DNA from: an uncultured Pelagibacteraceae bacterium
GTDB lineage: Bacteria; Pseudomonadota; Alphaproteobacteria; Pelagibacterales; Pelagibacteraceae
Direction: 5' to 3'
DNA length: 64,000 nt
Assembly: GCA_902615435.1 (NCBI GenBank)
Contig: CACMOZ010000004.1
Location: 1 to 64,000, forward strand
Shown here one piece after another: positions 1 to 64,000 of this stretch; the stretch's first letter is position 1, and every line of letters begins with the position of its first letter. Below the pieces are notes generated by a model that was not told where the DNA came from, searched no databases, and worked only from the letters and a program-made list of their open reading frames with translations. The position numbers were made by a program, and so were the translations under genes.

Positions 1-654
1 AAGAATCTTTTTTAAACTATTTGATTTTTTTTTGTTTGGTTCAACTTTTTTATATTTTGTTTGACTTAATAGTGGATAGGAAAAAATGAGAAACCAAAGG
101 GCTACAAAAATGGCAGTGGATCTAAAATTAATTTTTTGATCTAAATCGATTAAATAATTTGATTGAATTAATAAAATAATGGTCAAAATAAGTGTGATAA
201 TGCCACCTAAATACCCCAGCGCAAAAGCAAAACCAGACACCTTTCCCACATGTTGTTTATCCGCTGAATGAATTAATAATGAATTATAGAAAATAGAACT
301 TAGTTCATAAAAATAGTTTGCCAAACAAACTATGATTAAGGTAAATAAAATATATTCAGTAGATGGTTTTGCAAACCATAATGCTGCTGTAAAAAGTATA
401 CATAAATAGGTGCTTGATTTTAAGATAATTGAGTTTAAATTCTTCTTATCAGCTAAATTTCCTAAAAAGGGTCCGCTTAATGCAATGCATAGTCCTGATA
501 CTGAAATGGCCCAACCCCAATATGCCTGGCCATTAACCATATCTTGAACAATTGACTCCGCAAAATAATTTGAGAAAACAAAAGTTATAATAACTGTTGT
601 AAAGGCAGAATTAGCAAAATCATAAAGAGAAAATTTATAAGATTTTAAATTCAT
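1..654 (-). CDS. UMF1-family MFS transporter, 3' end cut by window edge
   Basis: The frame stays open from the ATG at 654 to base 1 (218 codons), so the C-terminal half lies outside the window. The start region reads YDFANSAFTTV, the hallmark N-terminus of the UMF1 (Atg22-like) branch of the major facilitator superfamily. Further on are FYNSLLIHSAD and SGFAFALGYLGG, also typical of the family. Several hydrophobic helices are visible (about residues 10-30, 45-65, 80-125, 145-170 and 185-200). The substrate cannot be told from sequence. It is transcribed away from the disrupted lyase genes and may be the intact border of the accessory region. Confidence 0.82.
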   Translation of the reverse strand, partial: MNLKSYKFSLYDFANSAFTTVIITFVFSNYFAESIVQDMVNGQAYWGWAISVSGLCIALSGPFLGNLADKKNLNSIILKSSTYLCILFTAALWFAKPSTEYILFTLIIVCLANYFYELSSIFYNSLLIHSADKQHVGKVSGFAFALGYLGGIITLILTIILLIQSNYLIDLDQKINFRSTAIFVALWFLIFSYPLLSQTKYKKVEPNKKKSNSLKKIL

Positions 655-708
655 GCTAATTTAATATCTTATAAATCCAGAACCACGATCGCTAAAAGTT
701 TTTTCATT

Positions 709-1329
709 TTAAAGTTTATTACAATTGTACCCTAAATTTATTAGGTTTAATTTATTACATTGATCTGCAAATCTTATTTCATCTATGTACAAAATTTGAA
801 CTGTTGACGCTTCCTCATACTTCCATTTAGTTTTCACTTTTTTTCCTTTAGCCTTTATTTGATTTGCTCTGTCTTGATAAATACCAAAATTTGTTGACGA
901 GAGTGATGAGTTTCCTGGCATTTTATTTTGCATATCTACAATTTTTTTGCCGTTAACCCATATGAATAAACTTTTCTTATTTGGTGTATGTACTATTACA
1001 TCTATCCACTTTCCTAAGTGATTAGAAAAATGTTTTAAATCAAAAAAAGGTGGATCGTGATATTTTTCGCTTATTTTTCTACAAATATTTTTTCCCAGAA
1101 GTTTTTTGCTAATTTTCACGCACTCATTGTCGTGAAGAAAACTTCTTAACTGTACATTTACAATTCCTTCAGGTGAAATACCCATTCTATAATGTGCACC
1201 TTTGCCTTTTCTATGTATTTGATTGAATATAAGTGGCGTATTTGAATGAATATAATTTTTAGGGATTAATACGGAAAATGAAAGCCATTTACTTCCCCAA
1301 TCCCGATACTTTGTTCCTATAAAAACTCG
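709..1329 (-). pseudogene. C-terminal two thirds of a heparin-lyase-I-like secreted polysaccharide lyase, detached by inversion
   Basis: The frame is open from about 1334 to the stop at 709, but the first ATG is only at 1185 inside the domain, so this is a gene tail, not a whole gene. Translation upstream of that ATG continues the fold (IGTKYRDWGSKWLSFSVLIP, then FNQIH), and downstream come GKWIDVIVH, LFIWVNGKKI and LYIDEIRFA. This is the beta-jelly-roll pattern of heparin lyase I / LamG-like lyases. Its missing N-terminus is found at 1676-2017 on the other strand. Joining the two across the 8-bp repeat gives an in-frame protein of 320 residues with a signal peptide. Family assignment is from motif recall; the substrate is unknown. 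Confidence 0.7.
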
Positions 1330-1507
1330 AGGTTATGGAGCCCATGTAGCTTGGATACCGTTTTATTTAAACGACGAAAAAAATAATACAGAAAATATTC
1401 AAAAAGTTCATGAAATTGCAACTGGATTTAGTTTAGATGATTATTCTGGTGGAGCTTTGGCTATTCACTCAGGTTGTTTATACGGTAAAAATTATATTCG
1501 TTACTAA
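1330..1507 (+). pseudogene. Detached C-terminus (58 codons) of the alginate-lyase-like protein
   Basis: The plus-strand frame starting GYGAHVAWIPFYL and ending YGKNYIRY-stop at 1505-1507 has no start codon or ribosome site of its own. Placed after KTR of the minus-strand gene that ends at the 2018-2025 repeat, it continues that protein in frame and gives 372 residues. The aromatic and glycine-rich composition (DDYSGGALAIHSG) fits the end of a lyase. It is a stranded gene tail, not an independent gene. Confidence 0.7.
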
Positions 1508-1675
1508 TTTAAACTTATCATCAAACAGACTAGCTTTGATACGTTCATAACTCTTCAACTTAACCCAACTTTTATGTCCACTTATCACTGCTAAAATATG
1601 GGAAGACTAGGTGCAGACTAGAAGATAATTTTTACTTTTCATAAATATTTAATACTGATAATTTAAACTTTAACG
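1508..1675. promoter_or_regulatory. Spacer with AGACTAG repeats, upstream of the heparin-lyase-like start
   Basis: This 168-base spacer lies between the stranded lyase tail and the ATG at 1676. It holds three copies of AGACTAG (1527-1533, 1604-1610, 1615-1621), the last inside an 18-mer shared with the leader of the neighbouring lyase gene. In the re-inverted arrangement it is the intergenic region between two tandem lyase genes. No convincing -35/-10 pair is claimed; AT-rich candidates such as TATTTAATACTGATAAT lie near 1645-1665. Confidence 0.4.
1611..1628 (+). repeat. 18-bp repeat, copy 1 (leader of heparin-lyase-like gene)
   Basis: GTGCAGACTAGAAGATAA, ending 47 bases before the ATG at 1676. 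The exact reverse complement lies at 2997-3014. In both places the copy has the same orientation relative to the following lyase gene and sits at a similar distance from its start, so it may be a shared operator or promoter element. Confidence 0.75.
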
Positions 1676-2116
1676 ATGAAAAGTTTGTCTATATTTTTAT
1701 TATTTTTTCTCTTTTTAAATAATTCATATGCTGATCCAATAGTGTGGAAAGAATTAGCTGGAAGCAAAAGTAGTGGTAATAGTCGTTTAATTAATTTACC
1801 TGATAATGTTCTTGAAGGTAAAAAATTAAGAATGAACCATTGGGATTCATGCTGGCAAAATGGTAAAGGACCTGATCACTGTTTGATAATCACAGATGAA
1901 ATTTCAAGAGATGATAATATCTCTATTAAATTTGAAAGTCATCCAGGTGATTGTGGGATATACAAGAAATCAAATGATAGCAAAAATAACTGGAACAATT
2001 GCTATGAGGGAGCACGACGAGTTTTGACTATACTTGTTTTGCCTGCATCTGGGTCTAGGCCTGCAATTTCTTTGTTGTTATTTTTAATCAGTCTTTTAGC
2101 ATGTGTTTCTAATTGA
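1676..2116 (+). CDS. N-terminal part of heparin-lyase-like secreted lyase, fused by inversion to antisense sequence
   Basis: The first 114 codons encode a signal peptide (about residues 1-19, ending SYA) and the start of a heparin-lyase-like domain, with SHPGDCG and NNCYEGAR matching the conserved acidic/Arg-rich entry strand of that fold. From about 2018 the frame runs into DNA that is antisense to the minus-strand lyase gene and ends at 2116 in a nonsense hydrophobic tail. The proper continuation is at 709-1329 on the minus strand. The ATG follows an AT-rich leader with the 18-bp repeat. As it stands the product would be a truncated, probably inactive secreted protein. Confidence 0.65.
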   Translation: MKSLSIFLLFFLFLNNSYADPIVWKELAGSKSSGNSRLINLPDNVLEGKKLRMNHWDSCWQNGKGPDHCLIITDEISRDDNISIKFESHPGDCGIYKKSNDSKNNWNNCYEGARRVLTILVLPASGSRPAISLLLFLISLLACVSN

Positions 2117-2958
2117 TCTCTAAGAGAACCATTTTTAAATTTAGTGTTATAAATATTGAATCCATTCAATCTTAAAACTTCAGCTCCTTGAATAACGTGT
2201 TGGATAACTTCATTATTACCTCTTAACTTTTTTTCAAAAAATTTTTTTTTATCTAAAGTTTTCATTAAATTCATATAAATTTCATAACCTTCCACAAATA
2301 GTTTTTTGTCATTAATTGCCGCGCCCCACATGATAAATGAAGTTGCTCTAGCGAATTTTGTATCGATTGTAAAATATTTAGTATCGTCTCCAGAAATTGA
2401 TTTATATCTTCCAGCATCTTTGTTCTTAATTCTTGCATCAGCTAAATAAGAATTTTTCTTTAAGTCTTCAACGTAAATATTCAGTTGATTAATTTCTTCT
2501 TTATTTAATTTGTTTTTATTTCTCAAATACGAAGTAGAATACGCTAAAGATTTTATTAATATATTTGTCACAAATGAAGGTGATGACCCCCCTTTTTCAG
2601 TCCAATCAACTTTTTTAAAACTATTTGATATAGAGAGATCAACCAATCTTTTTTTAAATATCCCATCTTCTTTTTCAGAACTGTAACCAGCTAGGGCGTT
2701 ATTTAGGTAAGCGGTATTATCCTCTATAAAAGTAGACGCTCCATCTATTGCCAACGGTTCCTCATAACCTTGGATGAAATCTGAAAAATTTTTGTTTAGT
2801 GTTAATGCGCCTCTCCCTGCATATCTACAGCTTTCTTCATTAACTTTTGATAAATCTAAAAGTTTTAAATCTTTTGTAATTTCAATGCTATGTGAAGGAA
2901 TATGTAAAAATAATAATAACGTAAAATTTATTATTATCAATTTTAAAAGTTTTTTCAT
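2002..2958 (-). CDS. Alginate-lyase-like secreted protein, C-terminus removed by inversion
   Basis: The predicted product has 318 residues: a signal peptide (about 1-24, cut near SHS), then a helical region with RGNNEVIQHVIQGAEVLRLNGF and NIYNTKFKNGSLRDQL. This resembles the alpha/alpha-toroid of alginate lyases (PF05426-type), where an Arg-Gly helix, 'A-LRL-G-dlY' and a trailing G-L segment recur. Up to KTR (base 2018) it is native; the last residues RAPS are read from inverted DNA. The true end, GYGAHVAWIPFYL onward, is at 1330-1507. It overlaps the oppositely oriented 1676-2116 frame by 115 bases, itself a sign of rearrangement. Substrate unknown; family call moderate. Confidence 0.6.
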   Translation of the reverse strand: MKKLLKLIIINFTLLLFLHIPSHSIEITKDLKLLDLSKVNEESCRYAGRGALTLNKNFSDFIQGYEEPLAIDGASTFIEDNTAYLNNALAGYSSEKEDGIFKKRLVDLSISNSFKKVDWTEKGGSSPSFVTNILIKSLAYSTSYLRNKNKLNKEEINQLNIYVEDLKKNSYLADARIKNKDAGRYKSISGDDTKYFTIDTKFARATSFIMWGAAINDKKLFVEGYEIYMNLMKTLDKKKFFEKKLRGNNEVIQHVIQGAEVLRLNGFNIYNTKFKNGSLRDQLETHAKRLIKNNNKEIAGLDPDAGKTSIVKTRRAPS

Positions 2959-2996
2959 TAAATTATCTTACCAAATTTTCCCTCTCTGTCTTCTAG

Positions 2997-3014
2997 TTAT
3001 CTTCTAGTCTGCAC
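2997..3014 (-). repeat. 18-bp repeat, copy 2 (leader of alginate-lyase-like gene)
   Basis: On the minus strand this reads GTGCAGACTAGAAGATAA, identical to 1611-1628, and ends 38 bases before the ATG at 2958. It is directly followed by a second ACTAGAAGA, giving two tandem 9-mers two bases apart. With copy 1 it forms an 18-bp inverted repeat around the present arrangement, or a direct repeat in the re-inverted one. Confidence 0.75.
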
Positions 3015-3080
3015 AAATTAATTTGCCTTGATTTCTAATGCTAATTGAAAGGTTAAATAATAAAATAAGGATTGATAATT

Positions 3081-3110
3081 TTTTGAGACTACCTGAGACT
3101 GTCTGAGACT
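3081..3110 (+). repeat. Three tandem 10-bp units, NNNTGAGACT
   Basis: TTTTGAGACT, ACCTGAGACT and GTCTGAGACT follow each other without a gap. The helical-turn period of 10 bases and the position next to a truncated tRNA suggest arm-type protein binding sites of an integration system, but a chance microrepeat is possible. Confidence 0.6.
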
Positions 3111-3125
3111 CTAATCTTACTGTAT

Positions 3126-3172
3126 CCTTGGAGTTTTAAGTCCTTTGTGTCTACCAATTTCACCACGAGGGC
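3126..3172 (-). pseudogene. tRNA-Leu(UAA) remnant, 5' half only
   Basis: On the minus strand from 3172 the sequence gives a 7-nt acceptor strand GCCCTCG, TG, a D-arm GTG...TTGGTAGA...CAC and an anticodon loop CTTAAAA (3134-3140), anticodon UAA. Past the loop the expected complementary stem is missing (CTCC in place of TCC), and no variable arm, T-arm (GGTTCGA type) or CGAGGGC acceptor partner follows. It is therefore a 39-47-nt remnant ending in the anticodon loop, a common crossover point for tyrosine integrases. Confidence 0.6.
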
Positions 3173-3254
3173 ACGTCGTTATTTATAATGTTTAGTTATT
3201 ATATTAATACACAAGGATTTTAAAGATGTAAAAAAAATTATATCACTTCGAGGC

Positions 3255-4142
3255 TTAAAACTCTGTTTCCGAATATAATAAATCAAATTGGTAGTTTTTT
3301 GGAGTTCTTTTCAAATAAATTGTTTTATTTATAATCTTAGATAAATTAGATTTTTTTAAAATAGATTTTGATTTATTTATGTAAAATTCTCCACAAAAAT
3401 GAACCTTAAAATATTTTTGAATAAGCGTGTAAAAAATAAATATGTTTTTTTTCAAGAAACTTGTGTTTGAGCAATAGATTATATTTAAAGTTTTAAAGAA
3501 GCGTTTTTTCTTTGTTACATCGCCTATAATTAGGCAATTTTTTTTAGAAATTGAGTTAAAGAAAATAAATTTTTTAAATCTAGAATTATTATAATCTTTT
3601 ATAATTTTTTGCTGAGATTTGTTTGTTTTTTTCATTAAAAAATTTTGATTATGTAGAATATCAAAGCTTAGTTTAATGTTTTTTGCAAAAAATTTTTTGA
3701 TAAAAATAATTTTGTACTTCATATTGAATTTTTTGAACCCTAACTTTAGAAAAGTTTTTTCCAGTCTAGGTAGTGAGCTTAAAACTGTTATAATACAATT
3801 TTGTTTAATTTGATTTATAAGCATTGAAGAACCAATACGATGGTTTGTATCAACCATCCATGAATGAATATTGCAATTTAAAAATTTTTTTTTATTATAT
3901 TTTTTCTGGGAAAAAATTGTTCCAACAAATCCGACTATTTTTTTTTCATACAATAAGACATTACAAATTGGATATTTTTTATTAATAAAATTATTAAAAA
4001 GAAATAATACTTTTGGGTAATTAAGATTGGTTTGTTTTTTTAGATATTTAAGCGTTTGGATATATAAACGACCATTGTTAAAAACTTTTGCAACTTTATA
4101 ATTTTTTAACCAAGATTTATGAGTTTTTTTTGATCCATGCAT
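3255..4142 (-). CDS. GNAT-like putative N-acyltransferase
   Basis: The product has 295 residues and is very rich in Lys, Asn and Phe. Residues about 55-140 show a GNAT-like course: a strand with LLYEKKIVGFVG, a strand ending in HSWMVDTNHR followed by IGSSMLINQI (the position of the acyl-CoA loop and helix), and FLKLGFKKF, the usual 'G-F' strand near the domain end. The C-terminal half is not recognised and could be a second degenerate acyltransferase-like domain. The start overlaps the stop of the acyl carrier protein gene by one base, so the two are translationally coupled. An acyl-ACP donor is therefore a reasonable inference; the acceptor is unknown. Fold call moderate. Confidence 0.5.
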   Translation of the reverse strand: MHGSKKTHKSWLKNYKVAKVFNNGRLYIQTLKYLKKQTNLNYPKVLFLFNNFINKKYPICNVLLYEKKIVGFVGTIFSQKKYNKKKFLNCNIHSWMVDTNHRIGSSMLINQIKQNCIITVLSSLPRLEKTFLKLGFKKFNMKYKIIFIKKFFAKNIKLSFDILHNQNFLMKKTNKSQQKIIKDYNNSRFKKFIFFNSISKKNCLIIGDVTKKKRFFKTLNIIYCSNTSFLKKNIFIFYTLIQKYFKVHFCGEFYINKSKSILKKSNLSKIINKTIYLKRTPKNYQFDLLYSETEF

Positions 4143-4393
4143 TAAACAATTAAAGATTTTTTCTTCAATGCGGAAATAAGTTTTCTAACGCTTTTAATTT
4201 CAGCAATATTTTTTACTTTGCCAATTTTTCCATTAAGTTTTTTGTCAATCGCGCTAATTATATCTAATTGAGCTAAAGAATCCCAACTATCCATTTTTTC
4301 ATAATTATCAATTTTTTCAATTTCTTTTGGACTTATTTTAAGAATTTTAGAAATTATTTTTATTATTTCTTCTTTGGAAATTTTATTTTTCAT
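4142..4393 (-). CDS. Dedicated acyl carrier protein
   Basis: The product has 83 residues and the phosphopantetheine attachment motif D38-S39-L40 within MDSWDSLAQLDI, preceded by a helix with the KISPKEIEKI pattern of ACPs. It is not the fatty-acid ACP: the pI looks high because of the Lys-rich tail, and the MDSWDSLAQ context is that of specialised ACPs in surface or secondary-metabolite clusters. It lies between a KAS III/methyltransferase pair and a GNAT-like protein, spaced by 6 bases and by a 1-base overlap, and probably carries the acyl group made or used by those enzymes. Confidence 0.85.
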   Translation of the reverse strand: MKNKISKEEIIKIISKILKISPKEIEKIDNYEKMDSWDSLAQLDIISAIDKKLNGKIGKVKNIAEIKSVRKLISALKKKSLIV

Positions 4394-4399
4394 CGGTAG

Positions 4400-5071
4400 T
4401 TAATACGCAATATATATCTCAGAAGAATACAAAATCAAACCATATTTTGTTTTATAACTTATTATTCCTTTCTTTTTTAAATTTTCAAGGAGTTTTCTTT
4501 TTGTATACATGCTTCTAGGTAATGGCCAATCTTTTGAGATCAAAAGTTTTACATTTTTAAAATATTTCCTAGCTGTTTGAAGAATTTTTTTTTTATTTGA
4601 TAAAGTAACGATCGGAAAAATTAATTTCCCATTCTTCTTTAAATATTTTTTTGTTACTTTTAAGACATCATTAACTAATTCGGTTCCGTCTTCTCCACAA
4701 TCACAAGGTATTCCGTTTTTATACCAGGGAGATGCTTTAGCTACTTTTTTAGCTATGGCTGAAATAGACTCAATGATTAAATCAAATTTTTCACCTTCCC
4801 AAGGTTCAAACATTGTCCCAGCTTTTGCGAAAATCTTTATTTTATTCTTTTTTGCGTTTCTTTTGCATAATGAGATTGCTTGTGTTGAAATATCTGAAAA
4901 AAAATATTTATTTTTAAATTTTGTTTTTTTAGCTACCGACAAACCTACATAACCAGTGCCACAACCTAAGTCTAAAATATCTGAATTTTTCTTCAAAGTT
5001 TTCAATGTGCTTTCTACTAGTAGATTTGTCGTAGCGTTTGGAGTAAAAACTTTTTTTTCAACTTTAATCAT
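4400..5071 (-). CDS. Class I SAM-dependent methyltransferase (PrmC/HemK-like fold)
   Basis: The product has 223 residues. Motif I is LDLGCGTGYVG (about 33-43); motif II has FFSDIS; the motif IV region is FDLIIESIS, where PrmC enzymes have NPPY, so glutamine methylation of release factors is not expected. FTPNATTNLLVE near the start resembles the 'rP-teeLv' entry of the PrmC/small-molecule branch. A CDCGEDG segment lies mid-protein. It is co-transcribed with KAS III (3 bases) and ACP (6 bases), so a role on the product or carrier-bound intermediate of this cluster is inferred. Substrate unknown. Confidence 0.7.
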   Translation of the reverse strand: MIKVEKKVFTPNATTNLLVESTLKTLKKNSDILDLGCGTGYVGLSVAKKTKFKNKYFFSDISTQAISLCKRNAKKNKIKIFAKAGTMFEPWEGEKFDLIIESISAIAKKVAKASPWYKNGIPCDCGEDGTELVNDVLKVTKKYLKKNGKLIFPIVTLSNKKKILQTARKYFKNVKLLISKDWPLPRSMYTKRKLLENLKKKGIISYKTKYGLILYSSEIYIAY

Positions 5072-5074
5072 AAA

Positions 5075-6022
5075 TTATAAAATTTTGTTCCACTTTATTA
5101 ATGCGGATCCCCAGGATAAACCCACACCATATCCGGCGATGATTATTTTATTATTATTAGATATTTTCTTTTTAGTACATGCATCTTTTAATGCAATAGG
5201 TATTGAGGCTGAAATTGTATTACCAACTTTACCATAATTCTCAAAAGTCTTATCCTTTTCTAGAGAAAGTCTTCTGTTGATATTATCTAAAATATATTTA
5301 CTAGCTTGGTGAAATATAAATTTATCTATCTTATTTCTATTAATTTTAATTTTCTTTAATAAAGCTTCTACATTGTTTGGGACAACATCCATAGCAAAAG
5401 TTAAAACTTTTGCTCCATTCATCACAATTTCATTCGTCTCAGATGATAATAATAAAGCATCAGCTCCAGAACCATCTGCTCCTAATTCAAATGGACCAAT
5501 ATAATTTTTTTTACTTTTTGAAATCAATGTTGCTGCTGCTGCATCAGAAAAAATAGGTCTACAAGCTGTATTCGTTTTGCTTATGTGTTTTGTGTAAGTA
5601 TCAGCACAAACTATAATTCCATTGTTCACTTCTTTCGATTCAATTAAACTAGATGCCATTCTTAGGGCGTAAACAAATCCTGAACAACCTAAATTAATAT
5701 CAAATGCTATTATATCCTTTCTTAAATTTAATCTATTTTGAATTATACAGGCTGAGGTTGGAATTCTAAAATTCGAAGTTTGAGATACTAAAATTACAAA
5801 ATCAATTTTATTTTTTGGAAATTTTTTAAGAATCTTATTTATTGCTTTAATGCTTATATCTATGACAGTTTCTTTATCATTAGAAATATAACGATTATTG
5901 ATCCCTGTTTTAGCTTTAATTCTATCTATATTTACACTGGGATTATTTTTTTTAAAGATTTTATTATTCTCTACATTTTGAGGAAGAAAATACTCAATTG
6001 CTAATATTTTTGAACCTTGCAT
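5075..6022 (-). CDS. 3-oxoacyl-ACP synthase III-like protein (FabH superfamily)
   Basis: The product has 315 residues, normal for KAS III. The catalytic triad is complete: C113 in INLGCSGFVYAL, H238 in FIFHQASKY and N268 in YGKVGNTISAS. KTGINNRYIS near residue 38 and the glycine-rich end AGYGVGLSWGSALIKW are also diagnostic. Such enzymes start acyl chains from acyl-CoA and malonyl-ACP, or transfer acyl groups to non-thiol acceptors. Its place in an operon with a private ACP, a methyltransferase and a GNAT-like protein, next to a deacetylase, suggests a special acyl group for a surface sugar or small metabolite rather than membrane lipid synthesis. Confidence 0.85.
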   Translation of the reverse strand: MQGSKILAIEYFLPQNVENNKIFKKNNPSVNIDRIKAKTGINNRYISNDKETVIDISIKAINKILKKFPKNKIDFVILVSQTSNFRIPTSACIIQNRLNLRKDIIAFDINLGCSGFVYALRMASSLIESKEVNNGIIVCADTYTKHISKTNTACRPIFSDAAAATLISKSKKNYIGPFELGADGSGADALLLSSETNEIVMNGAKVLTFAMDVVPNNVEALLKKIKINRNKIDKFIFHQASKYILDNINRRLSLEKDKTFENYGKVGNTISASIPIALKDACTKKKISNNNKIIIAGYGVGLSWGSALIKWNKIL

Positions 6023-6029
6023 AGATAAT

Positions 6030-6770
6030 TTAAAATTTTCTCACAACTTTTAATACTTTTTCACTTATAAATCTGGTTAGTTTAGAAAATACTCCGTTAC
6101 TTGAGGCATTGAGCGCATCATCAAAACTAATAATTTTTTTTTTATTTTTGAGAATAAATTTTTGGAATTTTATAAAATTATTTTCATTCATATAATTAAG
6201 ATGCACTTGTGTACTTTGAATTCCAAAGGGTAACATTATTTCTTTATAAAATAGTTGCGGAACAAATTGAATATCGTATTCAGTATAAGGAAAAAAACCA
6301 TAACCATCTATTATGTTATTTAATTTATTTATTTTTAAAGCCTTAAATGTATTTAAATCATAAGTATGGTTTGGAGCAAAAAAAGATCTTATTTTTACTC
6401 CCTCTGACTGAAATATTTTTAGTCCGTTTGAAATTTTATTTATTTGATCTTCTAAAGAATGCCCAAAAAATTCAGATTTTCCTCCGTACCCGAAAAAATC
6501 TTTTTTATTTGTTTCAGTATCATAAACATGAGTAAAACCATGCATTGCAATTTCCCAACCTTTACTTTGCCAATTTCTTACTTGTTGCCAAAAATTATCT
6601 TTTTCTTCGTAACTTAAAAATTCTCGATCTTTATTATTGGGTATTACTCCTAATAAAGGTTTGATATTATATTCATCAAAAAGTGCTTCGCTTTTCTTCA
6701 TAAGTTTCCAGTTCATGTGGCTGGAAATATCATCAATTCTTATAAGTAAACCAGTATTTATTTTTTCCAT
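6030..6770 (-). CDS. Polysaccharide deacetylase-like protein (DUF2334 type)
   Basis: The product has 246 residues without a signal peptide, so cytoplasmic action is likely. The NodB-like metal motifs are visible: R11-I-D-D14, H77-G-F-T-H81 and FFAPNHTYD (130-138), which are the Asp and His positions binding the metal in this family. It is the first gene of the minus-strand cluster, 7 bases before the KAS III gene. An amine freed by N-deacetylation would be a natural acceptor for the GNAT-like acyltransferase downstream; that link is inference. The start ATG follows an AT-rich 126-base divergent spacer. Confidence 0.7.
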   Translation of the reverse strand: MEKINTGLLIRIDDISSHMNWKLMKKSEALFDEYNIKPLLGVIPNNKDREFLSYEEKDNFWQQVRNWQSKGWEIAMHGFTHVYDTETNKKDFFGYGGKSEFFGHSLEDQINKISNGLKIFQSEGVKIRSFFAPNHTYDLNTFKALKINKLNNIIDGYGFFPYTEYDIQFVPQLFYKEIMLPFGIQSTQVHLNYMNENNFIKFQKFILKNKKKIISFDDALNASSNGVFSKLTRFISEKVLKVVRKF

Positions 6771-6896
6771 TAGACTATTTCTATTTCATACTTAATATCA
6801 AAAAAAAATGTTTTTTATTATTAATATTTTAAAGTAATTAGAGGTGTATTTATATGACATTTATAATATTTAATAAATCTTATAAAATCATAATTT
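6771..6896. promoter_or_regulatory. Divergent promoter region between deacetylase and GT9 genes
   Basis: This 126-base, almost purely A/T spacer separates divergently transcribed genes and must hold both promoters. No specific operator or riboswitch could be recognised in it. An AGAGG element at 6840-6844 is too far from the GT9 start at 6897 to be its ribosome site. Confidence 0.4.
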
Positions 6897-7850
6897 ATGG
6901 ATAGAATATTAATTTATAATTCTGGTGGTGGATTAGGCGACTCTATTCAAATAATCCCATTAATATTGAGTCTAAAAAATCATTTTAAAAAATCAAAAAT
7001 TTTATATTTAGGAGCTCATCCCAACCACTTTGAAGGAAGGCTTAAAGAGTATAATATAAAAGTAGAATCATTAAAATTAAATTTAAAATATTTTGGTTTT
7101 AGATGGTGGCACTTCTTTTTCGTTAGAAGAAATTTTAAAAGAAAAAATTATCTAAAATTTGATTTAATCATCGATCTTCAGTCTAAATTAAGAAATTCTT
7201 TAATTCTTAAAAGGATTCCACATAATAATTTTTATTCAACTACTCTATTCAATATTTTTTCAACGAAAAAAATTAGATTTAAATCTAAGGATCATCTAGA
7301 AAATTTAAGTAATTTTTTAAATGACAAAATTAAAAAGATAAATTTCGATTGTAGTAAATTACCAAAAAATTTATTGAATGAAGCAAAAAAATTGCTTCCA
7401 AAAAATAATTATATAGGTTTTTCAATTACGCAAGGTAATGAATATAGAAAAAAAAGTTGGTCAATCTATAAATTTATCTCACTTGCAAATAAATCTTTAA
7501 TTAAAGATAAGGTTCCAGTATTTTTTATTGAAAAAAATCAAGAACACATTATTGAAAAAATTAAAAGTCAAGTACCGTCTGCTATTTTTCCAGAGACAGT
7601 TTCTGAATTATCATGCCCTGCTCTTGTTACTGCTCTTTCTTCAAGATTAGATCAAGCTGTCTCGATTGATAATGGCGTGATGCATATGATGGGTCTAGCT
7701 AATATTCCTATGATAGTTTTGTTTGGTCCAACTAATTCTGAAAAATTTGCACCAAAAAATAATTTTACAAAAATTTTGGATAGTAAAAAAATTTCAAAAA
7801 CTAAAGATATTGAGACTATTACTGTAGAAGAAGTTTATAATTTAATTTAA
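6897..7850 (+). CDS. Glycosyltransferase family 9 (heptosyltransferase-like)
   Basis: The product has 317 residues. The N-terminus ILIYNSGGGLGDSIQIIPLI is the GT9 signature, where one Gly-Asp pair binds the acceptor side. The C-terminal half has IDNGVMHMMGLANIPMIVLFGPT, the nucleotide-sugar site typical of LPS heptosyltransferases. It transfers an NDP-sugar to a lipid-linked or LPS-core acceptor at the inner face of the membrane; the sugar is not known. Its stop codon shares TTAA with the convergent CinA-like gene. A second GT9 lies at 51590-52522. Confidence 0.85.
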   Translation: MDRILIYNSGGGLGDSIQIIPLILSLKNHFKKSKILYLGAHPNHFEGRLKEYNIKVESLKLNLKYFGFRWWHFFFVRRNFKRKNYLKFDLIIDLQSKLRNSLILKRIPHNNFYSTTLFNIFSTKKIRFKSKDHLENLSNFLNDKIKKINFDCSKLPKNLLNEAKKLLPKNNYIGFSITQGNEYRKKSWSIYKFISLANKSLIKDKVPVFFIEKNQEHIIEKIKSQVPSAIFPETVSELSCPALVTALSSRLDQAVSIDNGVMHMMGLANIPMIVLFGPTNSEKFAPKNNFTKILDSKKISKTKDIETITVEEVYNLI

Positions 7851-8605
7851 AGCTTTAAAATTTTAATTTTTTTTAACTTAACTAGTTTATTTAATTCAAT
7901 ATTTACTTTTTTAAGTTTTGATACTGAACTAGACCTTGTAACTATGGCTACTCCAATTTTTCCAAGTCTAAAGAAGGGGTAACTACCGATATCGACATAC
8001 TTTTTATATTTTTTTTGTATTAACCCCAGTTGTTTAGAAATATTACTCTCAACAGTATATAGGTTTAAAGTTCGACTATGTATTTTTAATCCTCTAACTA
8101 AATATCTTTTACAATTTTCAATCATTGAATTTAAAATGGAGGGTACACCAGGAAGAGATAAAACATTTTTAATTATAAATCCCGGGGCTGAACTAGAAGG
8201 ATTATAAATTAATTTTGAACCTTTAGGCATTTTTGCCATTTTTTTTCGTCCGTCATTGAATTTTTTTTTACCATAATATGTTTCTAAAATTTTATAAGCT
8301 TCTTTATTATACTCATACTTAACTTTAAAAGCTTTAGAAATTGATTTTGCAGTAATATCATCATGTGTTGGCCCTATACCACCTGTCGTAAAAATGTAAT
8401 TATATTTTTTTGATAAAATTTGGATACTTTCAATAATTATCTTTTCTGCATCAGGAACTATTCTAACCTCCTCTACAGTAATACCACATTTTGAATTCAA
8501 CCAATTTGAAATAAAATTAATATTTTTATCTTGCGTTCGTCCAGAAAGTATCTCATTTCCAATAATTAAAATTGCAGCATTTACTTTTTTTATTTTTTTC
8601 TTCAT
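7847..8605 (-). CDS. CinA-like molybdopterin-binding domain protein
   Basis: The product has 252 residues. GNEILSGRTQD (16-26) and TGGIGPTHDDIT (74-85) are the two signatures of the MoaB/Mog-like domain of CinA, and LPGVPSI follows near residue 155. The C-terminal amidase (PncC, NMN deamidase) half of full-length CinA is absent, as in many short alphaproteobacterial homologues. Such proteins are linked to nucleotide-metabolite clean-up (ADP-ribose or NAD-related), not to competence as first named. The start is 17 bases from the divergent sfsA start. Confidence 0.8.
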   Translation of the reverse strand: MKKKIKKVNAAILIIGNEILSGRTQDKNINFISNWLNSKCGITVEEVRIVPDAEKIIIESIQILSKKYNYIFTTGGIGPTHDDITAKSISKAFKVKYEYNKEAYKILETYYGKKKFNDGRKKMAKMPKGSKLIYNPSSSAPGFIIKNVLSLPGVPSILNSMIENCKRYLVRGLKIHSRTLNLYTVESNISKQLGLIQKKYKKYVDIGSYPFFRLGKIGVAIVTRSSSVSKLKKVNIELNKLVKLKKIKILKL

Positions 8606-8622
8606 AGAGGTATAAATATTAT

Positions 8623-9318
8623 ATGAAATTTAAAAATAAATTAATATCAGGACGATTTAAAAAAAGATATAAAAGATTTTTTGTTGATGTAAAAATCAAT
8701 AGTCAAGTTATAACAGCTCATTGTCCAAATACTGGCTCTATGTTCGGGCTATTAAAGGAAAGTAATAAAGTTTGGCTTAGTAAATCAAATAATCCAAATC
8801 GTAAACTTAAATATACTTTAGAAATTATTGAAGATAATAAATCAAAAGTTGGTGTGAATACACATTTAACGAATAAAATAGTTCTTCATGCTCTTCAAAA
8901 TAATCTAATCAAAGATTTCAACGGTGTTTTAGAAATAAAACCTGAAGTAAAATTTGGACCAAATACAAGATTTGATTTTCTTTTAAAAGATAAAAAAACT
9001 AAGACTTTCCTTGAGGTTAAAAATGTGACCTTATCAAGAAAAAAAGATATTGCTGAATTTCCAGATGCAGTAACAACTAGAGGTCTTAAACATATAACTG
9101 AACTTTTAAAAGCAAGTAAAAAAGGTTATAAGATTTTTATTCTTTACTTAATACAAAGAGATGATTGCAAATCATTTAGAATAGCTAAAGATATAGATCC
9201 AGATTATGCAAATGCATTGGTGAAAGCTGTTAAAAAAAAACTAAATATCCTTTGCTATGATTGTAAATTTTCCTCAAAAGGAATAAAACTCAATAACAAA
9301 ATAAAATTAATTAAATGA
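8623..9318 (+). CDS. sfsA: DNA/RNA nuclease SfsA
   Basis: The product has 231 residues, the normal SfsA length. Family marks are the OB-like N-terminus with GRFKKRYKRF and AHCPNTGSMFGL, then FGPNTRFDFLL and FLEVKNVTLSR, where the D and E-x-K form a PD-(D/E)xK nuclease centre, and FPDAVTTRGLKH. The gene was named for sugar-fermentation stimulation, but the domain is a nuclease. The stop overlaps the map start by four bases. The start follows a short divergent spacer with AGAGG. Confidence 0.92.
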   Translation: MKFKNKLISGRFKKRYKRFFVDVKINSQVITAHCPNTGSMFGLLKESNKVWLSKSNNPNRKLKYTLEIIEDNKSKVGVNTHLTNKIVLHALQNNLIKDFNGVLEIKPEVKFGPNTRFDFLLKDKKTKTFLEVKNVTLSRKKDIAEFPDAVTTRGLKHITELLKASKKGYKIFILYLIQRDDCKSFRIAKDIDPDYANALVKAVKKKLNILCYDCKFSSKGIKLNNKIKLIK

Positions 9319-10061
9319 GTAAAAATATTAAAGAAGCATTTGAAAAAACTAAAATTGCTGGTTCGATTGCAGCTGGCGCATTAGACGAAGTAGAAAAAAT
9401 TATAAAACCAGGTATTTCAACAGAAAAAATTGATAAAATTTGTTATGAGTTTATTAATGACCATCAAGCTTACTCTGCGCCATTGTTTTATAGAGGGTTT
9501 CCAAAGTCTTGCTGTACTTCTGCAAATCACGTTGTGTGTCACGGTATACCCTCAGATAAGATTTTAAGAGACGGAGATATTGTGAATGTTGACGTCACAG
9601 CTTTTAAAGAAGGTTGGCATGGAGACACTAGCAGAATGTTTAAGATAGGTGAAGTTTCAATCAAAGCAGAAAAATTAATTAACACCACTTATGAGTCTAT
9701 GATGAAAGCAATTAGTATTGTTAAAGAAGGAATCCACATAGGTGATATAGGTTCAACAATTCAGACTCACGTTGAAGCAGAGGGATTTTCAGTAGTTCAA
9801 GATTTTTGTGGACATGGAATTGGACAAACATTTCACAAAGAACCAAATGTCCTACATTATGGAGAAAAAGGTACAGGTGAAAAGTTAAAGGAAGGTATGA
9901 TATTTACTATAGAACCTATGATAAATCTTGGTAATTATGAGACCAAAACTTTAAATGATGGTTGGACTGCTGTTACAAAAGATAAATCATTGTCAGCACA
10001 ATTTGAACATACAATAGGTGTAACAAAAGATGGTTGTGAAATTTTTACTCAATCAAATTAA
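9315..10061 (+). CDS. map: Methionine aminopeptidase, type I
   Basis: The enzyme removes the initiator Met from nascent proteins. The product has 248 residues with all five metal ligands: D93 (NVDVTAF), D104 (HGDTSRMF), H167 (GHGIGQTFH), E200 (TIEPMI) and E231 (QFEHTIGV). There is no N-terminal zinc-finger extension, so this is the short bacterial class. It is translationally coupled to sfsA and followed 15 bases later by purB. Confidence 0.96.
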   Translation: MSKNIKEAFEKTKIAGSIAAGALDEVEKIIKPGISTEKIDKICYEFINDHQAYSAPLFYRGFPKSCCTSANHVVCHGIPSDKILRDGDIVNVDVTAFKEGWHGDTSRMFKIGEVSIKAEKLINTTYESMMKAISIVKEGIHIGDIGSTIQTHVEAEGFSVVQDFCGHGIGQTFHKEPNVLHYGEKGTGEKLKEGMIFTIEPMINLGNYETKTLNDGWTAVTKDKSLSAQFEHTIGVTKDGCEIFTQSN

Positions 10062-10075
10062 GTTTTTAAAGTTTT

Positions 10076-11371
10076 ATGATTGAAAGATATACAAGGAAAG
10101 AACTTAAAAATATTTGGGAAGACCATAATAGATACTCAATATGGCTTGAAATTGAACTTTTGGCTGCTGAGGCAATGGAAAAATTTAAAATTATTCCTAA
10201 AGGTGTTGTAAAGAAAATAAGATTGAAAGCTAAAATTAATCCAAAGCGAATTTTACAAATCGAGGAAAAGGTAAAACATGATATAATTGCTTTTTTAACC
10301 TCTATTACTGAAAAAGTTGGAAAAGATGCAAGGCACTTGCATAAAGGTATGACCTCTTCAGATGTTTTAGATACATGTTTTAATCTTCAATTAAAACAGT
10401 CAGGGGAAATATTATTAGATGATATTAATAAATTACTTCGATCAATTAAAACACAAGCTATTAAACATAAATATACTTTATGTATAGGAAGAAGCCACGG
10501 AATTCATGCAGAGCCGATAACCTTCGGATTAAAAATGTTAACCTTTTATCAAGAATTTTTAAGAAACAAAAAACGATTGATAAATTCTATTAAAGAAATT
10601 TCCACTTGTGCAATTTCAGGTGCTGTTGGGACTTTCGCAAATATTGATCCTAGAGTAGAAAATTATGTCGCAAAAAAATTAAAACTTAATGTTGAGCCTA
10701 TTTCAACTCAGATAATCCCTAGAGATAGACACGCACAATTTTTTTCTACTTTAGGGATCATTGCAAGTTCAATTGAAAGATTTGCAATTGAAATAAGACA
10801 TCTCCAGAGAACAGAAGTTTTAGAAGTTGAAGAATTTTTTGGAAAAAAACAAAAAGGATCTTCAGCGATGCCACACAAAAAAAATCCAATTTTAAGTGAG
10901 AACTTAACCGGTTTAGCAAGATTGATTAGGTCAAGCGTTATTCCAGCATTGGAAAATGTTGCTTTATGGCATGAAAGGGATATTTCTCATTCTGCAGTTG
11001 AACGTAATATTGGCCCTGATACTACTATAGCATTAGATTTTGCTCTAAATAGATTGAGTAATGTTGTAAAAAACTTAAATGTTTACCCTAAAAAAATGAG
11101 AAAAAATTTAGAAATGACTAATGGAATTTTATTTTCACAAAGAATACTTTTAGAATTAACATCAGTGGGTTTTACTAGAGAACAGTCTTACAAAATTGTT
11201 CAAAAAAATGCAATGCAAGCTTGGAAGGAAAATTCTTCATTTTTTGATAAAATAGTATCTGACAAAAAAATTATAAATAAAATACCTGTTAATAAAATTA
11301 AAAAACTATTTGATTTTAGTTACCATACAAAAAAAATTAATATAATTTTTAAAAGAAGTCTAAAAAATTAA
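10076..11371 (+). CDS. purB: Adenylosuccinate lyase
   Basis: The enzyme cleaves SAICAR to AICAR and adenylosuccinate to AMP plus fumarate. The product has 431 residues. It has the fumarase/aspartase superfamily signature GSSAMPHKKNP (261-271) in the mobile catalytic loop, RSHGIHAEP (139-147) with the general-acid His141, and TSSDVLDT at about 93-100. It opens a purine run (purB-purC-purS-purQ-purL) in which all genes are spaced by 5 bases or fewer or overlap, so one transcript is likely. Confidence 0.96.
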   Translation: MIERYTRKELKNIWEDHNRYSIWLEIELLAAEAMEKFKIIPKGVVKKIRLKAKINPKRILQIEEKVKHDIIAFLTSITEKVGKDARHLHKGMTSSDVLDTCFNLQLKQSGEILLDDINKLLRSIKTQAIKHKYTLCIGRSHGIHAEPITFGLKMLTFYQEFLRNKKRLINSIKEISTCAISGAVGTFANIDPRVENYVAKKLKLNVEPISTQIIPRDRHAQFFSTLGIIASSIERFAIEIRHLQRTEVLEVEEFFGKKQKGSSAMPHKKNPILSENLTGLARLIRSSVIPALENVALWHERDISHSAVERNIGPDTTIALDFALNRLSNVVKNLNVYPKKMRKNLEMTNGILFSQRILLELTSVGFTREQSYKIVQKNAMQAWKENSSFFDKIVSDKKIINKIPVNKIKKLFDFSYHTKKINIIFKRSLKN

Positions 11372-11375
11372 TTTA

Positions 11376-12170
11376 ATGAATAAAGGTAAAAAACTATATG
11401 AAGGTAAGGCTAAAATTCTTTATGAGACAAAAGATAAAGATATAGTCATCCAGCATTTTAAAGATGACGCAACAGCATTTAATAATCAAAAAAAAGCTAA
11501 AGTTGAAGGTAAAGGAGTTTTAAATAATAGAATCTCAGAACATATTTTAACTAACCTATCTCAGTGCGGAATTAAAACACACTTCATTAAAAGATTAAAC
11601 ATGAGGGAACAACTTATTAGAAAGGCTGAAATCTTTCCTATTGAATTTATAGTAAGAAATATAGCCACAGGATCTTTAACTAAAAGACTTGGCATTCCTG
11701 AAGGAACAGTACTAGAGCATCCGCTATTGGAATATTGTTTTAAAAAAGATGATTTGAACGATCCATTAATTTCAAAAGAACATATTTTTTCTTTTGGTTG
11801 GGCTACAAAAAAAGAAATAAGTGAGATTAATAAAATGACGTTAAGAATTAATGATTTATTGGTAGGTATGTTTAGGGGAATAGGTATTAAACTTGTGGAT
11901 TTCAAAATTGAATATGGAAAAGCTTGGAATAAAGAAAATGAGGAAAAAGAAATAGTTCTAGCTGATGAAATAAGTCCAGATACATGTCGATTATGGGACT
12001 CAAAAACTGAAAAAAAACTTGATAAAGACAGGTTTAGAAAAGATTTAGGAAATATAATTCAAGGTTATCAGGAAGTGGCAAGAAGATTAGGTATTATGCC
12101 TGAAGAAACAAATATAAGTGAAGTCAATTTTGGTAAAACTATTCCAATAAAATTCAAAAAAAAAAAATAA
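11376..12170 (+). CDS. purC: Phosphoribosylaminoimidazole-succinocarboxamide synthase
   Basis: The enzyme joins CAIR and aspartate with ATP to give SAICAR. The product has 264 residues, with the start KLYEGKAKILYET, then EFIVRNIATGSL, KLVDFKIEYG and ADEISPDTCRLWD, all diagnostic of SAICAR synthetase. Its product is the substrate of purB just upstream. It sits 4 bases after purB and 1 base before the purS start. Confidence 0.96.
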   Translation: MNKGKKLYEGKAKILYETKDKDIVIQHFKDDATAFNNQKKAKVEGKGVLNNRISEHILTNLSQCGIKTHFIKRLNMREQLIRKAEIFPIEFIVRNIATGSLTKRLGIPEGTVLEHPLLEYCFKKDDLNDPLISKEHIFSFGWATKKEISEINKMTLRINDLLVGMFRGIGIKLVDFKIEYGKAWNKENEEKEIVLADEISPDTCRLWDSKTEKKLDKDRFRKDLGNIIQGYQEVARRLGIMPEETNISEVNFGKTIPIKFKKKK

Positions 12171-12171
12171 A

Positions 12172-12414
12172 TTGAAATTTTCTGTAACAGTCACTCTAAA
12201 AAAAGATGTATTAGATCCTCAAGGTAAAGTTGTACTAAATACTTTAATAAATATGGGAATGAATAATCTTAAAAATATAAGACAAGGAAAACACTTTGAA
12301 ATAGAGGTTGATGAAAAGAAACAATCTGAAGCTGAAAAAAAAATCGATGAAATGTGCAAAAAACTTCTGGTAAATCTTATAATTGAAGATTACACAATTA
12401 CAAAAATTTCATGA
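12172..12414 (+). CDS. purS: FGAM synthase subunit PurS (TTG start)
   Basis: PurS is the 80-residue subunit that links PurL and PurQ in the FGAM synthase complex and helps channel ammonia. The sequence shows VTVTLKKDVLDPQGK and IRQGKHFEIEV, typical of the family. No ATG or GTG is in place; the reading frame starts at TTG one base after the purC stop, so translation probably depends on coupling. Its end overlaps purQ by four bases. Confidence 0.93.
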   Translation: MKFSVTVTLKKDVLDPQGKVVLNTLINMGMNNLKNIRQGKHFEIEVDEKKQSEAEKKIDEMCKKLLVNLIIEDYTITKIS

Positions 12415-13088
12415 AATCTTCTGTAATAGTTTTTCCTGGCTCAAATTGTGATAGAGATATTGGAGTTGCTTTAGAAAAAATGCAATTTAAAAATCAAATG
12501 GTTTGGCATAAAGAAACCAAATTACCTAAATCAGACTTAATAGTTATCCCTGGCGGTTTTTCTTATGGTGATTATTTAAGATCAGGAGCGATTGCTGGAA
12601 AATCTTTAATAATAGAAGAAGTTGTTAAAGCTGCTAATTCAGGGTGTTTAATTTTGGGAATTTGTAATGGATTTCAAATTTTGACTGAAACCGGACTTCT
12701 TGAAGGCACATTATTAAAAAATAAAAACTTAAAATTTATTAATAAAGATGTTTATGTAAAAGTTTTTAATAATAATACAAAATTCACAAATAAGTATAAA
12801 AAACACCAAATTTTGAAAATTAATATTGCCCATAACGAGGGAAATTATTTTACGGACACTAAACACTTAGATAAATTAAAAAACGAAAATCTAATTGCAT
12901 TCAGATATTGTGATGAAATTGGAAATATAGACGACAAATCTAATCCAAATGGTTCTTTAGAGAGTATTGCAGGAATTTTTAATGATAACAAAAATATTCT
13001 TGGGATGATGCCTCATCCTGAAAGAATGGTTGATGAAATTATATCTAATAATGATGGAGTAAATTTATTCTCAAGTTTGTTTAATTGA
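12411..13088 (+). CDS. purQ: FGAM synthase glutaminase subunit PurQ
   Basis: This class I glutamine amidotransferase supplies ammonia to PurL. The product has 225 residues, with the nucleophile C85 in [10 protein letters not shown] and the His-Glu pair H202/E204 in [16 protein letters not shown] opens the protein as in other PurQ. It overlaps purS by 4 bases and is followed after one base by purL. Confidence 0.96.
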
Positions 13089-13089
13089 T

Positions 13090-15270
13090 ATGGAAATTTC
13101 AAATCAAATAATAGAAAAACATGGTTTAAAAATTGATGAATATGAAAATATTAAAAAATTACTAAAAAGAGAACCAAACTTATTAGAACTTGGAATTTTT
13201 TCAGCAATGTGGAATGAACATTGTTCATACAAATCATCAAGAATTCATTTGAAAAAATTACCAACTAAAGGAAAACATGTAATACAAGGCCCAGGAGAAA
13301 ACGCAGGAGTTATAGATATAGGAGATGATGATGCAATAGTATTTAAAATTGAAAGTCATAATCACCCCTCTTATATTGAACCTTACCAAGGCGCAGCTAC
13401 AGGAGTAGGAGGAATTTTAAGAGATGTATTTACCATGGGTGCTAGACCAATAGCATTGCTTAACTCAATTCATTTTGGTGCACCGGATCATCCAAAAACT
13501 AAAAGTCTTTTGAACGGTGTTGTTTCAGGTATCGGAGGTTATGGAAATTGTATTGGTATACCCACTGTGGCTGGTGAAACCAAGTTTAATGAAACTTATA
13601 ACGAGAATATTCTCGTTAATGCAATGGCGGTAGGTCATGCAAAAAAAAATAAAATTTTTTATTCTAAGGCAAAAGGAGTCAACAAATCTGTTGTTTATGT
13701 AGGGTCAAAAACCGGAAGAGATGGAATTCATGGAGCATCCATGGCTTCTGCCGAATTCGACGAAAATTCTGAGGAAAAAAAACCAACTGTTCAAGTAGGT
13801 GATCCTTTTACTGAAAAACTTTTAATGGAAGCATGTTTAGAATTAATGAGGGATAATTCGATTATTTCTATACAAGATATGGGTGCTGCTGGATTAACTT
13901 CTTCCAGTGTTGAGATGGCCTCCAAAGGCTCTCTTGGAATAGAGCTTGAGCTTGATAAAGTTCCTTGTAGAGAGGAAAACATGACTCCTTACGAAATGAT
14001 GTTATCAGAAAGTCAGGAGAGAATGCTTATAATTCTTGAAGATGGAAAAGAAAAAGCAGCTAAAAAAATTTTTGACAAATGGGATTTAGATTTTGTGGTA
14101 ATTGGGAAAACTGTTAATACCAATAATCTTACTCTGAAATTTCATAATAAAGTTGTAGGAGAAATTCCTATTGATGCTCTTGCTACTAAAGCACCAATAT
14201 ACGATAGAAAATGGATAAGAAAAAAAACTAAAAAAGAAAAAATTGATTTAAAAAAACTTAGAAAAATAACTATTGAGGAGTCTTTAGTTAAGATATTATC
14301 CAGTCCAAACCATTCAAATAAAAGTTGGGTAACTAATCAATACGATCAGATGGTAATGTGTGATACAGCGCAAAAATCTGGATCTGATGCTGCTATAATT
14401 AGAGTTCATAATAAGGATAAAGCTATTGCAGTATCAGTTGACTCCTCAGCTAACTATTGCAAATCTCATCCTATCACAGGAGGAAAATTAATAGTCTGTG
14501 AAAATTGGAGAAATTTAATTACAGTTGGAGCAAAACCAATCGCAATTACTAACTGTTTGAATTTTGGTAATCCAGAAAATGAGGAAGTTATGGGAGAATT
14601 TGCTGAATGTTTAGAAGGTATCAAAGAAGCCTGCGAATTTCTAAATTATCCTGTAGTTTCAGGTAATGTATCTTTTTATAACGGGACAAATAAAAAAAAT
14701 ATTTATCCTACACCTGTGATTGGTGGCGTGGGTTTGATAAATAATTTTCTAAAACCAATTAATCATATACTTAAAAAAGAAAATAGTAGTCTTTTTCTTA
14801 TAGGAAAAACATTTGGACATTTAGAACAAAGTTGTTTTTTAAAAGAAAATTATCAAATTTTTGATGGCATGCCTCCAGAAGTTAATCTTCTAAATGAAAA
14901 AAACAATGGAGAAACATTATTAAAATTAATAAAAAATAACTTGGTTTTATCATCTCATGATGTTTCAAATGGTGGTCTAATTGTAACACTATCTGAGATG
15001 GCTGTTTTATCAGAATATGGTGTTAAAATAAAAAAACCAAAGATTTTAACTAATCTATTCAATTACTTTTTCGGTGAAGACCAAGCCAGATATGTCGTAG
15101 AAATTGAAAAGAAAAACACAAGTAAAGCTGAAAAAATAATGAAAGATAATGATATTTATTTTGAAAATATTGGTTATACACAAAAAGAAATCTTTGAAAT
15201 TGAGGGTGAGTTAAAAATTAGCATCAAAGATTTATTTAAAATAAACAATGAATGGTATAATAAGTATTAA
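13090..15270 (+). CDS. purL: FGAM synthase subunit PurL (small type)
   Basis: PurL makes formylglycinamidine ribonucleotide from FGAR, ATP and ammonia. At 726 residues it is the short PurL that needs separate PurS and PurQ, both encoded just before it. Visible marks are [12 protein letters not shown] near residue 40, [10 protein letters not shown] near 90 (substrate and metal), [14 protein letters not shown], and the second-half repeat with SSHDVSNGG. The stop shares a base with the BolA start. Confidence 0.97.
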
Positions 15271-15500
15271 TGCCGTTACCAATTGAAGAAATTAAAAAAT
15301 TGATAAAAGAGTCTATTCCTGATGCCTCAATCGAAATAAAGGACTTAATGGGTGACAGTAATCACTATAGTGCTACGATTAAGTCATCTAAGTTCAATAA
15401 TATAAGCAAAATTGAACAACACAAACTTGTATATAAATCTTTAAAAGGTAAGATGGGTAATGAATTACACGCATTATCAATTACTACAGAGGGAAAATAA
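15270..15500 (+). CDS. BolA-family protein
   Basis: The product has 76 residues: a KH-like fold with GDSNHYSATI and the C-terminal HALSITT, whose His serves as the Fe-S ligand in BolA-glutaredoxin heterodimers. It overlaps by one base both the purL stop and the start of the monothiol glutaredoxin, its usual partner. The pair acts in iron-sulfur cluster handling and iron sensing. It is closer to the short IbaG/YrbA type than to long BolA. Confidence 0.9.
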   Translation: MPLPIEEIKKLIKESIPDASIEIKDLMGDSNHYSATIKSSKFNNISKIEQHKLVYKSLKGKMGNELHALSITTEGK

Positions 15501-15817
15501 TGGAAATTAATAAAAAGATTGAAAGTCTTATAAGCGAAAATGATGTTTGTTTATTTATGAAAGGGACCCCAGATGCTCCACAATGTGGATTTTCAATGGC
15601 CGTTTCTAATGTTTTAAAACATTTAAATATAAACTTTAAAGGAATAAATGTTCTTGAAGATGAAAATTTGAGACAAGGTATTAAAGATTATAGTGACTGG
15701 CCGACAATTCCACAACTTTACGTCAAAAAAGAATTTATAGGAGGATGTGATATTATTAAAGAAATGTTTGAAAAAGGTGAGTTGAAAAAACTTTTTGAAC
15801 AAAAAAAAATAATTTAA
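15500..15817 (+). CDS. grxD: Monothiol glutaredoxin (Grx4 type)
   Basis: The product has 105 residues. The active site C29-G-F-S32 lies in MKGTPDAPQCGFS, the CGFS signature of Fe-S carrier glutaredoxins, followed by WPTIPQLYV and FIGGCDII, which bind glutathione. It transfers [2Fe-2S] clusters together with BolA encoded immediately upstream. The gene ends directly against the convergent methyltransferase, with no untranslated spacer. Confidence 0.95.
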   Translation: MEINKKIESLISENDVCLFMKGTPDAPQCGFSMAVSNVLKHLNINFKGINVLEDENLRQGIKDYSDWPTIPQLYVKKEFIGGCDIIKEMFEKGELKKLFEQKKII

Positions 15818-16438
15818 TTATCTAGATAATAGCTTTCTTATTTTTTTACTAAAATATTTTTTGATTAAACTAAAAAATTGGATCTTTTTATCACTATCAT
15901 TTTTAAATTCATCACTAATTTCAAATTCTATTTTATTCTTCCAAAATAATTCTAACACAAAACTTTCTCTAAATTTATCTGATAGTATTTTTCCTGAAGC
16001 AACCGATAAAAATGGTTCAAGACTTTGAGTTCTTCTACATGCTATTAGTTTTTTTTTTGTATCATCAAAAACAAACCACCAGATGTGATCAGTTACATTT
16101 TCAAAAATTAAATTATCGCCTAACCTAGTTGGTAATTCAATGTATCCTTGGCTTGAAATCCTTTCAATTTCACTAATAAAAAATGGGAAGTCTTCAACAT
16201 GTTCTATCACATGACTTGCGATAACAAAGTCAAATTCTTTATTTTCAAACGGAAGTTTCTTATCTTTAATTTGTACAAATTTTTTTTTATCTTTATAAAA
16301 TTCAGAAAAGTCTTGAACGTCAGCAATATATCCAGCTTTTTCATGAGCCGTAAAGCCACAGCCTATGTCTAAAACTTTCCAATTAGCGTTTTGAACCAAT
16401 AGCTTATTAATTTCTCTTAAGGATGTTCTTTCTATCAA
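15818..16438 (-). CDS. SAM-dependent methyltransferase
   Basis: The product has 206 residues with motif I WKVLDIGCGFTAHE (about 20-33) and FDFVIASHVIEHVED, the methyltransferase-11 pattern including the IEH motif. The middle has ELPTRLGDN and HIWWFVFDD, seen in methyltransferases associated with surface glycans, but no substrate can be named. It lies 6 bases downstream of rpsD on the same strand and may be co-transcribed with it. Confidence 0.7.
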   Translation of the reverse strand: MIERTSLREINKLLVQNANWKVLDIGCGFTAHEKAGYIADVQDFSEFYKDKKKFVQIKDKKLPFENKEFDFVIASHVIEHVEDFPFFISEIERISSQGYIELPTRLGDNLIFENVTDHIWWFVFDDTKKKLIACRRTQSLEPFLSVASGKILSDKFRESFVLELFWKNKIEFEISDEFKNDSDKKIQFFSLIKKYFSKKIRKLLSR

Positions 16439-16444
16439 AATAAA

Positions 16445-17062
16445 TTATCTAGAATAATATTCAATTACTAAATTTGGTTCCATTATTACTGGGAAAGGAA
16501 CTTCCGAAAACTTTGGAGTTCTTACAAGTTTTGCAGTTTTATTTTTATCGTCTAACTTGATATACTCAGGAACGTCTCTTTCTTTGCTTTGTAAAGAACC
16601 ATCGATTACAGTTAGTTTTTTCGATTTTTCTCTAATTTCTATGAGGTCTGTACTCTTAACAACATAACTTGATATATTAACTCTTCTATTATTAACCTTA
16701 ATGTGTCCGTGATTAATCATTTGTCTTGCTGCAAAAACAGTTGGAGCAAATTTAGCTCTATATATAACTGTATCTAATCTACTTTCTAATAAAGCAATTA
16801 AATTTTCAGTCGTATCTCCTCTCTTTGAAAGAGCTTTTCTATAAATATTTCTAAATTGCCTTTCATTAATATTTCCGTAGTAAGCTTTTAATTTTTGTTT
16901 TGCTTGTAATTGAACGCCGTAATCAGTTGGTTTACCTTTTTTATTTTGTCCATGCTGTCCTGGAGGATATGCTCTTGAATTAAATGGGCTTTTAGGTCTT
17001 CCCCAAATATTTGCTTTTAACCTTCGATCAACTTTGTGTTTAGATTTTAGTCTTTTTGTCAT
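16445..17062 (-). CDS. rpsD: 30S ribosomal protein S4
   Basis: S4 nucleates 30S assembly by binding the 5' domain of 16S rRNA. The product has 205 residues, with the alphaproteobacterial start [15 protein letters not shown], then PPGQHG, and the S4 RNA-binding domain at about 95-155 ([30 protein letters not shown]). The end VIEYYSR is typical. The gene stands alone, outside the alpha operon, as in many alphaproteobacteria. Confidence 0.97.
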
Positions 17063-17119
17063 ATTTAATATTTCAGTGTTTATAAGCTTTAGTTTTGATT
17101 TGTCAATTAAGCTTTAATG

Positions 17120-17833
17120 CTATTTTTTACTCAATGAGCTAATAATACTAGCTAAAATCCTCAATTCTTTATCATTTGGTTCTAATCTATAAATAAGATT
17201 GTTAATATTTAATATCATTGCAGACTTTTTCTCCTTTGGTAAAAAAAATTTTTTTTCTTCTAGAAGATTTGTTAAATGATTAACAAAAGACAAAATATTA
17301 GATTTAGAAGATATTTTTAAAGGTAAATTATTTTTTTTGGTAATTTTTTCATTTAAAATCTTAAAAATTTCATAACAAACTATAATCATTGAGTGAGAAA
17401 GGTTAAGTGATTTAAATTTAGATGAAGTTGGTATTTGTAAAATATAATTTGAAAAAGATAGATCTTTGTTGGATAAACCTGATGCCTCAGGCCCAAACAT
17501 CAAACCTATACTATTTTTTTTTCTTTTTTTAATAATTTTTAGAAATTCTTTTAATGAAATATGTTTCTTATTTATATCTCTACGTCTAGCACTCAAAGAT
17601 ATAACCAGATCGAAAGGCTTGATTGCTTTTTCAATTTTATCAAAAACTTTTGCTTTGTTAATTATATCATAAGCTCCTACAGATGTAGCTTTGACTTTGT
17701 GATTAGGAAAATTAATTTTAGGCTCTACAATGTGAAGTTTTGAGAAACCAAAATTTTTCATTGCTCTAGCACATGCACCTATGTTTTCACCCAATTGCGG
17801 CTTTACTAGAATGAAACCAAATTTACTGCTCAT
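17120..17833 (-). CDS. trmJ: tRNA 2'-O-methyltransferase, TrmJ-like (SpoU family)
   Basis: The product has 237 residues and a SPOUT fold. FILVKPQLGENIGACARAMKNFG is the SpoU motif 1 region (written here as the stretch from residue 7; key residues N15/G17 and R22), GLMFGPEASGLSN is motif 2 and LNLSHSMIIVCYEI is motif 3 at the knot. TrmJ methylates position 32 of tRNAs. The start overlaps the cimA stop by 11 bases, so it is the last gene of a nadE-cysS-cimA-trmJ run. Confidence 0.88.
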   Translation of the reverse strand: MSSKFGFILVKPQLGENIGACARAMKNFGFSKLHIVEPKINFPNHKVKATSVGAYDIINKAKVFDKIEKAIKPFDLVISLSARRRDINKKHISLKEFLKIIKKRKKNSIGLMFGPEASGLSNKDLSFSNYILQIPTSSKFKSLNLSHSMIIVCYEIFKILNEKITKKNNLPLKISSKSNILSFVNHLTNLLEEKKFFLPKEKKSAMILNINNLIYRLEPNDKELRILASIISSLSKK

Positions 17834-19427
17834 TTAAATTAGCAGGAGCTTTTTCTTTATAAAGTTTATAATCCAAGCTATCAATTAATGCTTTAAATGA
17901 AGCTTCAATAATATTTGGAGATACACCAACTGTAAACCAACTCACACCTGTTTTATCAGTACTTTCAATTAAAACTCTTGTTGTTGCCTCAGTTCCAGTA
18001 TTCAGAATTCTAACTTTATAATCAAGTAACTTTAAATCTGAAAAAAAATTATAGTATTTTGTTACTTTTTTAAAATTAGATCTGATTGCATTATCCAATG
18101 CATTTACAGGTCCATTACCTTCACCATGACACTCAATTTCTTTTCCATCTATTAAGAAAATTACACTTGCTTTTGTTTGTATTTTGTCAAATTTTGAAAC
18201 ATTCACATCGTAACTTTTTACTTTTAAATATTCAGGTACCTTGCCTAATAATCTATTGGCTAATAATTCAAATGAAGCATCAGCTCCATCATACGAATAA
18301 CCGCTAAATTCTCTATCTTTTACCTCATCCAGAATTTTTTGGATTTTTGGATCTTTAGAGTCAATTTTAACTCCGTATTGTTCTAGCCTTGATAAAATAT
18401 TTGATCGACCTGCCTGATTTGAAACAATAATATTTCTGTGATTTCCTATTGTTTTTGGATCAATATGTTCGTAAGTTTTTGGATCTTTCTTCACTGCTGA
18501 AACGTGAAGACCTCCCTTGTGAGAAAAGGCTGAGGCACCAACATAAGCCATATTTTTATTAGGTTTTCTATTTAGTATTTCATCTAACAATCTTGAACAT
18601 TCAGTTAATGAAGAAAGTTTATCTTTTTTAATATTAATTTCATACTTATCGCTAAAAGATTTTTTTAAACATAAGTTGGGAATAATTGACATCAAATTTG
18701 CATTGCCACATCTCTCCCCTAAACCATTAATAGTTCCTTGAATATGTCTCACGCCGCTTTCAACTGCAGCTAAAGAATTAGCCACAGCATTTTCTGTATC
18801 GTTATGTGCATGAATTCCAAGATTGGTTCCAGGTATTATTTTTGAAACTTTTGTTACAATTTCTCTAACCTCATTCGGTAGTGTGCCACCATTAGTATCA
18901 CATAATACGACCCATCTAGCACCATTATCGTAGGCTTGTTTTAAGCAGTCAATTGCATATTCTGGGTTAGCTTTATAACCATCAAAAAAATGTTCTGCAT
19001 CAAACAAAAATTCTTTCTTGTTTTTTACAAAGTGTTTTGCTGTTTCTTTGATATTTTCTAAATTTTCCTCTTTTTGAATTCCTAAAGCAACTTTTACATG
19101 AAAATCCCAAGATTTTCCTACCACACAAACTGCTGGTGTATTCGCATTCATTAAAGAAGCTAAACCAGGATCATTATCTGCACTTCTACCAGTTTTTTTT
19201 GTCATACCGAATGCAGTAAATAAAGTTTCTTGCATTTTGGGTGGGCTAGAAAAAAATTTTGTATCAACAGGATTTGCCCCAGGCCACCCTCCCTCTACAT
19301 AATCAACACCTATGTCTGATAAAACTTTTGCTATTTTATTTTTATCTTCAATTGAAAAATCAACACCTTCTGTCTGAGCTCCGTCTCTTAAAGTGGTATC
19401 AAATATATATATTTTTTCTTTACTCAT
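17823..19427 (-). CDS. cimA: (R)-citramalate synthase
   Basis: The product has 534 residues. It starts YIFDTTLRDGAQTEGVDFS, the HMGL-like/LeuA metal and substrate motif, and carries GIHAHNDTENAVANS and GGLHVSA as expected. The C-terminal third (about 400-520) is the LeuA-type regulatory dimer domain. The length and the TEGVDFS variant match CimA rather than isopropylmalate synthase. Citramalate synthase makes (R)-citramalate from pyruvate and acetyl-CoA as a threonine-independent entry to isoleucine. It overlaps cysS by 4 bases. Confidence 0.9.
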   Translation of the reverse strand: MSKEKIYIFDTTLRDGAQTEGVDFSIEDKNKIAKVLSDIGVDYVEGGWPGANPVDTKFFSSPPKMQETLFTAFGMTKKTGRSADNDPGLASLMNANTPAVCVVGKSWDFHVKVALGIQKEENLENIKETAKHFVKNKKEFLFDAEHFFDGYKANPEYAIDCLKQAYDNGARWVVLCDTNGGTLPNEVREIVTKVSKIIPGTNLGIHAHNDTENAVANSLAAVESGVRHIQGTINGLGERCGNANLMSIIPNLCLKKSFSDKYEINIKKDKLSSLTECSRLLDEILNRKPNKNMAYVGASAFSHKGGLHVSAVKKDPKTYEHIDPKTIGNHRNIIVSNQAGRSNILSRLEQYGVKIDSKDPKIQKILDEVKDREFSGYSYDGADASFELLANRLLGKVPEYLKVKSYDVNVSKFDKIQTKASVIFLIDGKEIECHGEGNGPVNALDNAIRSNFKKVTKYYNFFSDLKLLDYKVRILNTGTEATTRVLIESTDKTGVSWFTVGVSPNIIEASFKALIDSLDYKLYKEKAPANLNEQ

Positions 19428-20773
19428 TTAAATTTCCATGTAGTCTTTTCTTTTTTATCCTCAATAATTACTCCTTTACTTGCTAGTTCAACTCTTATTT
19501 TATCAGCAAGTTTATAATCTCCTTTTTGTTTTGCTATCAATCTTTCTGTAATTTTTTTTTCAATAAATTCCTCTGAAATATTTTTATCTACTTTTTTTAA
19601 CTCTTCCCATTCATTTTTTGTTAAATCAAATAAACCAATTAATTTACAAGCACTATTAAAAATTTTTTTACTTTTTTCATCACCTTTTTTTGCAATTGCA
19701 TAAAGTTCATGAATTTTAGCAATAAAACCAGGAGTATTTAAATCATCTAGTAACATGTCAATTTCTTTCAAAGGTATTTCCTCATTATGTTTTTCATACA
19801 ATTGATACCATTTTTCAATGGTTGCTCTTTGATTTTCTAAAAGTTTATTATTCCAATCAAGTGGTTGACTGTAATGAGCACTTAATAATGCTAACCTAAC
19901 AACCTGACCCGAGTATTTTTTAACTGCATCTGTGATAGATACAATATTACCTAATGACTTTGACATCTTTTCCTTATTAATAGTAACAAATCCATTATGA
20001 ACCCAGTAATTTGCAAAGTTTTTTGTATTATTATTACAACAAGACTGGGCTATTTCATTTTCATGATGAGGAAAAATTAAATCAAGACCGCCGCCATGAA
20101 TATCTAAATTTTTACCAAGATATTTCTCACTCATAACTGAGCATTCTAGATGCCAGCCCGGCCTACCTCTTCCCCAAGGTGACTCCCAACCAGGGTCTTT
20201 CTCTTTTGAAGGTTTCCATAAGACAAAATCCAAAGGGTTTTTTTTTAGATCAGAAACTTCTACTCTACTACCTGCCTTTAACTCATCTAAATTTTTATTA
20301 GATAATTTTCCATAATCTTTAAATGTATTTACTTCAAAATAAACATGATTTTTATTTTCATATGCAAATCCTTTTTTAATTAACGAAGATGTCATTTCAA
20401 TCATTTCTTTTATATTTTCTGTTGCTTTTGGTTCTACAGTTGGTTTTAAACAATTTAAACTTTTGCAATTCTTGTGAAAAATTTTAATTACATCATTAGT
20501 AATTTCATCAATGTCTTTCTTATTTTTTTGAGATGATTCAATTATTTTGTCATCTACATCCGTAATATTTCTTACATAAGTTACATTTGAGTCATAAAGA
20601 ACTCTTAGAACCCTAAATAAAACATCAAATACTACAAGAGTTCTTGCATTACCTACATGAGGACTCTCATATACAGTCGGGCCACAAGCATATAAGGAAA
20701 TCTTTTTTTTATTATTTGGCTTAAATACTTCTTTTTTTCTTGTTAGAGAATTTGTTAATTTTAAGCTATTCAT
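19424..20773 (-). CDS. cysS: Cysteinyl-tRNA synthetase
   Basis: The product has 449 residues. The class I signature is HVGN (39-42) in PHVGNA, and KMSKS is at 269-273. The zinc ligands C30, C211, H236 and E240 sit in ACGPTVYESP, HLECSVMS and FPHHENEIAQ. The enzyme charges tRNA-Cys. It lies between nadE (8-base overlap) and cimA (4-base overlap) in one minus-strand run. Confidence 0.97.
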   Translation of the reverse strand: MNSLKLTNSLTRKKEVFKPNNKKKISLYACGPTVYESPHVGNARTLVVFDVLFRVLRVLYDSNVTYVRNITDVDDKIIESSQKNKKDIDEITNDVIKIFHKNCKSLNCLKPTVEPKATENIKEMIEMTSSLIKKGFAYENKNHVYFEVNTFKDYGKLSNKNLDELKAGSRVEVSDLKKNPLDFVLWKPSKEKDPGWESPWGRGRPGWHLECSVMSEKYLGKNLDIHGGGLDLIFPHHENEIAQSCCNNNTKNFANYWVHNGFVTINKEKMSKSLGNIVSITDAVKKYSGQVVRLALLSAHYSQPLDWNNKLLENQRATIEKWYQLYEKHNEEIPLKEIDMLLDDLNTPGFIAKIHELYAIAKKGDEKSKKIFNSACKLIGLFDLTKNEWEELKKVDKNISEEFIEKKITERLIAKQKGDYKLADKIRVELASKGVIIEDKKEKTTWKFK

Positions 20774-21503
20774 TAAATGTGCATACCGGTATCGGATTCA
20801 TCTTGTGTAAGTTTTTCTGTCTTATTTTTAAATATTTTTGATAGTTCGGATCGTCTTTATTCTCCATAGCTTTCTCTAGATCTGCGTAACTCATTCCAAG
20901 TTGTTCTATATCGTTTCTTCCATCATCCCATAAACCATCTGTGGGTTGGGCATTAATTATTTCTTTCGACACACCGAGATGTCTACCTAACTCCCACACT
21001 TGAGATTTACTGCAGTCAGCTATAGGGGAGATATCAACCCCACCATCACCATATTTAGTATAAAAACCAACGCCAAAATCTTCAACTTTGTTACCTGTTC
21101 CAACAACAATTCCTTTATTTGCTGCTGCTACTTGGTATAAAGTCGTCATTCTCAACCTTGCTCTTGAGTTTGCATATCCATGCTCATTATCAAATTCATT
21201 TAAAACTTGAGAAAATGAGTTAAAGATTTTATCCATCTCTATCAAATGGTGTTCAACATTTTTATATTTTTGTTTTAACCATTTAGCATGTGTCAAACTT
21301 AAATCATGTTGAGATTTAATTTGTTTAATTGGCATTGTTAACACAATTGTTTTTCTACCAGTGTTTGCACATAAAGTACTAACTACAGAAGAGTCAATTC
21401 CTCCAGATATTCCAACTATCAAAGATTTTGGCTTATAAGAAGCATTATTGCAATAGTTGTCTATCCAGTCGGTTATTACTTTAGCTCTTTTTTTTACATC
21501 CAT
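20766..21503 (-). CDS. nadE: NAD synthetase, ammonia-dependent
   Basis: The product has 245 residues and lacks the glutaminase domain, so it uses ammonia directly or needs a separate donor. The PP-loop GISGGIDSSV (31-40) binds ATP; GTGNKVEDFGVGFYTKYGD is the NAD-adenylate region. The last step of NAD synthesis is catalysed. The start follows AGAGAGGTAAGG, a good ribosome site, and a strong AT-rich hairpin that separates the gene from aroG upstream. Confidence 0.94.
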   Translation of the reverse strand: MDVKKRAKVITDWIDNYCNNASYKPKSLIVGISGGIDSSVVSTLCANTGRKTIVLTMPIKQIKSQHDLSLTHAKWLKQKYKNVEHHLIEMDKIFNSFSQVLNEFDNEHGYANSRARLRMTTLYQVAAANKGIVVGTGNKVEDFGVGFYTKYGDGGVDISPIADCSKSQVWELGRHLGVSKEIINAQPTDGLWDDGRNDIEQLGMSYADLEKAMENKDDPNYQKYLKIRQKNLHKMNPIPVCTFNE

Positions 21504-21534
21504 AATTAATACCTTACCTCTCTTTTAAGGTTTG

Positions 21535-21563
21535 GTCTTAATAATTACAATAATTATTAAGAC
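21535..21563 (-). terminator. Perfect 13-bp stem, 3-nt loop between aroG and nadE
   Basis: GTCTTAATAATTA, CAA, TAATTATTAAGAC forms a perfect hairpin that overlaps the aroG stop codon (21557-21559). The stem is mostly A/T and no clean U-run follows on the minus strand, so it is a weak terminator or an mRNA-end stabiliser rather than a textbook rho-independent site. Confidence 0.45.
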
Positions 21564-22939
21564 GCAGCTTGAATAATTTTATTTGATATTTTTGAATTTT
21601 TCTTAATTTCTTCAGAGATCAAGAAAGCTAACTCTAGAGCTTGGTCTGCATTTAATCTTGGATCACAGTGAGTTCTGTATCTACTTGATAGATCTTTCTC
21701 AGATATTTTTTGAGCTCCACCAGTGCATTCAGTCACATCTTGACCAGTCATTTCAATATGCAAACCACCAGCATAACTTTTTTCTGCATGACTAACTGCA
21801 AAGAAATTTTTTACCTCTTTAAGCACATTTTCAAAAGGCCTAGTTTTAAATCCTGTAGCTGCTTTAATTGTATTTCCGTGCATAGGATCGCAAGACCAAA
21901 TAACTTTTAAACCCTCTTTTTTGATTGCTTGCATTAATTTAGGTAAATATTTTTGCACGTTATCAGCTCCAAATCTTGAAATTAATGTTAATCTACCAGC
22001 TTCATTATCAGGATTAAGAATATTGCACAGATTAATTAATTCCTCTGGTTTTAATGTTGGACCACATTTAAGGCCTATAGGATTTTTTATACCTCTACAA
22101 AATTCTACATGGGCTCCGTCAGGTTGTCTTGTTCTATCACCTATCCATACAAAATGAGCTGAAGTATCATGATATTCGCCTGTTGTTGAGTCAACACGCG
22201 TCATAGACTCTTCAAAAGGTAAATGTAAGGCCTCGTGTGAAGTATAAAAATTTACAGTTCTTAATCTTCGATTATTATCTGAATTAATTCCACAAGCTTC
22301 CATAAAAGCGAGTGCGTCACTTATTTTATCTTCAATCTCTTTATATTTACCTTTAGTTTTATCTTTGATAAATCCTAAGTTCCACAAATGCACTTGTCTA
22401 AGATCAGCAAATCCTCCTTGTGAAAAAGCTCTTAATAAATTTAATGTAGAGGCTGATTGAGAATATGCTCTAAATAATCTTTTAGCGTCTGGAATTCTAG
22501 CTTTTTCATTAAATTCCATTCCATTAATGTTATCACCTAGATAACTTGGTAATTCTTTGCCATCTTTTTTTTCTGTTGGTGCGCTTCTAGGTTTTGAAAA
22601 TTGTCCAGCTATTCTACCGACTTTTACAACAGGCACTGAGGCAGATGCTGTTAGAACTAAAGACATTTGTAGAAGAACTTTAAAAGTGTCTCTTATATTA
22701 TCAGGATGAAACTCAGCAAAACTCTCTGCACAATCTCCACCCTGTAATAAGAATGCTTTACCCTCGGCTACTTCTGCTAAAGATTTTTTTAGAGATCTAG
22801 ATTCTCCAGCAAAAACTAAAGGAGGATATTTTTTTATTTTACTTAAAACTAAATCAAGTTCCTCTTTATCCTGATAAACAGGCAAGTGTTTAGCAGGGTA
22901 TTTTGTCCAGCTGTTTAAATTCCATTTTTTCATATTCAA
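21557..22939 (-). CDS. aroG: 3-deoxy-7-phosphoheptulonate synthase, class II
   Basis: The first enzyme of the shikimate pathway, joining PEP and erythrose 4-phosphate. At 460 residues, with [45 protein letters not shown] and [10 protein letters not shown], it is the plant/actinobacterial-like class II enzyme, not the E. coli AroFGH type. Metal ligands include the Cys of GGDCAE, the His of PMHGN, and Glu and Asp near the end ([10 protein letters not shown]). It is preceded by a 63-base divergent spacer facing pgl. Confidence 0.95.
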
Positions 22940-23002
22940 CTGGTAGTATATATATTGCTTGTGTCTAATTTCAAAGCATATTTAATACAAAATTAAGAAA
23001 TT

Positions 23003-23668
23003 ATGAAAATTATTAATAAAAAAAGCGAAAAATCATTAATCGACGAATTTATTCGTCAATTTAAAAAAGATTATTTACGAAAAAAAAAACAAAATAAAAG
23101 GTTTAGTATCGTTTTAACTGGTGGCAGAAGCCCTATTAAACTTTACAATAAATTATCCAAATTAAAAATAGATTGGAATAATATTGATTTTTTCTGGGGA
23201 GACGAAAGATACGTTTCCCATAAATCAAAGAATTCTAATTATAAAATGGCATTTAAAAATCTTATCAACAAAATTAAAATTAATCAGAATAATATTTATT
23301 CAATAAAGACCAACGAAACTATATCAAAATGCTCTAGAGATTATTCTAAAATAATAAAAAATTACTTTAAAAATAAAAAAATATCATTTGATTATTTTTT
23401 ACTTGGTATGGGAGAGGACGGCCACATCGTATCAATATTTCCTAATTCGAACTATATTACAAAAAAATTTATTTGTGTTTCATTAAATAGAAAAGATTTT
23501 AAAAGAATAACTCTTAGTTTAAATGTAATAAACAATTCAAAAAAAATTATTTTATGGTTAAATAACGATTTAAAATCAAAATGCTTTAATAAAATAAAAA
23601 ATTTAGGAAAAAAAATTCCTGTTAATAATTTAAACTCAAAGAGAGCACTAGTTTATAAAATTTATTAA
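23003..23668 (+). CDS. pgl: 6-phosphogluconolactonase
   Basis: The product has 221 residues and is of the DevB/NagB-like type. LTGGRSPIKLYNKL, FFWGDERYVSH and LLGMGEDGHIVSIFP are the three conserved blocks; the His and Glu-Asp there act on the lactone. It hydrolyses 6-phosphogluconolactone in the oxidative pentose phosphate or Entner-Doudoroff route. No zwf or edd gene is adjacent. Its stop shares TTAA with the convergent carbonic anhydrase-like gene. Confidence 0.88.
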   Translation: MKIINKKSEKSLIDEFIRQFKKDYLRKKKQNKRFSIVLTGGRSPIKLYNKLSKLKIDWNNIDFFWGDERYVSHKSKNSNYKMAFKNLINKIKINQNNIYSIKTNETISKCSRDYSKIIKNYFKNKKISFDYFLLGMGEDGHIVSIFPNSNYITKKFICVSLNRKDFKRITLSLNVINNSKKIILWLNNDLKSKCFNKIKNLGKKIPVNNLNSKRALVYKIY

Positions 23669-24078
23669 CAAATTTCAATTTTTTTATTTATTGATATAAT
23701 TTTTAATTCAATTTTAAGTTTAGGATATTTTTTTTTAAATTTTTTCTTTAATTTTTCAAATGATAATAAATGTATTTTTGTCTCATTTAATCTATTAAAA
23801 ATTTTATCTCCATTAATAATTTTAGCTGCACCACAATCTCTATGATTAATGACTATTAGATTATTTATTTTATGTAACTTTATTGATGTTTCAAGATTAT
23901 CCCAGAAAGTTTTATGCCATTTTTTAAATTTGTTCGCTGTAACACCAATAGCTGAACCAGCAATTGTAAATGAACTGTATTTGCCGCTTAATTTCCTTTT
24001 TTTAAGGTAATTAAAAACTATTGGTTGAAAGCGAGGATCTATACAAGATAAGACCATCGCTTGATAATTTTTTTTCAT
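23665..24078 (-). CDS. Small beta-carbonic anhydrase-like protein
   Basis: With the ATG at 24078 the product has 137 residues. An in-frame ATG at 24123 would overlap the glmS end by 44 bases and adds a non-conserved leader, so the shorter start is preferred. The zinc ligands of beta-carbonic anhydrases are present: C12-x-D14-x-R16 in SCIDPRFQP and H79-x-x-C82 in NHRDCGA. The protein is shorter than the usual 200 residues and lacks the C-terminal helices. Hydration of CO2 is possible but not certain. It follows glmS directly and may be co-transcribed. Confidence 0.7.
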   Translation of the reverse strand: MKKNYQAMVLSCIDPRFQPIVFNYLKKRKLSGKYSSFTIAGSAIGVTANKFKKWHKTFWDNLETSIKLHKINNLIVINHRDCGAAKIINGDKIFNRLNETKIHLLSFEKLKKKFKKKYPKLKIELKIISINKKIEIC

Positions 24079-24079
24079 T

Positions 24080-25897
24080 TTATTCAACAGTAACTGATTT
24101 AGCCAAGTTTCGAGGTTTATCAATATCGCAATTTTTTAATAGTGCTACATGATAAGCTAAAAGTTGCAAAGGAATAGTTAATATTAAAGGTGATAATAAG
24201 CTATCAACTCTTGGTACTCTTAATCTAAATCTAATATTTGTACTTAATAATCTTTTATTATTATCGGTTATAAAAAAAATTTTTCCTCCTCTTGCGATTA
24301 CTTCTTGCATATTTGAAAGAGTTTTTTCATAATATTTATCTTTTGGAGCAATTACTATTACTGGTAATCCCTCTTCTATTAAAGCTAAAGGTCCATGTTT
24401 CATTTCTCCTGCTGGGTAACCTTCGGCATGTAAATATGAAAGTTCTTTTAATTTTAATGCACCTTCTAGTGCTACCGGAAAAGAATTTCCTCTTCCAAGA
24501 AACATGGAACCTTTTGCGTCCAAAAATTCTTTAGCCATTAACTGAATTTCACTTTCAAGTTTTAAGGTGTTTTTAATTGAGTCAGGAAGTTTTTGTAAGT
24601 TCTCTATATTTCTATCATAAGTTTTTTTATCAACATCACCTCTTGCAATGGAAAGTTTAAGTGACAGAATATATAAAACTATCAGTTGTCCTAAAAAAGC
24701 TTTTGTTGAAGCCACTCCAATTTCTGGACCAGCATGAATAGGTAAAACCCAATCAGAATTTCTAGCAATAGTGCTTTCAACTACGTTCACAATTGAACAA
24801 GTTTTAACTTTATTTTTTTTACAAATATCTAAAGCAGCAGCAGTGTCAGCAGTTTCACCAGATTGAGACACAAAAATATATAAATTATTGGAGTTAAACT
24901 TTAAATTTCTATATCTAAATTCTGAAGCGATATCTATTTCAACATCAATTGATGTTAATTCCTCAAACCAATATTTGGCAACTAAACATGAATGATATGC
25001 AGTACCACATCCAATTAATATTACTTTATTAATTTTTTTTGGATCTAACGGAAAATTATAAATATTAATATCTTTTTTAAGACTGTCAGTATATTCACTA
25101 ATACATTTTTTTATCGTACTTGATTGTTCAAAAATCTCTTTGGACATAAAGTTTTTATAATCACCTTTGTCAGAAGTATTTTCATCCTCTGATACAGTGT
25201 GAACTTTTTTGTTTATTTTAGTTTGTTTTGAATCGTAAAAAGTCACATAATTTTTAGTAAGCATACATACCTCTCCATCATCTAGATAAGAGATTTTATT
25301 TGTCATAGACTTCAACGCATAAGAGTCAGAACCTAAATAATTTTCATCATTTGAGTAACCTACTGCTAACGGGCTACCTCTTCTTGCTCCAATAATCATG
25401 TCTGAATTGTTTCTAAATATAATACCAAGAGCAAAACTACCCTTTAATTTTTTTAAAGCTTTAAACACGGAGTCTAAAGGTTTTGAATTTTTTAAATATT
25501 GTGTAATTAAAACAGTGATCACTTCTGTATCTGTCTGTGATTTAAATTTAAATCCTTTTTCTTCAAGATCTTCTTTTAATTCATCAGAATTCTCAATTAT
25601 TCCGTTATGGACAACAGAAACTTCTTCAGATGAGTGTGGGTGTGCATTAGTAATATTAGGAATTCCGTGTGTGGCCCATCTAACATGTCCAATTCCTATA
25701 TTTCCATTTGAAGGATTTTTAAATAATATTTTTTCTAACTCATCTACTCTTCCTGAACATTTTTTTTCATCAATTAAATTATTATCTAGAGTTGCCAATC
25801 CTGCAGAGTCGTAACCTCTGTATTCTAGTTTTTTTAAAGAATTGATTATATTAATTGAAACAGGTTTATTGCTTGCAATTCCAATAATTCCACACAT
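24080..25897 (-). CDS. glmS: Glutamine-fructose-6-phosphate aminotransferase
   Basis: The product has 605 residues. The N-terminal glutaminase begins MCGIIGIA with Cys1 as nucleophile after Met removal, and HVRWATHG and HNGIIEN are present. Two SIS domains follow (VSQSGETADTAAA; GRGNSFPVALEGALKLKE) and the end NLAKSVTVE is canonical. It makes glucosamine-6-phosphate for cell-wall and LPS sugars. The start overlaps the stop of the GlmU-like acetyltransferase by one base, so supply and use of glucosamine phosphate are linked. Confidence 0.97.
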   Translation of the reverse strand: MCGIIGIASNKPVSINIINSLKKLEYRGYDSAGLATLDNNLIDEKKCSGRVDELEKILFKNPSNGNIGIGHVRWATHGIPNITNAHPHSSEEVSVVHNGIIENSDELKEDLEEKGFKFKSQTDTEVITVLITQYLKNSKPLDSVFKALKKLKGSFALGIIFRNNSDMIIGARRGSPLAVGYSNDENYLGSDSYALKSMTNKISYLDDGEVCMLTKNYVTFYDSKQTKINKKVHTVSEDENTSDKGDYKNFMSKEIFEQSSTIKKCISEYTDSLKKDINIYNFPLDPKKINKVILIGCGTAYHSCLVAKYWFEELTSIDVEIDIASEFRYRNLKFNSNNLYIFVSQSGETADTAAALDICKKNKVKTCSIVNVVESTIARNSDWVLPIHAGPEIGVASTKAFLGQLIVLYILSLKLSIARGDVDKKTYDRNIENLQKLPDSIKNTLKLESEIQLMAKEFLDAKGSMFLGRGNSFPVALEGALKLKELSYLHAEGYPAGEMKHGPLALIEEGLPVIVIAPKDKYYEKTLSNMQEVIARGGKIFFITDNNKRLLSTNIRFRLRVPRVDSLLSPLILTIPLQLLAYHVALLKNCDIDKPRNLAKSVTVE

Positions 25898-26541
25898 TAT
25901 TTTTTCTTTCTTTTGTAATTTTTGATTTCAATTTGTTGAGATCTTGTAAGTGCCAAAGATTTCTTCTTTACATTTTTAGTAATTACAGAACCAGCTCCGA
26001 CTAAACTATTTTTATCAATAATAACTGGGGCTACAAGTGATGAATTAGACCCAATAAAAACATTGTCAGAAATTTTTGTCTTTGATTTTTTTACTCCATC
26101 ATAATTACATGTGATTGTTCCTGCTCCAATATTTGAATTTTTTCCAATCGATGTATCTCCAATATACGAAAGATGATTAACTTTTGAATTTTGATTTATA
26201 TTTGACTTTTTAGTTTCAACAAAATTTCCAATTTTAGAATTTTTTTTTAAAATTGTTCCTTCCCTTAATCTTGCATAAGGTCCAACTGAAACATTTTTCT
26301 CAATTTTTGTTCCTTCGATATGACTAAACGATTTTATATAAGAATTATCCCCTACTTTTACTTTTGGACCAAAAACTACATAAGGTTCTACAGTTACATT
26401 TTTTCCAAAATAGGTATCTGAAGATAAAAAAATTGTCTCAGGAGCAATTAAATTAACTCCTTTAGATAAAGCTCTGTTTCTTAAAACTTCCTGTGATAAT
26501 CGATATGAATTAGCTTTGTCTAATTTTATATTTCTTTTCAT
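25897..26541 (-). CDS. glmU: Stand-alone GlmU C-terminal acetyltransferase domain
   Basis: The product has 214 residues. It begins at the linker helix that follows the uridylyltransferase domain in ordinary GlmU (NSYRLSQEVLRNRAL, GVNLIAPETIFL), then forms a left-handed beta-helix of hexapeptide repeats with GPYARLREGT, GNFVETKKS, HLSYIGD and GAGTITCNYDG, the residues binding glucosamine-1-P and acetyl-CoA. The whole N-terminal UTP-dependent domain (about 230 aa, GxGTRM motif) is missing and no such frame lies upstream; the spacer to gph is only 70 bases. A separate uridylyltransferase must act elsewhere if UDP-GlcNAc is made. Confidence 0.85.
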   Translation of the reverse strand: MKRNIKLDKANSYRLSQEVLRNRALSKGVNLIAPETIFLSSDTYFGKNVTVEPYVVFGPKVKVGDNSYIKSFSHIEGTKIEKNVSVGPYARLREGTILKKNSKIGNFVETKKSNINQNSKVNHLSYIGDTSIGKNSNIGAGTITCNYDGVKKSKTKISDNVFIGSNSSLVAPVIIDKNSLVGAGSVITKNVKKKSLALTRSQQIEIKNYKRKKK

Positions 26542-26611
26542 TTAAAAATTCTTTACATTATGAATGAAACTTAAATAAGTCACAAAATATTTCTTTTTAA
26601 TACTTTTTAAA

Positions 26612-27274
26612 ATGAGTCAAATTTATACAATTTTATTCGATTTAGATGGAACGATAGTTAATACCGCTCCTGATTTGATGGCAGCTCATAATCACGTAAT
26701 GAAAAAATTCGGTCATGCTGAAAAAAAATTATCAGATATCAAATCCTTAGCTGGTAAAGGTGCGTGGGTAATGATGCAAAGATCTTTTAAAGAGGAAATC
26801 AAAGACGAAAAAATTAAAAAAGAAATGACTAAAGAATTTATAGACTACTATGCAAAAAATATCGATCAAAATAGCAAACCATTGAAAGGATCAATCGAAT
26901 TTTTTAATTGGGCTAAAAATAAAAATATTTCAATGGGTGTGTGCACAAATAAACAAGAAAAGTTAGCTATAGATCTTTTAAAAAAGTTAGATATTAATAA
27001 ATATTTTGAATACGTAGCTGGTTGTGACACCTTTTCATTTAACAAACCTGACCCTAGACATTTAACAGAAGTTGTTGAAATTATTGGTGGAGATCTAAAA
27101 AAAACAATTATGGTTGGAGATAGTGAGGTTGATGCTAATTCAGCTCATAATGCCAATTTACCATTCGTATTAGTTAAAGATGGATATACTGAAAAATCTG
27201 AAAATGAAATTAAGCATGATGAATTAATAAATGACTTTGTTGGTTTTGAAAAAATAATAGAAAAATATTTATGA
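26612..27274 (+). CDS. gph: Phosphoglycolate phosphatase-like HAD hydrolase
   Basis: The product has 220 residues. Motif 1 is FDLDGTIVNT with D10 and D12, motif 2 CTNKQ (T at about 111), and motif 4 MVGDSEVDANSA. The cap domain after residue 18 and 'AHNHVMKKFG' fit the Gph branch of HAD enzymes, which remove phosphate from 2-phosphoglycolate. Other small phosphate esters cannot be excluded. It overlaps the LysE-type gene by four bases. Confidence 0.85.
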   Translation: MSQIYTILFDLDGTIVNTAPDLMAAHNHVMKKFGHAEKKLSDIKSLAGKGAWVMMQRSFKEEIKDEKIKKEMTKEFIDYYAKNIDQNSKPLKGSIEFFNWAKNKNISMGVCTNKQEKLAIDLLKKLDINKYFEYVAGCDTFSFNKPDPRHLTEVVEIIGGDLKKTIMVGDSEVDANSAHNANLPFVLVKDGYTEKSENEIKHDELINDFVGFEKIIEKYL

Positions 27275-27870
27275 TAACTTTCGCACTTTTTTCTGCTTTA
27301 TCAGCTTTTTACTTTACTATGTTTTTTACACCTGGTCCTAATAATGCAATGCTCACTGCTTCTGGTATGAAGTTTGGTTTTATAAGAACTCTGCCTCATT
27401 TAATTGGAATTCCTTTGGGTCATATTTTTCAGATTGGCTTAACATGTTTCGGTCTAGCAAATTTATTTTTACTTTATCCTCAGGTCCAATTTTATATGAA
27501 AATACTATGTTTTATTTATTTAGTTTATTTAGGATGGCAAATGATTGGGTCTTTTAGCATGGTTCAAAAAGAAACAGGAAGACCATTAAGATTTTACGAA
27601 GCTTCTTTGTTTCAATTTATTAATCCTAAAGCATGGTCAATTGCAATAACAGTTGCTTCAGGTTTTTTTCCTGTAGAAGAAAACATTTTTATTGGCATAG
27701 CATTTGTAACAATTACAGCTGCCGTGATATGTTTTCCAACAATAAGTTTATGGGCGCTTTTTGGAAGTGGTTTAAGAAGATTTATAACTGATGTTAAAAT
27801 AAAAAAAATTATTGAATATCTGTTAGCAGTTTTATTAGTTTTGACTGGTTTATTTATACTTTTTAAATAA
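27271..27870 (+). CDS. LysE-family amino acid exporter
   Basis: The product has 199 residues with six hydrophobic segments. FFTPGPNNAMLTASGMKFG near residue 20 is the LysE/RhtB signature, and FQFINPKAWSIAI is the conserved mid-protein loop. It acts in the inner membrane as an exporter of amino acids or related compounds; the substrate is unknown. It is coupled to gph by a 4-base overlap and lies 41 bases before prpB. Confidence 0.88.
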   Translation: MITFALFSALSAFYFTMFFTPGPNNAMLTASGMKFGFIRTLPHLIGIPLGHIFQIGLTCFGLANLFLLYPQVQFYMKILCFIYLVYLGWQMIGSFSMVQKETGRPLRFYEASLFQFINPKAWSIAITVASGFFPVEENIFIGIAFVTITAAVICFPTISLWALFGSGLRRFITDVKIKKIIEYLLAVLLVLTGLFILFK

Positions 27871-27911
27871 TCTTTGATTTTTACACCCTGCTCTAATATA
27901 AATCTTCACGA

Positions 27912-28808
27912 ATGCATTTTACTAAAAAAACAGTAACAGAGAAACGCTTAGAACTAGCCAAAAATTTAAAATCAAAAAAATTGTTAAGATTTCCTGGAGC
28001 ATACAACCCTCTATGTGCAAAGCTAATAGCTGAAATAGGTTTTGATGGCGTTTACGTTTCTGGTGGTGTTATGTCTAATGATCTTGGTTTGCCTGACATT
28101 GGATTAACAACTTTAGATCAAGTTAGTTATCGAAGTAGCCAAATAGCTAGAGTTACTGATCTTCCAACAATCGTTGATATCGATACAGGATTTGGAAATT
28201 GTGAAAAAACAATTAAAGTTTTTGAGAGTAAAGGTTTAGCTGGATGTCATTTAGAAGATCAAATAGCTGAAAAAAGATGTGGTCATTTAGATAATAAAGA
28301 ATTGGTGTCTACAGATGAAATGGTAAAAAAGATTAAAGAGTCAGTGAAAGCCAGAAAAGACAATAATTTTCTAATAATAGCAAGAACTGATGCTAATTCA
28401 GTTGAGGGATTAGATAAAACATTAGAAAGAATTAAAGCTTATGAAGAAGCTGGAGCTGATATGATTTTTCCTGAGGCTATGAAAGATGAAAGTGAATTTG
28501 AAAAAGTTAGAAAAGTAGCAAAAGGATATTTGCTAGCTAACATGACTGAATTTGGAAAATCTAAATTATTAGATAAAAAACAATTAGAAAATTTAGGTTA
28601 CAACCTTGTAATTTATCCTGTAAGCACTCAACGTCTTGCAATGCAAAATGTAGAAATGGGTTTAAAATCAATATTTAATGATGGACATCAAAACAATATT
28701 ATTGACAAAATGCAGACTAGAAAAAGGTTGTACGAGTTAGTAGAATATGAGAAATACAATACACCTGATAAGAAAATTACTGATTTTTCTACAGAAGGAC
28801 ATGAATAA
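27912..28808 (+). CDS. prpB: 2-methylisocitrate lyase
   Basis: The product has 298 residues and belongs to the isocitrate lyase/PEP mutase superfamily, with K121-R-C123-G-H125 at the catalytic loop, DIDTGFG (89-95) for Mg binding and CHLEDQ (112-117). The length fits PrpB, which splits 2-methylisocitrate to pyruvate and succinate at the end of the methylcitrate cycle. It shares a base with prpC. The cycle's dehydratase (prpD or acnD) is not in the window. Confidence 0.92.
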   Translation: MHFTKKTVTEKRLELAKNLKSKKLLRFPGAYNPLCAKLIAEIGFDGVYVSGGVMSNDLGLPDIGLTTLDQVSYRSSQIARVTDLPTIVDIDTGFGNCEKTIKVFESKGLAGCHLEDQIAEKRCGHLDNKELVSTDEMVKKIKESVKARKDNNFLIIARTDANSVEGLDKTLERIKAYEEAGADMIFPEAMKDESEFEKVRKVAKGYLLANMTEFGKSKLLDKKQLENLGYNLVIYPVSTQRLAMQNVEMGLKSIFNDGHQNNIIDKMQTRKRLYELVEYEKYNTPDKKITDFSTEGHE

Positions 28809-29932
28809 TGAGTGAAGAAATTAAAAAAGGATTACTAGGTATAGTTGTTGATGAAACAACAATTTCTCACGTAGTGCCAGAATTGAGTGCACTTACATAT
28901 AGAGGTTACACAGTTCAAGAGTTGTGCGATAAATGTGATTTCGAGGAAGTTGCTTATCTTGTTCTTAATGGCGAACTGCCAAATAAAAACCAGCTTAAAA
29001 AATTTATTAAACAGGAAAGATCAGAGAGAAAACTATCAAAACAAATATTAAGTGATATTAAAAAAATGCCTAAAAATGCTCATCCAATGGATGTGATTAG
29101 AACATGCGTGAGTTTAATGGCTTTAGAAGATAAAGATACGAAAGACAATTCTCCTAAAGCAAATATGAGAAAAGCAATGAGAATATTTGCTAAAACTCCT
29201 ACTGCAGTTGCAGCATATTTTAGATCCAGAAAAGGTAAAAGCATAATTTCTCCTAGTAAAAATTTATCTTTTTCAGAAAACTTTTTTAAAATGATGTTCA
29301 ATAAAGTGCCAGATAAAGAAATAGTAAGAGCATTTGATATTTCCTTAATTTTATACGCTGAACACAGCTTTAATGTTTCAACTTTTACAGCAAGAACTAT
29401 TACTTCAAGTTTATCAGATTTGCATGGAGCAATTACTGGAGCTATAGCTTCCTTAAAAGGTCCATTACATGGTGGAGCAAACGAAGCTGTGATGCACATG
29501 ATGAAAGAAATAGGAAAACCAGAAAAAGCAAAAGCTTGGATTGAAAACGCATTAAATAAAAAGAAAGTTGTAATGGGATTTGGCCACAGAGTTTATCGTA
29601 CAGGGGACTCCAGAGTACCAACGATGAAACACTATATGTTCAAAGTAGCAAAACTTTTAAAAAAAGAGAAATATACAAGAATGTATGAAATTTTAGAAAA
29701 AGTTATGTTGGAAAAAAAGAATATCCATCCAAACGTGGACTTCCCGTGTGGTCCAACATATTACATGATGGGAATAGATATAGATTTCTACACGCCGATA
29801 TTCGTAATGTCTCGAATTACAGGTTGGTCAGCACACATAATGGAGCAACATGCCTCTAATAAATTAATAAGACCTTTATCGAAATATAGAGGTGCTGAAG
29901 TTAGAGAAGTAATGCTTTTAAATCAAAGATAA
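28808..29932 (+). CDS. prpC: 2-methylcitrate synthase
   Basis: The product has 374 residues of the short citrate-synthase type. Visible marks are the catalytic His region GPLHGGANEAVMHMM, MGFGHRVYRTGDSR with the His that binds oxaloacetate, and VDFPCGPTYYMMGID with the catalytic Asp. Its place after prpB argues for propionyl-CoA plus oxaloacetate as substrates rather than acetyl-CoA; sequence alone does not separate these. It overlaps the following small membrane-protein gene by one base. Confidence 0.92.
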   Translation: MSEEIKKGLLGIVVDETTISHVVPELSALTYRGYTVQELCDKCDFEEVAYLVLNGELPNKNQLKKFIKQERSERKLSKQILSDIKKMPKNAHPMDVIRTCVSLMALEDKDTKDNSPKANMRKAMRIFAKTPTAVAAYFRSRKGKSIISPSKNLSFSENFFKMMFNKVPDKEIVRAFDISLILYAEHSFNVSTFTARTITSSLSDLHGAITGAIASLKGPLHGGANEAVMHMMKEIGKPEKAKAWIENALNKKKVVMGFGHRVYRTGDSRVPTMKHYMFKVAKLLKKEKYTRMYEILEKVMLEKKNIHPNVDFPCGPTYYMMGIDIDFYTPIFVMSRITGWSAHIMEQHASNKLIRPLSKYRGAEVREVMLLNQR

Positions 29933-30117
29933 TGTCTTTAACAAATTTTCTTCTTCTTTTAATACTTTCCATATTCACAACTTATACATTCATGAATTGG
30001 AAAGGTATTGATAAAGGACCAAAACTTACAATCGTTCTTCAATTTATAGGGTGGACTGTTTTATTTTTCGTGATTGTTTTTGTTCTTAATATGCTTGGAT
30101 TAATTAACGAGTTTTAA
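29932..30117 (+). CDS. Small two-helix membrane protein, function unknown
   Basis: The product has 61 residues with hydrophobic segments at about 3-20 and 33-56 and a charged loop (NWKGIDKGPK) between. It starts within the last base of prpC and has the same orientation, so it is translated with prpBC. No family is recognised. Its 3' end overlaps the convergent betaine permease gene by 14 bases. It is real by position and by its clean start, but no function is proposed. Confidence 0.6.
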   Translation: MSLTNFLLLLILSIFTTYTFMNWKGIDKGPKLTIVLQFIGWTVLFFVIVFVLNMLGLINEF

Positions 30118-30955
30118 TTATTTTTTGAGTTATTCTATCTAATATTATCGCTAAAATTACAATACCAGTTCCACCTATTACTGCTGAACCAATATCTAAT
30201 CTTCCCAGTGCAACATAAACTGTTAAACCTAATCCACCGGCTCCGATCAAAGCAGCAATCACAACCATAGATAAAGCCAACATTAACGTTTGATTAACGC
30301 CTGCCATAATAGTCTTGAGAGATAATGGAATTTCAATTTTTAATAAAATTAAAAATTTAGTTAATCCAAGACTATAACCTGCTTCTTTAAAACCTTTACC
30401 AACTTGTCTTATTCCAAGATTTGTTAATCTTATAATAGGTGGTAAAGCAAAAATAATTGTTGCAACAACACCTGGAGTTAATCCAACTCCAAAAAGCATA
30501 ACTACGGGTATTAAATAAACAAAACTTGGAATAGTTTGCATTATATCAAGAATAGGTCTTAAGATAATTTCAAAAGTATTACTTCTTGAAGCTATGATAC
30601 CGAGAGGAATTCCAATCAACATACAAAATAAAACAGCAGTAAAAATCATTGCTAATGTGGTCATACTTTCTGACCAAAGATCAACAAGATCAATAAAAAC
30701 TAAACTTATAAATGAAAATATTGCAAATTTAATTCCATTTGTCCTGTAAGCGAAAATTATAAATATTAAAAGTATGATCGGAAAAGGAATAAAATTAAAA
30801 AGAGAGTCTAAACTATTTAATACAGTGTCTATAGGTGCTGAAATTTTTTTAAAGAGTGGCCTTTGTTCAAACAGCCACTCTTTAATATTTCCTTCTATCC
30901 ATTCACCTATTGGAATGTATATTTCGTAATCTGATGGGGCTAATTTTAAACTCAT
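30104..30955 (-). CDS. proW: Glycine betaine/proline ABC transporter permease
   Basis: The product has 283 residues with about six membrane helices after a cytoplasmic/periplasmic N-terminal stretch (residues 1-50, including PIGEWIEGNIKEWLF). The permease EAA-type loop is KEAGYSLGLTKFLILLKIEIPLS. DIMQTIPSFVYLIPVVMLFGVG is also typical of ProW/OpuAB (shown from residue about 142). It imports quaternary amines such as betaine with the binding proteins upstream. No ATPase (proV) gene is adjacent, so the energising subunit must be encoded elsewhere. Confidence 0.9.
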   Translation of the reverse strand: MSLKLAPSDYEIYIPIGEWIEGNIKEWLFEQRPLFKKISAPIDTVLNSLDSLFNFIPFPIILLIFIIFAYRTNGIKFAIFSFISLVFIDLVDLWSESMTTLAMIFTAVLFCMLIGIPLGIIASRSNTFEIILRPILDIMQTIPSFVYLIPVVMLFGVGLTPGVVATIIFALPPIIRLTNLGIRQVGKGFKEAGYSLGLTKFLILLKIEIPLSLKTIMAGVNQTLMLALSMVVIAALIGAGGLGLTVYVALGRLDIGSAVIGGTGIVILAIILDRITQKIIKTR

Positions 30956-30973
30956 TAAAATTAACCTGAACCT

Positions 30974-31915
30974 TTACTTGATCCAACTATCAAATGTGCT
31001 TTGATTAGCTTTAATCCATTCAGCTGCGTGTTTCTTAATAGCTTTTTCGCTTTTCTCACCCTTGTTCATTTTCAAGTTTTGAGCAGCAATATCTCCAAGA
31101 GGTATTGAGGCTTTTTTAAGCATTTTTTCTACCTTTGGATTTGCTTTAAGAAAATCTACGTTAGCTGCTGGTCTAATGTCATCAGCACCAAAACCTAAAT
31201 TTACTTTAGATTTTGTAGCATTAGCGATCTTAGTAGGTTTTGTTTTGCTGTATGGAACTTCAATCCAAACTACATCTTTACCAAGTTTTAAAGCACCAAC
31301 AGTCCAGTTAGGTGTCCATGTATAAAATAGAATTGATTTTCCATTTTTGTATTTAGACACTGCATCTGCCATTGAAGCTGAGTAGTCTGCTTTTACTGGA
31401 TTGATAAAATCACCTAGTCCAAGTTCATCAAAGTGTTTTGTGATTTGTTTTTCACATCCCCAGCCTGGAGGGCAAGCAACCATGTCTGCTTTTCCATCTC
31501 CATTAGAGTCAAACTCTTTTGCATGTTTTTTGATGTCCATTACGCTTTTGATACCAAATTTATCTGCTGATTTTTTATCAATTAAGTAACCTTGGGCTCC
31601 TCCACCTTTCATTACATAACCAACTGGTTTAACTTTTCCTTTAGATTCTGAAATGTAACCATCATGAGTTCCGAACCAGCCGTTCACCCACAAATCAACA
31701 TCACCTGATGTTGCCGCTACATAAAATACTTGAGGTTTCATTACAGTTGGGCCCGAAACTTTGTAACCCATTTTCTCAAGAGCTGCCTTATAGATCTCAG
31801 CCTGGAAATAACCTGTGTCCCAATCTGCCTTACCCATTTTGATCTCGTTGGCAAATACAGCACTACTAATAGTAAGAGCTGCAATTATTGATACTAAATG
31901 TTTTAAATATCTCAT
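30974..31915 (-). CDS. proX: Glycine betaine-binding periplasmic protein, copy 1
   Basis: The mature start is chosen at ATG 31915: it follows AGGAGGGAAG at ideal spacing and gives 313 residues with a clean signal peptide (about 1-22, cut after VFA). An upstream in-frame ATG at 31978 only adds a non-conserved 21-residue leader. The OpuAC-type fold shows MGKADWDTGYFQAE, FYVAATSGDVDLWVNGWFG and ILFYTWTPNWTVG, with Trp residues for the cation-pi box binding trimethylammonium groups. It lies 18 bases before proW and is nearly identical in layout to the copy upstream. Confidence 0.92.
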   Translation of the reverse strand: MRYLKHLVSIIAALTISSAVFANEIKMGKADWDTGYFQAEIYKAALEKMGYKVSGPTVMKPQVFYVAATSGDVDLWVNGWFGTHDGYISESKGKVKPVGYVMKGGGAQGYLIDKKSADKFGIKSVMDIKKHAKEFDSNGDGKADMVACPPGWGCEKQITKHFDELGLGDFINPVKADYSASMADAVSKYKNGKSILFYTWTPNWTVGALKLGKDVVWIEVPYSKTKPTKIANATKSKVNLGFGADDIRPAANVDFLKANPKVEKMLKKASIPLGDIAAQNLKMNKGEKSEKAIKKHAAEWIKANQSTFDSWIK

Positions 31916-32045
31916 CTTCCCTCCTAAATTTATAAAAAATTTTAACATGTATGAATTTTGAATGTAACCGTAATACAACTAAAAAGTGAGATATGTCTTA
32001 TATGCGCACTATCGTGCACATATATTCTTATTTGCTAATTTATTT
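31916..32045 (-). promoter_or_regulatory. Leader between the two proX copies with a 10-bp hairpin
   Basis: ATATGCGCAC, TATC, GTGCACATAT at about 32000-32023 forms an inverted repeat with one mismatch. It lies after the stop of the upstream proX and before the downstream ribosome site (AGGAGGG, 31918-31925). It may attenuate transcription, so that the two binding proteins are made at different levels, or may be an operator. No U-run follows closely. Confidence 0.4.
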
Positions 32046-32987
32046 CTAATTTATCCAACTATTAAAAGTTTTTTGATTTAATTTAATCCATTCTTCAGCA
32101 TGTTTCTTTATTGCTTTTTCACTTTTCTCACCCTTATTCATTTTTAAGTTCTGAGCAGCAATATCAGCTAAAGGTATAGATGCTTTTTTTAAAAACTTTT
32201 CTACTTTTGGGTTAGCTTTTAAAAAATCAACATTCGCAGCTGGTCTAATGTCATTCACACCAAATCCCATATTAAGTTTTGACTTTGTTGCATTAGGTAC
32301 GCTAACCACTTTTGTTTCACTAAAAGGAGCTTCGATCCAAACTACATCTTCACCTAATTTTAAAGTGCCAACTGTCCAATTTGGAGTCCAAGTATAAAAC
32401 AAAACAGATTTACCGTTTTTATATCTTGAAATTATATCTGCCATAGCAGCTGAATAATCTGCTTTTATTGGATTAATAAATTCGCCCAAACCAAGCTCTT
32501 CAAAATGTCTTGATATAATTTTTTCGCAACCCCATCCTGGATGGCAAGCAACCATATCTGCTTTACCATCGCCATTTGAGTCAAACTCTTTAGCGTGATT
32601 TTTTATATCCATTACAGATTTAATGTTAAATTTATCTGCAGTTTTTTTGTCAATTAAGTAACCTTGCAAGCCACCACTTTTTGCAACGAAACCAACAGGC
32701 TTAACCTTACCCATTGCCTCTTTGACATAAGAATCGTGATTTCCAAACCATCCATTAACCCAAAGATCCATATCTCCTGCAGCTGCCGCAACATAAAATA
32801 CCTGTGGTTTCATAACAGTCGGGCCTGTAACTTTATAACCCATTTTTTCTAGTGCTTTTTTATAAACTTCTGCTTGAAAATAACCTGTGTCCCAATCAGC
32901 TTTACCCATTTTTATTTCTTTTGCATTTATTGATAAACTTAATGTTGAAACAAAAACTATTGTTATTAATATTTTTAATAATTTCAT
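32046..32987 (-). CDS. proX: Glycine betaine-binding periplasmic protein, copy 2
   Basis: The product has 313 residues, the same length as the neighbouring copy, and most residues are shared (for example KADWDTGYFQAE, VNGWFG, YTWTPNWTVG, KANPKVEK). Differences cluster in the signal peptide and some surface loops (GNHDSYVKEAMGKV against GTHDGYISESKGKV). The signal peptide spans about 1-22. AGAAGGAT precedes the ATG. A tandem duplication with possible change of ligand preference (betaine, proline betaine, choline or similar) is inferred. Confidence 0.92.
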   Translation of the reverse strand: MKLLKILITIVFVSTLSLSINAKEIKMGKADWDTGYFQAEVYKKALEKMGYKVTGPTVMKPQVFYVAAAAGDMDLWVNGWFGNHDSYVKEAMGKVKPVGFVAKSGGLQGYLIDKKTADKFNIKSVMDIKNHAKEFDSNGDGKADMVACHPGWGCEKIISRHFEELGLGEFINPIKADYSAAMADIISRYKNGKSVLFYTWTPNWTVGTLKLGEDVVWIEAPFSETKVVSVPNATKSKLNMGFGVNDIRPAANVDFLKANPKVEKFLKKASIPLADIAAQNLKMNKGEKSEKAIKKHAEEWIKLNQKTFNSWIN

Positions 32988-33071
32988 AATTATCCTTCTG
33001 TTGAAATTATATTAATTTATAAAGAATTTTAATGAAAAGAGAGTATTGTCGCAGAAATATTTAAAGTTGAT

Positions 33072-33470
33072 TTAATCTTTTTTACACTTTTTACAGATAC
33101 CAAAAAATTCTAAGTTAAATCTTTTAAATTTCATTCCTTTTTTATGATTAAAACCTGATAAATATTTTGAAAGTTTGGTATCGCTGATCTCATCAACCAT
33201 TTCGCAACTTTCACAAATTGAAAATGCTGTTGCTTTTGAAATTTCACAATCTGAGCTTCTGCATGCAACAAAAGCATTTTTACTTTCTATTTTATGAATT
33301 TTTCCCATTCCAATCAACTTATCCAATGCTCGATAAATTTGTTGAGGGGCGTTAATTCCTTTTTTTTGTACATTAAATAATATGGAATAAGCTTTTAAAG
33401 GACCTTTTGCCTTCTCAATAATATCTAAAACTATTTGTTGGTTTCTAGAAAGTGTTTGTGCTCTTGCCAT
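33072..33470 (-). CDS. zur: Fur-family zinc uptake regulator Zur
   Basis: The product has 132 residues: a winged-helix N-terminal half (about 8-70) with the recognition-helix region QIYRALDKLIGMG, then the structural zinc site C86-x-x-C89 and C126-x-x-C129. Cys70 and Cys75 add possible sensor ligands. It is the last gene of znuC-znuB-zur, and two matching Zur boxes stand between znuC and znuA, so it most likely represses zinc uptake, and its own synthesis, when zinc is sufficient. Confidence 0.9.
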   Translation of the reverse strand: MARAQTLSRNQQIVLDIIEKAKGPLKAYSILFNVQKKGINAPQQIYRALDKLIGMGKIHKIESKNAFVACRSSDCEISKATAFSICESCEMVDEISDTKLSKYLSGFNHKKGMKFKRFNLEFFGICKKCKKD

Positions 33471-33493
33471 AAATATAATTTACTAATTAATTA

Positions 33494-34297
33494 TCATTTT
33501 TTCAATTCGGAATATTTTTTAAACTTTAAAAGTGAAAAACAAAAAAGTATTAAAGCTGCGGTTATTATTGATGGACCTGATGCGGTATTAAATTCTAAAG
33601 AAGAAAATAATCCTATTAAAATAGATAATAGTCCTCCAATTGTCGATAAAATAACCATCTGTAATGGATTGTTAGATATATTTCTTGCAAGAGCTGCGGG
33701 AATTATTAGCATTCCAGTTATTAAAAGAAGTCCGACTATTTTAATTGAAATAGCAATTATTGCTGCCATCAAAATTGTGAATATTGCATTATATCTATCA
33801 GGGTTCATCCCTTCTGCTTTAGCTAAATCATAATTTATTGTGGAAGCAAACAAAGGTTTCCAAATAATCTTTAAAATTATTAAAATAAATACGCCACCAC
33901 CCCAAATTAATAACAAATCACTTTGACTTACAGCTAATATATCGCCAAATAACAAACCCATAACATCAAATCTAATAGTTGTTAAAAATCCAATAATTAC
34001 AAGTCCTATTGCTAGCGATGAATGGGCTAATAAACCTAACAAAGCATCGTTAGGAAGATTTGTTTTAGTTTGTAATTGAAGGAGAAAAATTGCTAAAACT
34101 GCTGATATTAAAAAAACTGAAAAAGCAATATTAAGTTCAAATACCAAAGCCATAGTTACACCTAATAAAGCTGAATGCGCAAGTGTACCTGCAAAAAAAG
34201 ACAATCTTCTCCAAATTACAAAGCATCCTATTGGACCTGTTATTAAAGCTATTCCAATTCCTGCAAGTAAAGCTCTTATAAAAAAATCACTAAGCAT
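33494..34297 (-). CDS. znuB: Zinc ABC transporter permease ZnuB
   Basis: The product has 267 residues with eight or so membrane helices and the ABC-3 family pattern: ALLAGIGIALITGPIGCFVIWRR opening (shown from residue 9), SHSALLGVT-type GTLAHSALLGV, and AKAEGMNPDRYN in the cytoplasmic coupling loop. It forms the channel for zinc delivered by ZnuA. It is separated by one base from znuC and by 23 bases from zur. Confidence 0.93.
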   Translation of the reverse strand: MLSDFFIRALLAGIGIALITGPIGCFVIWRRLSFFAGTLAHSALLGVTMALVFELNIAFSVFLISAVLAIFLLQLQTKTNLPNDALLGLLAHSSLAIGLVIIGFLTTIRFDVMGLLFGDILAVSQSDLLLIWGGGVFILIILKIIWKPLFASTINYDLAKAEGMNPDRYNAIFTILMAAIIAISIKIVGLLLITGMLIIPAALARNISNNPLQMVILSTIGGLLSILIGLFSSLEFNTASGPSIITAALILFCFSLLKFKKYSELKK

Positions 34298-34298
34298 A

Positions 34299-35045
34299 TT
34301 ATTTTTGATCTATTGTTCCATCTTGAGAGTGAGTATGATCATGTTTATGCTCATATAAAGATAAGATATTGGAAGCTCTATCTCCGAACAATTCCTTATA
34401 TTTACTGTCTTTAACGACTTTATGAGGTGCTCCAGAACAACATACATGTCCATTTAAACATAATACAAAATCAGTTGCAGACATTACTACATGTAGATCA
34501 TGTGAAATTAAAAGAATTCCACATTTCATTTTTTCTGAAATTTGTTTGATTAATTCATATAGAGCAATTTCACCTTTAAAATCAACACCTTGTACTGGCT
34601 CATCAAGAACTAATAATTCTGGTTTTTTAGAAATAGCTCTTGCTATCAAAACTCTTTGGAACTCTCCTCCAGATAAATTACTTAAACTTTTATTTTTTAG
34701 GTGTTCAACACCAGTTAAATTTAAAGCAATATTAATTTGATCTTGAGTTAATTCTTCTGTCAAAGTCATAAAATCCAATACTCTTATTGGCAAGGTCCAA
34801 TCTATTGAAATTTTTTGAGGCACGTATCCAATTTTGTCAGTATATTTTTTAACTTTGCCATCTATCTTTTTATAAATTCCTAAAGCAATTTTTGCTGTTG
34901 TTGATTTCCCAGAGCCATTTGGACCTATCAAAGTGACTATCTCACCTTGTTTAATCTCAAATGAAACTCCTTTAACTAAAGATTTGTCGTTTATAGAAAC
35001 GCCAGCATTTTCAACCTTTAGTAGAACTTTATTTTTATTTTCCAT
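34299..35045 (-). CDS. znuC: Zinc ABC transporter ATPase ZnuC
   Basis: The product has 248 residues. Walker A is GPNGSGKST (41-49), the ABC signature LSGGE (124-128), Walker B LLVLDEP with D148/E149, and the switch His is in LISHDLHVV. The C-terminal tail has a short His-rich run (HKHDHTH) that could bind zinc. It energises uptake through ZnuB. It starts just beside the Zur boxes and is divergent from znuA. Confidence 0.94.
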   Translation of the reverse strand: MENKNKVLLKVENAGVSINDKSLVKGVSFEIKQGEIVTLIGPNGSGKSTTAKIALGIYKKIDGKVKKYTDKIGYVPQKISIDWTLPIRVLDFMTLTEELTQDQINIALNLTGVEHLKNKSLSNLSGGEFQRVLIARAISKKPELLVLDEPVQGVDFKGEIALYELIKQISEKMKCGILLISHDLHVVMSATDFVLCLNGHVCCSGAPHKVVKDSKYKELFGDRASNILSLYEHKHDHTHSQDGTIDQK

Positions 35046-35068
35046 ATTAATAACCTTGACCTCAAATA

Positions 35069-35083
35069 TGTTATATTATAACA
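35069..35083. promoter_or_regulatory. Zur box 1
   Basis: TGTTATATTATAACA is a 7+1+7 perfect palindrome that fits the proteobacterial Zur consensus (TGTTATA-N-TATAACA core). It sits 24 bases upstream of the znuC start, within the 57-base divergent spacer shared with znuA, and so can control both directions. Confidence 0.88.
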
Positions 35084-35086
35084 AAC

Positions 35087-35099
35087 GTTATATTATAAC
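35087..35099. promoter_or_regulatory. Zur box 2
   Basis: GTTATATTATAAC repeats the core of box 1 eighteen bases downstream (centre to centre), ending three bases before the znuA ATG at 35103. Two Zur dimers could bind side by side. Its position would also block translation-start access or the znuA promoter. Confidence 0.82.
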
Positions 35100-35102
35100 A
35101 CT

Positions 35103-36098
35103 ATGATAAACAAATTTATTAAGCTTACAATTACTTTATTTTTTACATTAACTCTAAGTTTTTCTGCCAATGCAGAGATTAAAGTTGTGGCTTCTATTAA
35201 ACCAATACATTCACTAGCTAGTTATTTGATGGATGGAGTGGGTAAACCAGATTTAATTGTTGATGGATATAATTCTCCACATGGATTTGCATTAAAACCA
35301 TCACACGCTAAAATGTTGCAAAATGCTGACTTAATATTTTGGGTTGGCGAAGACTTAGAAACTTTTTTAGAAAAACCATTAAAATCAATAGCAAAAAAAG
35401 CTGAAAAAATAGAATTAATGGAAATCAAGGGTGTAAAAAAATTAGAATTCAGAGAAAGAAACATATTCGAAGGGCATGATGATCACGGACACGATGATCA
35501 TAAAGAACATGGTCATAAAGAGGATAAACATGATGATCATAAAGAACATGGTCATAAAGAGGATAAACATGATGATCATCACGAGCATGCTCACGGCGAA
35601 CACGATCCGCATATTTGGCTTGATCCAATAAACGCAAAAGCAATCTTAAGTGAGATGGCAGAGCATTTAATTGAAAAAGATCCAAACAATGCATCTGCTT
35701 ATAAAGCTAATTTAAAGAAGGCTCATAAAGCTTTAGACAATCTTACAAAAAAAGTTAAATCTGAGCTAAAAGGAGATTTTAAATCTATTGTATTCCATGA
35801 TGCCTACCAGTATTTTGAAAAAAGATTTAATGTAAATGTTTTGGGAGCTTTTACAGTTAATACAGATGTATTACCAGGAGCTGAGCAATTGGCTGAAATC
35901 AGAGAAATAATTGAACATGAAAAAGTAACTTGTGTATTTTCAGAACCTCAATTTAATCCAGATATTATAAAAGCAGTTGCAAAAGATACCAATATTAAGA
36001 CTGGAGTTATAGATCCATTAGGAGCAACTCTTGATCCAGGAAAAGATTTATACTTTGATTTAATAAGAAATATGTATGCTTCTTTTAAGAGTTGTTAA
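35103..36098 (+). CDS. znuA: Zinc-binding periplasmic protein ZnuA
   Basis: The product has 331 residues with a signal peptide (1-24, cut after NAE). The cluster A-I binding protein fold has the zinc His at H60 (NSPHGF) and H170 (DPHIWLDP), a later His in VFHDAYQYF, and Asp in IDPLGA. Between the first two is a His/Asp-rich loop (about 125-168) built from a 13-residue unit, DDHKEHGHKEDKH, repeated exactly twice. Such loops scavenge zinc or sense its level. Zur boxes immediately upstream point to zinc-starvation control. Confidence 0.95.
   Translation: MINKFIKLTITLFFTLTLSFSANAEIKVVASIKPIHSLASYLMDGVGKPDLIVDGYNSPHGFALKPSHAKMLQNADLIFWVGEDLETFLEKPLKSIAKKAEKIELMEIKGVKKLEFRERNIFEGHDDHGHDDHKEHGHKEDKHDDHKEHGHKEDKHDDHHEHAHGEHDPHIWLDPINAKAILSEMAEHLIEKDPNNASAYKANLKKAHKALDNLTKKVKSELKGDFKSIVFHDAYQYFEKRFNVNVLGAFTVNTDVLPGAEQLAEIREIIEHEKVTCVFSEPQFNPDIIKAVAKDTNIKTGVIDPLGATLDPGKDLYFDLIRNMYASFKSC
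35493..35570 (+). repeat. Two perfect 39-bp tandem repeats inside znuA
   Basis: The unit from 35493 to 35531 recurs without any change at 35532-35570, and the first 9 bases appear a third time at 35571-35579. At protein level each unit is 13 residues with five His. Perfect identity at the DNA level means a recent slip or active copy-number change, so the His-loop length may vary between strains. Confidence 0.9.
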
Positions 36099-36103
36099 AT
36101 AAT

Positions 36104-37546
36104 TTATCTTTCAATAACCATAGTATCTTTAGAGCCACCACCTTGAGAACTGTTTACAATAGTGCTTCCTTTTTTAAGAGCTACTCTAGTTAATCCACCT
36201 GTTGTAACCCAGGTTTTTTTACCGGTTAATACAAATGGTCTAAGGTCTAAATGTCTTGGCTCAATTCCCTCTTCAGCAATTGTAGGGTTAGTGGATAAAA
36301 TTTCTAATGGTTGAGCAATATAATCACAAGGATTAGCTTTTATCTTGTTAATCATATTTTCTCTCTCATCCTTTGAGGCCATCGGACCAATTAATATTCC
36401 ATTACCACCTGATCCATTGGTAGGTTTTACAACTAATTTAGAGATATTTTCGATAACATGATCTTTATGGATTTTTTTTCTACATAAAAATGTTTTTACT
36501 TGTTTTAGTTTTGGTTCTTCGTTTAAATAAAACTTAATCATCTTATCAACGTAAGAATAGATAGCTTTATCATCTGCTATTCCTGTCCCAGGTGCATTTA
36601 CAATACCAACATTACCTTTACGCCAACATTTAAATAAACCGGGTACTCCAAGCAAAGAATGTTTATAAAAAACTTTTGGATCTAAGAAGTTGTCGTCTAT
36701 TCTTCTATAAATACAATCAACTTTCATAGGGCCTGTTACAGTTTTCATATAAACAAAATCTTTTTCAACGAATAAATCTTTCCCCTCTACAAGCGCGATA
36801 CCCATTTGTTCAGCTAAAAATCTATGTTCGAAATAAGCTGAGTTATATCTTCCTGGAGTTAACACACACATGTGTGGGTTTCTTGTTTTTCGAGGGACAC
36901 ATTCAAGCATACAGTGATATAATTTGTTTGGATATTGATGAACTGAAGAAACTTTGTATTTTGTAAATAATTCAGGAAAGACATCTCGCATTACCATTCG
37001 ATTTTCAAGCATGTAAGAAACTCCTGATGGAACACGCAAGTTATCTTCTAGAACCATGAACTCACCATTGATATTTCTTATTAAATCAATTCCTGAAATG
37101 TTGGACCAAGCTTTATATTTTGGTGAAAAACCATAGCACTCTCTTAAATAAAATGGAGAATTAAAAACTAAATCTTCAGGAATAATATTGTCTTTAAAAA
37201 TTTTTCTGTCGTTGTAAACGTCGTCTATAAAAAGGTTTAAAGCTTTTACTCTTTGAAGTAGTCCTTTTGAAACCTTAGCCCAATCTTTTTTTAGAATAAT
37301 TCTAGGAATAATATCTAAAGGCCACTTTTTTTCTTGGAGTTTTTTTCCTGATGAATAAACTCGAAAATTAATTCCCCTAGCATTTATTGTACTTGCGCAG
37401 TTCTTTTCAATTTCATTTAACTTCTTGATACCATGTCTCTCTAAAATGTGAGAGATAATAACAGCTTGCCTACGCAACTTATGGTCAGAGTTTAAGTACT
37501 CGTCATAAGTTTTTTTAGAATCGTATTTTTTCCACAAATTAACCAT
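36104..37546 (-). CDS. Circularly permuted ATP-grasp protein (DUF404/DUF407 type)
   Basis: The product has 480 residues. Recognisable blocks are RGINFRVY near residue 55, FNSPFYLRECYGFSP, GEFMVLEDNLRVPSGVSYMLENR (shown in part; key residues E168, D169, N170), LTPGRYNSAYFEH, DFVYMKT and VKPTNGSGGNGILIG near 390. These define the permuted ATP-grasp family, thought to form peptide or amide bonds with ATP. In other bacteria it is encoded with an alpha-E domain protein, a transglutaminase-like protein and the Anbu peptidase; here only Anbu is beside it, on the opposite strand. Confidence 0.88.
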   Translation of the reverse strand: MVNLWKKYDSKKTYDEYLNSDHKLRRQAVIISHILERHGIKKLNEIEKNCASTINARGINFRVYSSGKKLQEKKWPLDIIPRIILKKDWAKVSKGLLQRVKALNLFIDDVYNDRKIFKDNIIPEDLVFNSPFYLRECYGFSPKYKAWSNISGIDLIRNINGEFMVLEDNLRVPSGVSYMLENRMVMRDVFPELFTKYKVSSVHQYPNKLYHCMLECVPRKTRNPHMCVLTPGRYNSAYFEHRFLAEQMGIALVEGKDLFVEKDFVYMKTVTGPMKVDCIYRRIDDNFLDPKVFYKHSLLGVPGLFKCWRKGNVGIVNAPGTGIADDKAIYSYVDKMIKFYLNEEPKLKQVKTFLCRKKIHKDHVIENISKLVVKPTNGSGGNGILIGPMASKDERENMINKIKANPCDYIAQPLEILSTNPTIAEEGIEPRHLDLRPFVLTGKKTWVTTGGLTRVALKKGSTIVNSSQGGGSKDTMVIER

Positions 37547-37651
37547 CTTATAATTCTTAATAGTTTGATGCCTTTATCAAATGCACAAATTCGATAATAG
37601 CTATGATAATTAAGAATTGAATATTTACTGTTTTTTAAATAAGAATTCACC
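37547..37651. promoter_or_regulatory. Divergent promoter region, ATP-grasp and Anbu genes
   Basis: This 105-base spacer separates the divergent ATP-grasp and Anbu genes and would co-regulate them. CTATGATAATTAAGAATT near 37600 holds possible -10 sequence for the plus-strand gene. No defined operator is recognised. Confidence 0.4.
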
Positions 37652-38374
37652 ATGACATATTGTATAGGTATTAAGACTAATGAAGGCGTTGTGTTAGCTT
37701 CTGACTCTAGAACAAACGCTGGTTTAGATAATGTAAACATTTATTCTAAAATGCTTACTTACGACGTAGGTGACAGAACAGTTGTTATAGTTACTTCAGG
37801 AAACTTGGCAACATCGCAAGCAGTTTTTAAGTCTATTGAGAAAGACATAAAAGAAAATTCATCGAACAATCTCAATAAATGTAAAGATTTTGAGCAAATA
37901 GCTTCATATGTTGGCAAACTTACGATTAAACATTCATCTCCGGACGGGGTGAACACAGACAGCCTTGTCTTAGGAGCTACATTTATTATTGGAGGGCAAA
38001 TAAGAGGTCAAGATTTAGAACTGTACTTAGTTTATCCTCAAGGAAATTATATTAGACCAGCTGATAGTAAACCTTACTTGGTAATTGGTGAAGTAAAGTA
38101 TGGTAAGCCCATACTCGATAGAGTTATAACTCCTAATGTTTCAATAGGAGATGCATCTAGATGTGCTTTAATATCTATGGACTCCACACTCAAAAGTGAT
38201 TTAACAGTGGGCCCGCCAATTGATATTGCTGTCTATAAAAAAGATCAAAAAAAATTATCTTACCTTAAATGTTTAAATACATCTGATGAAGATTACAAAA
38301 AAATTTGCAACCAATGGTCTGATAAAGTTCTTCAGGTATTTGATACTTTCCCAAAATTTGATTGGGAAAAATAA
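37652..38374 (+). CDS. Proteasome-like peptidase Anbu
   Basis: The product has 240 residues. It starts MTYCIGIKT-EGVVLASDSRTNAG, the Ntn-hydrolase beta-subunit pattern in which Met removal exposes Thr2 as nucleophile, with D18 and the Arg/Lys pair as helpers. TDSLVLGATFIIGG and GDASRCALISMDSTL follow as in Anbu (ancestral beta subunit), the 'BPH/Anbu' relative of proteasome and HslV. No ATPase partner is encoded nearby. The divergent permuted ATP-grasp gene is the usual functional neighbour. Confidence 0.88.
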   Translation: MTYCIGIKTNEGVVLASDSRTNAGLDNVNIYSKMLTYDVGDRTVVIVTSGNLATSQAVFKSIEKDIKENSSNNLNKCKDFEQIASYVGKLTIKHSSPDGVNTDSLVLGATFIIGGQIRGQDLELYLVYPQGNYIRPADSKPYLVIGEVKYGKPILDRVITPNVSIGDASRCALISMDSTLKSDLTVGPPIDIAVYKKDQKKLSYLKCLNTSDEDYKKICNQWSDKVLQVFDTFPKFDWEK

Positions 38375-38377
38375 TCT

Positions 38378-39385
38378 TTAAGCAAAAACCTCGCCCCATG
38401 TACCTTTAGTAGAAGCTTTAGAATATTCTGTAGCTCTACCTTCAAAAAAGTTCATGTGCTCTACTCCATTAAGCATTGTATCCAACCATGTTAATGGATT
38501 TTTCTTAACATCGTAAATAGGATTTAAACCTAATTGCTCTAATCTTCTATTGCCAATAAATCTAATGTACTGTTTAACTTCATCAGCCGTTAAACCTTGC
38601 ATTGGACCCATTTGAAAAGCAAGATCAATAAATGCATCTTCATGATGAACTATTGTTTTGCATGCCTCGTAAATTTCATTTTTTAATTTATCATTCCAAA
38701 TTTGTGGTTCTTCTTTAATGAAATCTCTAAAGAGTCTAATCATAGAATTACAGTGCAAAGTTTCATCTCTAACTGACCACGTTACTATTTGGCCCATCCC
38801 TTTCATTTTATTAAATCTTGGGAAATTTAATAAAATTGCGAAACTTGCAAATAATTGTAAACCTTCTGTGAAAGCTGAAAATACAGCCATCGTCATTGCT
38901 ATATTGTGTTTTGATTTAACATCAAAACCTTGCATGTAGTCATACTTATCTTTCATTTCTTTGTACTGTAAGAAAGCTGAGTACTCTGTTTCTGGCATAC
39001 CGATTGTATCTAATAGATGAGAATAAGCAGCGATATGAACTGTTTCCATTGCTGCAAAGGCTGTCATCATCATTAAAACTTCTGTTGGCTTAAATACTGT
39101 TGTGTAATGTCTTAAGTAGCAATTATTTACTTCAACATCTGCTTGAGTAAAAAATCTAAAGATATGAGTTAAAAGATTTTTTTCTTCAACTGATAAATTT
39201 TTCTGCCAATCTCTAACATCGTCTCCTAGAGGCACCTCTTCTGGTAACCAATGAATTCTTTGTTGAGTTAACCAGGCATCGTAACACCATGGATATCTAA
39301 AGGGTTTGTAAACTGGGTTTTCTACTAATAAGCCCATTTTATTAGGCTGGATTATTGTTGGTTTAGTTTTTTCTGCTACTGACAT
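38378..39385 (-). CDS. nrdB: Ribonucleotide reductase small subunit
   Basis: The start is set at ATG 39385: GAGGAG lies eight bases before it, whereas the upstream GTG at 39394 lies too close to that site. The product has 335 residues with the di-iron carboxylate helices: EKNLLTHIFRFFTQADVEVNN, MTAFAAMETVHIAAYSH, SAFTEGLQLFASF and RDETLHCNSM. The Tyr in the HIAAYSH segment lies where the radical Tyr or its substitute is expected. It supplies the radical for NrdA and overlaps the nrdA stop by ten bases. Confidence 0.93.
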   Translation of the reverse strand: MSVAEKTKPTIIQPNKMGLLVENPVYKPFRYPWCYDAWLTQQRIHWLPEEVPLGDDVRDWQKNLSVEEKNLLTHIFRFFTQADVEVNNCYLRHYTTVFKPTEVLMMMTAFAAMETVHIAAYSHLLDTIGMPETEYSAFLQYKEMKDKYDYMQGFDVKSKHNIAMTMAVFSAFTEGLQLFASFAILLNFPRFNKMKGMGQIVTWSVRDETLHCNSMIRLFRDFIKEEPQIWNDKLKNEIYEACKTIVHHEDAFIDLAFQMGPMQGLTADEVKQYIRFIGNRRLEQLGLNPIYDVKKNPLTWLDTMLNGVEHMNFFEGRATEYSKASTKGTWGEVFA

Positions 39386-41325
39386 GATAAACACTCCTCA
39401 TAGTTATTGCTTTCATTATTTGATTCTTGTTTTCCAGAGTAAACATTTTTTGTCACATCTGTTGAAGATCCATTGTTTACATTTTCAGCTCTCTGGATTG
39501 ATTTGGATCTACAGTAATAAAGGCTTTTCAGACCTTTTTTCCATGCTTGAAAATGAATATCGTGAAGTTCTTTTTTATGAATATCTGCTGGGACAAAGAT
39601 ATTTACTGACTGTGCCTGTGAAATGTGAGGCGTTCTATCTGCGCCAAGTTCAACAATCCATCTTTGATCAATTTCAAAAGCAGTTTTAAATGTATCTTTC
39701 TCATTCGCGGTTAAAAAATTTAAATGTGATACGGATCCTTGATTGGTTGTTATAGTTGACCATACTTCATCTGTATCCTTATTATATTTTTGAAGTATTT
39801 TTTTTAAATATTTATTTCTTACATTAAAAGAACCTGATAGCGTTTTATGAGTATAGCTATTAGCAGCAATTGGTTCTATTCCCGGAGAAGATCCTCCGCA
39901 AATAATTGAGATAGAGGCTGTTGGAGCTATTGCTGTTTTGTTTGAAAACCTCTCCTTCATCCCATATTCTGCTGCATCAGGGCATGATCCTCTCTCGTCA
40001 GCTAAAGTCTTTGATGCTTCATCAACTTTCTCTTGAATGTTTTGGAATATTTTTTTGTTCCACACTTTGCTCATTACTGACCCAAAAGGAATATTTTTTT
40101 GTTGAAAGTATGAGTGTAATCCCATAACTCCAAGACCAACACTTCTCTCTCTCATTGCTGAGTATTTTGCGTGAGCAAATTCATCAGGAGCTCTATTAAT
40201 AAAATCAGTCATAACATTATCTAAAAATCTCATTACATCTTCAACAAACTGTGGATCGTCTTTCCACTGATCATATGTATCTAAATTTAATGACGATAAA
40301 CAACAAACAGCTGTTCTTTGATTTCCCTCATTATCTATTCCAGTTGGTAAAGTGATTTCACTACAAAGGTTAGAAGTTTTAACTTTTAATCCCGCAAGTT
40401 TATGGTGTTGAGGAATTTGTCTGTTAACCGTATCAATATAAACAATATAAGGTTCTCCTGTTTCAATTCTTGCAGTTAATAATCTTATCCATAAATTTCT
40501 TGCTGGTATAGTTTGTTGAACAGATCCATCATAAGGACTTCTTAATGCCCACTGACCATCTGTTTCTACTGCTCTCATGAATTCATCTGTAACTAAAACT
40601 CCGTGATGAAGGTTTAGGGATCTTCTGTTTACATCTCCACCAGTCGGTCTTCTCATTTCAATAAACTCTTCAATCTCTGGGTGATCGATTTGTAAATAAC
40701 AAGCAGCTGAACCTCTTCTTAACGATCCTTGACTAATTGCTAACGTTAAAGAGTCCATAACTTTAATGAAAGGAATAATTCCAGAGGTTTTTCCAACTTT
40801 TCCAATTTTTTCTCCAATTGATCTCAAGTTACCCCAGTAACTTCCGATGCCGCCACCTCTTGCTGCAAGCCATACATTTTCTTCCCAGAGGTTTGTAATG
40901 CCTTCTAAGCTGTCGCTTGCTTCATTTAAAAAACATGAAATAGGCAATCCTCTCTCAGTTCCTCCATTGGATAAAACTGGTGTCGCTGGCATGAACCAAA
41001 GATTGCTTATGTAATTATATATTCTTTGAGCGTGTAAATTGTCATCAGCATAAACACTTGCAACTCTTGCAAATAAATCTTGAAAACTCTCGTTCTGACC
41101 TAAATATCTATCCGTAAGTGTAGCTCTTCCAAAGTCCGTTAGATTTGCGTCTCTAGATCTATCTATCTTGATAGTTATACCCTTCTCGTTTTGAAATAAT
41201 TCAGTCTCTCCTGATAAAGAAAACAAATCAGGCTTTTTAGGGCCGTTGTTCTTTAGTTCGTTTTGGTTTTTTTGGCTTAAAGAGTCGACAGCTTTCTCTA
41301 TTGCCAATGACACACTTTTATTCAT
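39376..41325 (-). CDS. nrdA: Ribonucleotide reductase large subunit, without ATP-cone
   Basis: With ATG 41325 (preceded by AAGGAAA; the in-frame ATG at 41358 is poorer) the product has 649 residues. MPATPVLSNGGTERGLPISCF, RGGGIGSYWGNLR, NLCSEITLP and TAPTASISIICGGSSPGIEP carry the active-site Cys and radical-path residues (blocks shown in part), and the end ECLSCQ has the CxxC redox pair. It is about 110 residues shorter than E. coli NrdA; the N-terminal ATP-cone that senses ATP/dATP is not seen. Overall activity control may thus be missing or lie elsewhere. Confidence 0.94.
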   Translation of the reverse strand: MNKSVSLAIEKAVDSLSQKNQNELKNNGPKKPDLFSLSGETELFQNEKGITIKIDRSRDANLTDFGRATLTDRYLGQNESFQDLFARVASVYADDNLHAQRIYNYISNLWFMPATPVLSNGGTERGLPISCFLNEASDSLEGITNLWEENVWLAARGGGIGSYWGNLRSIGEKIGKVGKTSGIIPFIKVMDSLTLAISQGSLRRGSAACYLQIDHPEIEEFIEMRRPTGGDVNRRSLNLHHGVLVTDEFMRAVETDGQWALRSPYDGSVQQTIPARNLWIRLLTARIETGEPYIVYIDTVNRQIPQHHKLAGLKVKTSNLCSEITLPTGIDNEGNQRTAVCCLSSLNLDTYDQWKDDPQFVEDVMRFLDNVMTDFINRAPDEFAHAKYSAMRERSVGLGVMGLHSYFQQKNIPFGSVMSKVWNKKIFQNIQEKVDEASKTLADERGSCPDAAEYGMKERFSNKTAIAPTASISIICGGSSPGIEPIAANSYTHKTLSGSFNVRNKYLKKILQKYNKDTDEVWSTITTNQGSVSHLNFLTANEKDTFKTAFEIDQRWIVELGADRTPHISQAQSVNIFVPADIHKKELHDIHFQAWKKGLKSLYYCRSKSIQRAENVNNGSSTDVTKNVYSGKQESNNESNNYEECLSCQ

Positions 41326-41512
41326 ATTTTCCTTGTTTTTTACTCGATTTGTTAACAAAACAACTACATGTTGTGTTACAGTTATGTTAATATACTATAT
41401 AACATCTAAATCAATAGAACATTATAAGAACATCTGATTAATTTTGCAAGTGGAAAGTTTTGTTAATAAACATTTAATAACAAATGCCTATATTCTCTAG
41501 TATTTATTACTA
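41326..41512. promoter_or_regulatory. Divergent region upstream of nrdAB with two palindromes (possible NrdR sites)
   Basis: ACAACTACATGTTGT (41360-41374) is a 5+5+5 palindrome, and ATGTTA...TAACAT (41384-41405) is a second, imperfect one with an A/T core. Paired palindromes about 27 bases apart upstream of a ribonucleotide reductase are typical of NrdR boxes, though the match to the consensus ACACWATATWTTGTGT is only partial. The nrdR gene is not in the window. Confidence 0.45.
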
Positions 41513-42955
41513 ATGAAAATCAATCCAAATGGTTTTAGAGAGTACGACGCGAGGTGGGTCTTTGAAAAAGAGATCGATATTGAGGGAATCACTAATCTAG
41601 GCAAAGGCCTCGGAACTCAAATCATTCAAAACACTAAAATAAACAATCCAAGAGTGACAGTTGGTCATGATTATAGATCTTACAGCGAGAAAATTAAAAA
41701 AGCTTTAACTGAAGGTTTGATTTCAACTGGATGTAATGTTGAAGATGTAGGTTTGTCTCTTTCTCCAATGGTTTATTTTGCTCAGTTTAATTTAAACTCA
41801 GACGCAATAGCTATGGTAACTGCTAGTCATAATGAAAACGGTTGGACAGGTGTGAAAATGGGTATTCAAAAAGGTTTAACACATGCGCCTGAAGAAATGG
41901 CAAACTTAAAAGATATTACTTTAAATAAAAAATTTTTAAATGGAGCTGGGTCATTAAAAAAAATTGATGATTTTAAAAATGTATATATTCAAGATTTGAT
42001 TACAAAAAATAAGATAAATAAAAAAATAAAAGCCGTTGTCGCTTGTGGAAACGGGACTGCAGGAATATTTGCACCAGAAATTTTAAAAGGTATTGGATGC
42101 GAAGTTATAGAATTAGATTGTAATTTAGATTGGTCATTTCCAAAATATAATCCAAATCCTGAAGATCTTGAAATGCTCCATGCTATTTCAAAAGCTGTAA
42201 AAGATAATAAAGCAGATATTGGATTTGGTTTTGATGGAGATGGAGATAGATGTGGAGTAATAGATGAGCAAGGAAATGAAATATTCTCAGATAAAATTGG
42301 GTTACTAATTGCAAGAAATCTTTCAAGTAAACATAAGGATTCAAAATTTATCGTTGATGTAAAATCGACTGGGCTATTTAAAAATGATAAAATCTTGAAA
42401 GAAAATAATTGTGAAACTATATATTGGAAAACCGGACATTCACACATCAAAAGGAAAGTTAATAAGGAAAAAGCATTAGCAGGTTTTGAGAAGAGTGGGC
42501 ATTTTTTCTTTAATCAACCTTTAGGTTATGGTTATGATGATGGGATTAATTCAGCAATACAAGTTTGCCGCCTCATCGTAGATCAAAATAAAAAAATGAG
42601 TGAAATTATAAGATCATTGCCAGTAACTTATCAAACCCCAACAATGGCTCCTTATTGTAAAGATGAAGAGAAATATAAAGTAGTTGATGAAATGGTAAAA
42701 GAGGTAAATAAATTAAAAGATGAGGATATTAAAATTGATAATCAAAGTATTATAGAAGTATTGACAGTTAATGGTGTGAGATTTTCCCTAGAGGATGGGT
42801 CATGGGGCTTAATAAGAGCATCATCAAATAAGCCTTCTTTAGTTATTGTGACTGAGAGCACTAAATCTAATGAGAGTAAAAAAAAAATATTTGAATTTAT
42901 AGATAATCTTTTACAAAAAACTGGAAAGATTGGAGATTATGATCAAAAAATTTAG
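41513..42955 (+). CDS. manB: Phosphomannomutase/phosphoglucomutase
   Basis: The product has 480 residues of the alpha-D-phosphohexomutase family. The phosphoserine S105 lies in MVTASHNENGW, the Mg loop D241-x-D243-x-D245 in DGDGDRCG, and the sugar-binding loop EKSGHFFF (about 325). It interconverts hexose 1- and 6-phosphates for LPS and nucleotide sugars (mannose, glucose). GHSHIKRK and the length suit the bifunctional PMM/PGM type; precise specificity is not clear. The end overlaps the convergent TauE gene. Confidence 0.88.
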   Translation: MKINPNGFREYDARWVFEKEIDIEGITNLGKGLGTQIIQNTKINNPRVTVGHDYRSYSEKIKKALTEGLISTGCNVEDVGLSLSPMVYFAQFNLNSDAIAMVTASHNENGWTGVKMGIQKGLTHAPEEMANLKDITLNKKFLNGAGSLKKIDDFKNVYIQDLITKNKINKKIKAVVACGNGTAGIFAPEILKGIGCEVIELDCNLDWSFPKYNPNPEDLEMLHAISKAVKDNKADIGFGFDGDGDRCGVIDEQGNEIFSDKIGLLIARNLSSKHKDSKFIVDVKSTGLFKNDKILKENNCETIYWKTGHSHIKRKVNKEKALAGFEKSGHFFFNQPLGYGYDDGINSAIQVCRLIVDQNKKMSEIIRSLPVTYQTPTMAPYCKDEEKYKVVDEMVKEVNKLKDEDIKIDNQSIIEVLTVNGVRFSLEDGSWGLIRASSNKPSLVIVTESTKSNESKKKIFEFIDNLLQKTGKIGDYDQKI

Positions 42956-43782
42956 AGTTTAAAATATTCGTATAAAAATCTAGTTCCAATAACTATAAGA
43001 AACAGTCCAAAATATTTTGTCATTCTCATTTTATCGACTCTATGGCTAGCTTTTGCTCCAAGTCTTGCCATGAATGCGGTAATAGGAAAAAAAACTAAAA
43101 AGGCAGGAATATTCAAAAATCCAATGCTCAATGGTAGATCAGCTTCTAGATATGAGCCAGAAATTAAAAAACCTCCTGCTCCAAATAAAGCAATAATAAA
43201 CCCAATTGCAGCCGCGCTTCCAATAGCTTTATTTATTGGATAACCAAAAAATTTTAAAATTGGAACATTCATCACGGCTCCACCAATACCCATTGGTGCA
43301 GAGATAAAGCCGCTTACAATTCCCGAAATGGCTTTCGAAAATAATCCAATTTTAATTTCTATATTTGTTTCTTTTTCTTTCAGGAACAGTAAATAGAAAG
43401 CAAGAACATACACAACAATAGTAAAGAATAATATTAAAGGTTTTGTCTCTAAACTTGCAGCAAATATTGTTCCTAAAATTACTCCAGTAGCAACAAAAAA
43501 CCCGAAACCTTTTACAATACTAAAATCAACAGCTTTGTGTTGGTGATGGGTTAATACAGACACAGTTGAGGTAGGTATGATAATTCCAAACGAGGTTCCT
43601 ACTGCTAAGTGCATGACATAAGCTGTTTCTATTCCAGAAAAGCTAAATATATAAAATAAAATTGGAACAGTTACTAACCCTCCCCCAATACCAAATAATC
43701 CAGCAGCAAACCCTGCTGGTATTGCTGTAGCAATCATTATTAAAACTAAATAAATTATTTCTGATTGAGAAAGGATATCCAA
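42952..43782 (-). CDS. TauE/SafE-family membrane exporter
   Basis: The product has 276 residues and about eight membrane helices in two similar halves. GLFGIGGGLVTVPILFY near residue 28 and APMGIGGAVMNVPIL near 160 are the duplicated glycine-rich signatures of the family, with HLAVGTS between. Members export sulfite or sulfonate products or take up organic acids; the substrate here is not known. It is the last gene of rpoZ-dusA-tauE, 2 bases after dusA. Confidence 0.88.
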   Translation of the reverse strand: MDILSQSEIIYLVLIMIATAIPAGFAAGLFGIGGGLVTVPILFYIFSFSGIETAYVMHLAVGTSFGIIIPTSTVSVLTHHQHKAVDFSIVKGFGFFVATGVILGTIFAASLETKPLILFFTIVVYVLAFYLLFLKEKETNIEIKIGLFSKAISGIVSGFISAPMGIGGAVMNVPILKFFGYPINKAIGSAAAIGFIIALFGAGGFLISGSYLEADLPLSIGFLNIPAFLVFFPITAFMARLGAKASHRVDKMRMTKYFGLFLIVIGTRFLYEYFKL

Positions 43783-43784
43783 AA

Positions 43785-44768
43785 CTATCTCTCTAAAGAA
43801 ACAAGATTATTTTTTCTTACTTGATCCATAATATGATTTACTTTTTGTAAATCTGCATCTCTTATGCACATATTTTTAGAAAGATATTGTTTCCAGGTTT
43901 TTGATCCATTTTGTCCATGAAACAAACCTACCGTATGTCTCATAATATGATTTAACTGTACACCTTTTGATGTTTGCTCTTGAATATAAGGAATTAGATT
44001 TTCCATAACTTCTGTTCTTGACGGTACATTTTCATTTTTAAAAATTTCTTTTTCAATATCTGCCAAAAAATAAGGTGAGTGATATATAGCTCTGCCAATC
44101 ATCACACCGTCAACTTTTGTTAAATGTTTTTTTATTTCTTCTGTTGTTTTTACTCCACCATTAATAATTATCTCATCATCTTTAAAATAATCTTTCAATT
44201 TATAAACAAAATCATATTTTAATGGCGGAATATTTAAATTTTCCTTTGGAGTGAGTTTTTTAAGTAATGCTTTTCTTGCATGAATTATAAATTTTTTTGA
44301 ACCTGCATCTTTAGTAGTTTGAATAAAAGATTTTAAAAATTCAAAATTTTCTACATCGTTGTAACCAATTCTTGTTTTTATTGTTACAGGTAATTTGGAT
44401 GCTTTAGCCATTGCTTCAATACATTTAGCTACAAGATCTGGTTCTTGCATAAGACATGCACCAAATTTATTTTTTTGTACTTTTTTACTTGGACAACCTA
44501 AGTTTAAATTTATTTCTTTATATCCGTAGTCTTCGGAAATCTTGCAAGCTTCAGCTAGTTCATTTGGATTCGACCCACCAACTTGAAGCGTTACAGGATT
44601 ATTTATTTTTTTAAAGGAAAGTAGTTTAGATCTGTCACCTCTTATAATTGCATTAGCAACAATCATCTCAGTATACAAATGTATATTTTTGCTTATAAGA
44701 CTTAAAAAATAAATTTCGTGCTTATCAGTGCAATCCATCATAGGCGCAACTGAAACAGTTTTCTTCAT
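43785..44768 (-). CDS. dusA: tRNA-dihydrouridine synthase A
   Basis: The product has 327 residues and an FMN TIM-barrel. VAPMMDCTDKH opens the protein, LNLGCPSKKVQKNKFGACLM holds the catalytic Cys (about 101 in the KFGACLM loop), and HARKALLKKLTPKEN and NGGV follow. VGLFHGQNGSKTWKQ in the C-terminal domain is specific for DusA, which reduces U20/U20a in tRNA. It lies between rpoZ (3 bases) and tauE (2 bases). Confidence 0.94.
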   Translation of the reverse strand: MKKTVSVAPMMDCTDKHEIYFLSLISKNIHLYTEMIVANAIIRGDRSKLLSFKKINNPVTLQVGGSNPNELAEACKISEDYGYKEINLNLGCPSKKVQKNKFGACLMQEPDLVAKCIEAMAKASKLPVTIKTRIGYNDVENFEFLKSFIQTTKDAGSKKFIIHARKALLKKLTPKENLNIPPLKYDFVYKLKDYFKDDEIIINGGVKTTEEIKKHLTKVDGVMIGRAIYHSPYFLADIEKEIFKNENVPSRTEVMENLIPYIQEQTSKGVQLNHIMRHTVGLFHGQNGSKTWKQYLSKNMCIRDADLQKVNHIMDQVRKNNLVSLER

Positions 44769-44771
44769 AAT

Positions 44772-45269
44772 CTACTCTGATTTATTTTCTTCTGCTGGAA
44801 CTTCTTCACTTAATTCAAGAGGAGCTTCCTCTGTGTCTAAGTTTTCTTCTTTAATCTCTGGTTGCTCTGCTTTTAGCTCTGACAGGGCTTCATCAGCTAA
44901 GCTAGGTTTTTTTACTTCTGGAATTCTTCTCGTTCTTTTTGAAGGTAATATAGCTACACCGCTTTTAGAAACCTGTCCTTTATATAAATTTTCGAAATCG
45001 TCGTTAGTTTCCTCTTCTATTTCTTCTTGTTCCTCTGTCTCGTCTGGTTCTTTTCTTAATCTTTTAATCGCACTAGCTTCAACTTCCTTAACATCTATTT
45101 TTCCATCTCCAATTTCTCTTAATGAGATAATTGTTCGTTTATCATTATCTTCCTCGACTAACATTGGAGCGCCAGCATTTAACTGAACAGTTCTTTCTTT
45201 TGCTAATAATACTAGATCGTATTGATTATCAACTTTTTCTAAACAGTCTTCTACAGTAATCCTTGCCAT
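44772..45269 (-). CDS. rpoZ: RNA polymerase omega subunit with long acidic tail
   Basis: The first 60-70 residues are the omega fold: MARITVEDCLEKVDNQYDLVLLA (shown in part), NDKRTIISLREI and EVEASAIKRL. Omega stabilises the beta' subunit. At 165 residues the protein is about twice the usual length; residues 75-165 are a Glu-rich, low-complexity tail (runs such as EEQEEIEEE and EEVPAEENKSE) with a short basic patch (SKRTRRIPEVKK). Long tails occur in other alphaproteobacterial RpoZ, but no (p)ppGpp synthase gene follows here as is common elsewhere. Confidence 0.9.
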   Translation of the reverse strand: MARITVEDCLEKVDNQYDLVLLAKERTVQLNAGAPMLVEEDNDKRTIISLREIGDGKIDVKEVEASAIKRLRKEPDETEEQEEIEEETNDDFENLYKGQVSKSGVAILPSKRTRRIPEVKKPSLADEALSELKAEQPEIKEENLDTEEAPLELSEEVPAEENKSE

Positions 45270-45307
45270 GATGCAGAGTATATATTCAAATAATCTTAAG
45301 AAATCAA

Positions 45308-46522
45308 TTATTTTCTAAGTTTAATAGGTTCAAGCTTATTTCTTATTAAAATTAAAAGAAATAACGAAATAATTATGTATATGCCTGATACAAAAGTAAT
45401 ATTTTCAATTGAAAAACCATTATCGATCATTAAACCAAATACTGCTGTTCCAAAAGCAGTTGAAAACACCATAAAAGCTGTTGTCAAAGCTTTAATAGAT
45501 CCAATAAATTTTACTCCATATATTTCGGCCCAAGTAGATGACCCAAGCACGTTAGCTAATCCATTTGAAATACCCACTAAACCCAAAAAAATAAACGCCG
45601 AAATTTCTTGTTGATAATAAAACAATACAAACATAGATATTAAAAGAGGTATATTCATAATTGGAATTAATTTTCTACTCGTAAATTTATCAACTAAAAA
45701 ACCTGAGAAGAATAAAGTTATAATTGAAGCTAATGAATAAACCATAAATGCTTTTGGTATTGTGTAAATGCTCCACATTTTTGAGTCTGAAATAAATGAC
45801 TGATATACAAATACTCCAGTAGCTATCCAAGGCATTGCGAGCATATTAAGCGAAACAATATAAAATCTATAATCTTTAATTACTTCTCTTCTTCTCCAGC
45901 TTTTAATTTTGAAATTCTTTTTAGGATCCAAATCTTTTTCTCTGGAGTGTAATTTAATTTGTTTGATTGTATTCAAAACAACAAATGGCAAAAATATAAT
46001 TACAATAATTGCTATTCCTTGCCAAACTGATCTCCAAGAATAAATTACAAAAAGATAAGTTACTAATACAGGTAAAATAAATTCTGCAGATGACAATCCA
46101 AACCAAATTGTGCTTAGAGCTTTCCCTCTAGACTTTTCAAAAAATCTTGAGATTGTAGTCGTAGATGTATGGCTCATTAAACCTTGGCCAGAAAACCTCA
46201 TTAAAAATATACCGATTGATAAAAAAATAATACTATTGATGAAAGAAAAAAATAAAGATGAAATAAACAATAATAGAATAACAAAAAAAGAATAATAGAT
46301 TATTTGATATTCATCGATTTTCTTTCCGACCCATATAAGTAAAAGACTAGAAAATATTGTTGCAGTAGCATAAATATTTCCGAATTGTCCATGAGTAATA
46401 CCTAATTCATTTCTAATTGGTGCGTTAAACAATCCCAAAAAAAAACTCTGTCCAAAACTTGAAAAAAATGTAAATATAAATCCAAATATAATTACTTTTT
46501 TATTTATTGAGAGGTTAATCAT
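45308..46522 (-). CDS. Major facilitator superfamily transporter
   Basis: The product has 404 residues and about twelve membrane helices. SRFFEKSRGKALSTIWFGLSSAEFILP carries the MFS loop 'RG-A-s---g' (shown from residue about 127), and WRSVWQG is the usual helix 6 entry. The family resembles oxalate:formate or monocarboxylate-type carriers, but the substrate is unknown. The start codon is only 2 bases from the divergent dehydrogenase start, so both ribosome sites lie within each other's coding DNA. Confidence 0.85.
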   Translation of the reverse strand: MINLSINKKVIIFGFIFTFFSSFGQSFFLGLFNAPIRNELGITHGQFGNIYATATIFSSLLLIWVGKKIDEYQIIYYSFFVILLLFISSLFFSFINSIIFLSIGIFLMRFSGQGLMSHTSTTTISRFFEKSRGKALSTIWFGLSSAEFILPVLVTYLFVIYSWRSVWQGIAIIVIIFLPFVVLNTIKQIKLHSREKDLDPKKNFKIKSWRRREVIKDYRFYIVSLNMLAMPWIATGVFVYQSFISDSKMWSIYTIPKAFMVYSLASIITLFFSGFLVDKFTSRKLIPIMNIPLLISMFVLFYYQQEISAFIFLGLVGISNGLANVLGSSTWAEIYGVKFIGSIKALTTAFMVFSTAFGTAVFGLMIDNGFSIENITFVSGIYIIISLFLLILIRNKLEPIKLRK

Positions 46523-46524
46523 TT

Positions 46525-47394
46525 ATGACGTGTAAAGTTTCTTTCATAGGTTTGGGTGTTATGGGTTACCCTATGGCAGGTTATATATCAAAAGCCGGTC
46601 ATAATGTAACCGTTTATAACCGAACTAAAGCAAAAGCAGAGAAATGGATTACAGAATATAAAGGTAAAATAGCTGATACTCCAATGGAAGCTGCTAAAGA
46701 TTGTGATTTCGTATTTACATGCGTTGGTAATGACAAAGATTTAGAAGAGGTAACAATTGGTAAACAAGGAATTTATAATACTATTAAAAAAGGCGCAGTA
46801 CACATTGATAACACAACAGCATCCGCAATTATTGCAAGAAAATTATATTCAAACTCAAAAGCGCATGGTTGGGGTTTCTTAGATGCGCCAATATCTGGTG
46901 GTCAAGCGGGCGCTGAAGGTGGAATTTTAACAGTAATGGTTGGTGGAGACCAATCAGATTACGATAAAGCTTTGCCAGTTATAGATTGCTATAGCAAAAA
47001 AGTTAAACTAATGGGTCCAGCTGGAAATGGTCAATTGACCAAGATGGTAAACCAAATTTGTATCGCAGGTTTAGTGCAAGGATTATCTGAAGCGATAAAT
47101 TTTGGAATGAACGCAGGATTAAACATGCACGATGTTATTGAAGTTATCTCAAAAGGTGCTGCTCAGTCATGGCAAATGGAAAATAGACACAAAACAATGA
47201 TTGAAGATAAATTTGATTATGGTTTTGCCGTTGATTGGATGAGAAAAGATTTAAAAATAGCAATGGATGAGGCAAAAAAAAATAATTCACCCCTACCTAT
47301 CACAAAAATTATTGATGAATATTATTCAGAAGTTCAAAAAATGGGTGGTCAAAGATGGGATACTTCAAGTTTAATTAAAAGATTTAGAAAATAA
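46525..47394 (+). CDS. 3-hydroxyisobutyrate dehydrogenase-family oxidoreductase
   Basis: The product has 289 residues. The NAD(P) site is FIGLGVMGYPMA (7-18), the substrate site APISGGQAGAEGG (121-133), and the catalytic Lys is K173 in TKMVNQI. It belongs to the beta-hydroxyacid dehydrogenases (3-hydroxyisobutyrate, tartronate semialdehyde or succinate semialdehyde reductases); the exact substrate cannot be read off. GAGAGG at 46509-46514 is the likely ribosome site, inside the divergent MFS gene. The next gene starts 3 bases after it. Confidence 0.87.
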   Translation: MTCKVSFIGLGVMGYPMAGYISKAGHNVTVYNRTKAKAEKWITEYKGKIADTPMEAAKDCDFVFTCVGNDKDLEEVTIGKQGIYNTIKKGAVHIDNTTASAIIARKLYSNSKAHGWGFLDAPISGGQAGAEGGILTVMVGGDQSDYDKALPVIDCYSKKVKLMGPAGNGQLTKMVNQICIAGLVQGLSEAINFGMNAGLNMHDVIEVISKGAAQSWQMENRHKTMIEDKFDYGFAVDWMRKDLKIAMDEAKKNNSPLPITKIIDEYYSEVQKMGGQRWDTSSLIKRFRK

Positions 47395-47397
47395 ATC

Positions 47398-48006
47398 GTG
47401 TCAGAAACAGTCAGTTACTACGAAGATTCAAAAGAGATAGAAAAAAAAATTTGGGATTTATTATCAAAAGCTGTCAAAGATAGATCTTCTGAATTCAGAA
47501 CTCCAGTTTTTATTTGCGGAAATGATCAAGATCTAGATGGAAGAGTGGTTGTTCTTAGAAAGGCAGATCAACAAAATAATTTTATTCAGTACCATAGCGA
47601 TATTAGATCTTCAAAAATTGAAAAAATAAAAAAAAATCCAAAGTGCTCTATTTTATTTTATGGTAAAGAAGAAAAAATACAGCTTAGAGTAAAGGCTGAG
47701 TGCGAAGTAAATTACAACAATGATGTTACAAAAGAGTCTTGGGAAAAAACTGGCCATATCAGTAGAAAATGTTACTTGGTTACTAATGGACCTGGAACAG
47801 AATCTGAAAAACCTACCTCAGGGTTAGATAATAAGTTTGATAATTTCGATTTTACGAAAGAAGAGAGCGAAGCCGGTTATAAAAACTTTTGTGTCATCAG
47901 ATGTAAAATTAAAAGTATTGAATGGCTTTATTTGGCAGCCAAAGGTCATCGAAGAGCTTTAATTGATTTGAATGGTTCTAAAAAATTTACTTGGTTAGTG
48001 CCTTAA
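47398..48006 (+). CDS. Pyridoxamine 5'-phosphate oxidase-like flavin protein
   Basis: The product has 202 residues with a GTG start three bases after the dehydrogenase stop. LDGRVVVLRKAD, FIQYHSDIRSSKIEKI and CSILFYGKEEKIQLRVKA (blocks 50-105) form the split beta-barrel with FMN phosphate contacts. The C-terminal half has YKNFCVIRCKIKSIEWLYLA, resembling PNPOx 'alternative' proteins rather than true PdxH, which has a conserved C-terminal RLSP motif not seen here. Role unknown; a general flavin or pyridoxal function is possible. Confidence 0.75.
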   Translation: MSETVSYYEDSKEIEKKIWDLLSKAVKDRSSEFRTPVFICGNDQDLDGRVVVLRKADQQNNFIQYHSDIRSSKIEKIKKNPKCSILFYGKEEKIQLRVKAECEVNYNNDVTKESWEKTGHISRKCYLVTNGPGTESEKPTSGLDNKFDNFDFTKEESEAGYKNFCVIRCKIKSIEWLYLAAKGHRRALIDLNGSKKFTWLVP

Positions 48007-48007
48007 A

Positions 48008-49447
48008 TTATTGAGTATAACCTTTTAAAGACTTCGCATCTTTTTTATCGACAATAATTGATTTTACATCAGACCAAAATTGTTTTGCACCGTACTCTTC
48101 ATATCCTTGAAGGGTTCCTTTATCTATGCAATTTTCTCCAAACCATTTTTTTTGATCTTTTTTATATCCTTGTTTTTCTCCGTTCCATTCTTTTGATCCG
48201 TCTCTTCTTTTAATAATCTGGTGGAGATTGGATTTATAATTTAATGAACATGTTGGAAGGGCATGTGCACTCTCAGTATCGTATCTTGAAGGTGGATACA
48301 TTCTACTTTCAAAATGATGTCCACCAGAGTAGGTTAAAAGATATAAGTTAGGATTATTGGAAGAGTCTTTTAAATTTTTACATACCCAAGGAGGTGTTGA
48401 CTCATCCTGCTTCCCATTGATTGCAAACATTTTAATTTTATTACTATAATTAACTTCTGATATATCAGGGCAAGCAGCATTAATCATAAAACCCATAGTA
48501 ATTAAGTTCATAGATGGATATTTATCTCTAAAATCTTGCCAGCCTGCTTTAAATATAGCTAATGAACCTGTTGAAGATCCAATTAAAATTACTTCTTTAG
48601 TTTTTCCGTATTGTTTTGTGACTTCATCTATAGTTGCTATAGCATCATAAAGGATCATTGAACTTGTATATGATCCGGTAAACTTTTTTTGATACCTTGG
48701 TTCGGCGCCATATACTATAGCAGTTGTATATCCATATTTACTTACCTGATTTTCGTAATAAATCTCATCATCCATATTAGGAGTGCTCGAGGGAACTACA
48801 ATTATTAATCCATTTGAAATTGATTCAAGATTTCTTAATTCTACTCTTACTTTTTGATCCTTACCTTTGTTATTTAATAAAGTAAGGTCGTCTATTGTAT
48901 TTTTTGAATTTATAGTTATTTCTGTTACCTTTCTATCATCTTTTGAAACTATTTTTTTAGGTACATCTCCGATTCTTTTAAAATTAATAACACAAGGAAC
49001 ATAGTCACTATCTCCTTTATATCTTCTTTTCATTTTTAAATTCCCGTATTGTTTGTCTCCATAGTACTGTGATTTACCACCTACTTTTCTTTTAAATTGA
49101 TAAACAGAATATTTTTTTTCATCATTATTTAAGTTGCCTGTGATGATACTTTTATTGCCTCGTCTTTCGCCTTTTATATAAATTTTACCTTTTTCATCAA
49201 CTTTTGACTTTTTTTCATCTAGCACCCATCTTCCAGCTCCGCCTCTATCATTTGTAACCATCCCGTTTTTAATTATAAATTGACTACCGTCATAAGCGTT
49301 ACTATTTTTACTACCTCTACAATAATCACTAAAGGTATATGCTCCATCATACTTGGGTGAAGGCTGTCCAACCTTCGCAAAAGTATTTGATGTAAGTAAA
49401 ATTAAAATTAAGAAACTATTTTTTATACTTTTTAATATTTTCAACAT
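48008..49447 (-). CDS. Secreted alpha/beta hydrolase with N-terminal beta-rich domain
   Basis: The product has 479 residues with a signal peptide (about 1-24). Residues 30-165 form a beta-rich region without a clear family (DYCRGSKNSN, RWVLDEKKS, YGNLKMKRRY). The C-terminal half is an alpha/beta hydrolase: G290-S-S292-T-G294 is the nucleophile elbow, D348 (NGKQDEST) the acid, and H377 or H378 (SGGHHFES) the base. GLIIVVPSST is the strand before the oxyanion hole. It probably hydrolyses an ester in the periplasm or outside. The start overlaps the gamma-carbonic anhydrase end by 32 bases; no later start would keep the signal peptide. Confidence 0.7.
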   Translation of the reverse strand: MLKILKSIKNSFLILILLTSNTFAKVGQPSPKYDGAYTFSDYCRGSKNSNAYDGSQFIIKNGMVTNDRGGAGRWVLDEKKSKVDEKGKIYIKGERRGNKSIITGNLNNDEKKYSVYQFKRKVGGKSQYYGDKQYGNLKMKRRYKGDSDYVPCVINFKRIGDVPKKIVSKDDRKVTEITINSKNTIDDLTLLNNKGKDQKVRVELRNLESISNGLIIVVPSSTPNMDDEIYYENQVSKYGYTTAIVYGAEPRYQKKFTGSYTSSMILYDAIATIDEVTKQYGKTKEVILIGSSTGSLAIFKAGWQDFRDKYPSMNLITMGFMINAACPDISEVNYSNKIKMFAINGKQDESTPPWVCKNLKDSSNNPNLYLLTYSGGHHFESRMYPPSRYDTESAHALPTCSLNYKSNLHQIIKRRDGSKEWNGEKQGYKKDQKKWFGENCIDKGTLQGYEEYGAKQFWSDVKSIIVDKKDAKSLKGYTQ

Positions 49448-49919
49448 AGTCTCTAGCGTTTTCTTTGATATGCTCTATTTCTTCATCTGTAACTTGCCTT
49501 ACTACTTTACCAGGGCTTCCTAAGACTAGTGATCTATCTGGAATAACTTTATTTTCTGTTACCAGTGAGTTAGCTCCGATGATACAGTTTTTTCCAATTT
49601 TTGCTTTGTTTAAAATAGTTGAGCCTATTCCAATAATACAATCATCTGAAATTTCACATCCATGTAGCATTACCATATGTCCTACTGTAACACCCTTGCC
49701 TACAATAGTTGGACAACCTGGGTCTGTGTGTATTACGCTACCATCTTGAATGTTAGAACCTTCACCTATAATTATTGGTTCTAAATCACCTCTTAAAGTT
49801 GCATTGAACCAAATATTAGAATTCTTTTTTAATTCTACTCTACCAATAATAACTACATTAGAAGCTACCCAGCTGTCTGGATCCATTTTTGGAGTATGAC
49901 CGTTAACATCGTAAATCAT
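49416..49919 (-). CDS. Gamma-carbonic anhydrase-family hexapeptide protein
   Basis: The product has 167 residues and a left-handed beta-helix. The zinc His residues are in DGSVIHTD, VGHMVMLHGCEI (two His) as in gamma-class enzymes; NIWFNATLRGDLEPI is the usual entry. The family includes YrdA and PaaY; some members are active carbonic anhydrases, others have unknown roles. It lies upstream of the secreted hydrolase on the same strand, divergent from the thioredoxin-like gene by 41 bases. Confidence 0.88.
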   Translation of the reverse strand: MIYDVNGHTPKMDPDSWVASNVVIIGRVELKKNSNIWFNATLRGDLEPIIIGEGSNIQDGSVIHTDPGCPTIVGKGVTVGHMVMLHGCEISDDCIIGIGSTILNKAKIGKNCIIGANSLVTENKVIPDRSLVLGSPGKVVRQVTDEEIEHIKENARDYVENIKKYKK

Positions 49920-49960
49920 AAATTTGCTGTAATGTATTATTAATTATCTTATAATATATT

Positions 49961-50518
49961 ATGGCTTTAACAAAGACACCAATATGCGATTTTGGAAAAA
50001 AAGCTGTGGATTTCAATCTAAAATCAATAGATAATAAAATAATTTCCCTTAATGATGTTAAAGGTGAAAAAGCTACACTTATTATGTTCATATGTAATCA
50101 CTGTCCTTATGTAAAAGCTATTATACGTGATTTAGCGCAGGATTGTAACGAATTAAAAAAAGATGGGATTAACACTGTTGCAATCATGTCTAATGATACT
50201 AAAAATTATCCTGAAGACTCTTTCGATAATATGATTAAATTTGCAAAAACAAATAATTTTGGAGAGATAAATTATTTAATAGATGAAACACAAGAGATTG
50301 CAAAGAAATATGGTGCTGTTTGTACACCTGATTTCTTTGGATACAATAAGGAATTAAAACTTCAGTATCGAGGAAGATTTAGAGAACTTAAAGATTTAAA
50401 ACCTGTTTCAGGTGGAGATAGTGATTTAAAAATAGCGATGAAAATGATTTCTGAAACACAATCTGGTCCGAAAGAGCAAATACCTAGTATGGGATGTAAT
50501 ATAAAGTGGTTTAATTAA
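49961..50518 (+). CDS. Thioredoxin-like peroxiredoxin-family protein
   Basis: The product has 185 residues in the AhpC/TSA-thioredoxin superfamily. The active motif is C45-N-H-C48 in MFICNHCPYVKA, different from the WCGPC of thioredoxin; YGAVCTPDFFGY gives a cis-Pro segment. FDNMIKFAKTN and YLIDETQEIAKKYG follow the peroxiredoxin course. No signal peptide is seen, so it acts in the cytoplasm, probably as a thiol-disulfide reductase or peroxidase. It overlaps the following GT4 gene by one base. Confidence 0.85.
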   Translation: MALTKTPICDFGKKAVDFNLKSIDNKIISLNDVKGEKATLIMFICNHCPYVKAIIRDLAQDCNELKKDGINTVAIMSNDTKNYPEDSFDNMIKFAKTNNFGEINYLIDETQEIAKKYGAVCTPDFFGYNKELKLQYRGRFRELKDLKPVSGGDSDLKIAMKMISETQSGPKEQIPSMGCNIKWFN

Positions 50519-51603
50519 TGTTTTTAGTATCTACAAGAAATTTTCCTCCTGAACTTGGTGGAATGCAGAACCTTATGGAGGGTTTATCTAACGCTCTTAC
50601 AAATCATGGTCCGGTCAAGGTTTTTGCGGACAACCATGAGGATGCTATTGAATATGATCAAAATTCGAAATTAAATATAGAAAGAATTTCAGGTTTTAAA
50701 ATATTTAGAAAGTATAGAAAAGCTAATTTAGTTAAAGATTTTATTAAACAAAATCAAATAAGAGCATGTTTCTTTGATCATTGGAAAAGTATTGAAAATA
50801 TTGAATTAGAGACCCTTAAGAAAACAAAGTCTTTCTGCTTAATTCACTCAAAGGAAATAAATCATCCTGTAGGCACTTCATTAAACAAAAGAGTTTTAAA
50901 ATCGTTAGGAAAAGCAGATTTTATAATTGCAAATTCAAAATTTACAAAGGAATTAGGTTTAAAACTTGGATTAAAAGACATTCATGTCATTAATCCTGGT
51001 TGTAACTATCCTATAGCTATTAGTGAAACAGCTAGAGAGTTTTCCAAAAATATTTTTGGTAATGCATCACCTAAATTAATTACCGTTTCTAGGTTAGATA
51101 GTCGTAAAAGCCATCAAAATATTTTAATGTCAATTAAAAATCTTTTACCAAAATTTCCAAATTTAAAATATGTATCAATTGGTGATGGAGATGAAAGAAA
51201 AAATATTGAGAAATTAAGAAAAGAATTAGGTTTAGAAAAAAATGTCGAATTAATTTTTAGCTCCTCAGAACAAGAAAAAGTTAGTTTACTTGAACAATCA
51301 GATGTCTTTGTAATGCCTTCGGTTGTTTATAAAAAATCGGTTGAGGGATTTGGCATTACTTATATTGAAGCTGCATCTTACGGGAAGCCATCAATTGGAG
51401 GAATATATGGTGGTGAAGGAGATGCAATAAAATCTGGTGTAACAGGATATCTATGCAATGGTAATGACTTAAATGCTATTTACGATACACTTTTAAAAGT
51501 CTTATCAAATGAAAAATATAAAGAACTTGGTGCTAATGCTTTTGAATTTTCCAAAGGCTTTGCTTGGGATAAAATTATTAAGAATTATATTAATTTAATT
51601 TAG
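50518..51603 (+). CDS. Glycosyltransferase family 4
   Basis: The product has 361 residues with a GT-B fold. TRNFPPELGGMQNLMEGL at residues 5-22 is the acceptor-side loop; VSRLDSRKSHQNIL begins the C-terminal domain near 187; EGFGITYIEAASYGKPSIGG (about 273-292) holds the E-x7-E nucleotide-sugar motif. It transfers a sugar to a glycolipid or LPS intermediate. The following GT9 gene is convergent and overlaps by 14 bases, showing a mixed-orientation surface-glycan region. Confidence 0.88.
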   Translation: MFLVSTRNFPPELGGMQNLMEGLSNALTNHGPVKVFADNHEDAIEYDQNSKLNIERISGFKIFRKYRKANLVKDFIKQNQIRACFFDHWKSIENIELETLKKTKSFCLIHSKEINHPVGTSLNKRVLKSLGKADFIIANSKFTKELGLKLGLKDIHVINPGCNYPIAISETAREFSKNIFGNASPKLITVSRLDSRKSHQNILMSIKNLLPKFPNLKYVSIGDGDERKNIEKLRKELGLEKNVELIFSSSEQEKVSLLEQSDVFVMPSVVYKKSVEGFGITYIEAASYGKPSIGGIYGGEGDAIKSGVTGYLCNGNDLNAIYDTLLKVLSNEKYKELGANAFEFSKGFAWDKIIKNYINLI

Positions 51604-52522
51604 ATTTTACTTTTTCTAAAACGGTTTCGACTGATAAATCATTTAGATTTTCAACACTGATTGCTTTAAAATTAAAATTTTCAATACTCACTTTCTTTGC
51701 AGTCGTGTGACTTCCAAAAAGCACAATTCCTGCTTTATCTAAATGTGAAGCTATATGAGCAGGTCCAGTATCATTGGCAATAATAAATTTAGCGTTACTT
51801 ATTAAAGATACTAATGTTTTGATATCAACTGGCTGATTATTATCTAAAACTACTTTGGCATTCAACTCATTAGCTTCGTCAATTTCATCTGGCCCGGGAG
51901 CTAACAAAATTGGATATTTATTTTTATAATCTTGTTTCAGTCGTGAAATTAAATCTTTAAAAAAAGGCCATTTTTTTTGAGGAAGTTTTTTTGAACAAAA
52001 AGGAAATAACAAAATATATTCATTATTTGCATATTGTTTTTTTAACCTAGAGATATCCGATAAAGCCCAACTTAAATCTATATTTTTTACAAATTCAGTT
52101 TGTATACCGCTTTTTTTTAATTGAATTTCCATTCTATCTAAAACAGGATCTTTATCGAAGTCACTCTTTTTTTGACCTGGCTCTAATGAGGTTTCCGTGG
52201 AAGACCATTCTGCATTTTTTAAAATAAATCTTTTATAAAATTTTGTTCTGCTTGAATTTTGCAAATCATAGATTTTCGTAAAATCATATTTAGCTAGATT
52301 GTTTTTTAGATTTTTTAAATAAAATAAATTCCATCTTGGTAATCTCTTATCTATTATAACACCATCTAAATAAGGGCATTCTGACATAAAAATTGCATAT
52401 GGCTGAGCTGTAAGTAAAAATACTTTTCTATTTATGTAAAATTTTTTTATATCTTTTATGGCTCCATTTGCTTGAATTAAATCGCCTAAAGAACCATGCT
52501 TTATTATTAATATATTTGACAT
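51590..52522 (-). CDS. Glycosyltransferase family 9 (heptosyltransferase-like), second copy
   Basis: The product has 310 residues. ILIIKHGSLGDLIQANGAI is the GT9 start (shown from residue 4) and NAKFIIANDTGPAHIASHL the donor site near 245-263, with the Asp-Thr-Gly-Pro motif intact. It is closer to the LPS ADP-heptose type than the copy at 6897-7850, which has NGVMHM instead. Cell-surface glycan or LPS-core assembly is inferred. Confidence 0.88.
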   Translation of the reverse strand: MSNILIIKHGSLGDLIQANGAIKDIKKFYINRKVFLLTAQPYAIFMSECPYLDGVIIDKRLPRWNLFYLKNLKNNLAKYDFTKIYDLQNSSRTKFYKRFILKNAEWSSTETSLEPGQKKSDFDKDPVLDRMEIQLKKSGIQTEFVKNIDLSWALSDISRLKKQYANNEYILLFPFCSKKLPQKKWPFFKDLISRLKQDYKNKYPILLAPGPDEIDEANELNAKVVLDNNQPVDIKTLVSLISNAKFIIANDTGPAHIASHLDKAGIVLFGSHTTAKKVSIENFNFKAISVENLNDLSVETVLEKVKSKLN

Positions 52523-52568
52523 TGTTATTTCGAAGTATATTTAATAATTAATTTAGTCAAATATTAAT

Positions 52569-52964
52569 ATGAATGAGAAAATGGACAGAATATTGGCAGA
52601 AATATCAGCTGGAGAGTTAATAGATAAAATTACTATTTTAGAAATAAAAAAAGAGAAAATAAGTAATAAAGAAAAATTAATAGAGGTAGATAAAGAATTG
52701 GTTTCATTAAATGAAACTTTAAAAAAATCTATAAATGATGAAAATAAAATTCTTAGTTTTAAGAATGATCTTAAAAACATAAATTTAAAACTTTGGGATA
52801 TAGAAGATGGGAAGAGATCTGCTGAAAAAAATAATAAATTTGACGAAAAATTCATTCAACTAGCAAGAAATGTTTACAAATTTAATGACGAAAGAGCGAA
52901 GATCAAATTAGCAATCAATAATGCTTTTGGATCAAACATAAAAGAAGTAAAATCTTACGAATAA
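52569..52964 (+). CDS. DUF6165-like helical protein
   Basis: The product has 131 residues, almost all charged helix. ILAEISAGELIDKITILEIKKEKI at residues 8-31 (shown from residue 8, in part) and LKLWDIEDGKR at about 77-87 resemble the DUF6165 family, often encoded beside glycosyltransferases. Heptad-like Leu/Ile spacing suggests a coiled coil. An in-frame ATG four codons later (MDRILAE) is a possible alternative start. Function unknown. It is convergent with the nitrilase gene with no spacer. Confidence 0.6.
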   Translation: MNEKMDRILAEISAGELIDKITILEIKKEKISNKEKLIEVDKELVSLNETLKKSINDENKILSFKNDLKNINLKLWDIEDGKRSAEKNNKFDEKFIQLARNVYKFNDERAKIKLAINNAFGSNIKEVKSYE

Positions 52965-53762
52965 TCAATCAGACTTCAAACTAGGTATCCTTAACCTAAG
53001 ATTTTTTGACAGTTTAGGATTTATATTAGCTGTAATTACACCTTCAGATTTCTTAAGTTCTTTTATGATTTCGCCATCTGGAGAAATTATTAATGAATGT
53101 CCGAAAGTTTTTCTTCCATTATAATGTGTTCCCCCTTGAGCAGGTGCAAAAATATAACAAAAATTTTCTATGGCTCTAGCTTTTAACAGTGAATGCCAAT
53201 GTTTCTTACCTGTGGTTTCAGTAAAAGCTGAAGGTACTGATAAAAATAATGAACCTGCTTTAGATAATTTTCGATATAAATTTGGAAATCTAAGATCATA
53301 ACAAATACTTAAACCAATCTTTCCCCATGGTAAATTAAATGTCTTTATTTTATTTCCTGGAAAAAAACTTTTTGACTCAAAATATTTTTCTTTTTTGTTT
53401 AAAATAACGTCATACATATGAATTTTATCGTAGTAAGTTCTAACCTTCCCGCTCTTATCGATTAACACAGATCTATTGACTAGTTTATTTTTTGAAATTT
53501 TAATTATTAAAGATCCAATCAAAATCCATATCTTATACTTTTTTGCAAGTTTTTTAATACCACTAAGATAGATATCATTTTGCATTGAAGTACAAATTTT
53601 TAACAACTCTTTCTTGTTTAAAGAGAAATGTGATGAAACTTCTGGTGTGATTATAAAATCAGTCTTTTGCTTAATTGCTTTTATAATAAGTTTAGATGTT
53701 CTATCTAAATTATTACGAATATTATTATTTGATCTTAGTTGAATACAAGAAACACGAAACAT
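52965..53762 (-). CDS. Carbon-nitrogen hydrolase (Nit1-like amidase)
   Basis: The start is ATG 53762, which overlaps the speD-speE stop by one base; the frame is open further up but would run inside that gene. The product has 265 residues with the nitrilase triad E41 (TPEVS), K113 (YDKIHMYD) and C154 (SICYDLRFP). CYDLRFPNLYR and LLKARAIENFCYI are typical of Nit1-type deaminated-glutathione amidases, but N-carbamoylputrescine amidase would also fit a polyamine operon. The last gene of the seven-gene run. Confidence 0.8.
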   Translation of the reverse strand: MFRVSCIQLRSNNNIRNNLDRTSKLIIKAIKQKTDFIITPEVSSHFSLNKKELLKICTSMQNDIYLSGIKKLAKKYKIWILIGSLIIKISKNKLVNRSVLIDKSGKVRTYYDKIHMYDVILNKKEKYFESKSFFPGNKIKTFNLPWGKIGLSICYDLRFPNLYRKLSKAGSLFLSVPSAFTETTGKKHWHSLLKARAIENFCYIFAPAQGGTHYNGRKTFGHSLIISPDGEIIKELKKSEGVITANINPKLSKNLRLRIPSLKSD

Positions 53763-54802
53763 TACTTCATTATAGATGAAGCAAAATTCCATTTACAGTC
53801 AAAACTAGGGATATAAGCCCCAGATAATTTAACATTTCCAAAGCTTTTTTCTAAAACTTTACACCAGTTATCAACTTGTTTAGGTTTTTTATCCTGGCTT
53901 CCTACTTGAGCAGTGATAACACCGCCTTTTTTAAGTATTCTTTTTAAACCCTTCATATTTTTTTTAGCTAAGTCAATACAGTATTGATCATCGTTTAAAT
54001 CTACAAAAATTTTATCGTATTTTGAGTCTTCAATTTCTTTTATACTTTTAAATGCATCTCCCCAGAACGTCTTGATTTTATTACTTTTTTTAACTTTTGA
54101 ACAAACTTTTGGTAAGTGACGATAGCAAACATCTACAATCTCTGGATCTAATTCAAACCAATCGATGTAATTAGAATTATTCTCTAAACAAGCTCTAGCT
54201 ACACCTCCGTCTCCTCCACCAATTATTGCAACGTTATTATTTTTTTTACTTAAATCATAACTAGACTTAAAAAAGTTTGAGCTATAAATTTTTTCATCTT
54301 TTTCAGCAACTTGAATTTCATGATCAATAAACAACGCATGACCAAATTCTTCTAGGTCCATTATTTCAACAAATTGACCGACTTTGGAAGTGAATTTTTC
54401 TAAAACATCTTTGACCACATAGAATTTCTTTTGACCTGGGGTGCTATAAATATCATCATAAAGGCCTATACTGCTTCTATCAAAAGCATTGGTAACTACT
54501 CTTTTATGCTCAATTTCTTTTCTTAAAATTTTAAGAGCAACTTTAGGGTTCACTTTTCCGCATGTAAAAAAATCAAAACTTATTACATCTTTTTCAGGAA
54601 ATGTATGAAAACTAAAATGACTTTCAGCTAACAAAGCAACTAATGTAAAACCTTGTGGTTCAAATTTGTGGGAAGCAACGTTTAATATCTCAACCTTTGC
54701 AGCTTTTGCTATTTTGTAAATAACTTTTTCGTAAAATTCAGGTGAATAATCTTTTTTTACACCTAGAAAATCAATGGTAATGTGCTCACCAACCTTAATC
54801 AT
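53762..54802 (-). CDS. Fused S-adenosylmethionine decarboxylase - spermidine synthase
   Basis: The product has 346 residues in two domains. Residues 1-115 are a prokaryotic AdoMet decarboxylase: the self-cleavage site is E60-S61-H62 in LLAESHFSFHTFPE (Ser61 becomes the pyruvoyl group), with H66 and C81 (FFTCGK) also conserved. Residues 120-346 are an aminopropyltransferase with IIGGGDGGVAR (193-203), WFELDPEIVDV and FVDLNDDQY. Both steps from SAM to a polyamine plus 5'-methylthioadenosine lie on one chain. Putrescine is the usual amine acceptor; others are possible. The gene is flanked by MTA-disposal genes. Confidence 0.92.
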   Translation of the reverse strand: MIKVGEHITIDFLGVKKDYSPEFYEKVIYKIAKAAKVEILNVASHKFEPQGFTLVALLAESHFSFHTFPEKDVISFDFFTCGKVNPKVALKILRKEIEHKRVVTNAFDRSSIGLYDDIYSTPGQKKFYVVKDVLEKFTSKVGQFVEIMDLEEFGHALFIDHEIQVAEKDEKIYSSNFFKSSYDLSKKNNNVAIIGGGDGGVARACLENNSNYIDWFELDPEIVDVCYRHLPKVCSKVKKSNKIKTFWGDAFKSIKEIEDSKYDKIFVDLNDDQYCIDLAKKNMKGLKRILKKGGVITAQVGSQDKKPKQVDNWCKVLEKSFGNVKLSGAYIPSFDCKWNFASSIMK

Positions 54803-54808
54803 TAAAAA

Positions 54809-55453
54809 CTATCCTTTTTTATAATTTTTAAATTTCCCTAAGACTATTTTCATTTCTTTTTTTGAAAGAATCTTAGGTATTCCAATTCTTATGGCATTTA
54901 TATATTGATGGCAAATATTTTCGATTTCTTGAGCAAGCTCAAAAGTCTTTTCTAAATTTTCTCCAAAAGCAACCTGACCGTGATTGGCTATTAAGCAAGC
55001 TGTTCTATTTTTTAGTGCTTTAATAATATTTCTAGAAAGATTTTTTGTTCCAAAAGTTGCATATTTACTGCATTTAATGTCTTCTCCTCCAGCTACTGCA
55101 ACCATATAGTGAAATGCTGGAATACTTTTCTGATGAGTAGAGACAGCCGTAGCACAAGTAGAGTGAGCGTGAACTATAGCTTTAGCCTCTTTTTTATTCA
55201 CATAAATATCTTGATGAAATCTCCATTCCGATGATGGTTTACCCTTTTTTTTATCGTAAACACCTTTAAGGGAAACAAAGACGATATCTTTTATTTTTAA
55301 AGACGAATACTTTCTCCCCGATGGAGTTATATAAAAACCATCCACACCTTTTTCTTTTGCTCTTGCAGAGATATTTCCTGATCTTAAAGCAGATAAATTA
55401 GTTATATTTAATTTTTTAGAATATCTTATTACTTCAGCTCTTAATTTACTCAC
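54809..55453 (-). CDS. Class II aldolase, FucA-like (candidate methylthioribulose-1-P aldolase)
   Basis: The product has 214 residues. E76 (PSSEWRFH), H95 and H97 (VHAHST) and H158 (ANHGQ) match, with a constant shift of three, the catalytic Glu and the zinc His residues of fuculose-1-phosphate aldolase; GNIS and ITPSG bind phosphate. With mtnP and mtnA in the same operon the likely substrate is 5-methylthioribulose-1-phosphate, split to DHAP and methylthioacetaldehyde (Ald2 of the DHAP shunt). The alternative is MtnB dehydratase, but no mtnC/mtnD genes are present. Confidence 0.82.
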   Translation of the reverse strand: MSKLRAEVIRYSKKLNITNLSALRSGNISARAKEKGVDGFYITPSGRKYSSLKIKDIVFVSLKGVYDKKKGKPSSEWRFHQDIYVNKKEAKAIVHAHSTCATAVSTHQKSIPAFHYMVAVAGGEDIKCSKYATFGTKNLSRNIIKALKNRTACLIANHGQVAFGENLEKTFELAQEIENICHQYINAIRIGIPKILSKKEMKIVLGKFKNYKKG

Positions 55454-56583
55454 TATAACAAATTATCTTTAAAGAAATTAATAAATTGAGGCATGTAAGC
55501 ATCCGCATTATCTCCGCCTATAGTAACTCCTTTAGAAATACATTTTTCTTTTTTCATAATCTTAAAACCAGATTTCCATGCTTTTCTTGGATTCTTTTGA
55601 GCCATTTCATAAAATGCTTCTACAGAAGGGTAAACTTTATGTTTATTTACCATCCATTCTACCCATGTAGGGTTAGTAAATCGACCTTCGTTATCAACAT
55701 AAAAATCAGGACACTCATGAACAGTCATTGCCATTTTTTCTTTCCAAGGTTTTTTACCTGCATGCCATGCATGGTACCAACCTTCTTTAATATCAATTTT
55801 TACTTTTCCTGACGGAGCTTTTATTCTTTCTGCGTGCTCTTTGCAAAACTTCGCTAAAGTGTAATCATCTGCGCCACCATGCACTACGAGCATTGTTGTA
55901 TTAGATGTTAACTCTGGTTTAGCAAAAAACCCTGCCATCCTACATTCTGCTGCTTCTGCTAGAATTGCATCAAACCCTTTTGTGCCTCCAAGGAATTTAG
56001 AGGTTAGTTTTACATCTGCTAAGAAAAAAGAATTAGTTCCACCTCTTGAATGACCAGTTGTTCCAAATTTTCCGTTAGATCTTGGATGAGATTGTAAAAG
56101 TTTTAAGGCCATAAGTGCATCTATCGCACCATTTATAAGAGGAACTCTTGATTGATCTCTCCAAGTTTCTCTAGCGCCTCTTGGACAAAAATTATCGATG
56201 TACATAACCCCTATGCCCTCTTTCAGAAGATTTTTTGCGGCATGATATACAAAATCGTCCCAAACATAATCTCCGGGTCCCCCGCTACTATGAGTATAAA
56301 TTACTATAGGAACTTTGCCTGTTCCCTCTGGCAATCGAAGATATCCAGTAATTTCAATAGGATTATTCAAATGACCATCTATCAGAACTGTTCTTTGGTC
56401 AAATCCAGTGTATGAATTAAATTTGATAATTTCTCCCCCATCATAACCTTTTAATTTTGAAATTCCTTTAAGCATTGATAATTTCTTTCTACAATTTTCT
56501 TTGGAATTAAATTGTGGAGATGAATGAGCTAAGAGGCTAGTTGAAAATAAAACTGCGAATAAAATCAATAATAATTTTTTCAT
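55453..56583 (-). CDS. Secreted dienelactone hydrolase-like alpha/beta hydrolase
   Basis: The product has 376 residues with a signal peptide (about 1-19, cut near LLAHS). G177-H-S179-R-G181 is the nucleophile elbow, D239 or D240 (HGGADD) the acid, and H271 or H274 (WYHAWH) the base. THSSGGPGDY near 98-107 is the oxyanion region. Such proteins hydrolyse lactones or esters. Why an exported hydrolase is coupled, by 1- and 4-base overlaps, to aldolase and mtnA is unclear; it may be a passenger or act on a related exported compound. Confidence 0.8.
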   Translation of the reverse strand: MKKLLLILFAVLFSTSLLAHSSPQFNSKENCRKKLSMLKGISKLKGYDGGEIIKFNSYTGFDQRTVLIDGHLNNPIEITGYLRLPEGTGKVPIVIYTHSSGGPGDYVWDDFVYHAAKNLLKEGIGVMYIDNFCPRGARETWRDQSRVPLINGAIDALMALKLLQSHPRSNGKFGTTGHSRGGTNSFFLADVKLTSKFLGGTKGFDAILAEAAECRMAGFFAKPELTSNTTMLVVHGGADDYTLAKFCKEHAERIKAPSGKVKIDIKEGWYHAWHAGKKPWKEKMAMTVHECPDFYVDNEGRFTNPTWVEWMVNKHKVYPSVEAFYEMAQKNPRKAWKSGFKIMKKEKCISKGVTIGGDNADAYMPQFINFFKDNLL

Positions 56584-57650
56584 TTAAATAATCCTTTCAA
56601 TCCTTTTTCTGATGCTTCGCAAATTCCTTTTTCTGTAATTAATCCTGTTACTAGTTTAGCAGGTGTTACGTCAAAGGCTAGATTTAATGACTTACTTTTT
56701 TGTGGGTAAATTCTTACTTTTTTTATTTCATTATTTTCATCTATTCCTTCAACATGTGATAGCTCTTCTGAATCTCTTTCCTCAATCGGAATTTGTTTAT
56801 GATCTTTGATGCTCCAGTCTATAGTCGAACTTGGTAAGGCAACATAAAAAGGAACATTATTATCTTTAGCAGATAAAGCTTTTAAATATGTTCCTATTTT
56901 ATTACAAACGTCACCGTTTGATAAAGTTCTATCAGTTCCAACGATACACATATCTACTTCTCCTCTTTGCATTAATATACCGCCAGCATTATCTGTGATT
57001 ACAGTGTTTGATATTCCTTCTTCGTTTAATTCATAAGAGGTTAAGTTAGCTCCTTGGTTTCGTGGTCTTGTTTCATCAACCCAAACATGTACTTTAATTC
57101 CTTTTTGATGTGCGTGATAAATTGGTGAAGTAGCTGTCCCCCAGTCAATAGTAGCTAACCATCCTGCATTACAGTGTGTTAAAATATTTACTGTATCTTT
57201 TTTTTTATTTGAAATTTCCTCAATAATTTTAAGACCATTCAAACCTATATTTTTACAAAATTTTTCGTCCTCTTCTGTGATTGCCTTTGCTTCGTCTAGA
57301 GCTATTTTCAAGATATCTTTATCGTTTACTCCAGATAATTTTTTCATCATTCTGTCTACTGCCCACTTAAGATTAATTGCAGTGGGTCTTGATACAATTA
57401 ATTCTTCACTAGATTTTTTTAAAAAGGACAAATCATTTTTTTCTATTATTGATAAAACTAAACCGAAAGCAGCTGTTGCTCCAATTAATGGAGCTCCTCT
57501 TACTTCCATTGTTTTAATGGCATTAATTGCATCTTTTACATTTTTTAAGTTTTTAATTACAAACTTATGAGGTAGTTTTGTTTGATCAATAATTTTAACT
57601 AAATTATTCTCAAACCAAATTGTTTTGTAAGACTTCCCTTCTATTTTCAT
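56580..57650 (-). CDS. mtnA: Methylthioribose-1-phosphate isomerase
   Basis: The product has 356 residues and carries the two catalytic residues at the classic positions: C160 in ILTHCNAGWLAT and D240 in VGTDRTLSNGDVCNKIGTY. MEVRGAPLIGATAA and VDETRPRNQGANLT are also canonical. It converts 5-methylthioribose-1-phosphate, the MtnP product, to methylthioribulose-1-phosphate. It overlaps the tautomerase-like gene upstream and the hydrolase downstream by four bases each. Confidence 0.95.
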   Translation of the reverse strand: MKIEGKSYKTIWFENNLVKIIDQTKLPHKFVIKNLKNVKDAINAIKTMEVRGAPLIGATAAFGLVLSIIEKNDLSFLKKSSEELIVSRPTAINLKWAVDRMMKKLSGVNDKDILKIALDEAKAITEEDEKFCKNIGLNGLKIIEEISNKKKDTVNILTHCNAGWLATIDWGTATSPIYHAHQKGIKVHVWVDETRPRNQGANLTSYELNEEGISNTVITDNAGGILMQRGEVDMCIVGTDRTLSNGDVCNKIGTYLKALSAKDNNVPFYVALPSSTIDWSIKDHKQIPIEERDSEELSHVEGIDENNEIKKVRIYPQKSKSLNLAFDVTPAKLVTGLITEKGICEASEKGLKGLFK

Positions 57651-58093
57651 TTTCTTTTTTCCATTTTTCTTAATCTTTTTCTCAGGCTTTGAGTTAAAGA
57701 ATTAAACCATTTTTTTTCCTGCCCTGATTTAGGTAAAACTTCTCCATACTCAATCATTTGATCTGGCAACAAATCTTCCAAATACACCCAAACATTTTCT
57801 TTTCTTAATTTAGTATTTTTAATTAAAATTTTTCTTAGCCCTAAAATTAATTGTTTTTTGACTTTTGCAGTACGTCCAGATCTTATTTGTCCATTTAAAA
57901 AAATTTCTTTAGTTTTAACTAATTTACCTCCCATGTAATGAGAATTTTTTTCATTTTTTTGAAATATTACTTGAGCAAAGAAAGTATTTGCACCTGTAAA
58001 TTTACTATGAGTATTTGAAATATCATTGGCCAATGAATTTTTTTGTTTATGAGAGAGATTAAAATTCGAACATTTTACAGTATATGTTGGCAT
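57647..58093 (-). CDS. Tautomerase-superfamily protein
   Basis: The product has 148 residues. MPTYTVKCS leaves Pro1 at the N-terminus after Met removal, the catalytic base of 4-oxalocrotonate tautomerase and MSAD/cis-CaaD relatives. The duplicated beta-alpha-beta course (a strand at 1-8, FFAQVIFQKN, IFLNGQIRSGR, VWVYLEDL) and the Arg in IRSGRTAKVKKQL fit the longer two-unit branch. Its place between mtnP (4-base gap) and mtnA (4-base overlap) suggests it handles an enol or aldehyde made in this pathway; that is inference. Confidence 0.75.
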   Translation of the reverse strand: MPTYTVKCSNFNLSHKQKNSLANDISNTHSKFTGANTFFAQVIFQKNEKNSHYMGGKLVKTKEIFLNGQIRSGRTAKVKKQLILGLRKILIKNTKLRKENVWVYLEDLLPDQMIEYGEVLPKSGQEKKWFNSLTQSLRKRLRKMEKRK

Positions 58094-58097
58094 TAAA

Positions 58098-58979
58098 TTA
58101 TTTTTTTTTATTTAAAACTCTTCCAGCAATATTCTTTAATTTTTTTATTGTTTTTTTTGTTCTTAATTTTGGGTCTGTTATGATTGCAACATCTAAACAA
58201 TCATTAGCAGGATCTTTTTCAACAGAATAATCTTTAAAAGTCTTTATAATTTCTTTAATCATATTTTGAGCGTTAGCTGCGTTTTTCATCAAAGTTTGGA
58301 TTACCATACTTACGTCAACTTCGTCATGATCTGGGTGCCAACAATCGTAGTCGGTCACCATAGCAACAGTAGAATACCTAATTTCTGCCTCTCGTGCTAA
58401 TTTAGCTTCAGGCATATTAGTCATTCCAATTACATCTGCTCCCCAAGACCTATATAAATTTGACTCAGCTAAGGTAGAAAATTGGGGTCCCTCCATAACT
58501 ACATAAGTTCCACCAACTTGATGATTTATGTTCAAACTCTTGAGTGCTGCCTCACAACAATTCGAGAGTCCAGTGCTTGTTGGTTTTGCCATTGAAACAT
58601 GAGCTACTATTTCTTCATCGAAAAATGTTTTAATTCTAGAAAATGTTCTATCTATAAATTGGTCAACTATTACAAATTTTCCAGGTTCTAAGTTCTCTTT
58701 TAGAGACCCTACAGCAGATACAGAAATTATATCTGTTACCCCTAATTGTTTCATTGCGTCAATATTTGCTCTAAAATTAATATTCGTGGGATTAATTTTA
58801 TGTCCTCTTGAATGTCTAGGAATAAAACAAATTTCCTCTTTTCCAATGCTTGCTAATAGAATTTCATCAGATGGTTTACCCCAAGGTGTATTAATTTTTT
58901 TCCATTTTGTTTTTTCAAAACCCTCCATTTTATAGAGACCACTTCCACCAATTATCCCAAGTTTTCTTTTTTTCATCAT
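58098..58979 (-). CDS. mtnP: 5'-methylthioadenosine phosphorylase
   Basis: The product has 293 residues. GIIGGSGLYKMEG (9-21) and IPRHSRGHKINPTNI give the phosphate and ribose sites; VMEGPQFSTLAES and VIGMTNMPEAKLAREAEI are the purine and 6-amino-purine (Asn-Met-Pro) signatures typical of MTA phosphorylase. It splits MTA to adenine and 5-methylthioribose-1-phosphate. MMKKR allows a start one codon later. It heads the operon and faces apt across 40 bases, so the two products have takers on both sides. Confidence 0.95.
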   Translation of the reverse strand: MMKKRKLGIIGGSGLYKMEGFEKTKWKKINTPWGKPSDEILLASIGKEEICFIPRHSRGHKINPTNINFRANIDAMKQLGVTDIISVSAVGSLKENLEPGKFVIVDQFIDRTFSRIKTFFDEEIVAHVSMAKPTSTGLSNCCEAALKSLNINHQVGGTYVVMEGPQFSTLAESNLYRSWGADVIGMTNMPEAKLAREAEIRYSTVAMVTDYDCWHPDHDEVDVSMVIQTLMKNAANAQNMIKEIIKTFKDYSVEKDPANDCLDVAIITDPKLRTKKTIKKLKNIAGRVLNKKK

Positions 58980-59019
58980 TTAATTATTAGTTCTTTTTTG
59001 TTAAAAATTGAAGCTAAAT

Positions 59020-59547
59020 ATGGATCTAAAAAAATACATAAGGTCAATTCAAGATTACCCAAAAAAGGGAATTTTATTTCGCGATATTACGACCTTAATT
59101 AAAAATGCAGAAGCTTTTAAATATACAAATGATAAAATTATATCTCTAGCAAAAAATATTGATTTTGACAAAGTTGCAGCAATAGAGTCAAGAGGTTTTG
59201 TTTTTGCCTCAACTTTATCATACCAACTTAAAAAACCTTTCATACTCCTAAGAAAAAAGAATAAATTGCCTGCTGATACATTTTCTGTAGATTTTGAACT
59301 TGAATATGGCAAAGCAACTATTGAAGTTCATAAAGACTCTATTAACAAAAATGAAAGAGTTCTTATAATTGATGATTTAATCGCTACAGGAGGGACTGCT
59401 GAAGCAGCTGCAAAATTAATTGAAATTTCAGGTGGACAAGTTGCAGGCTTTATTTTTGTAATAAATCTTTTTGATTTGCCCGGAAATAATTTATTGAAAA
59501 AAAAAGGATACAAAACCAGCAGTTTGATTGAGTTTCCAGGTCATTAA
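59020..59547 (+). CDS. apt: Adenine phosphoribosyltransferase
   Basis: The product has 175 residues from ATG 59020; an in-frame TTG at 59008 would add four residues and is less likely. VLIIDDLIATGGT (116-128 in this numbering) is the PRPP site and AAIESRGFVFA with RKKNKLP the adenine side. It returns adenine released by MtnP, encoded divergently 40 bases away, to AMP. Its stop shares bases with the convergent epimerase gene. Confidence 0.95.
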   Translation: MDLKKYIRSIQDYPKKGILFRDITTLIKNAEAFKYTNDKIISLAKNIDFDKVAAIESRGFVFASTLSYQLKKPFILLRKKNKLPADTFSVDFELEYGKATIEVHKDSINKNERVLIIDDLIATGGTAEAAAKLIEISGGQVAGFIFVINLFDLPGNNLLKKKGYKTSSLIEFPGH

Positions 59548-60431
59548 TTTTTCTTCTCAATAAATTTATTTACATAATCCTTTAAATTAATTTTTCCAAA
59601 ATATTTATACATTTTATTAGATAAATTTTTATTTATCATTGCTGAAGCATATCTTTCCCCTGATCTTTTAGGTAAATATTTTATCTTTGATTTAAATAAT
59701 TTAGCTACTTCTAAAATAGAATATGATTTTTTATTAGCAATACTGTAGTGTCGGCAAAGATTTTTTTTCCAGGCTAAATAACAAATATCTATTGTATCAT
59801 TAATGTGAGTGAACCTTCTTGATTGCGTGCCAGGTTTTACAACAGGCAATGGCCTACCTTTTTTAAAATGTTCTTCAAAAATACCAATTACAGTTGCCAT
59901 ATGGCCTTTACAAATTTGATAAGGTCCATAAACATTATAAAAGTAAATTACTTCATATTTAAATTTAAACCATCTTTTTAAATTTTCTAATAACTCTAAA
60001 TTTTTTGCTTTGGTAAAAGCATAAGGAGATAAATTTTTATCATTTCCTTTATTTCCTAAGGATGCAGATGTTGCTGAATAAATAAGTCTTATTTTATTTT
60101 TTAAGCAAAAATTAAATACAGCATTTGATCCAATAGTATTAGATTCTATGCACTCATTCATTTTTAAAAAACTTTGATAAATTCTTGCAAATTCTCCGAA
60201 GTGAAAAATTGAATTAATTTCTCTAGGTTTTTTAATTAACTGAGAAATATATGTTGTTTTTCCCTCAATGTATTTTACCCTATTATTCTTTATATGATTT
60301 GATTTTATACCTGAAGAATAATTGTCAATACTTATAATTTTGAATTTAGTTTTCTCTAATAAAAATTTTATTAAATTCGTACCAACAAAACCCGCTCCAC
60401 CTGTTACGATTATTTTATTTCTTTTCACCAC
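59544..60431 (-). CDS. NAD-dependent epimerase/dehydratase (UDP-sugar epimerase-like)
   Basis: The product has 295 residues and an extended short-chain dehydrogenase fold. GGAGFVGTNL (11-20) binds NAD, SATSAS gives the catalytic Ser/Thr, and SPYAFTKAKN the Tyr-x3-Lys pair. YNVYGPYQICKG and SRRFTHIND fit GalE-type 4-epimerases. A UDP- or dTDP-hexose substrate is likely, but it cannot be named. It follows the GT2 gene on the same strand. Confidence 0.85.
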   Translation of the reverse strand: MVKRNKIIVTGGAGFVGTNLIKFLLEKTKFKIISIDNYSSGIKSNHIKNNRVKYIEGKTTYISQLIKKPREINSIFHFGEFARIYQSFLKMNECIESNTIGSNAVFNFCLKNKIRLIYSATSASLGNKGNDKNLSPYAFTKAKNLELLENLKRWFKFKYEVIYFYNVYGPYQICKGHMATVIGIFEEHFKKGRPLPVVKPGTQSRRFTHINDTIDICYLAWKKNLCRHYSIANKKSYSILEVAKLFKSKIKYLPKRSGERYASAMINKNLSNKMYKYFGKINLKDYVNKFIEKKN

Positions 60432-60463
60432 TTTAAGTTTTTTATCTTTTTAAAATTAATAAA

Positions 60464-61297
60464 TCAATCTAATGATGGTCTATACCAAGATTTTTTTCCT
60501 AAAATTGAGTTTAAAATTCCACTAAATCTACAAAAATAAATATCTCTTTTTTTTTTGTTTAAAATTATAAAATAAAAAATTATTTTGAAAAAGGATGTAA
60601 TAAATTTTGGAAATATAATTAATAAAGCTATAGCAAAACCTTTGTATTTTTTGTGGAAATAAAAACTAGACCACATCCAGTGCCAATTTCTATTTTTTTC
60701 CAATTCTAGTTCATTTACATTCTCTACTGAGTTTGCACCTAAATGTTTTATTATTATATTTTTATCTAAAAAAATTTTTCCATTATTTTTTTTTACTTTT
60801 TTACATAAATCAATTTCCTCAAAATATAAGAAATAGTTTTCATCAAAAAAATTATTTTCAAATTTTTCAATATTAAAAAAAATTGCATGTCCTTTTAAAT
60901 TATCTACTTCCAAAACATGATTATCTCTGGAATATATATTATTAACCTGATCATTCGCAGATCCGATTAACCAAAATTCTTTTAACTTTTTAGCTGTAAT
61001 AAAAAAATTATTAATTACGTCTTTATTTAAGATTGTATCTGGATTCAAAATTAATGCATACTTCGTTTTAACTTTTTTTAAACCAATATTATTTGCTACT
61101 GCATAACCTTTATTTTCGCCGACCAAAATACATTCTACATTTGTATATTTTTTTTCGATATTTTCTTTAAAGCTTTTATTATTTGAATTTTCAACGATTT
61201 TAACCTGTATAAAATTTGGTATAGAATTTAAACAATCAAATATTTTACTTTCACTTTTAAATGTAACAATTACAACGCTTAGTTCTTTTGACTCCAT
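60464..61297 (-). CDS. Glycosyltransferase family 2 (rhamnosyltransferase-like)
   Basis: The product has 277 residues. LSVVIVTFKSESKIFDCL opens the GT-A fold (6-23), KGYAVANNIGLKKV and YALILNPDTIL (the DxD position, here NPD) follow, then FFDENYFLYFEEIDLCKKV near 150. A hydrophobic end (FAIALLIIFPKFI... FIIL) may tie it to the membrane. Such enzymes often add rhamnose from dTDP-rhamnose; rfbB and rfbA lie divergently 76 bases away. Specificity is inferred from context only. Confidence 0.82.
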   Translation of the reverse strand: MESKELSVVIVTFKSESKIFDCLNSIPNFIQVKIVENSNNKSFKENIEKKYTNVECILVGENKGYAVANNIGLKKVKTKYALILNPDTILNKDVINNFFITAKKLKEFWLIGSANDQVNNIYSRDNHVLEVDNLKGHAIFFNIEKFENNFFDENYFLYFEEIDLCKKVKKNNGKIFLDKNIIIKHLGANSVENVNELELEKNRNWHWMWSSFYFHKKYKGFAIALLIIFPKFITSFFKIIFYFIILNKKKRDIYFCRFSGILNSILGKKSWYRPSLD

Positions 61298-61373
61298 TAA
61301 ATAATAATATTTGATTTTAAAAGATAATTCTTTTACTAATTTACCACATAAAGTGATTTAGTCTTTATTTAAA

Positions 61374-62399
61374 ATGAAAAAAATCATTGTTACTGGTGGA
61401 TCTGGTTTTATAGGTAGTAATTTAGTAAATTATTTAATAAGAAAAAGCTATTTTGTTATCAATGTAGATAAATTAACCTACTCATCAAACAAATTATCAA
61501 CAAAAATAAGAAAAAAAAAGAATTATAAACTTATTAGAGCAGATATTAATAATAAGAAAAAGCTTACTAATATAATTAAAAAATACAAACCAAAAGCTAT
61601 ATTTAACTTAGCAGCTGAAACTCACGTTGATAGATCTATTGATGAACCAAAAAATTTTATACATACAAATGTAAATGGAACTTTTAATCTTCTAGAAACA
61701 CTTAGATTTTTAAAAAAAAGAAAAATTGCTCCTAAGCTTATTCACGTATCTACAGATGAAGTTTATGGTGATATACAGATAGGAAAAAGAACAGACGAAA
61801 AACATAAATATGAACCAAGCTCACCTTATTCTGCTTCCAAAGCAAGTGCTGACCATTTAATTAATTCTTATGTCAGAACATACGGAATTAAAGCCATTAT
61901 ATCAAATTGTTGTAATAACTATGGTCCATATCAGTTTCCAGAAAAGTTAATACCGAAAATGATCTCGAATATTTTAAATGGTAAAAATTTACCTATTTAT
62001 GCAAAAGGTATGAATTCTAGAGAATGGATAAATGTTGAAGATCATTGTGAAGCCTTATTCACGCTATATTTGAAGGGTAAAAATGGTGAAAGTTATAACG
62101 TAGGTTCAGGATATAACTTAAGAAATATAGATTTAGTTAAAAAAATCTTAAAAATATTTAAATTAATGAATTTAAAAATTAGTAGTAAAAGTAAAATTAA
62201 ATTTGTTAAAGATAGACCTGGACATGACTTTAGATACGCATTGAATATTAACAAAATGGTCAAAAAACTTAAATGGAAACCAAAAATTCATTTTGAAGAA
62301 GGTTTGAGGCAAACAATCTTATGGTATCTAAATAATAAAAAATTTTTGAAAAAAATTTCTAAAAAAAATTACGAAAACAGAATGGGATTAGAAATATGA
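61374..62399 (+). CDS. rfbB: dTDP-glucose 4,6-dehydratase
   Basis: The product has 341 residues. VTGGSGFIGSNLVNY (6-20) binds NAD; AAETHVDRSIDEP, STDEVYGD (the Asp-Glu general acid/base), SPYSASKAS with the Tyr-x3-Lys pair, and NCCNNYGPYQFPEKLIP mark it as RmlB rather than a UDP-sugar epimerase. It makes dTDP-4-keto-6-deoxyglucose, the parent of dTDP-rhamnose and other deoxysugars. It overlaps rfbA by four bases. Confidence 0.94.
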   Translation: MKKIIVTGGSGFIGSNLVNYLIRKSYFVINVDKLTYSSNKLSTKIRKKKNYKLIRADINNKKKLTNIIKKYKPKAIFNLAAETHVDRSIDEPKNFIHTNVNGTFNLLETLRFLKKRKIAPKLIHVSTDEVYGDIQIGKRTDEKHKYEPSSPYSASKASADHLINSYVRTYGIKAIISNCCNNYGPYQFPEKLIPKMISNILNGKNLPIYAKGMNSREWINVEDHCEALFTLYLKGKNGESYNVGSGYNLRNIDLVKKILKIFKLMNLKISSKSKIKFVKDRPGHDFRYALNINKMVKKLKWKPKIHFEEGLRQTILWYLNNKKFLKKISKKNYENRMGLEI

Positions 62400-63262
62400 T
62401 AAAAAAAGGAATTATTTTGGCGGGTGGCATGGGAACAAGAATGAGTCCACTTACGAAAGCAGTTAATAAACAACTTTTACCACTTTATGATAAACCTTTA
62501 ATTTTCTATCCTTTATCAGTTTTAATGTTAGCTGGTATTAAAAAAATCTTGATTATAGTTAATAAAGGTCAAATTAATCAATTTAGAAAAGTCCTACCCG
62601 AGAAAAACAATTTAGGTATTTTGATAGAATATAAAGAACAGGCTAAACCAGGTGGTTTACCTCAAGCTTTTACCATAGGAGAAAGTTTTATTAAAAAAGA
62701 TAATGTAGCATTAATTTTAGGAGATAACTTTTTTTACGGCCAAAGTCTCACTAATATTTTAAAAAAAAATATTAATTTAAAATCAGGCGCAAAAATTTTC
62801 ATTCATCCAGTTAAAAAACCACACCTTTATGGTGTGGCAACATTAGATAAAAAAAACAAAATAATTAATCTTTTAGAGAAACCAAAAAAGACAAAATCTA
62901 ATTTGGCTGTTACTGGATTATATTTTTTCGATAGAAAAGTCATTGAATTTACAAAAAAATTAAAACCTTCAAAAAGAGGTGAATTAGAAATTATTGACCT
63001 TTTAAATATTTATAGAAAGAAAAATGCGCTTAAAGCTGAACTAATTGGAAGAGGAGGATCGTGGCTAGATACAGGGAATATTAAAGACTTTTATGATGCT
63101 GCAAACTTTGTGTCGGCGATAGAGAATAGACAAGGACTAAAAATTGCATGTATCGAAGAAATAGCACTTAAAAAAAACTGGATAAAAGTTAAAAATATTA
63201 ATTCTGCTATTAAGTTTTATGGTAATTGTGATTATTCGACTTACCTTAAAAATTTAATTTAA
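62396..63262 (+). CDS. rfbA: Glucose-1-phosphate thymidylyltransferase
   Basis: The product has 288 residues. ILAGGMGTRMSPLTKAVNKQLLPLYDKP is the nucleotide and sugar-phosphate site (shown from residue 7; key residues G10, R15, K25), LILGDNFFYG holds the metal Asp, and GGSWLDTGNIKDF is conserved near residue 220. It activates glucose-1-phosphate with dTTP for rfbB. No rfbC or rfbD follows within the window, so the final sugar cannot be assigned. The next gene starts seven bases on. Confidence 0.94.
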   Translation: MIKKGIILAGGMGTRMSPLTKAVNKQLLPLYDKPLIFYPLSVLMLAGIKKILIIVNKGQINQFRKVLPEKNNLGILIEYKEQAKPGGLPQAFTIGESFIKKDNVALILGDNFFYGQSLTNILKKNINLKSGAKIFIHPVKKPHLYGVATLDKKNKIINLLEKPKKTKSNLAVTGLYFFDRKVIEFTKKLKPSKRGELEIIDLLNIYRKKNALKAELIGRGGSWLDTGNIKDFYDAANFVSAIENRQGLKIACIEEIALKKNWIKVKNINSAIKFYGNCDYSTYLKNLI

Positions 63263-63268
63263 AATTTA

Positions 63269-64000
63269 ATGTATACATTACTTAATAAGTTTTTAAATAG
63301 TAGCTTTTTTGATAAACTACCAAAATATTTAGGTAGAAGAATATTTAAAATTTTTAAGATATTTTTTGTTGAAACCAAACTTAAAAATTTACCTGAAAAT
63401 AATCACCCTACAAATATTGATGTTAGCGAACAGACTAAAATTTTAGAAAATTTAACTGATAATTTTTATAAGCCTTTTAACACCTGTTCTTATTTATTAG
63501 AAATTTTTACAATATATCAATCATGCGACAATAATCGAAAATTGAGGATTATAGATTTTGGAGCAAATAATATTGATAATTACATTTACTTAACAAGATA
63601 CCTAAAAAATTTTGAATATATTTATCATGATTTACATCATTATAATGTTGCAATAAAAGATTTAATTGAGAAAAATAATCTTAAAAATATCACAGTATTA
63701 GATAAATTAGAAAATATTGATCAAGAAATAGACTTTGTTCTTTTTGGAAGTTCAATTCATTATATAAATAATTATAAAGAAATACTTAATAAAATTTTTT
63801 CAATTAAAAATAAATATATAATATTTTCTCATACTCCGTTTTATATTTCGGATAAAAGTGATAATGATATCGTAATGAAACAAGTTAACATACATCCTAC
63901 TATCAATTATGCTTATTTAATTGAATATAATAATTTTTTAAACTTGATGAAAAAAAATAATTATAAACTTTTATCTCAAAATAAAAACAATTTTATAAAA
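63269..64000 (+). CDS. TIGR04325-like methyltransferase, 3' end cut by window edge
   Basis: The frame is open from ATG 63269 to the window end (244 codons). IIDFGANNIDNYIYLTRYL stands where motif I occurs (DFGA-N), followed by DFVLFGSSIHYINNYKEIL, a stretch with YIIFSHTPFY, KQVNIHPTINYAYLIEYNNFL and the start of the final strand. This order (FG-S-hY, then TP, then Q-hP----Y) is that of the putative TIGR04325 methyltransferase family of LPS or capsule clusters. It follows rfbA by six bases. Motif I is weak, so activity is uncertain. Confidence 0.6.
   Translation, partial: MYTLLNKFLNSSFFDKLPKYLGRRIFKIFKIFFVETKLKNLPENNHPTNIDVSEQTKILENLTDNFYKPFNTCSYLLEIFTIYQSCDNNRKLRIIDFGANNIDNYIYLTRYLKNFEYIYHDLHHYNVAIKDLIEKNNLKNITVLDKLENIDQEIDFVLFGSSIHYINNYKEILNKIFSIKNKYIIFSHTPFYISDKSDNDIVMKQVNIHPTINYAYLIEYNNFLNLMKKNNYKLLSQNKNNFIK

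Follow-up and report, generated by a model that had tools for sequence, protein, structure and literature searches.

A five-gene cassette in a Pelagibacteraceae-like genome, best read as a module that deacetylates and then reacylates an amino sugar

Background

The window, which is the whole stretch of 64,000 nucleotides analysed here, comes from a Pelagibacteraceae-like genome (86.75% complete) and carries on its minus strand, head to tail, genes for a DUF2334 deacetylase (DAC), a beta-ketoacyl-ACP synthase III (KAS III), a methyltransferase (MT), an acyl carrier protein (ACP) and a GNAT-like protein. What would such a set of enzymes make? The best reading is that the cassette first deacetylates an amino sugar and then reacylates it, as NodB/NodA/NodF/NodE or LpxC/LpxD do, but with enzymes of other protein families. 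With moderate confidence, it is proposed that the cassette replaces the N-linked acyl group on an amino sugar of the GlcNAc type, most probably while this sugar is joined to a lipid of the membrane or to a surface glycan that is itself lipid-linked. The features of the locus, with the evidence for each, are as follows.

3130..3237, minus strand: duplicate of the 5' half of tRNA-Leu(UAA), up to the anticodon loop, and of the sequence preceding it (similarity to contig C21)
3255..4142, minus strand: predicted tandem-GNAT N-acyltransferase, 295 aa (AlphaFold2, Foldseek, VIA-align, fused relatives)
4142..4393, minus strand: private ACP, 83 aa, S39 (PP-binding below cut-off, DSL serine, 83-aa homologues)
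4400..5071, minus strand: class I SAM methyltransferase, PrmC/HemK-related, without the NPPY motif, 223 aa (Pfam, NCBIfam, alignment)
5075..6022, minus strand: KAS III, 315 aa, catalytic C113-H238-N268 (Pfam PF08541/PF08545, FabH alignment)
6030..6770, minus strand: DUF2334/CE4-fold deacetylase, 246 aa, with a basic amphipathic C-terminal helix (Pfam, AlphaFold2 model, motifs)
6897..7850, plus strand: GT9-family glycosyltransferase, a divergent neighbour (PF01075, 45.1 bits)

Gene order and conservation of the cassette

Recomputing the open reading frames gave intergenic gaps of 7, 3, 6 and -1 bases in gene order, which confirmed the abutting or overlapping cluster on one strand described in the initial annotation. 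A neighbourhood search, suggested there for distinguishing clustered from scattered homologues, found them together, with all five genes in the same order in 4 of 197 family genomes. Because this order recurs in three genomes other than that of the window, a chance origin of the arrangement is excluded. That the five-gene loci lie at three distinct positions, and that their deacetylases group in a single clade, suggests that the whole cassette moves together. Genome G068 (78% complete) has four of the five genes, the DAC being absent both there and elsewhere in that genome.

In a codon-level comparison that took in the window and the loci L038 and L039 and left out L040, the ACP, MT and KAS III proteins were 79-87% identical, and dN was well below dS in 14 of 15 pairs, those with an estimable dS, a contrast that is qualitative only since dS was near or at saturation. 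Among the five proteins, PADLOC matched the MT alone (mad2 and a type II methyltransferase).

The deacetylase

The DAC matched Pfam DUF2334 (PF10096) at 145.5 bits (2e-42; cut-off 26), and its AlphaFold2 model (pLDDT 88.0, pTM 0.88) resembled polysaccharide deacetylase 3rxz (VIA-align Z 17.4) and ArnD 8t0j (Z 16.1). The substrate of ArnD is a lipid-linked sugar. RxDD and HxxxH motifs were read in the window DAC and are present in 33 of 35 homologues as called, the other two having internal starts as called. By its profile match, its modelled structure and its metal motifs, the protein falls within the CE4/polysaccharide deacetylase fold. A basic amphipathic C-terminal helix was found in all 36 DACs, and this helix together with the modelled CE4 fold suggests that the substrate is lipid-linked.

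The DAC also matched NF053788, the GlcNAc-phosphatidylglycerol deacetylase (GpgD) family, weakly (35.1 bits, E 9e-9, below the cut-off of 280). GpgD is described in PMC12713373 as the deacetylase of GlcNAc-phosphatidylglycerol, a glycolipid. A PDB sequence search returned no relatives of the DAC at E 1, and nothing pairing DUF2334 with deacetylase was found in the open-licence PMC literature.

KAS III and the private ACP

The KAS III matched ACP_syn_III (72.9 bits) and ACP_syn_III_C (90.9 bits), both above the Pfam cut-off, and its C113, H238 and N268 aligned with C112, H244 and N274 of E. coli FabH. The ACP scored 18.8 bits against PP-binding (E 0.002), below the cut-off of 20.8, and its S39 lies in a DSL motif; 83-aa homologues stand in the matching position in L038-L041 (2e-38 to 1e-26). 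A complete Cys-His-Asn triad and the ACP serine, both claimed earlier, were thus upheld, the former by the FabH alignment and the latter by reading the sequence. All the residues that align with W32 and R151 of E. coli FabH, which we take to be CoA contacts, and with F87, presumably of the acyl pocket, are replaced, so the starter of the KAS III may differ from acetyl-CoA.

It is highly improbable that this KAS III does no more than serve the lineage as its housekeeping FabH, with incidental neighbours. It is the only KAS III above the Pfam cut-off in the incomplete window genome, as that explanation would have it, but 183 of the 197 family genomes gave no KAS III match, and neither did 71 of the 77 with a completeness of 90% or more; most members of the family thus appear to lack the enzyme. 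Moreover, the window protein fell below the FabH cut-offs of TIGR00747 (215.6 against 292.1 bits) and NF006829 (242.7 against 249 bits), and it is accompanied by an MT, an ACP and an acyltransferase. Four of the 14 genomes with KAS III (G003, G140, G162 and G184) have distant KAS III genes only, without the MT. A search of the open-licence PMC literature for SAR11 and fabH returned nothing relevant by title.

The tandem GNAT and its acyl donor

The GNAT-like protein gave no Pfam match at E 0.1, and a PDB sequence search with the GNAT alignment returned two weak GNAT chains only (E 0.013). Structure prediction, which had been proposed as a check on the fold, gave an AlphaFold2 model (pLDDT 86.9, pTM 0.83) that matched GNAT 2ozg in Foldseek (5e-11) and, in VIA-align, the glucosamine N-acetyltransferase region of 4zm6 (Z 13.6) and the C. 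acetobutylicum glucosamine N-acetyltransferase 5kf1 (Z 12.8), the tandem GNAT matches spanning residues 9-294. With good confidence, the model is that of a tandem GNAT, similar to glucosamine N-acetyltransferases and to N-myristoyltransferases (NMT).

In all six fused relatives, the window-type GNAT follows an acetoacetate--CoA ligase domain (TIGR01217, 557-615 bits, cut-off 520.9, with identical scores for two of the six), and Pfam found a PP-binding domain in each of the three that were scanned. Since a domain of the acetoacetate-CoA-ligase type precedes the GNAT in these proteins, the acyl donor is probably acetoacetyl-ACP, which the KAS III would make. Among the matches listed, fused or FkbH-linked relatives had no DAC-profile match within about 5 kb, so the acceptor there may differ. 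ORFs of 81 and 85 aa that precede GNAT relatives in L132 and L138 were considered as ACPs and rejected as not ACP-like. The GNAT alignment found no relative in viral contigs, and phage carriage was dropped. A title search of the open-licence PMC literature for GNAT, ACP and glucosamine gave nothing about this unnamed protein family, which spans Methylobacterium to a Bacteroidota MAG. If the proposed reading is true, a family of ACP-dependent tandem GNATs would be defined, in which the fusions of acetoacetate ligase, carrier and GNAT predict donor chemistry, and a function would be suggested for the unnamed family independently of SAR11.

Both an acylated amino sugar of the cell surface and a small acyl-amide metabolite had been put forward as candidate products, of which the former is now favoured and the latter disfavoured. 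A dedicated ACP, a KAS III and an N-acyltransferase should also be compatible with a diffusible acyl amide of small size, either a signal or a metabolite, for which the deacetylase would unmask a soluble amine. We consider such a product improbable, however, given that the characterised relative GpgD works on a glycolipid (as described in PMC12713373), that the basic end helix occurs in every DAC, that the GNAT model resembles glucosamine acyltransferases, and that glycosyltransferases, assigned by cluster, lie within 4 kb of the DAC in 12 of 36 loci, the window included.

The methyltransferase

The MT has class I methyltransferase Pfam domains above cut-off, but it scored below the curated cut-off for PrmC/HemK glutamine methyltransferases (85.7 against 199.1 bits), and it lacks NPPY, having ESISAI where E. 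coli PrmC has SNPPYI in the alignment. At E 1e-20, it was found in eight of the 197 family genomes, all of which also have KAS III (Fisher 6e-11, kinship ignored). As the MT tracks with KAS III, it probably tailors the acyl group. Across 385 class genomes, the only match at 1e-20 was the window's own; at 1e-15, 398 phylum genomes gave three, including the window's own, with the other two at 1e-16, and 247 order genomes gave 69, of which the top six reached E 3e-46 or better and the remainder, at 2e-21 or weaker, are provisionally read as PrmC-type. In viral contigs, the MT alignment found at least 15 weak relatives, with at most 39% identity over short stretches among the matches listed. 'MT' labels in L105 and L108 were set aside as weak matches (5e-4 and 8e-4) from another gene cluster.

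Alternatively, the MT might O-methylate the sugar instead of the acyl group, in a viosamine-like set that would yield a methylated, N-acylated nucleotide or surface sugar, with deacetylation replacing the aminotransferase step. According to PMC3927599, the viosamine island of Pseudomonas syringae (vioA, M, T, S, B, R, acp) likewise holds a KAS III, an ACP, a methyltransferase and an N-acyltransferase, the last making a 3-oxo/3-hydroxybutyryl amide on an amino sugar, and deletion of vioM loses the methyl group from the modified viosamine. The likeness drawn here is one of parts lists, and the four parts stand together in the cassette as well. Methylation of a sugar is also in keeping with MT-ACP-KASIII sets elsewhere in the order, which lie near sugar genes (SDR, NeuB, GT2, hexapeptide or AAC3-like acyltransferases). 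G105, G025 and G162 have an SDR in their related sets and so, by profile, does G605, where an MT-SDR-ACP-KASIII set stands beside NeuB and a GNAT with weak similarity to PseH (35.3 bits, cut-off 93.1), an arrangement that also speaks for the preferred reading.

This alternative is nevertheless rather unlikely, as the MT tracks KAS III in eight of eight genomes across different acyltransferases and is missing from 26 of the 30 DAC loci in which a GNAT is present, and even from 7 of the 11 with the window-type GNAT; that it follows KAS III, and not DAC or GNAT, points to the donor rather than to the sugar. The five genes include neither a reductase (vioR) nor an aminotransferase (vioA), and a Pfam scan of the five and three neighbours found no 3-oxoacyl reductase or aminotransferase. 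The cassette acyltransferase further differs in being a tandem GNAT, and the amine would come from deacetylation, in place of the transamination described for the island (PMC3927599).

Proposed reactions and comparison with known systems

In the preferred reading, that of an exchanged N-acyl group, the DUF2334 enzyme would first take off the N-acetyl group, as its predicted fold and motifs indicate, from a substrate suggested by GpgD. The KAS III, which has the catalytic triad, would join a starter unit and malonyl-ACP by condensation on the private ACP; the product would be a 3-oxoacyl-ACP, probably acetoacetyl-ACP. The MT, judging from its gene company, would methylate the acyl-ACP, perhaps at C2 or the enol oxygen. 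The tandem GNAT, on the strength of its predicted fold and of the fused relatives, would then move the acyl group from the ACP to the freed amine. The exchange of partners and the fused relatives support the outline that was first drawn from the parts, in which an amine is freed and an acyl group, assembled on a private ACP, is then transferred, with the chemistry inferred.

In lipid A synthesis, the housekeeping LpxC and LpxD carry out GlcNAc deacetylation followed by N-acylation from acyl-ACP; the cassette differs from them in protein families and position, and it is accessory. In what we take to be the Pfam families NodA and NodS, no NodA match was found for the tandem GNAT at E 0.1, and NodS was absent among the 16 Pfam matches of the MT. 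The Nod genes (nodB, nodA, nodF, nodE, nodS), as PMC5080398 describes them, resemble the cassette in having a deacetylase that frees a GlcN amine, an N-acyltransferase that uses acyl-ACP, a dedicated ACP and ketoacyl synthase for a special acyl group, and a SAM methyltransferase; these five functions stand together, in order, in the four genomes with the cassette. They differ in that the Nod synthase is of KAS I type and the deacetylase is NodB, in place of KAS III and DUF2334 (PMC5080398); the cassette has no NodC-like gene among its five, and its acyl group is probably short.

In gpgSDF of Pseudomonas aeruginosa (GlcN-phosphatidylglycerol synthesis), a related deacetylase likewise exposes a GlcNAc amine on a membrane lipid, with a glycosyltransferase nearby, but as far as PMC12713373 describes it, the pathway ends at the free amine and the operon has no acyl-swap genes. 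The earlier statement that no described pathway has exactly these five parts is literally fair, but in terms of function the parts list is almost matched by the Nod-factor genes and by the Pseudomonas viosamine island.

Partner modules in related genomes

The DAC was found in 36 of the 197 family genomes, and in 13 of the 18 with the GNAT family (Fisher 1.5e-7, kinship ignored); in three of the five GNAT-family genomes without a DAC, the GNAT match is weak and has stops. GNAT-type acyltransferases of four families (GNATfam, c3, c62 and c100, assigned by Pfam of representatives) lie within 4 kb of the DAC in 30 of the 36 loci; the remaining six have none of the four at that distance, and one of the six has a window-type GNAT about 4.6 kb away. 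A search for c3 in 175 genomes gave 14 matches, 13 of which adjoin a DAC, the 14th being a contig-end fragment. For both c100 GNAT-like genes, a small ACP-like gene lies between or beside each and the DAC, one of these being below the PP-binding cut-off and the other called from the DSL motif only. G120 (L046) carries a divergent GNAT-ACP-KASIII set without MT, its DAC being on another contig.

Related bacteria appear to hold interchangeable versions of the kit, and because other modules of acyl donor and GNAT stand beside the same deacetylase in these genomes, the system seems to decorate the SAR11 surface with acyl groups in a combinatorial way. Tentatively, this can be extended to a SAR11 'acyl code', in which a constant lipid- or glycan-linked GlcNAc deacetylase is kept and the partner acyl modules (KASIII-MT-ACP-GNAT, GNAT alone, AMP-ligase/acyl-CoA dehydrogenase/GNAT, Asn-synthase/ACP/GNAT and GT2/GNAT) would be swapped by recombination at hotspots, giving lineage-specific N-acylated surface glucosamine. 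Such a code would yield, in a pelagic organism, a convergent product of the Nod-like N-acyl-glucosaminyl kind, which phages or grazers might plausibly recognise. If true, an exchangeable, compact deacetylate-and-reacylate kit would be a concrete and testable origin of surface diversity in streamlined cells. Among the open-licence PMC matches listed, searches by title gave nothing on the cassette for the SAR11 lipopolysaccharide or hypervariable region, and nothing relevant for Pelagibacter with deacetylase, acyltransferase, island or glycosyltransferase.

Flanking sequences

The adjacency of the GT9 gene, to which the initial annotation had drawn attention, did not hold as a feature of the cassette, since the gene is absent beside it in the three other five-gene loci. 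The GT9 had no match among the called genes of 45 other loci compared and was dropped as a member of the system, and no constant glycosyltransferase was found beside the cassette. No tRNA genes were found beside the cassette in L039 and L040, which limits a tRNA link to two of the four five-gene loci. ARAGORN called no tRNA in the window, and Rfam gave no match in 2900-3300 despite the tRNA half there. This half is 91% identical over 109 bases, 51 of them in an exact run, to an intact tRNA-Leu locus on contig C21 of the same genome, where ARAGORN found the copy to be intact, and it is possible that it represents an integration scar.

Genes and predicted structures

We infer, with confidence somewhat above even, that the cassette deacetylates and then reacylates its substrate. 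ORF calling bore out the initial annotation of five genes on the minus strand (window 3255-6770; gaps of 7, 3, 6 and -1 bases), and Pfam analysis of the cassette proteins confirmed the DUF2334 (deacetylase, DAC), KAS III and class I methyltransferase (MT) domains. The PP-binding match of the ACP was below the cut-off (18.8 versus 20.8 bits), and the 295-aa GNAT-like protein had no match in Pfam, NCBIfam or PADLOC. The latter protein was modeled with a GNAT fold, as had been proposed (predicted structure, pLDDT 86.9, pTM 0.83). The best Foldseek match was 2ozg (5e-11), followed by N-myristoyltransferases and Eis2, and the best VIA-align match was the glucosamine N-acetyltransferase region of 4zm6 (Z 13.6, 263 aligned residues, 4.8 Å), with the N-myristoyltransferases and the C. 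acetobutylicum glucosamine N-acetyltransferase 5kf1 (Z 12.8, 257 aligned, 5.2 Å) tied within 1 of this Z score.

The predicted DAC structure (pLDDT 88.0, pTM 0.88) best matched 3rxz in VIA (Z 17.4, 197 aligned, 3.1 Å) and aligned with ArnD 8t0j over model residues 5-245 (Z 16.1, 205 aligned, 3.1 Å). A C-terminal stretch in all 36 DACs has a net charge of +2 to +7 and a hydrophobic moment of 0.40-0.77, the latter being the best of 11 registers and hence somewhat inflated; by its sequence, this stretch is consistent with membrane contact.

We take LpxC/LpxD to work in the deacetylate-and-reacylate manner proposed here. The inferred working of the cassette also resembles that of NodB/NodA/NodF/NodE (PMC5080398). 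The cassette differs from both systems in that its parts come from other families.

A 318-aa protein near the cassette (window 2002-2958, minus strand) has a signal-like start; it had no Pfam match, and its best NCBIfam match (E 0.039) was below the cut-off.

Distribution and conservation

Among 197 Pelagibacteraceae-family genomes, KAS III was found in 14 (E 1e-3), window-type GNAT in 18 (E 0.01), DAC in 36 (E 1e-3) and MT in 8 (E 1e-20), all 8 falling within the 14 with KAS III. The homologues do occur together, as the proposed cassette implied: the complete set, in the same order, is present in four genomes (G000, G147, G094 and G150). The host genome is 1.04 Mb and 86.75% complete. G068 carries four of the five genes, lacking DAC; this set is doubled as an inverted copy on the 25-kb contig C12 (L041/L042), perhaps an assembly artefact. 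The KAS III of G082 is truncated by a contig end. In G003, G140, G162 and G184 every KAS III gene is a distant one, and MT is absent.

The cassette is conserved. Across the window and the five-gene loci L038 and L039, identity is 79-87% for the donor genes (ACP, MT and KAS III), 65-69% for DAC and 52-55% for GNAT, and, among 15 pairs, dN is well below dS in all 14 that allowed an estimate of dS, although dS is near or at saturation.

Deacetylase loci

DAC plus ACYLTRANSFERASE recurs. Of the 36 DAC loci, 30 have a GNAT no more than 4 kb away that belongs to one of four families: window type in 11, c3 in 14, c62 in 3 and c100 in 2, the last three families having been identified by Pfam on representatives, with c100 matching GNAT models weakly, below cut-off. 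No such GNAT lies within 4 kb in L098, L102, L108, L109, L113 and L120; in L098 a window-type GNAT is about 4.6 kb away. A c3 search of 175 genomes gave 14 matches, 13 adjoining DAC and one a contig-end fragment. Three c3 loci (L103, L111 and L112; Pfam on L103) add an AMP ligase and an acyl-CoA dehydrogenase, which with the GNAT apparently form another acyl donor module. Both c100 loci (L114 and L115) contain a small ACP-like gene, a weak call made below cut-off or by a DSL motif, and L115 also has an Asn synthase-type amidotransferase beside DAC, the ACP-like gene and the GNAT-like protein. As the GNAT and donor partners differ among these loci, DAC is the constant element and the acyl machinery the variable one.

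Acyl donor

The KAS III catalytic triad was intact in an alignment to E. coli FabH, as the initial annotation held. The residues aligned with FabH W32 and R151, presumably CoA contacts, and F87, presumably in the acyl pocket, differ, and the protein scores below FabH cut-offs, so its starter may be other than acetyl-CoA. A housekeeping FabH role was considered and is unlikely, because 183 of the 197 family genomes, including 71 of the 77 near-complete ones, had no KAS III (FabH type) match.

In a scan of genome contigs, the GNAT alignment matched 20 loci, 10 of them in Pelagibacterales. In six of the other ten, all alphaproteobacterial (Rhodopila, three Methylobacterium, Enterovirga and a Hyphomicrobiales MAG), GNAT makes up the C-terminal end of a protein of 1015-1064 aa:

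L133, L135, L136, L137, L140, L141: fused proteins with an acetoacetate-CoA-ligase-type domain, a carrier domain (in the three scanned with Pfam) and a tandem GNAT

All six exceeded the TIGR01217 (acetoacetate--CoA ligase) cut-off (557-615 versus 520.9 bits) and five the NF002937 cut-off; two Methylobacterium proteins had identical scores and hence are not independent. AMP-binding and PP-binding domains preceded GNAT in all three scanned with Pfam. In L131 and L139, free-standing GNAT relatives follow proteins of the FkbH-domain family, which we take to load ACPs. KAS III condenses acetyl-CoA with malonyl-ACP to acetoacetyl-ACP; with acetyl-CoA as starter, the cassette enzyme would yield the same acetoacetyl-ACP to which the fusions point.

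The MT (METHYLTRANSFERASE) is PrmC-like, with ESISAI aligned at the position of E. coli PrmC SNPPYI. The latter motif is, we assume, tied to methylation of a planar amide nitrogen, so its replacement makes such activity unlikely for MT. MT accompanies KAS III in 8 of 8 genomes, alongside differing acyltransferase kinds, whether DAC is present or not. Of the 30 DAC loci holding a GNAT, 26 lack MT. This pattern argues that MT would methylate the acyl-ACP. The main rival, drawn by analogy, is that MT may methylate the sugar, where methylation falls in the viosamine system according to PMC3927599.

KAS III also occurs in other sets. In G105 and G025, MT-ACP-KAS III is joined by an SDR reductase and by acyltransferases of other kinds (AAC3-like; hexapeptide), and G180 has the G105 gene order. 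In G605, from another family of the order, MT and SDR are divergent from ACP, KAS III and a GNAT with weak similarity to PseH (L189, 3148-6552), with NeuB nearby. G162 has KAS III, SDR and ACP without MT, and in G120 (L046) a divergent GNAT, a 72-aa DSL-motif protein and KAS III lie in a row. Such arrangements are as expected of a general donor module serving the N-acylation of sugars.

Apparent movement of the cassette

In a quick DAC tree (SH-aLRT support, no bootstrap), the DACs of the window, L038, L039 and L040 formed one clade (95), yet they occupy three chromosomal sites. L039 and L040 lie between fabA-fabB-fabI and pnp. In other genomes this site holds GNAT-DAC (L051, L052, L054 and L056) or pairs DAC with a different GNAT (L116-L119), and the DACs resident in these eight loci formed one clade (99) with mixed partners. 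The DAC of L113, the eleventh locus at this site and without a recognised GNAT, fell apart from the resident clade. On the tree, the partner label required 11 changes (five partnerless rows excluded) and the site label 2 (23 rows with a site). The five-gene cassette is apparently mobile.

Beside the window cassette, 17 bases beyond its last stop codon, is:

3130-3237, minus strand: tRNA-Leu(UAA) half copy including upstream sequence, 91% identical over 109 bases to the intact copy on contig C21

The half copy departs from the intact one at the anticodon loop and looks like an integration scar. No tRNA was found in the stretch examined beside the cassette in L039 and L040. A tRNA-Ser gene is 379 bases from the cassette end in L038. 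Together with the tRNA-Leu half copy, it hints at integration at tRNA genes without establishing it.
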